From the NCBI GenBank assembly GCA_938001995.1, contig CALLAV010000285.1, positions 1-19,504 on the forward strand: a stretch of DNA of 19,504 nt. The letters run 5' to 3'. Position 1 is the first letter of the stretch; each line of letters begins with the position of its first letter. The translations under genes were made by a program, and so were the position numbers. This DNA is from an uncultured Amylibacter sp. Lineage in GTDB: Bacteria; Pseudomonadota; Alphaproteobacteria; Rhodobacterales; Rhodobacteraceae. Shown one piece after another: positions 1 to 19,504 of this stretch. Below the pieces are notes generated by a model. The model was not told the DNA's origin. It worked only from the letters and a program-made list of their open reading frames with translations, and ran no database searches.

Positions 1-5
1 CGCAC

Positions 6-1025
6 CTAGTCTTTTTTTTCTGATTTTCTAAGGTAAACATTCGTCTTGCACAAAATTTCCTTCGTTCGTTCTTTGTTTATAACCGCTTCCACCGTTTTTT
101 CAGATAAATCCCAAACATCGTGAGCAATGATAGCTGAATACCCACCTTCATTCAACTTAGCGCGAGCTATCGAAGTCAACTCATGCCCAATAAGCACTAT
201 GCCTTCCTTTTTTGCCCAATTTGAAATTTTTTGAATTAGATATGGCTGCCCACCACCAGCAAGATAAATCCCTTTTAATTTAGGTCGCACCGAAAGCAAG
301 CTATCCAAGATCATGTCCACCCTCGTCGTATTTGTCTCATAAGGCAACGTGGGCGATATTGTGAGTCCTGGCTTGTTTTTAGAAATATAAGCTGCGAATC
401 CCATTTGCCTTTCTAAAAGGTGCCGAAAACGACTGTGCCCGATCAACACGGCGATCTCTCCCTGATCATATTGGACAAACTGCGACATTAACCTACCTGC
501 CTCGTTCCCTGCTTCAAAATTGTTTTGCCCAATGTAAGTACTGCGTTTTGACGATGGTACATCGGATACAATTGTTATCACTTCTATACCTTGGGCAACA
601 ATTCGGTTGATTGCATTTTCAACTTCCGGCGTGTCGACACCAACTGTTACAACTATTGAGGTAGTCGTCGGCACTGACAATAAGCGCTCTATCAAATTTT
701 TTGGATCATACGGGTCAAATTTGTCGAACGTGAATTTGTAGTTTGGATTCGACCTAGCTTCGATAGCTAGGGACACTCCTTGTTCAAGCTGCTCAAAAAA
801 CGGGTTTGTTCCCTCTGACAAAAGCACTCTAACGGCAGCGATTTGAGGGGAGGTCCACTTGTTTGTTGAATCTTTGGTAAAACCCTGCTGCCTCAAAACA
901 GCTTCAACTTTATCGGCAGCCTTCTTGCTAACGTAGCCTTCACCAGTTAGTACACGATTTATTGTTGATCCGCTAAGTCCAGTTATTCGCTTGACTATGG
1001 TTAGCTTGGATTCCGTTTTAGTCAT
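6..1025 (-). CDS. LacI-family transcriptional regulator with a sugar-binding-protein-like effector domain
   Basis: This 339-residue protein is a probable DNA-binding repressor. An N-terminal LacI-type helix-turn-helix is visible at about residues 8-50 (SGSTINRVLTGEGYVSKKA), followed by a periplasmic-binding-protein fold of the type shared with sugar ABC transporter binding proteins; VVTVGVDTPEVENAINR and YIGQNNFEAGNEAGRLM match the ligand-domain segments of that family. Members usually respond to a sugar or polyol, but no target operon is in view and the ligand cannot be named. The recognition helix differs from the usual TVSRVLN form (TINRVLT). No strong ribosome binding site precedes the ATG. 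It lies in AT-rich DNA, 178 bp downstream of the LysR-type gene on the same strand, and 5 bp from the window edge. Family assignment is fairly secure; the ligand is unknown. Confidence 0.85.
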   Translation of the reverse strand: MTKTESKLTIVKRITGLSGSTINRVLTGEGYVSKKAADKVEAVLRQQGFTKDSTNKWTSPQIAAVRVLLSEGTNPFFEQLEQGVSLAIEARSNPNYKFTFDKFDPYDPKNLIERLLSVPTTTSIVVTVGVDTPEVENAINRIVAQGIEVITIVSDVPSSKRSTYIGQNNFEAGNEAGRLMSQFVQYDQGEIAVLIGHSRFRHLLERQMGFAAYISKNKPGLTISPTLPYETNTTRVDMILDSLLSVRPKLKGIYLAGGGQPYLIQKISNWAKKEGIVLIGHELTSIARAKLNEGGYSAIIAHDVWDLSEKTVEAVINKERTKEILCKTNVYLRKSEKKD

Positions 1026-1203
1026 TTACTCACAACAGGTTTAACGCACTTCATCGACTGATTTTCACCTAATTACTTCCCATTGTTTCCTCTTTGTTAA
1101 AGCAGGGAAATGTCCCTATTTCTCAAAGATTAAAAAAATGAATGGAGATTGCGTAAGGTAATATTTTGCACCTATCGACTAATTGAGGCTATTTTAAGGA
1201 AAA

Positions 1204-2139
1204 TTATCCAAAATATTCTTTGTTAAATTCGGTAAATACGCTTATTGCAAGTTCACGAAGCAAAATATTTCTAGAGTCCAATTCATGCCTTTTGTGCCAA
1301 ACCAACTCAAACTTCACAGGCTTGCATTCGAAAGGGCAGTCGACATGATTTAGTTCGGAAAACACGGAGTGTTTAAGGCGCTCTTGCATGGTGGCAATGT
1401 ATCGGCTTCCCTGTATAATGCTAGACAATGCGTAGACGTTTGCGACGCCGATTGCCATGTTTCTCGTACCCTGCATCTTGGAAACAATCTTTGTGACTGT
1501 ACTCTTTTTTGCCCCGCCAAAATCAAGCGAGGCATGTTCAGCTTCAAAATACTCTTCGATCGTTTTGATTGGTGTTCTAAATTTAGCATCATAGAAAATC
1601 CGCAGTGGATCTGATGTTAATACATGCCTTCCAAGTGTGACAGGATTGTCTTCGGCTTGAACCGAAATAGCGATATCTGCAATTTCGTTGTTTAAGAGAT
1701 TTTCCAAATTACCTCGAGACCCAAGCTCGATCAAACGTAAAGGAGCTTTGGGTATTGCAGTTTTGAGCTGTCGGATTAACTCTGAAAGTTCCAAACATAA
1801 TTCCGTTACATTGGCAGCGATCGTAATGGTTCTTTTATCTTCATTCGGATTAAAGAGATCAGAGTATACTAACGATTCAATTCTTGAAACGATGTCACTG
1901 GCGCGAGGCGCAACCGCAAGAGCCGCGCTAGTTGGCACCAGCCCCCTACCGGAACGAACGAACAATGTGTCCCCAATAGCAAATCTCAACTTTTCTAAAG
2001 AATGACTAGCCGTGGATTGATTTATTTCAAAAAACTCCGCTGCTTTTGTTACAGAACCTGTTTCTATTACCTTGAGAAAGACTCTAAGCGTATGAGCATC
2101 AATCCTATCGATATTGAAATTTTGCATTGATTTTCTCAC
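1204..2139 (-). CDS. LysR-family transcriptional regulator
   Basis: The product is a 311-residue LysR-type regulator, the usual length. The winged helix-turn-helix occupies about residues 14-75, with the characteristic LRVFLKVIETGSVTKAAEFF and STASHSLEKLR segments. The rest is the LysR substrate-binding domain (TITIAANVTE onwards). The track start is GTG at 2139; an ATG four codons inside (2127) directly before QNFNIDRIDAHTLRVF, with GAGAAA just upstream, is an equally good start. LysR proteins often control a divergently transcribed neighbour; here the divergent genes are the two very small ORFs beginning at 2284, so control of those is possible but is inference only. The base composition is AT-rich like the LacI gene. 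Target and inducer are unknown. Confidence 0.88.
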   Translation of the reverse strand: MRKSMQNFNIDRIDAHTLRVFLKVIETGSVTKAAEFFEINQSTASHSLEKLRFAIGDTLFVRSGRGLVPTSAALAVAPRASDIVSRIESLVYSDLFNPNEDKRTITIAANVTELCLELSELIRQLKTAIPKAPLRLIELGSRGNLENLLNNEIADIAISVQAEDNPVTLGRHVLTSDPLRIFYDAKFRTPIKTIEEYFEAEHASLDFGGAKKSTVTKIVSKMQGTRNMAIGVANVYALSSIIQGSRYIATMQERLKHSVFSELNHVDCPFECKPVKFELVWHKRHELDSRNILLRELAISVFTEFNKEYFG

Positions 2140-2283
2140 GCAAGCTAATTGTATTAGTAACCTTTTTGTGAGTTAGTAGTATTTAGTAATTTGATGCAAG
2201 GCTTTAGGGGAATCCAGCATCAGGCCGCTCCATGTAAGAAATCGATTTTTTCGATATCAAGAACTCGGATAGGAAAGACCCAA

Positions 2284-2469
2284 ATGAATAATGAACCTCC
2301 TACAACTCCAATCTTCGATGATTCCACTGGCCTTGAAATAGAAGCGTTGTCTCGCATGTTTGACTACTTGTTGGAGTCTCTATCAGACGCTGGAAGTGAA
2401 AAGGCTGTTTATGCTGTTAAGGCTGCAAAGTCAGTAATGCTAAACGAATTTACCGGTAAGGAAATCTGA
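2284..2469 (+). CDS. Small hypothetical protein (61 aa)
   Basis: This is an unrecognised small gene. I chose the ATG at 2284 (MNNEPPTTPIFDD) rather than the longer frame from 2191 because AGGAAAG lies about six bases before it and the upstream 31 residues look like untranslated leader. The 61-residue product is acidic at its N-terminus and then forms a likely amphipathic helix (LEIEALSRMFDYLLESLSDAGSEKAVYAVKAAKSVML), with no signal peptide or membrane segment. It is followed after 14 bp by a second small gene with a strong ribosome binding site, so the two look like a bicistron. It is divergent from the LysR-type gene. Function is unknown. Confidence 0.6.
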   Translation: MNNEPPTTPIFDDSTGLEIEALSRMFDYLLESLSDAGSEKAVYAVKAAKSVMLNEFTGKEI

Positions 2470-2483
2470 AAAGGAGAGATTTA

Positions 2484-2678
2484 ATGTCTAATCACATTTG
2501 GATGGAAGAAGTGTTACAAGACCTAGAAGTTTATTGTGAAGCAAATCAACTAAGATGCACCAAGGATTTGCTTATAGCGGCATCTAAAGTCCTAGAAACT
2601 GAGGGAAGTAGCGATGACCCGATATCTTGCAAAGTAATTTCTTTGAATTCAGCAAAGATAAAAAGAACAACTCATTGA
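2484..2678 (+). CDS. Small hypothetical protein (64 aa)
   Basis: This is an unrecognised 64-residue soluble protein. A very good ribosome binding site (AAGGAGAG) lies seven bases before the ATG, the strongest evidence that it is real. The first 40 residues (MSNHIWMEEVLQDLEVYCEA and following) predict two short helices; the pattern W-x-x-x-V-L-x-D-L-x-x-[FY] resembles small uncharacterised proteins I associate with roseobacter genomes, but that is recollection and not a firm family match. It has no transmembrane segment. It is probably cotranscribed with the 61-residue gene just upstream. It could be a small regulatory or accessory protein of the putative island. Confidence 0.65.
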   Translation: MSNHIWMEEVLQDLEVYCEANQLRCTKDLLIAASKVLETEGSSDDPISCKVISLNSAKIKRTTH

Positions 2679-2739
2679 GGGGTGTAACGCGTCACAGCCT
2701 TTAAGACAGACATACACAGAACTGAATAGCTGCAGTGCG

Positions 2740-2868
2740 ATGAACGTCCGGTCTGGTTAAGCTGCATTGCAACGTCCGGGTGATTAGTGAAAGTCCGCTT
2801 AGGACCGATATCAGGCTCCAATCATCGGCGGAATTTGCCGATGCTGCGCGTTGTACGAAAGTCCACTT
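2740..2868. repeat. Degenerate repeat-rich intergenic patch
   Basis: The 226-bp gap between the small gene and the SDR gene holds internal repeats. The 9-mer AACGTCCGG occurs at 2743-2751 and 2771-2779. GAAAGTCCGCTT at 2789-2800 recurs with one change as GAAAGTCCACTT at 2857-2868. A perfect stem CATCGGC/GCCGATG with a 7-nt loop spans 2823-2843. An open frame on the minus strand (2701-2904) covers this but looks non-coding. The overall look is that of a dispersed, decaying intergenic element of the kind scattered through roseobacter genomes; whether copies exist elsewhere cannot be seen here. Confidence 0.4.
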
Positions 2869-2904
2869 TGGCGAAGCATGAACTATACTTTTCCGGTAAG
2901 GCAA

Positions 2905-3852
2905 TCAAAAGTCCCACCTAAACCCCGTCACCTCTTCCGAGACTTCCCAGAGCTTTTCCATGACCGCTTTGTCGTAGGCATGGGGGTTTAGCGTACCCTT
3001 TCCAACCGGTCCGCCCGTTTGCATCAACCCTGTAGGTCCGTAAAGCGCACGTTGCTCCAGCCCGTCCTCGGTCGCGCACATGATTTCTGGGTAAGCGCCT
3101 TTCTCAGCGCTTTGAACCATTGGTGTTTTGCTCGTCAACCACCACGTCAACCGCGTCATCAGCCCGCCACTGGTGCTGATCAGAGATGTCGCAGAAGCGC
3201 CAGGGTGGCAGACGTAAACCTGAACGTTTTTGCCATTCTCTTTGAGGCGATCCTGTAACTCATATGCAAACATCATCTGCGCTAGCTTACTTTGGCTATA
3301 GACTGGATTGGCGCTGTAATTCTTGTCCCAATTCATGTCGTCGAACTGGATGGTTTTGATTCCCATATTGTAGCCAAGGCTAGCAACAACAACGATGCGG
3401 CCTTGGCTGGCTTCGATCCTATCAAACAGCATTCCACACAGCACGAAATGGCCGTAATGGTTTGTGCCAAGCTGGCTTTCGAACCCATCAACTGTGAACT
3501 TCTGAGTTGGCACCTGTGCGATAGCTGCGTTGCAGATCAGCGCGTCGATCTGCGGAACAATTTTCTTTACCTCTTCGGCGGCTTTACGAACGCTTGCCAG
3601 ATCAGACAGGTCCATCCGCACAAAACTAACATCGGCCTGTGCACCAAACTCGCCTTTCAACTCTTTGACAGCGGCGGTCGATTTATCTGCGCTACGGTTC
3701 AACATTACCACCTTTGCGCCCTTGGACAGAAAAGTGCGCGCGGCCTGAAACCCAGCACCCGCGTTGGCACCTGTAATGACGTAAGTTTTGCCTGCAAGTG
3801 ATCCGAGGCGCTCTGGCGCCCAACCTTTAGGGCCGAATGTTGTATCTGCCAT
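2905..3852 (-). CDS. Short-chain dehydrogenase/reductase (retinol-dehydrogenase/protochlorophyllide-reductase-like)
   Basis: This is an NAD(P)-dependent oxidoreductase of the classical SDR superfamily, 315 residues. The Rossmann glycine motif TGANAGAG is at 27-34, NAA at 108-110, the catalytic serine near 158 (VVVASLG), and the catalytic pair YSQSK (Tyr185, Lys189) is intact. The length and the insertion before the Tyr (about 160-180, DDMNWDKNYSANPVY) fit the group annotated as retinol dehydrogenase or light-dependent protochlorophyllide reductase-like; actual substrate unknown. GGAG lies seven bases before the ATG. It is divergent from an AraC-type regulator across a 169-bp gap, a common regulator/target layout, so control by that regulator is likely. 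The gene is less AT-rich than 1-2700. Confidence 0.9.
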   Translation of the reverse strand: MADTTFGPKGWAPERLGSLAGKTYVITGANAGAGFQAARTFLSKGAKVVMLNRSADKSTAAVKELKGEFGAQADVSFVRMDLSDLASVRKAAEEVKKIVPQIDALICNAAIAQVPTQKFTVDGFESQLGTNHYGHFVLCGMLFDRIEASQGRIVVVASLGYNMGIKTIQFDDMNWDKNYSANPVYSQSKLAQMMFAYELQDRLKENGKNVQVYVCHPGASATSLISTSGGLMTRLTWWLTSKTPMVQSAEKGAYPEIMCATEDGLEQRALYGPTGLMQTGGPVGKGTLNPHAYDKAVMEKLWEVSEEVTGFRWDF

Positions 3853-3992
3853 TGTGTTGCTCCTTATGACGCCAGCATATTAGCTGCGTAATGCATGTTG
3901 ATGACCTGATATTGTAGATAGCTCTCGCTAACCTTTCGAAATAGATGGGATCGTCGCGAATACTTGCCTGATTGTATCAGTTGGGTTGTCAG

Positions 3993-4005
3993 CGGGAATT
4001 TCCCG
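3993..4005. promoter_or_regulatory. Palindrome in the SDR/AraC divergent promoter region
   Basis: CGGGAA-T-TTCCCG is a perfect 6-bp-arm dyad 17 bp before the AraC-type start codon, flanked by TGTC on the left and ACA on the right. It is the best operator candidate in the 169-bp divergent region. AraC proteins more often bind direct repeats, so a different regulator is possible. Confidence 0.4.
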
Positions 4006-4021
4006 ACATTAAATTGGCCAC

Positions 4022-4915
4022 ATGAGTAAACAACGTATCAAACAGCTTATCAAAGACCGCACTGACCGAGACGGTTTGACGGAAACTGGCATTCGAGGTG
4101 TGCGCCTGTTTCGGGCGACACAAGCGATCCCCTGTGTTCCGGCGGTGTATGAACCCAGTGTCGTTGCCATCGTCAACGGCTCTAAGGAGGCTATTCTGGA
4201 CGGCCACAGATATGTCTACGACAACAGCCATTACTTGTGCTGTCCCATGACAATGCCCGTGAAGGCCGGAACACCTACCGCATCAGTTGATAATCCTCTT
4301 CATGGTGTTTTCATCTCTTTGAACCTGCGGGTCATGACGGAACTTGCGTTAGAAATGGAAAATGTTGGCGGCACACTCCCCATGGTCAAAGGTGACTTGC
4401 GCGCGCAGGGAATCAGGTTGGCAAAGTGGGATGAGGGTTTCACCGACGCGCTGTTGCGTCTGTTGCAACTAGGTGCAAATCCAACGGATGTGGTTGTTCT
4501 AGGGGACGTTCGGCTACGCGAGTTATACTATGCGATCCTTCAAGGTGAGGCGGGCATGTTCGCTCGGCAGGCATTTGCTTCTGGAAATGCCATTGCACGG
4601 TCTATCGCACATGTGTCGTCCCATTTGGAGTCGCCAGTATCGGTTGATGATATGGCCGCACGTGCAGGCATGAGCCGCGCCGTATTTCATCGCAAGTTCA
4701 AACAAGTTACGACAATGGCCCCAATCCAATTTGTGAAATCAATGCGCCTAAATAACGCCGCCATGAAAATAGCGGGGGGCATGAATGTTAACGAAGCCGC
4801 AATCGGTGTGGGATACGTCAGCCCATCTCAATTCAGCAGAGAATTCAAACGCGTGTATGGTCAATCACCGCGACAGTGGAGTGAAGCGCAACAGCTGCCA
4901 ATTGGTACCATATGA
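4022..4915 (+). CDS. AraC-family transcriptional regulator with AraC_N (type II) sensor domain
   Basis: This 297-residue regulator has an N-terminal sensor domain (about 20-175) of the AraC_N type, recognisable from VYEPSVVAIVNGSKEAILDG followed by a Y-x-Y and the P-x-P-V-K-A segment. The C-terminal AraC double helix-turn-helix spans about 191-287 (VDDMAARAGMSRAVFHRKFK and AAIGVGYVSPSQFSREFKR, ending QSPRQW). Family members of this type often act on a neighbouring oxidoreductase gene; here the divergent SDR is the obvious candidate target. The ribosome binding site is weak (ttggccac). The inducer is not known. It lies inside the proposed island, near its right end. Confidence 0.92.
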   Translation: MSKQRIKQLIKDRTDRDGLTETGIRGVRLFRATQAIPCVPAVYEPSVVAIVNGSKEAILDGHRYVYDNSHYLCCPMTMPVKAGTPTASVDNPLHGVFISLNLRVMTELALEMENVGGTLPMVKGDLRAQGIRLAKWDEGFTDALLRLLQLGANPTDVVVLGDVRLRELYYAILQGEAGMFARQAFASGNAIARSIAHVSSHLESPVSVDDMAARAGMSRAVFHRKFKQVTTMAPIQFVKSMRLNNAAMKIAGGMNVNEAAIGVGYVSPSQFSREFKRVYGQSPRQWSEAQQLPIGTI

Positions 4916-4918
4916 TCA

Positions 4919-5300
4919 GTTTGAAGCTCGCCAAAAGCTAACCTTGATTGAGCAATCTGGAAGGGCAACTTTGTCCCGCTCTGTGTGAATTCAGTTAACT
5001 CGAATTTTGCATCTGCAGCGAAGTTCCGGTCTTACAGATTGCGCTGCAGCAACTAGACCTGTCGGCCAAGGTCGGCAATGGACCGCAAAGGACAAAAAAC
5101 TGCCCCTCAAAAGTGCAGGCTCTGCGCAGCGGCTAGAGGGCGACAACGTTGTCGATGTTCTTGTGTGTAAATTGTGTGTAAATGGACATCAACGCCCAAA
5201 AACAAGAAAGGATGACGGTACTCCAACATTTTGTATATTTTTCAATATTTTAAAATGAACTTCAAACTGAAAAACATCCATAAACAGAGCATGACAATTA
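4919..5300. other. Gene-free stretch with inverted and tandem repeats next to the att-like site
   Basis: I see no convincing gene here; the open frame 5007-5258 lacks a ribosome binding site and coding character. It holds an inverted repeat CTGCAGCG (5013-5020) / CGCTGCAG (5042-5049), a perfect 14-bp palindrome CGACAACGTTGTCG (5141-5154), and an exact tandem duplication of TTGTGTGTAAA (5161-5171 and 5172-5182). The last 80 bases are strongly AT-rich. Such repeats next to an attachment site could be recombinase arm-type or accessory-factor sites, but that is inference. Confidence 0.4.
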
Positions 5301-5345
5301 CTTTTAATCAGTAGGTCGATGGTTCGAACCCATCAGGGCTCACCA
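5301..5345 (+). pseudogene. 3' half of tRNA-Lys(UUU): probable attachment-site duplicate of an integrated element
   Basis: The sequence runs from the first base of the anticodon loop to the CCA end. CTTTTAA (5301-5307) is a loop with anticodon TTT, TCAGT (5308-5312) the 3' anticodon strand, AGGTC the variable region. GATGG-TTCGAAC-CCATC (5318-5334) is a perfect T arm, AGGGCTC (5335-5341) the 3' acceptor strand, then A and CCA. The 5' half is absent: no GAGCCCT, no D arm, and the five bases before the loop (AATTA) do not pair properly with TCAGT. The sharp start at the anticodon loop is a known crossover position for tyrosine integrases. With this orientation the integrated DNA lies to the left. 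Confidence 0.8.
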
Positions 5346-5377
5346 CTTTACTCCTTTCGAACACAATCACTGATCAC

Positions 5378-5391
5378 ACGAACGCGTTCGT
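5378..5391. promoter_or_regulatory. 14-bp perfect palindrome upstream of the polyketide synthase gene
   Basis: ACGAACGCGTTCGT is a perfect palindrome, extendable to 20 bp (5375-5394) with one mismatched pair. It sits 75 bp before the polyketide synthase ATG and 33 bp after the tRNA 3' end. It may be an operator for the polyketide synthase operon, or what is left of the tRNA gene's terminator, since TTTGTG follows it. Confidence 0.4.
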
Positions 5392-5465
5392 TTGTGTCGG
5401 GGCGCTGTCTTGTGAGTGTATTCGCATTAGATGTACTGTGAAGCGACACCACACAAGGGGCCATA

Positions 5466-6527
5466 ATGTCAGTCTACCTTCACGGCCTCTCAACGGCACT
5501 TCCACCACATACCTTGCCTCAAGCGCAGGTGCAGGAGCGGGCGGCGATCATTTTTGGTGACAAGTATCCACAGTTTTCCCGTCTGGCCAAAGCCTTTGTG
5601 ACAGCCGAGATAGACCAACGTCATTCCGTCGTCCCGCTTGATTGGTTTTCTGATCCCCATGGCTGGAAAGATCGAAACGAGATTTTCATGGTTGAGGCCA
5701 AGAAGATGTTTATTACCGCAGCGCAGGCGGCACTGCAAAATGCGGGCTGGAACGGTTCAGACGTGGATACGGTTGTAACTGTGTCTTCCACAGGGATTGC
5801 GACTCCTACGCTTGAAGCGCAGGCGTTCAGCGAAATGGGGTTTCGCACCGATATCATGCGTGTGCCGCTTTTCGGCTTGGGGTGTGCGGGTGGCGTATCA
5901 GGCTTGTCTGTCGCGCAATCGCTGGCATCAGCCAAACCGAATTCCAACGTCCTACTCGTCATCGTAGAAACCTGCTCGCTCGCCTTTCGCGCGGACCGAT
6001 TGCAGAAAGCCGATATCATCGCATCCGTCTTGTTTGGCGACGGCGCGGCCGCCGCTTGCATATCAACAAGCCACCCTGAAACCCGCGAAATTACCTTGGC
6101 TGGCGGGTATCAGAAAATCTGGCCAGACACGCTCGGCATAATGGGGTGGGATGTGGATGAGACAGGGTTCGGCGTGGTGTTTGATCGATCTATCCCCAGC
6201 TTTGTCACCGATCACTTCGCGCCAGCCGTAAAGGACGCGTTGAGTGCCTGCAATCTGACCCACGAAGATATTGACCGTTATGTCTGCCACCCAGGCGGCA
6301 CTAAGGTTGTCGAAGCAATTGAGGGTGCGCTGCACCTAAACCAAGGCAGTTTGAGTGCCGAACGCGACGTACTACGTCGCGCAGGCAATATGTCTGCACC
6401 CACAGTCCTGTTCGTTATGGACACTGTGCTAAAACAGGGCGACACAGGCCAAATGATGGCCTGTGCCCTTGGACCCGGGTTCACTGCGTCCTTCCTCCCC
6501 TTTCACGTTGGCCAAGGATTAAACTGA
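5466..6527 (+). CDS. Type III polyketide synthase (chalcone/alkylpyrone synthase-like)
   Basis: The enzyme should condense an acyl-CoA starter with malonyl-CoA units and cyclise the product to an alkylpyrone, alkylresorcinol or similar ring. Its 353 residues are the family's usual length. The catalytic triad is complete: Cys140 in FGLGCAGG, His275 in CHPGG, Asn308 in GNMSAP. GFGVVFDRSIP (234-244) and the C-terminal GPGFT loop are also typical of bacterial members of the BpsA/PKS10-11/SrsA kind. AAGGGG precedes the ATG. Its stop codon overlaps the start of a membrane methyltransferase (TGATG), implying translational coupling and a joint pathway. The starter chain and the product cannot be read from sequence. 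A palindrome at 5378-5391 may control it. Confidence 0.93.
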   Translation: MSVYLHGLSTALPPHTLPQAQVQERAAIIFGDKYPQFSRLAKAFVTAEIDQRHSVVPLDWFSDPHGWKDRNEIFMVEAKKMFITAAQAALQNAGWNGSDVDTVVTVSSTGIATPTLEAQAFSEMGFRTDIMRVPLFGLGCAGGVSGLSVAQSLASAKPNSNVLLVIVETCSLAFRADRLQKADIIASVLFGDGAAAACISTSHPETREITLAGGYQKIWPDTLGIMGWDVDETGFGVVFDRSIPSFVTDHFAPAVKDALSACNLTHEDIDRYVCHPGGTKVVEAIEGALHLNQGSLSAERDVLRRAGNMSAPTVLFVMDTVLKQGDTGQMMACALGPGFTASFLPFHVGQGLN

Positions 6528-7024
6528 TGCAAACTGGCGCGCTGCTTTTCCTTGGCTTTATTGTTCTACAACGACTGTCTGAACTGGCCATATCAAAGGC
6601 GAACACCAAACGCCTTTTGGCCCGTGGTGCGTATGAGGTGGGCGCAAACCACTACCCCGCGATGGTCGCCATGCATTCTGCTTGGATCGTTTGTTTGGTG
6701 GTGTTTGGCTACACTCAACCGGTCTCGTTATTTTGGCTCGCGATCTTTGCGGTGCTGCAAACCTTTCGCGTTTGGATCCTTGCGAGCCTTGGATCACGTT
6801 GGACCACGCGGATCATCATCCTCGAAGAACCGCTCGTCACCCGTGGCCCTTTCAAACTCATCCGCCACCCGAACTACGTGCTTGTCATCGCAGAGATCAT
6901 TGTCGCACCCATGGTGCTGGGCCTTTGGTGGGTTGCCGCCCTGTTTACGGTGTTAAACGCCGCCATGCTTTGGGTGCGTATTGGGGCCGAAGAACGCGCC
7001 CTTGCTCCGCTGCGTGATCAATAG
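6527..7024 (+). CDS. Isoprenylcysteine carboxyl methyltransferase-family membrane methyltransferase
   Basis: This 165-residue integral membrane protein has about four hydrophobic helices (roughly 5-20, 45-65, 68-85, 117-148) and the ICMT signature at its C-terminal half: RGPFKLIRHPNYV (106-118, with the SAM-binding RHPNY) and RIGAEERAL (151-159). Bacterial relatives paired with type III polyketide synthases (SrsB in Streptomyces griseus, BpsB in Bacillus subtilis) O-methylate the phenolic or pyrone product. Here the one-base overlap with the polyketide synthase gene strongly supports that role, so membrane-located O-methylation of the polyketide is inferred. It does not need a prenylcysteine substrate. 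Its last seven bases overlap the end of the convergent dctM gene. Confidence 0.87.
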   Translation: MQTGALLFLGFIVLQRLSELAISKANTKRLLARGAYEVGANHYPAMVAMHSAWIVCLVVFGYTQPVSLFWLAIFAVLQTFRVWILASLGSRWTTRIIILEEPLVTRGPFKLIRHPNYVLVIAEIIVAPMVLGLWWVAALFTVLNAAMLWVRIGAEERALAPLRDQ

Positions 7025-8340
7025 ATCAGCCAGACCAAACCGAGCGTAATCGCTGGCAGTGCCAATAGAATCCCGACTCGCACCAGATCGGCGATCACAA
7101 AGGGCAGCGTGCCACGGAATGTTTCGGATATCGGCGTATCTTTGTCGAGCGCGTTGATCACAAACAGATTCATGCCAACGGGCGGCGTAATCAGCCCGAC
7201 CTCTACCACGATCAAAACAAGGATGCCGAACCATAGGCCGAAATCATCTGGGCTCATGCCAAAATCAAGGCCGACCATGATGGGATAGAAGATTGGCACG
7301 GTCAGCAGGATCATCGACAGGCTGTCCATGATGCAACCAAACACCAGATACAGCGCCAGCACCGCAAACAGCACCAGCCACGGGCTGAACCCTTGCGAAC
7401 CGACCCAAGATGCCGTGTTTTGCGGCAACTGCGTTAGCGCGAGGAAGTTGTTGAACAATGACGCGCCCAGAATGATCATAAAGATCATACCCGTGGATTT
7501 CGCGGTGCCTAAAATGGCATCGCCCGTTTTTCGCAGGTTCAACTGCCCCGAGAATATCGCCAAAAGGCCCGTACCTGCTGCACCTACGGCAGCGGCTTCG
7601 GTCGGGGTGAAGAAGCCGAAATAAATACCGCCCACAACGGCCAAGAAGATGGTCAGAACAGGCCAAACCTTGAGCAATGCCTTGAGGCGTTCCTCATAGG
7701 TCTTGCGCTCCAAAACTGTGCCGCCTTCGTTTTTTAAGCGCACCAAAATTGCGATAGTGATCATGTAACCCGCCGCGGCCAGCACACCAGGGATCATCGC
7801 TGCCACAAACAGTTTGGCGATGTTCAGTTCCGTCAGGATCGCATAGATCACCAGAACCACAGAGGGCGGGATCAAAATGCCGAGCGTCCCACCAGCCGCC
7901 AACGCACCTGTCGCCAAGCGACCAGAATAGCCGTAACGTTTCAGCTCTGGCAGGGCCACTTGCCCCATCGTTGCGGCCGTTGCCAATGATGATCCACAGA
8001 TTGATCCAAAGCCCGCACAGGCCCCCACGGCGGACATGGCCACGCCACCCTTTAAATGACCAAGCCACGCCTCTGCCGCCTTAAACAGATCACGCGACAT
8101 GCCACTGATTGTTGCAAACTGGCCCATCAGCAAAAACAGCGGAATGATCGAAAACGAATAGTTGGCAAAGGTGCCAAACGTCATGTTCTTTAACTGCGCC
8201 AACGTCATGGTCGGCGTGCCCGTCACCAGCCATGTGCCACAAAATCCGATCAACGCCATCGCTGGGCCAATAGGAATGCGCAGGAACAGCAGAACCAAAA
8301 GGGCAGGAAAGGACCAGAGGCCAATCTCAAAATTGCTCAC
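7018..8340 (-). CDS. TRAP transporter large membrane subunit (DctM-like), system 1
   Basis: This is the 12-helix channel-forming subunit of a TRAP transporter, energised by an ion gradient. I start it at the GTG at 8340 (VSNFEIGLWSFPALLVLL, 440 aa), because this overlaps the dctQ stop by four bases (GTGA); the open frame continues 13 codons further, but those would overlap dctQ. Family hallmarks are clear: GSICGSSLATAATMG, GTLGILIPPSVVLVIY, FFTPTEAAAVGAAG and LITPPVGMNLFVI. It overlaps the convergent methyltransferase gene by seven bases at its end, so the two operons finish inside each other with no room for a separate terminator. The substrate is set by the binding protein and is unknown. 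Confidence 0.95.
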   Translation of the reverse strand: MSNFEIGLWSFPALLVLLFLRIPIGPAMALIGFCGTWLVTGTPTMTLAQLKNMTFGTFANYSFSIIPLFLLMGQFATISGMSRDLFKAAEAWLGHLKGGVAMSAVGACAGFGSICGSSLATAATMGQVALPELKRYGYSGRLATGALAAGGTLGILIPPSVVLVIYAILTELNIAKLFVAAMIPGVLAAAGYMITIAILVRLKNEGGTVLERKTYEERLKALLKVWPVLTIFLAVVGGIYFGFFTPTEAAAVGAAGTGLLAIFSGQLNLRKTGDAILGTAKSTGMIFMIILGASLFNNFLALTQLPQNTASWVGSQGFSPWLVLFAVLALYLVFGCIMDSLSMILLTVPIFYPIMVGLDFGMSPDDFGLWFGILVLIVVEVGLITPPVGMNLFVINALDKDTPISETFRGTLPFVIADLVRVGILLALPAITLGLVWLIY

Positions 8341-8840
8341 GCTGTACCCCCAAAGGACCGCAAGGAACGGATAACGCAAAAGGCCGCTACGATGACAAAT
8401 ACCGCCATGCCCAGAACGCCTGACGCATAGGCCTGCCAGATCGGAAACTGCATGATGAACGTCGTTTCACCGTAGTTCAGTTTGTCGAGCATACCGAGCC
8501 ACAGGCGATAGCCACCAATCACCGCAATCGCCAGTAACAACAGGTCAGACACCAGATCTGACAGCAGGTTTTGCCATCGCGCAAAGGCGCTTTCAAACAG
8601 ATCGACCCGCGCGTGGCCTTTTGAATACTGTGTCCACGGCAGAAATGCGAAAACGGCGAATCCAACACCAAGTTCGACCATTTCATAATCGCCGTTTACT
8701 TGGTTGAGGCCAATAAAAGTAAGGGACCGCCCGAAAATACTGGCGCAAGTGATTGCAACCAACAAGATCAGGACGATCCCTCCAAGAATGGCCATGGCGC
8801 GCGCCAGAAAGCCAACAGATTTGTCGAGTGTGTCAAACAC
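8337..8840 (-). CDS. TRAP transporter small membrane subunit (DctQ-like), system 1
   Basis: This 167-residue protein with four hydrophobic helices is the small TRAP membrane component that docks with the large subunit. The conserved pattern is visible: LLVAITCASIFGRSL in helix 1, VGFAVFAFLPWTQYSKGHARVDLF in the middle, where the WTQYSKGHARVD segment is typical of DctQ proteins. The start is GTG at 8840, preceded by GGGGAG. It lies 30 bp after the binding-protein gene and overlaps dctM by four bases, so the three genes form one operon in the order P-Q-M. Confidence 0.92.
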   Translation of the reverse strand: MFDTLDKSVGFLARAMAILGGIVLILLVAITCASIFGRSLTFIGLNQVNGDYEMVELGVGFAVFAFLPWTQYSKGHARVDLFESAFARWQNLLSDLVSDLLLLAIAVIGGYRLWLGMLDKLNYGETTFIMQFPIWQAYASGVLGMAVFVIVAAFCVIRSLRSFGGTA

Positions 8841-8870
8841 TGTCAGCTCCCCGCCGCACGCTTTTGCGAT

Positions 8871-9917
8871 TTAGCCGCCGTTCGCTTTGATCAGCTCTTT
8901 GGCGCGTGAGATCAAGGCTTTGCCGTCGATACCTTTTGCGTCCATGTCAGCAATCCACGCTTCAATCACAGGCTGCGAGGCTGCTTTCCAACGGGCCACT
9001 TCGGCCTCGTCCAGCGTCACAATCGTGTTGCCTGCTTTTTCCGCAATCGCACGACCAGGTGCGTCTTTTTCCAGCATCTTGGTCGCTGCCAATTTCGACA
9101 GAACCATGCCGCTGTTGTCGTCCAAGATTTTGCGCAGATCTTCGGGCATGCTGTCGTATTTGGCTTTGTTCATCACGGTCAGAATCGCCGTTGTGTAGAG
9201 CGCTTCTTTGCCAGAAAATTCTGTGTGGTTGCTCACCAGTTCGGACAATCGCACGGCTGGCGTCACTTCCCACGGGATCACAGTTCCATCGATGACTTTC
9301 TTGGACAGTGCCTCAGGAATTGCAGGGACAGGCATACCAACCGCCGTCGCACCCAGCTCACCCAACAGGTTGTTGATTACACGGGTCGGGCCGCGCAATT
9401 TTTTACCCTTCATGTCTTCCAGTTTGGTCACGCCAGTTCCTGTGTGGATCACACCTGGGCCATGAACCCAAGCGCCCAGAACCTTCACGCGGCTGTATTC
9501 GTTGTTTTGGAAATCTTCCTCAACCATCTGTTGATACGCCAAGGACGTTGCAATGGAATCGGTCATCATGAATGGCAGCTCAAACACTTCCGTGCGTGGG
9601 AAACGACCTGGCGTATAACCCGCGACTGTCATGATAATATCGACAACACCGTCTTGCGCCTGATCCATCAGTTGTGGAGGACGACCACCCAAAGCCATTG
9701 CGTCGAAATGTTCTATCTTAATGCGCCCACCAGAGGCTTCTTCCACGCTGTTGGCCCAAGGAACGAGCACCAAAGACGGGATCGTTGCAGGCGGTGGCAG
9801 GAATTGGTGCAAGCGCAATGTCACGTCTTGCGCCACAGTTGGAACAGCGGTCATTGCTGTCATCATCACAGCCGCAACACCCGCAGCCGCCATCTTAAAC
9901 TTCGTTGAAATTGTCAT
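8871..9917 (-). CDS. TRAP transporter periplasmic substrate-binding protein (DctP-like), system 1
   Basis: The 348-residue protein captures the substrate in the periplasm for the downstream Q and M subunits. It has a Sec signal peptide (about 1-29, ending VPTVA-Q). The fold signature follows: VTLRLHQFLPPPATIPS at the N-terminus, GGRIKIEHFDAMALGG, and LEDMKGKKLRGPTRVINNLL carrying the conserved Arg that contacts a substrate carboxylate. The PGRFPRTEVFELPFMM segment separates it from classical C4-dicarboxylate binders, so the ligand is an organic acid of unknown type; I would not name it. GGGAGAG precedes the ATG. The 93-bp gap to the YHS gene on the same strand could carry its promoter. Confidence 0.94.
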   Translation of the reverse strand: MTISTKFKMAAAGVAAVMMTAMTAVPTVAQDVTLRLHQFLPPPATIPSLVLVPWANSVEEASGGRIKIEHFDAMALGGRPPQLMDQAQDGVVDIIMTVAGYTPGRFPRTEVFELPFMMTDSIATSLAYQQMVEEDFQNNEYSRVKVLGAWVHGPGVIHTGTGVTKLEDMKGKKLRGPTRVINNLLGELGATAVGMPVPAIPEALSKKVIDGTVIPWEVTPAVRLSELVSNHTEFSGKEALYTTAILTVMNKAKYDSMPEDLRKILDDNSGMVLSKLAATKMLEKDAPGRAIAEKAGNTIVTLDEAEVARWKAASQPVIEAWIADMDAKGIDGKALISRAKELIKANGG

Positions 9918-10010
9918 ATTTTCTCTCCCAGTATATCGGCCTTGCCGTACCCTAGGAATGTTTGTCTATTTACTTAACAAGTTCAACCGATAGTTTTTGA
10001 AAGCACTTTG

Positions 10011-10484
10011 CTATTCCAAACTCGCCCAAAATGCCTGCGCGTTTTCAATCATGGCATCCGCACCTTCATCGAATTTTGTGCCCCCAACGGGACGTGCAAA
10101 CATATACAGTTTATTGGCGTGAATGCGCCAAACTTCTGGGTCCGCTGGGACCAGCTTTTTGAACGAAGCCGCCCGTGTGCAATAGCCGCCAAACTGTGGT
10201 GCATAGCTTTCGGGACTGGACGCAAACAGGTCCGCTTCCTCTTGGCTGGCAAAACGCCACGTGGCGTCTTTCCAAACCACGGAATACACCTCAGACCCTT
10301 CGTTTGCGCTGTTTTTCAGGAAATACGCGGTCGTGTCATACCCGCGAATGGCCGTGCCTGTTGCCGCATCTTGCGCAATAGGACCTTTGGCAAATGTTGG
10401 TAAGGCCAGCGACACGCCCCCGACAAAAACAGATGCAATCAGCACAGCACGGCGGGTGGGTTTAAACGGATTTGGGTTAGACAC
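10011..10484 (-). CDS. YHS-domain exported protein with Tat-like signal
   Basis: This small protein carries a single YHS domain (about 47-115; AIRGYDTTAYF, ATWRFASQEEADLFASSP, YAPQFGGYCTRAAS), a module often linked to metal handling; the Cys in GGYC is the likely ligand. I start it at GTG 10484 (SNPNPFKPTRRAVLIAS, 157 aa): GGAGG sits five bases upstream, whereas the longer frame from TTG 10499 has the Shine-Dalgarno inside its coding sequence. The N-terminus has twin arginines (11-12) then a hydrophobic stretch ending LPTFA, a Tat-like export signal, so it should act in the periplasm. It sits between the DctD-like regulator and TRAP system 1, all on the minus strand. Its substrate or metal is unknown. 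Confidence 0.85.
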   Translation of the reverse strand: MSNPNPFKPTRRAVLIASVFVGGVSLALPTFAKGPIAQDAATGTAIRGYDTTAYFLKNSANEGSEVYSVVWKDATWRFASQEEADLFASSPESYAPQFGGYCTRAASFKKLVPADPEVWRIHANKLYMFARPVGGTKFDEGADAMIENAQAFWASLE

Positions 10485-10562
10485 TTCAGCCTCCATCAAA
10501 AGATCGGACCAAAGTTAACAACCTAACTGAAAACCCACCAATCACGTTCCCGTGGCGAAACG

Positions 10563-11729
10563 TTACTGGTAATCGCGGGGGCGTAATCCGTAGCGCGCCA
10601 ACCGATCATAAAATGTTTTGCGTGGCAGACCGAGCGCTTCTGCTGTTTGGGTGGCTTTGCCTTTGAACCGCTTTAACGCATCTTCTAAAACGGATCGCTC
10701 ATAATCATCCATTTGCTCGGCAAGCGTTTTTGTTTCTTCGGATTGGCTTGCCAGAAAATCATTGGCAAAGGCCCGCAACTCCAACAGGTTTTCGCTCCAT
10801 TTGCGATCTTGTACACTGCGCAGGACTTCTGGGGGCAAGGTTGGCATTTCAAGGTTACGGTTGCGCACCGCTTGACGCAGAACGGCCTCAAACATCACAG
10901 CAATGTCACCGTCGCGCGCGGCAAAATCGGGGATAGTAACCTTCTCAGGACACAAACTCTCAAACGCTGGAAGCCCTTTTTGCCCTGACGCAATCAACCG
11001 TATTTCTGGTCGGTTTTGAACCGCCGCAAGGACACAATCCACTTGTTCTTGACTTGCTTCGTCAAACGCCCGAACCGACAGATCAACCGCGCCCGGCTCT
11101 ATGGAAAACGTTGCTAGATCAATTTCTGGCGCACGCACGATCTGAAATCCATCGCGGTCTTCTGACAATGTGAAAATCGTGTGCGCCGCCAGACGTTTGC
11201 CCACACCAACACCACCTACCAGCATTACGTGCTGTCCTGTCTCCGCCGCGGCGCGCAGGTCGCTTCGAAGCGTTTTGCTGGCGACGCTTTCACCTGGAAA
11301 GTTGATCGACGCGGGGTCGCTTCGCTGCATTTGCCGCTCAATCCGTCGCGTGCGCAGGACCAGCGCGCGGTGAGACAATGCACGGTTCAAAACCCCCAAC
11401 AGATGTGTCGTCTCACATGGTTTTTCGAGGAAATCATAGGCCCCTTCCTTCATCGCGCGAATGGCCATAGGCACGTCACCTTCGCCTGTCAGCATGACCA
11501 CTGGCAAGTCTGGGTCGACCCCTTGAGCCAGCGCCAGAATGTCGAACCCGTCCTTTTCAGGCATCCGAATATCGGTCAAAACAATGCCTGCAAAATTCGC
11601 TCGAATGGTCCGACGCGCTTGCACGTAATGCGCCGTGGAAATCACGCTGATCCCTTCCAGATCGAGCGTCTGCGCCAAGGACGCCCGCAACGCGTCGTCG
11701 TCTTCTATCAATAGAACCGTGCCCGTCAT
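10563..11729 (-). CDS. DctD-like response regulator with a shortened, GAFTGA-less AAA+ domain
   Basis: The partner of the upstream kinase, 388 residues. The receiver domain (1-120) is intact: acidic pocket at 10-11, phospho-acceptor Asp53 in LTDIRMP, Thr81 and Lys103. The C-terminal Fis-type helix-turn-helix (343-388, AEALGLPRKTFYDRLARYG) is intact too. The central AAA+ domain (about 145-330) is degenerate: the Walker A reads GGVGVGKR (172-179), the GAFTGA loop that contacts sigma-54 is missing together with about 50 residues, and no GTLFLDE-like Walker B is seen. Full-length DctD proteins are about 440-450 residues. It therefore probably regulates sigma-70 promoters. Likely targets are the divergent dctPQM and perhaps system 1. 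It overlaps the kinase gene by four bases (ATGA). Confidence 0.9.
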   Translation of the reverse strand: MTGTVLLIEDDDALRASLAQTLDLEGISVISTAHYVQARRTIRANFAGIVLTDIRMPEKDGFDILALAQGVDPDLPVVMLTGEGDVPMAIRAMKEGAYDFLEKPCETTHLLGVLNRALSHRALVLRTRRIERQMQRSDPASINFPGESVASKTLRSDLRAAAETGQHVMLVGGVGVGKRLAAHTIFTLSEDRDGFQIVRAPEIDLATFSIEPGAVDLSVRAFDEASQEQVDCVLAAVQNRPEIRLIASGQKGLPAFESLCPEKVTIPDFAARDGDIAVMFEAVLRQAVRNRNLEMPTLPPEVLRSVQDRKWSENLLELRAFANDFLASQSEETKTLAEQMDDYERSVLEDALKRFKGKATQTAEALGLPRKTFYDRLARYGLRPRDYQ

Positions 11730-13444
11730 GGTGCTTTCCTCAACTCAACGCAAAATTCCGCGCCCTGATCCAAATTGCGGCACCTCAACTGCCCGCCAAA
11801 GCTGCCGATGATCCCATAAGAAATCGACAACCCAAGGCCAAGGCCCTTGGACGCGCCCACATCTTTGGTCGTGTAAAACGGCTCGAACACGCGATCAGGA
11901 TCAGCCAAGCCTGACCCTGTATCCGTCACAAACACACGCACCATTTCTGCGTCTTCTTCAATCCGCAAACCCAGAACCTTATTTTGCACATCAGCCATTG
12001 CATCCATGCCATTGCCCATCAGGTTCACAATCACTTGCTGCAACCGAACAGGACCACCCATCACCATAAGTGGTGTTCCCAGCGGTTTGTGATCCAGCGT
12101 TACCTTTTCGTCGCGCAACCGTTGCCCTGCCAGCCGCACTGCATCCGCAAGCACAGCGTTCAGATCCACGGGTTCGGCGACCTCGACCTCGTTTCGGGCA
12201 AAGCCGCGCAGGTTCTTGATGATCCGATTGATACGATCCACTTGTTGCGTGATCAGGCTTAGGTTCTCGGACGCCTCTGGAAGCCGATCCCGTTCGATCA
12301 GCTTCATACCATTGGCCGCAAAATTGCGTATGGCGGCCAGCGGTTGGTTCACCTCGTGACTGATCCCCGCCGACATTTGCCCCAATGCCGTCAGCTTACC
12401 CGCTTGAACCAGCTGATCCTGCGTCGCTTGCAATTGTGCGGTGCGCTCTTCGACTCGTGCCTCTAGCCGTGCATTGACCTGCGCCTCAACCTGCAATCGA
12501 TCCGTCAACCGCCGCCGCCTTTGGTTCAACGCCACCAACACTGCTCCGATCAACGCCAGCAAAGCCACAGCTAAATACGCCAGCACCCGCGCGTTCTGTG
12601 CTGCCGTTTTCGTATCGAGAAACAGCTTCGCCGTCAGTTCCAGCCGCGGAATATACTCTGACAAAACCAAAGCCCGATCCGGCATCACCGTCCCTGTACC
12701 AAAGTTCAAAATCGGCACGCCAAAAAGGTCTGACCGTAAATATTTGGGAAACGGTTTCACCTCTTCTCGTGGAAACAACCGCGCCGCTTCTTCGCGCATG
12801 CCGTCGTCTGAATCGAGTGTTAAGACCATCTCAACGCGGTTGGTCACAAAGACCACATCAAACTCGTCTTCAAAGACCAATACAGTCTCATCTACTTCCC
12901 ACTCGAATTCCAATTGCGCCACATCGGCGCGCACCACAACAACACCTATGGGCGGTGCTTGTCCGTCAATCACACCCCGCGCGAAATAGAAATCGCGTCC
13001 ACGATCACGGGGCGCGAACGAATGATCATAGCCAAGCCCACCCGTTAACGCCCGCTGCACATAAACCTCGCGCGCGAGGTTTTGGCCAAGCGCGGAAAAC
13101 GGGTCTTCGTAGTTGGATGCCGCCACCACAACGCCTTGCCGGTTTAAAACCAGTATCTCCTCGGCGCCGACTGTCAGCGCAGTGTTCACCAAATAGGCGT
13201 TCGCTGCCTCTTGGCTGATCCCACCACCGAGCACGCCAACAACAATCGGATGACGCACCAAAAGGTTCGGCAGTTGTTGAAAGCTGGCCAATTGCCCCAA
13301 CAGTCGATCCGCTGCCTGATCCAACTGCACGTTGCCTGTGCGTTGCAACTGTCCAAGATTGGCACGATACGCAAAGGAATAAACGCCGAGCGCAACCGCG
13401 CCAGCGACCAATATGAACCCAAGAAAAGGCAGTGCCCGTTTCAC
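11726..13444 (-). CDS. DctB-like sensor histidine kinase
   Basis: The membrane sensor of the pair. I start it at GTG 13444 (VKRALPFLGF, 572 aa), directly before the first membrane helix; the frame is open to 13627, but that extension would run through the divergent promoter region and looks unlike a signal sequence. Helix 1 (about 4-24) and helix 2 (about 286-307) enclose a periplasmic double-PAS-like sensor domain as in DctB. A coiled coil follows (310-345), then the H box with His363 in SAGISHEVNQPL, the N box NLMGNGMDAM (474-483), G1 DTGSGL (508-513) and G2 GLGLGL (534-539). All catalytic motifs are present. DctB proteins sense C4-dicarboxylates; the divergent dctPQM agrees. No good ribosome binding site precedes the GTG, so the start stays uncertain. 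Confidence 0.88.
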   Translation of the reverse strand: MKRALPFLGFILVAGAVALGVYSFAYRANLGQLQRTGNVQLDQAADRLLGQLASFQQLPNLLVRHPIVVGVLGGGISQEAANAYLVNTALTVGAEEILVLNRQGVVVAASNYEDPFSALGQNLAREVYVQRALTGGLGYDHSFAPRDRGRDFYFARGVIDGQAPPIGVVVVRADVAQLEFEWEVDETVLVFEDEFDVVFVTNRVEMVLTLDSDDGMREEAARLFPREEVKPFPKYLRSDLFGVPILNFGTGTVMPDRALVLSEYIPRLELTAKLFLDTKTAAQNARVLAYLAVALLALIGAVLVALNQRRRRLTDRLQVEAQVNARLEARVEERTAQLQATQDQLVQAGKLTALGQMSAGISHEVNQPLAAIRNFAANGMKLIERDRLPEASENLSLITQQVDRINRIIKNLRGFARNEVEVAEPVDLNAVLADAVRLAGQRLRDEKVTLDHKPLGTPLMVMGGPVRLQQVIVNLMGNGMDAMADVQNKVLGLRIEEDAEMVRVFVTDTGSGLADPDRVFEPFYTTKDVGASKGLGLGLSISYGIIGSFGGQLRCRNLDQGAEFCVELRKAP

Positions 13445-13520
13445 AAAAAACCACGTCTTGTCCTTGCGCGAATCTGCGCTGTTCCATGTTCCGCACACAC
13501 CACCAAAGCACAAGGTAAAC

Positions 13521-13538
13521 TGTCCGAAAATTCGCACA
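13521..13538. promoter_or_regulatory. Dyad 1 in the dctB/dctP divergent region
   Basis: TGTCCGAAAATTCGCACA is an imperfect 18-bp dyad (7 of 9 pairs). It lies nearest the kinase gene and is the first of four dyads in this 243-bp region. It is a candidate operator for the DctD-like regulator. Confidence 0.4.
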
Positions 13539-13559
13539 AACACATTTATTCCCGTCTTT

Positions 13560-13575
13560 ACGGTAAAATTTCCGT
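13560..13575. promoter_or_regulatory. Dyad 2 in the dctB/dctP divergent region
   Basis: ACGGTAAAATTTCCGT is a 16-bp imperfect dyad (6 of 8 pairs), centred about 38 bp from dyad 1. Its arms (ACGG/CCGT) resemble those of dyad 4. Confidence 0.3.
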
Positions 13576-13598
13576 TACTTTTCAATGCGTTTTCGGCT

Positions 13599-13618
13599 GT
13601 GCAAAAAATCCTTTGCAC
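13599..13618. promoter_or_regulatory. Dyad 3: perfect GTGCAAA / TTTGCAC inverted repeat upstream of dctP
   Basis: Two perfect 7-bp arms are separated by AAATCC, centred about 79 bp before the dctP start codon. This is the strongest dyad in the region. GTGC...GCAC arms are the kind of site I would expect for a DctD/DctR-type regulator; the assignment is inferred from position. Confidence 0.5.
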
Positions 13619-13650
13619 TAAACCCACGGCTGCGGTGCTTTACTGTCAGT

Positions 13651-13663
13651 CGGATTTTATCCG
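13651..13663. promoter_or_regulatory. Dyad 4: CGGAT / ATCCG upstream of dctP
   Basis: CGGAT-TTT-ATCCG is a perfect 5-bp-arm dyad ending 24 bp before the dctP ATG. In that place it lies within the likely transcript leader or over the promoter start, so it could be a repressor site or a small leader hairpin. Confidence 0.35.
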
Positions 13664-13687
13664 CTTACATTCCATTGGGAGGAAACC

Positions 13688-14692
13688 ATGAAAACGTTTT
13701 TGAAAGCCGCCTGCGTTGCCGCAGTCGCACTCGTACCATCCATTGCAGCCGCATCTTGTGAAGACGGCGAAGTCGTTGTGAAATTCGCGCACGTGACCAA
13801 CACGGACAAGCACCCAAAAGGTATCGCTGCGTCTTTGCTGGAAAGCCGTGTGAATGCAGAAATGAACGGCAAAATGTGCATGGAGGTGTTCCCGAACTCC
13901 ACTTTGTACGATGACAACAAAGTTCTTGAGGCGATGCTGCAAGGTGACGTTCAACTGGCAGCACCATCCTTGTCCAAGTTTGAAAAATTCACCAAACAGT
14001 TCCGCATTTTCGATCTGCCGTTCATGTTCAACGACATCAACGCGGTTGACGCATTCCAGAACTCTGACACGGGTCAGGCGATGAAGGACTCCATGCAAAA
14101 GCGTGGTCTGCAAGGTCTGGCATTCTGGCACAACGGCATGAAACAAATGTCTGCGAACAAACCACTGGTTCTGCCAACAGACGCCAACGGCCTAAAATTC
14201 CGCGTACAGTCTTCTGACGTTCTGGTTGCACAAATGGAAGCCATCGGCGGCTCCCCGCAGAAAATGAAATTCGCCGAAGTATACGGCGCATTGCAACAGG
14301 GCGTTGTAGACGGTCAGGAGAACACTTGGTCCAACATCTACGGCAAGAAATTCTTCGAGGTGCAGGACGGCGTGACCGAAACCAACCACGGTATCATCGA
14401 CTATCTTTTGGTGACATCTGTTGATTGGCTGGATGGTCTGGAAGCAGATACACGCGACCAATTCATGACCATCGTCAAAGAAGTGACCGAAGCGCGGAAC
14501 GGTGAGTCCACAGCTGTGAACGCTGGCGCGAAACAAGCCATCATCGATGCAGGCGGCGTAGTCCGTCAGCTGACACCAGAACAGCGTGCGGCTTGGGTTG
14601 AAACGATGAAGCCTGTTTGGGCACAGTTTGAAGGCGACGTAGGCGCTGAAAATATTGCAGCTGCGCAAAAAATGAATGCGATGACCAACTAA
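13688..14692 (+). CDS. dctP: C4-dicarboxylate TRAP transporter substrate-binding protein DctP
   Basis: This periplasmic receptor is 334 residues, the size of classical DctP. A Sec signal peptide (1-23, ending SIAAA-S) precedes VVKFAHVTNTDKHPKGIAA, a typical DctP start. The conserved carboxylate-binding Arg172 lies in LKFRVQSSD, and DGQENTWSNIYGKKFFEVQ (208-226) is the segment characteristic of C4-dicarboxylate members such as Rhodobacter capsulatus DctP. Malate, fumarate or succinate are therefore the likely ligands. GGGAGG lies six bases before the ATG. It is divergent from the DctB-like kinase across a region with four dyads, and is followed by a terminator-like stem-loop before dctQ, which should give it higher expression than the membrane subunits. 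Confidence 0.95.
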   Translation: MKTFLKAACVAAVALVPSIAAASCEDGEVVVKFAHVTNTDKHPKGIAASLLESRVNAEMNGKMCMEVFPNSTLYDDNKVLEAMLQGDVQLAAPSLSKFEKFTKQFRIFDLPFMFNDINAVDAFQNSDTGQAMKDSMQKRGLQGLAFWHNGMKQMSANKPLVLPTDANGLKFRVQSSDVLVAQMEAIGGSPQKMKFAEVYGALQQGVVDGQENTWSNIYGKKFFEVQDGVTETNHGIIDYLLVTSVDWLDGLEADTRDQFMTIVKEVTEARNGESTAVNAGAKQAIIDAGGVVRQLTPEQRAAWVETMKPVWAQFEGDVGAENIAAAQKMNAMTN

Positions 14693-14710
14693 GATCATTG
14701 CTTGTTATGG

Positions 14711-14737
14711 GGGCGGGCCATTCGGCTCGCCCTTTTT
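14711..14737 (+). terminator. Intra-operon stem-loop between dctP and dctQ (partial terminator/attenuator)
   Basis: GGGCGGGCC (14711-14719) pairs with GGCTCGCCC (14724-14732) through nine pairs including one G-U, with a 4-nt ATTC loop, followed by TTTTT (14733-14737). This has the form of an intrinsic terminator, yet the operon continues 25 bp later, so it probably acts as a partial terminator or as a 3' stabiliser of dctP mRNA. Confidence 0.75.
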
Positions 14738-14761
14738 CTTGAAAAGGGGGGACCTTTGCAA

Positions 14762-15430
14762 ATGTCACACGACATAAAATCACCGACCGACCGGTTCGAG
14801 GAGACGCTGATCGCGCTGATCCTTGGCGCTATGACAGTGGTGACATTTGCCAATGTCGTCGCACGGTACGGCTTTAATTCTAACATCTTGTGGGCCGTCG
14901 AATTTACCGTCTTTCTGTTTGGCTGGATGGTCCTGCTCGGCGCATCCTATGCCGTCAAAATCGGCGCACATTTGGGCGTAGATGCAATTCTCAATATTGT
15001 TTCGCCCAGCGTGCGCAAGATCATGGGGCTGATCGCCGTAACGGTCTGCATCGCCTTCTCACTCTTGTTGCTCAAAGGTTCATGGGACTATTGGGCGAAC
15101 TTCGCCAATCTGCCAGGCACAGAAGGCCGCTGGTTCCCCACAGGGTTTGAGGAAAAGTTCCGTGGCAAAGCCTGGTACGAAACCGACGATATTCCGATGC
15201 CCGCGATCCTTGCCTGGATGGAAGGCGCGTTTAACGACGGGGATGAATACGAAAAACTCCCCCGCCTGATCCCCTACATGGTCATGCCAATTTCCATGGC
15301 GCTCTTGGTGTTTCGCTTCGTGCAAGCCGCATTCAAATTGATGCGCGACGATATCACCATGCTAATCGTCAGCCACGAAGCCGAAGACGCGATGGATGAC
15401 GCCGCGCAATACGTAAAGGATAACACCTAA
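14762..15430 (+). CDS. dctQ: C4-dicarboxylate TRAP transporter small membrane subunit DctQ
   Basis: This is a 222-residue small TRAP subunit. I prefer ATG 14762 (MSHDIKSPTDRFEETLIALI) over the frame from 14702, since the earlier start lies inside the stem-loop region and has no ribosome binding site, whereas a G-run lies about ten bases before 14762. Helices are visible at about 14-32, 38-60, 80-100 and 170-190; VEFTVFLFGWMVLLGASYAVKIGAHLGVDAI is the family hallmark. A hydrophilic insertion (about 105-160, EGRWFPTGFEEKFRGKAWYE and following) makes it longer than system 1's 167-residue DctQ and matches the long DctQ of R. capsulatus-type dicarboxylate systems. Its stop overlaps the dctM start by one base (TAATG). 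Confidence 0.92.
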   Translation: MSHDIKSPTDRFEETLIALILGAMTVVTFANVVARYGFNSNILWAVEFTVFLFGWMVLLGASYAVKIGAHLGVDAILNIVSPSVRKIMGLIAVTVCIAFSLLLLKGSWDYWANFANLPGTEGRWFPTGFEEKFRGKAWYETDDIPMPAILAWMEGAFNDGDEYEKLPRLIPYMVMPISMALLVFRFVQAAFKLMRDDITMLIVSHEAEDAMDDAAQYVKDNT

Positions 15431-16806
15431 TGGAAGTCGTTCTCCTATTCGCCATGGTCATCGGTTTGCTGATGATCGGTGTGCCTATCGCAGTTGCGCT
15501 TGGCTTTTCGTCCATCATGTTCCTTCTGTGGTTCTCAGACAGCTCCCTCGCATCCGTTGCACAAACACTGTTTAACGCGTTCGAAGGGCACTACACTCTA
15601 CTGGCGATCCCGTTCTTCATCCTCGCCTCGTCGTTTATGTCGACAGGGGGTGTGGCCCGCAGGATCATCAACTTCTCGATCGCTTGTGTGGGCCACTTTC
15701 ACGGCGGCTTGGCTATAGCAGGGGTCTTCGCCTGTATGCTGTTTGCCGCGCTATCAGGCTCGTCCCCCGCTACAGTGGTCGCCATCGGCTCCATCGTTAT
15801 CGCGGGTATGCGCCAAGTGGGCTACACCAAGGAATTCGCCGCTGGTGTGATCTGTAACGCGGGTACGCTGGGCATTCTGATCCCGCCGTCCATCGTGATG
15901 GTGGTCTACGCCGCTGCTGTTGAGGTGTCTGTCGGCCGCATGTTCCTTGCAGGTGTTATTCCGGGTCTCATGGCCGGGACAATGCTGATGATCGGCATAT
16001 ACATCATGGCGCGGGTGAAAAACCTGCCAAAAGGCGAACGCGCCCCGTGGTCCGAACGCTTGAATGCAGCAGCCCAAGCTGGCTGGGGTCTGTTCCTGAT
16101 CGTCATCATTTTGGGTGGCATTTATGGTGGCATTTTCACCCCGACCGAGGCCGCCGCCGTGGCCGCAATCTATGCATGGATCATCGCCAGCTTTATCTAC
16201 CGCGACATGGGTCCACTTGCGACAGCCGAAGGAGAAAAGAACCTTTCCCTTCTCGACAAACCCTACGCAATCGTTACGGCCCTGTGGCATCGCGACACGA
16301 TTGATACGCTGTTCGAGGCGGGCAAACTGACCGTCACACTGCTGTTTGTCATCGCAAACGCGCTGATCCTGAAACACGTGCTGACCGACGAACAAGTGCC
16401 GCAACACATTACCGAAGCCATGTTGGCCGCAGGCCTTGGCCCTGTTGCCTTCTTGATTGTGGTGAATGTGATCCTGCTGATCGGTGGACAGTTCATGGAA
16501 CCGTCTGGCCTCCTTGTGATCGTTGCACCTCTCGTGTTCCCAATCGCGATTGAACTCGGCATCGACCCGATCCATCTGGGTATCATCATGGTGGTGAACA
16601 TGGAAATCGGCATGATCACACCGCCTGTCGGTCTCAACCTCTTCGTCACCTCGGGCGTGGCTGGTATGCCGATGATGGCCGTGGTCAAGGCGGCGCTACC
16701 GTTCCTTGCCATCCTCTTTGTGTTCTTGATTATGGTCACATACATCCCAATCATTTCGACGTTCCTACCGAACCTTGTGATGGGGCCAGAGATCGTTTTG
16801 AAGTAA
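15430..16806 (+). CDS. dctM: C4-dicarboxylate TRAP transporter large membrane subunit DctM
   Basis: This 458-residue, roughly 12-helix protein forms the transport pathway of the dicarboxylate TRAP system. The hallmarks are SGSSPATVVAIGSI, GTLGILIPPSIVMVVYAAAVE, GIFTPTEAAAVAAI and MITPPVGLNLFVTSG. A longer cytoplasmic or periplasmic loop (about 255-290, GEKNLSLLDKPYAIVTALWH) distinguishes it from the system 1 paralogue. It is translationally coupled to dctQ by the one-base overlap. No clear intrinsic terminator follows; 66 bp later comes the SCP2-like gene, which may be read from the same transcript. Confidence 0.95.
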   Translation: MEVVLLFAMVIGLLMIGVPIAVALGFSSIMFLLWFSDSSLASVAQTLFNAFEGHYTLLAIPFFILASSFMSTGGVARRIINFSIACVGHFHGGLAIAGVFACMLFAALSGSSPATVVAIGSIVIAGMRQVGYTKEFAAGVICNAGTLGILIPPSIVMVVYAAAVEVSVGRMFLAGVIPGLMAGTMLMIGIYIMARVKNLPKGERAPWSERLNAAAQAGWGLFLIVIILGGIYGGIFTPTEAAAVAAIYAWIIASFIYRDMGPLATAEGEKNLSLLDKPYAIVTALWHRDTIDTLFEAGKLTVTLLFVIANALILKHVLTDEQVPQHITEAMLAAGLGPVAFLIVVNVILLIGGQFMEPSGLLVIVAPLVFPIAIELGIDPIHLGIIMVVNMEIGMITPPVGLNLFVTSGVAGMPMMAVVKAALPFLAILFVFLIMVTYIPIISTFLPNLVMGPEIVLK

Positions 16807-16839
16807 CGCCAAGACAACCTTGCGATACGCCTAACCAAA

Positions 16840-16874
16840 ACGTAAACCTCCTGCACACTGTGGGAGGTTTACGT
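16840..16874 (+). promoter_or_regulatory. Perfect 12-bp stem that buries the ribosome binding site and start of the SCP2 gene
   Basis: ACGTAAACCTCC (16840-16851) pairs exactly with GGAGGTTTACGT (16863-16874) around an 11-nt loop. The right arm contains the Shine-Dalgarno GGAGG (16863-16867) and the first two bases of the GTG start codon (16873-16875). In the mRNA this would block ribosome access unless the stem is opened. No T-run follows, so it is not a standard terminator for dctM. Confidence 0.75.
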
Positions 16875-17166
16875 GTCTAAAATCATCGAAGAATTCATCG
16901 CCCATCTTGGGCCGCGCGTGACTGGCACACTACAAGGCACCGCCAAACTGGTGATCACAGATGAAGGTAGCGTCATGCTGTCCGACCAAGGCGCAGTGGA
17001 AGGCGACGGAGATGCAGACGTTACGCTCAAAGCATCCGAGCAGGTGTTTCGCAACATCCTTGATGGCTCGCAAAACCCAGCAATGGCGTTTATGTCGGGC
17101 AAGTTAAAGGTGGACGGGTCCAACATGCGTGCGCTCAAAGTGTCAGAAATCCTGACAGCGGACTAA
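16873..17166 (+). CDS. SCP2-like sterol/lipid carrier domain protein
   Basis: This is a 97-residue stand-alone SCP2 domain, which in bacteria binds fatty acyl or other hydrophobic ligands in the cytoplasm; the ligand here is unknown. The pattern is typical: an N-terminal helix (SKIIEEFIAHL), then strands with GTAKLVITDEGSVML and ADVTLKASEQVFRNILDG, then NPAMAFMSGKLKVDG. The start is GTG, set by the GGGAGG five bases upstream and by the family's usual (M)SKI start. Its ribosome binding site and start codon are enclosed in a perfect stem (16840-16874), so translation is probably regulated. It follows dctM by 66 bp and could be cotranscribed with it. Confidence 0.9.
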   Translation: MSKIIEEFIAHLGPRVTGTLQGTAKLVITDEGSVMLSDQGAVEGDGDADVTLKASEQVFRNILDGSQNPAMAFMSGKLKVDGSNMRALKVSEILTAD

Positions 17167-17301
17167 ACGCCAAAAATCGGCAGAATTCTTGATTCGCACC
17201 GCCAGTCAACAAAAATTATCGCCCAAATAGCTGTATATTTGCGCTTGCAATGGTCCTAGCCTTTTTACCTACGTGATTCTTTTTAGGGCGAACCGCACAT
17301 A

Positions 17302-18177
17302 ATGATCCTGAACTTTGGCTCGATAAATCTTGATCTGGTGTACCGCGTGGCATCCTTGCCAACGCCTGGGGAAACGCTCGCCAGCACGTCTTACGAAAAA
17401 TACCTTGGTGGCAAAGGCGTGAACCAATCTATCGCCGCGCAACGCTGCGGGGCCGAGGTGCGCCATATCGGGTGTGTCGGACCTGATGGGGATTGGTTGC
17501 GCGAACAGATCGCCGAATTTGGCCTAACGCTCGACGGGATCAAAACGGTGGATGAACACACGGGCCATGCCGTGATCCTTGTTGACGATGCTGCCGAAAA
17601 CCAGATCGTGCTGTACGGTGGTTCTAATCAAACCTTTACGATGGACCAGATTGAAGCAGCGCTCAAAAGGGCCGATCCAAAAACGGATTGGGTCATTTGC
17701 CAGAACGAAACCAACCTTGTGCATGAACTGGCCCAATCCGCACGCCAAAAGAACTTTCGCACCGCCTATTCCGCCGCCCCGTTTGAAGCGGAACACGCGA
17801 TCCCCATGCTCGATCACATCGACTTGCTGGCCGTGAATGAAGTAGAAGCCGCCGCCTTGCAAAACGCGCTTGGCAAAGATCCCCGCGACCTAGGCCTGCG
17901 GTATCTGCTCGTAACCAAAGGGGCCGATGGCGCGGATTTGCACACCCATCACGAAACCCTTCACCAACCCGCGTTCAGCGTGACCCCGCAAGACACCACA
18001 GGCGCTGGCGACACGTTTCTTGGCGCGTTCATGGCAGAATTTACGCTGTCAAACAGCCCCGCCAAAGCGCTCCGCTTTGCATCTGCAGCGTCTGCCATTC
18101 AAGTGACCCGCGCGGGTGCTGCCCCAGCAATCCCGATGCGCGAAGAAGTCCTCGCATTCCTGAAAGACAACACATGA
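17302..18177 (+). CDS. rbsK: Ribokinase-type PfkB sugar kinase
   Basis: The enzyme should phosphorylate ribose (or a related pentose) with ATP in the cytoplasm. It is 291 residues, slightly shorter than many ribokinases. N9/D11 (GSINLDLVY) and GGKGVNQS (36-43) form the sugar-binding PfkB signature 1; DTTGAGDTF (231-239), with the catalytic base Asp237, is signature 2. VNEVEAA (178-184) is the conserved nucleotide-side segment. Its end overlaps a nucleoside hydrolase start by four bases (ATGA), so ribose released from nucleosides is the natural substrate. The 135-bp gap upstream, AT-rich, probably holds the promoter. The family is certain; ribose over another sugar is from context. Confidence 0.9.
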   Translation: MILNFGSINLDLVYRVASLPTPGETLASTSYEKYLGGKGVNQSIAAQRCGAEVRHIGCVGPDGDWLREQIAEFGLTLDGIKTVDEHTGHAVILVDDAAENQIVLYGGSNQTFTMDQIEAALKRADPKTDWVICQNETNLVHELAQSARQKNFRTAYSAAPFEAEHAIPMLDHIDLLAVNEVEAAALQNALGKDPRDLGLRYLLVTKGADGADLHTHHETLHQPAFSVTPQDTTGAGDTFLGAFMAEFTLSNSPAKALRFASAASAIQVTRAGAAPAIPMREEVLAFLKDNT

Positions 18178-19094
18178 CCCACAAGATCATCATCGACACC
18201 GATCCGGGCATCGACGACGCCATGGCGATCTTTTACGCGGCCCTGCACCCCGACATTGATATCGTTGGCATGACCAGCGTGTTTGGCAATGTCACCGCCG
18301 AAATCGCCGCGCGGAACGCCATCGTTTTGGCAGAGCGAGTTGGCCAAACCATTCCTGTCGCAAAAGGTGCTGCAAAACCGATGGTCATGGAACCAAACGG
18401 GGTGTCTGATTACGTGCACGGCGTTGAGGGGTTCGGCACCATGCCAGCGCAACCCATCACAGGGAAACCTGTTGATGAACCTGCGCATGAATTCATCTGC
18501 CGCATGATCCATGAACACCCGAACGAAATTATCCTCTGCCCCATCGGCCCGCTTACAAACATCGCCATGGCGCTGGAACATGACCCAACCATCGCCGCCA
18601 AAACCAAAGCGGTTTACATCATGGGTGGCGGACTGAACAAAGGCAATGTGACGGAATATGCCGAGGCCAACATTTGGAACGACCCGCACGCCGCCGATGC
18701 CGTGTTTGCTGCGAGTTGGGACATCACGATGGTTGGGCTCGATGTCACAACATTGGTCCAATGCGTGCCTGCCGATTTCGAACGGCTCGCGGCATCCACA
18801 CCTACCATTGGCGGGTTTTTAAACGAAGCAGTGCAGTTCTACATGGACTTTTACGCGTCGCATTATGGTAAGCGGGGCTGTGATATGCATGACCCAACGG
18901 CAATTATCGCCATCACCGACCCCCAATATTTTACCATTGAAACCCACGCCCTAGAGGTTATCGTGGACGGTGCTCGCATAGGTCAGACCCTTCGGTCTAC
19001 CGATCCTTCCAGACCAAAACACAAGGTCCCGATGGACGTCGATGCCGAGGGTGTGAAACAGCGGTTTTTGTCCATGATTGAAACCGGTTTTTAA
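18174..19094 (+). CDS. Inosine-uridine preferring nucleoside hydrolase family protein
   Basis: The enzyme hydrolyses ribonucleosides to free base and ribose. It is 306 residues, as usual for the family. The signature IIIDTDPGIDDAMAI (5-19) carries the calcium-binding aspartates, including Asp10, Asp14 and Asp15; later conserved parts are GPLTNIAMAL (125-134), the YIMGGGL stretch (148-154), the ANIWNDPHAA segment (165-174) and MHDPTAI (238-244) with the His/Asp pair of the active site. Its four-base overlap with ribokinase shows the two act in one pathway: nucleoside to base plus ribose, then ribose 5-phosphate. Base preference cannot be read from sequence. It is followed 11 bp later by a 2-oxoglutarate oxygenase gene. 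Confidence 0.93.
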   Translation: MTHKIIIDTDPGIDDAMAIFYAALHPDIDIVGMTSVFGNVTAEIAARNAIVLAERVGQTIPVAKGAAKPMVMEPNGVSDYVHGVEGFGTMPAQPITGKPVDEPAHEFICRMIHEHPNEIILCPIGPLTNIAMALEHDPTIAAKTKAVYIMGGGLNKGNVTEYAEANIWNDPHAADAVFAASWDITMVGLDVTTLVQCVPADFERLAASTPTIGGFLNEAVQFYMDFYASHYGKRGCDMHDPTAIIAITDPQYFTIETHALEVIVDGARIGQTLRSTDPSRPKHKVPMDVDAEGVKQRFLSMIETGF

Positions 19095-19105
19095 AGGAGA
19101 CTGAA

Positions 19106-19504
19106 ATGACTGAATTTTCCGTACTCGCCGTCAGCCCATCTGACCCCGACGCCCCCGAAAAATTTGCGAAATCTTTGCGTGAAACGGGCTTTGCGGTGAT
19201 TAAAGACCACGACATCGACATGTCTGAAATCAGCGCGATGTACGATGTGTGGCAACCCTATTTCGCGGATGATGCGAAACTGGATGACGCGACTGACATG
19301 GGCGATCCGTCAGGATATTTCGGCTACAAATCCGAAAACGCCAAAGGGGCGGCGCAAAAGGACCTCAAAGAATTCTATCACGTCTATCAGAAAAACGATC
19401 TGCCAGATGGTGTGTCCGATGTGACCAAGAACTTTCACACCAAAATGGTTGGCATGGGCAAAATGCTGCTCGGCTGGCTTGATCAGGTGACGCCAGACGA
19501 TGTG
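19106..19504 (+). CDS. 2-oxoglutarate/Fe(II)-dependent oxygenase, isopenicillin-N-synthase-like (partial, N-terminal part)
   Basis: The reading frame starts at ATG 19106 (MTEFSVLAVSPSD) after AAAGGAGA and stays open for 133 codons to the window edge, so the 3' end is missing. FAKSLRETGFAVIKDHDID matches the N-terminal (DIOX_N) domain of the isopenicillin N synthase-like oxygenases, and GYFGYKSENAKGAAQKDLKEFYHV fits the following segment. The iron-binding HxD...H and the 2-oxoglutarate Arg lie beyond the window. It follows the nucleoside hydrolase by 11 bp and is surely in the same operon, which suggests that it oxidises a base or related small molecule, as thymine-7-hydroxylases of this superfamily do; this is inference. 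Confidence 0.85.
   Translation, partial: MTEFSVLAVSPSDPDAPEKFAKSLRETGFAVIKDHDIDMSEISAMYDVWQPYFADDAKLDDATDMGDPSGYFGYKSENAKGAAQKDLKEFYHVYQKNDLPDGVSDVTKNFHTKMVGMGKMLLGWLDQVTPDDV

Follow-up and report, generated by a model that had tools for sequence, protein, structure and literature searches.

Integration into tRNA genes by a tyrosine integrase is a common mode of insertion, and the 5′ edge of the anticodon loop is a standard crossover place of these enzymes. Displaced tRNA gene fragments have been catalogued on a large scale: in the excerpted text of the Islander paper, 3760 islands have a displaced 3′ tDNA fragment, and sites centred on the anticodon are counted for 2083 (PMC4383910). Among the alphaproteobacteria, phiLM21-like prophages integrate in tRNA-Lys(CUU) of Sinorhizobium meliloti, according to the excerpted account of these phages (PMC12429752). 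For the Rhodobacteraceae, lysine is not among the tRNAs listed as used by prophages in the excerpted part of a further survey (PMC8224337).

Here we analyze a stretch of 19,504 nucleotides (the window), which is the complete contig C285 of the MAG of an uncultured Amylibacter sp. (G000; 2.7 Mb, 352 contigs, 72% complete). Its segment 5301-5345 is very probably the right-hand attachment scar (attR) of a mobile element inserted in tRNA-Lys(UUU). As with the Islander islands in the excerpted description, a displaced 3′ tDNA fragment, an island on one side, and an anticodon-loop crossover would be combined at this locus, which differs from them in that one end is visible, whereas the regenerated tRNA and the integrase would lie off the contig (PMC4383910). 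Compared with the phiLM21-like prophages as excerpted, which carry a tyrosine-type integrase, the alphaproteobacterial host and the rebuilt tRNA-Lys target are alike; the isoacceptor differs (CUU there, UUU here), and the visible part of our element consists of regulators and a short-chain dehydrogenase/reductase (SDR), with no phage structural genes seen (PMC12429752). A third counterpart is provided by the viral contigs L102-L104 (IMG/VR), in which a tRNA-Lys(UUU)-type 3′ half starts at the same base and a 407-aa ORF ends 165 bp upstream of it, giving a weak Phage_integrase match (25.0-25.7 bits, against a curated cut-off of 27.1). These contigs differ from the window in their tRNA 3′ sequence, and no integrase was seen in the window's 5.3 kb of element.

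RESULTS

The segment 5301-5345, which reads CTTTTAATCAGTAGGTCGATGGTTCGAACCCATCAGGGCTCACCA, is exactly the tRNA-Lys(UUU) 3′ half: it starts with the first anticodon-loop base and runs through CCA, with the 5′ half absent. In G003, G004, G015, and G031, the intact tRNA-Lys(ttt) genes have the same 45 bases, without a mismatch, as their 3′ part. ARAGORN called no tRNA over the window, and an Rfam scan of the window (E ≤ 5) returned no tRNA at 5301-5345 and one sub-threshold match away from the fragment, bearing out the sequence-only reading, which had described a perfect 3′ half lacking its 5′ partner. In the comparison with G003, A5300 agrees with the final 5′-strand base of the anticodon stem in the intact gene, so the block common to both comprises 46 bases (5300-5345) rather than 45. 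The 45-mer (≤2 mismatches) occurred in 11 of 61 genomes, once in each and G000 included, and its reversed-pattern control gave no match in any of the 61 at the same tolerance; a chance match of this length is therefore negligible. Identity to the intact gene ends at the 5′ edge of the anticodon loop, suggesting that the crossover probably took place within 5300..5307.

The bases immediately upstream had also been proposed to echo the normal AGAGC...ACTGA faintly, with the crossover zone perhaps beginning earlier. An AGAGC string does stand at 5286-5290, and it is likewise what would speak for a decayed pseudo-tRNA whose 5′ half had mutated in place. When the 30 bases preceding the fragment were aligned with the real 5′ half, 8 of 30 ungapped positions agreed, and 46% of 5000 random 30-mers from window 1-5200 agreed as well or better (11.5% by gapped score). 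We therefore rejected an earlier crossover, the upstream similarity being at chance level, and this level against 45/45 in the 3′ half, along with the missing dapF described below, leaves the pseudo-tRNA a vanishingly small probability. A conserved TTA before the loop was also considered as a motif and rejected: it is common to G000, G017, and G025, found with a pattern that did not demand it, and in a looser junction panel A, C, and T all occur before the shared A. L102-L104 have TTA as well; the searches behind those loci and the genus junction set demanded it.

Our comparison with related genomes revealed what normally lies on either side of this tRNA gene. In G003, a same-genus genome assembled as one contig, the intact tRNA-Lys(ttt) (L038:7717-7792) ends 140 bp short of the type III polyketide synthase known from the window, and the methyltransferase, the two-component genes, and the second TRAP transporter genes follow as they do there. 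The predicted relative, in which the tRNA/polyketide synthase junction is free of the island, was thus seen. The window's first TRAP set (7018-9917), missing in G003, is present in G027, where the right-flank gene order of the window adjoins tRNA-Lys unchanged. In G031, G004, and G015, the intact tRNA flanks these two-component genes on the same side, with no polyketide synthase in between, and the order of the window from 10563 on is also kept there as far as these loci were fetched. An uninterrupted tRNA-Lys therefore occupies the corresponding place in G003, G031, G004, and G015, as expected for the target of an island. On the other side, dapF lies beside the tRNA in all six loci that show it (L038, L040, L043, L044, L045, and L091), and in five of them a radical SAM gene, which we take to be mtaB, follows beyond dapF, the sixth contig stopping before it. 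Neither gene is present in the window. Because the relatives share the right-hand genes and have dapF at the left, where the window lacks it, the DNA from 5301 rightward is well supported as the host's normal locus, and 1-5300 would be inserted DNA foreign to this locus. The arrangement first proposed, a displaced tRNA 3′ end with host DNA to its right and inserted DNA to its left, is supported by these loci. The coordinates are collected in Table 1.

The spot between tRNA-Lys and the two-component genes (5346-10562) itself varies: G000, G003, and G027 have the polyketide synthase and methyltransferase there, G031 and G015 have other genes, and G004 has no ORF of note. ARAGORN was applied to 30 of the 39 polyketide synthase loci of named genomes and detected an intact tRNA-Lys in none of these 30. 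In an Octadecabacter MAG (L065, 9484-9558), a tRNA-Val lies ~440 bp upstream of a similar polyketide synthase gene.

Table 1. Features of the window around the tRNA-Lys(UUU) fragment
Feature	Coordinates	Strand	Basis and remarks
Right-hand 5.3 kb of the putative inserted element	1..5299		Shares no gene with relatives' tRNA-Lys left flank (dapF, radical SAM gene)
LacI/periplasmic-binding-domain regulator, 339 aa	6..1025	-	PF13407 (9.3e-31); PF00356 (4.5e-05, below its curated cut-off)
LysR-family regulator, 311 aa	1204..2139	-	PF00126, PF03466
Small ORF without assigned function	2284..2469	+	From an ATG inside the 92-aa ORF 2191-2469; neither 2191-2469 nor 2287-2469 matches Pfam, and 2287-2469 does not match PHROGs
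Small ORF, 64 aa	2484..2678	+	No Pfam or PHROGs match
Short-chain dehydrogenase/reductase (SDR)	2905..3852	-	PF00106; two-gene block with the AraC gene
AraC-family regulator, 297 aa, last element gene before the junction	4022..4915	+	PF06719, PF12833
Displaced tRNA-Lys(UUU) 3′ half, read as attR	5300..5345	+	45/45 identity (46 with A5300) to same-genus intact genes, no tRNA called in the window; last 5′ anticodon-stem base, anticodon loop CTTTTAA, 3′ anticodon-stem strand, variable loop, T arm, acceptor 3′ strand, CCA
Probable crossover zone, made up of A5300 plus the 7-nt loop (CTTTTAA) of the anticodon arm	5300..5307	+	Comparison with G003 and four other junctions
Host right flank, as read from relatives: type III polyketide synthase, ICMT-type methyltransferase, TRAP transporter genes, response regulator and histidine kinase, second TRAP operon, PfkB kinase, nucleoside hydrolase, start of a dioxygenase-like gene	5346..19504		Gene order beside tRNA-Lys in relatives (G027, G003; part in G031/G004/G015)

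The composition and distribution of the left side divide it into two parts. The GC content rises from about 0.41 in 1-2900 to about 0.52 in the dehydrogenase/AraC part, with about 0.54 in the host part, so the AT-rich left end described from the bare sequence holds for about 1-2900 and fails for 2905-5300, the part nearest the fragment, which has host-like GC. In a search of 394 family genomes, our own included and with two candidate stretches scored per genome, 1-2900 was represented outside its own genome only by pieces of 33-49 bases at 2729-2880, in six genomes. This intergenic stretch, with its short pieces in six other Rhodobacteraceae genomes, is perhaps an interspersed repeat. The SDR/AraC block, whole or in part (at least 146 bases), was found in 43 other family genomes at up to 81% nucleotide identity, the 81% being reached in another genus; G020, the only other same-genus genome in the 394-genome sample, has the block at 67%. 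None of the 19 SDR/AraC loci that were fetched, with flanks of up to 1.5 kb, contained a tRNA-Lys fragment. Conservation of the fragment beside 1-5300 across distant roseobacters, which would have spoken against an island, was not seen in these searches. These observations fit the SDR/AraC block being a cassette of its own, picked up by the element or inserted beside it, and the element may be composite, since this part has host-like GC.

With respect to the kind of element, the phage collection gave no match to 1-5345, and the plasmid collection matched the SDR/AraC stretch only (7 records). When four window ORFs were compared with PHROGs, the two regulators matched a "DNA binding protein" family and a family without known function, and the two small ORFs matched nothing. 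Phage structural genes were thus not found in the visible 1-5345 by the phage collection or by PHROGs on these four ORFs. The ORFs of the visible 5.3 kb that were scanned with Pfam included no integrase, the nearest element-side gene being AraC.

Searches of the 72%-complete MAG with the 45-mer, a 40-base pattern (3 mismatches), the 5′ half (3 mismatches), and a 13-base anticodon-arm stretch found no intact tRNA-Lys(UUU), and the 45-mer had no copy in the MAG besides that of the window; the 28 tRNAs of this genome are listed without anticodons. A UUU tRNA is needed for reading AAA, and an intact copy should therefore lie in the missing part of the MAG, where it is probably located. The left end was also sought in the MAG by way of the left flank of G003 (L038:1-7750), which matched contig C181 (4382 bases), whose end corresponds to a place ~5.5 kb short of the tRNA; beyond C181, this flank matched the MAG only in C306, over 71 bases at 76% within the radical SAM gene, and the dapF region was not found in the 72%-complete MAG.

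The site is hard to assemble, because two contigs of G027 end and begin inside tRNA-Lys with about 36 bases in common, and a contig of G007 ends one base upstream of the 3′ half. Such repeat-induced breaks would favor an assembly artefact, in which the assembler used the 46-base repeat to fuse another piece (the attP arm of a free element, or another strain) with the host right flank. However, even then a tRNA-Lys 3′ half would be needed at the end of the left piece, itself pointing to an element with this att site, and the 45-mer was not found a second time in the MAG; we consider such an artefact quite unlikely.

Orphan 3′ halves like that of the window recur elsewhere. Counting junctions at the same break point, the boundary bases having been demanded by the search patterns, we found them in 3 of 33 same-genus genomes and in 6 of 394 family genomes (seven places), G000 included in both, and in 31 viral-contig stretches, which contain the near-copies L103/L104, L139/L158, L153/L156, and L143/L155/L159. 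ARAGORN detected no tRNA-Lys at loci L126-L159 and L102-L104, which are therefore not intact genes. An ORF of at least 150 aa lies within 1 kb upstream in 36 of 40 orphan loci, and 13 of these 36 match Phage_integrase (E ≤ 0.001), compared with 3 of 28 on the downstream side; an integrase stands beside the orphan fragment in about a third of the loci examined. Among the nine non-viral junctions (G000 included), an integrase adjoins in two (G287 and G192 C28), and at the G211 junction a reading frame truncated where the contig stops encodes an arm-binding domain. Neither was found at the remaining six: another gene is nearest in G000, G017, G192 (C1), and G231, and no such ORF is present in G381 and G025.

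These junctions bear on the possibility that an ordinary deletion or rearrangement cut the tRNA gene, a second tRNA-Lys elsewhere keeping the cell alive. The lack of an integrase among the Pfam-scanned window ORFs would agree with such an event, yet the break falls at the same base as in the other junctions, several of which lie beside integrases (that base was demanded by the searches), and the 45-mer occurs a single time in each of the 11 genomes that have it out of 61, making a deletion very improbable.

Two of the non-viral junctions showed features of their own. In G017, an intact tRNA-Lys and an orphan 3′ half lie on separate contigs (L089, L091; C8:26063-26110, C5:510204-510249), and the orphan contig includes 404 bp that repeat, at 99% identity, the end of the AMP-binding gene adjoining the intact tRNA, which gives the impression that part of the locus was carried away. 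In G025 (C22; L092, 1-737), the start of a radical SAM (mtaB-like) gene left of the orphan 3′ half runs into unrelated sequence, followed by a small ORF that weakly matches phage families without known function; this arrangement could represent a rearranged element end or a false join; no dapF is present at L092.

DISCUSSION

The most plausible course of events would be recombination at the anticodon loop between the host tRNA-Lys gene and a mobile element that brought its own copy of the tRNA-Lys(UUU) 3′ half, almost certainly by means of a tyrosine integrase. At the far left end, which lies beyond the window, the copy of the element would have joined the host 5′ half to give a complete gene, and the host's own 3′ half would have been displaced to the right end, where it now stands at 5301-5345 as attR. 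By this account, the intact copy would lie at the far end of the insert, the integrase would be encoded in the remainder of the element, and the insertion event itself is what we infer from the junction and the loci of relatives. The scar most likely stems from an island or a prophage.

Three Phage_integrase genes are encoded elsewhere in the MAG. None of the three could be linked to the tRNA-Lys site, the 45-mer being confined to the window and blastp showing no likeness to the L102 protein. In C274 (17119-18459; L098) of the same genome, a Phage_integrase gene (433-aa frame) lies about 0.8 kb past a tRNA-Arg(ACG), probably marking a second island. A variant of the proposed insertion would have the element lack an integrase of its own and be moved by that of another tRNA-Lys element, as a satellite-like island with a widely shared SDR/AraC block; we regard this as unlikely.

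A tRNA insertion scar is of a well-known, ordinary kind, and the attR read at 5301-5345 is one further case, cut by the contig end. For this Rhodobacteraceae genus, it shows tRNA-Lys(UUU) as an integration site. It also fixes the end of the inserted DNA to the base, so that 1-5300 is not to be read as core chromosome.
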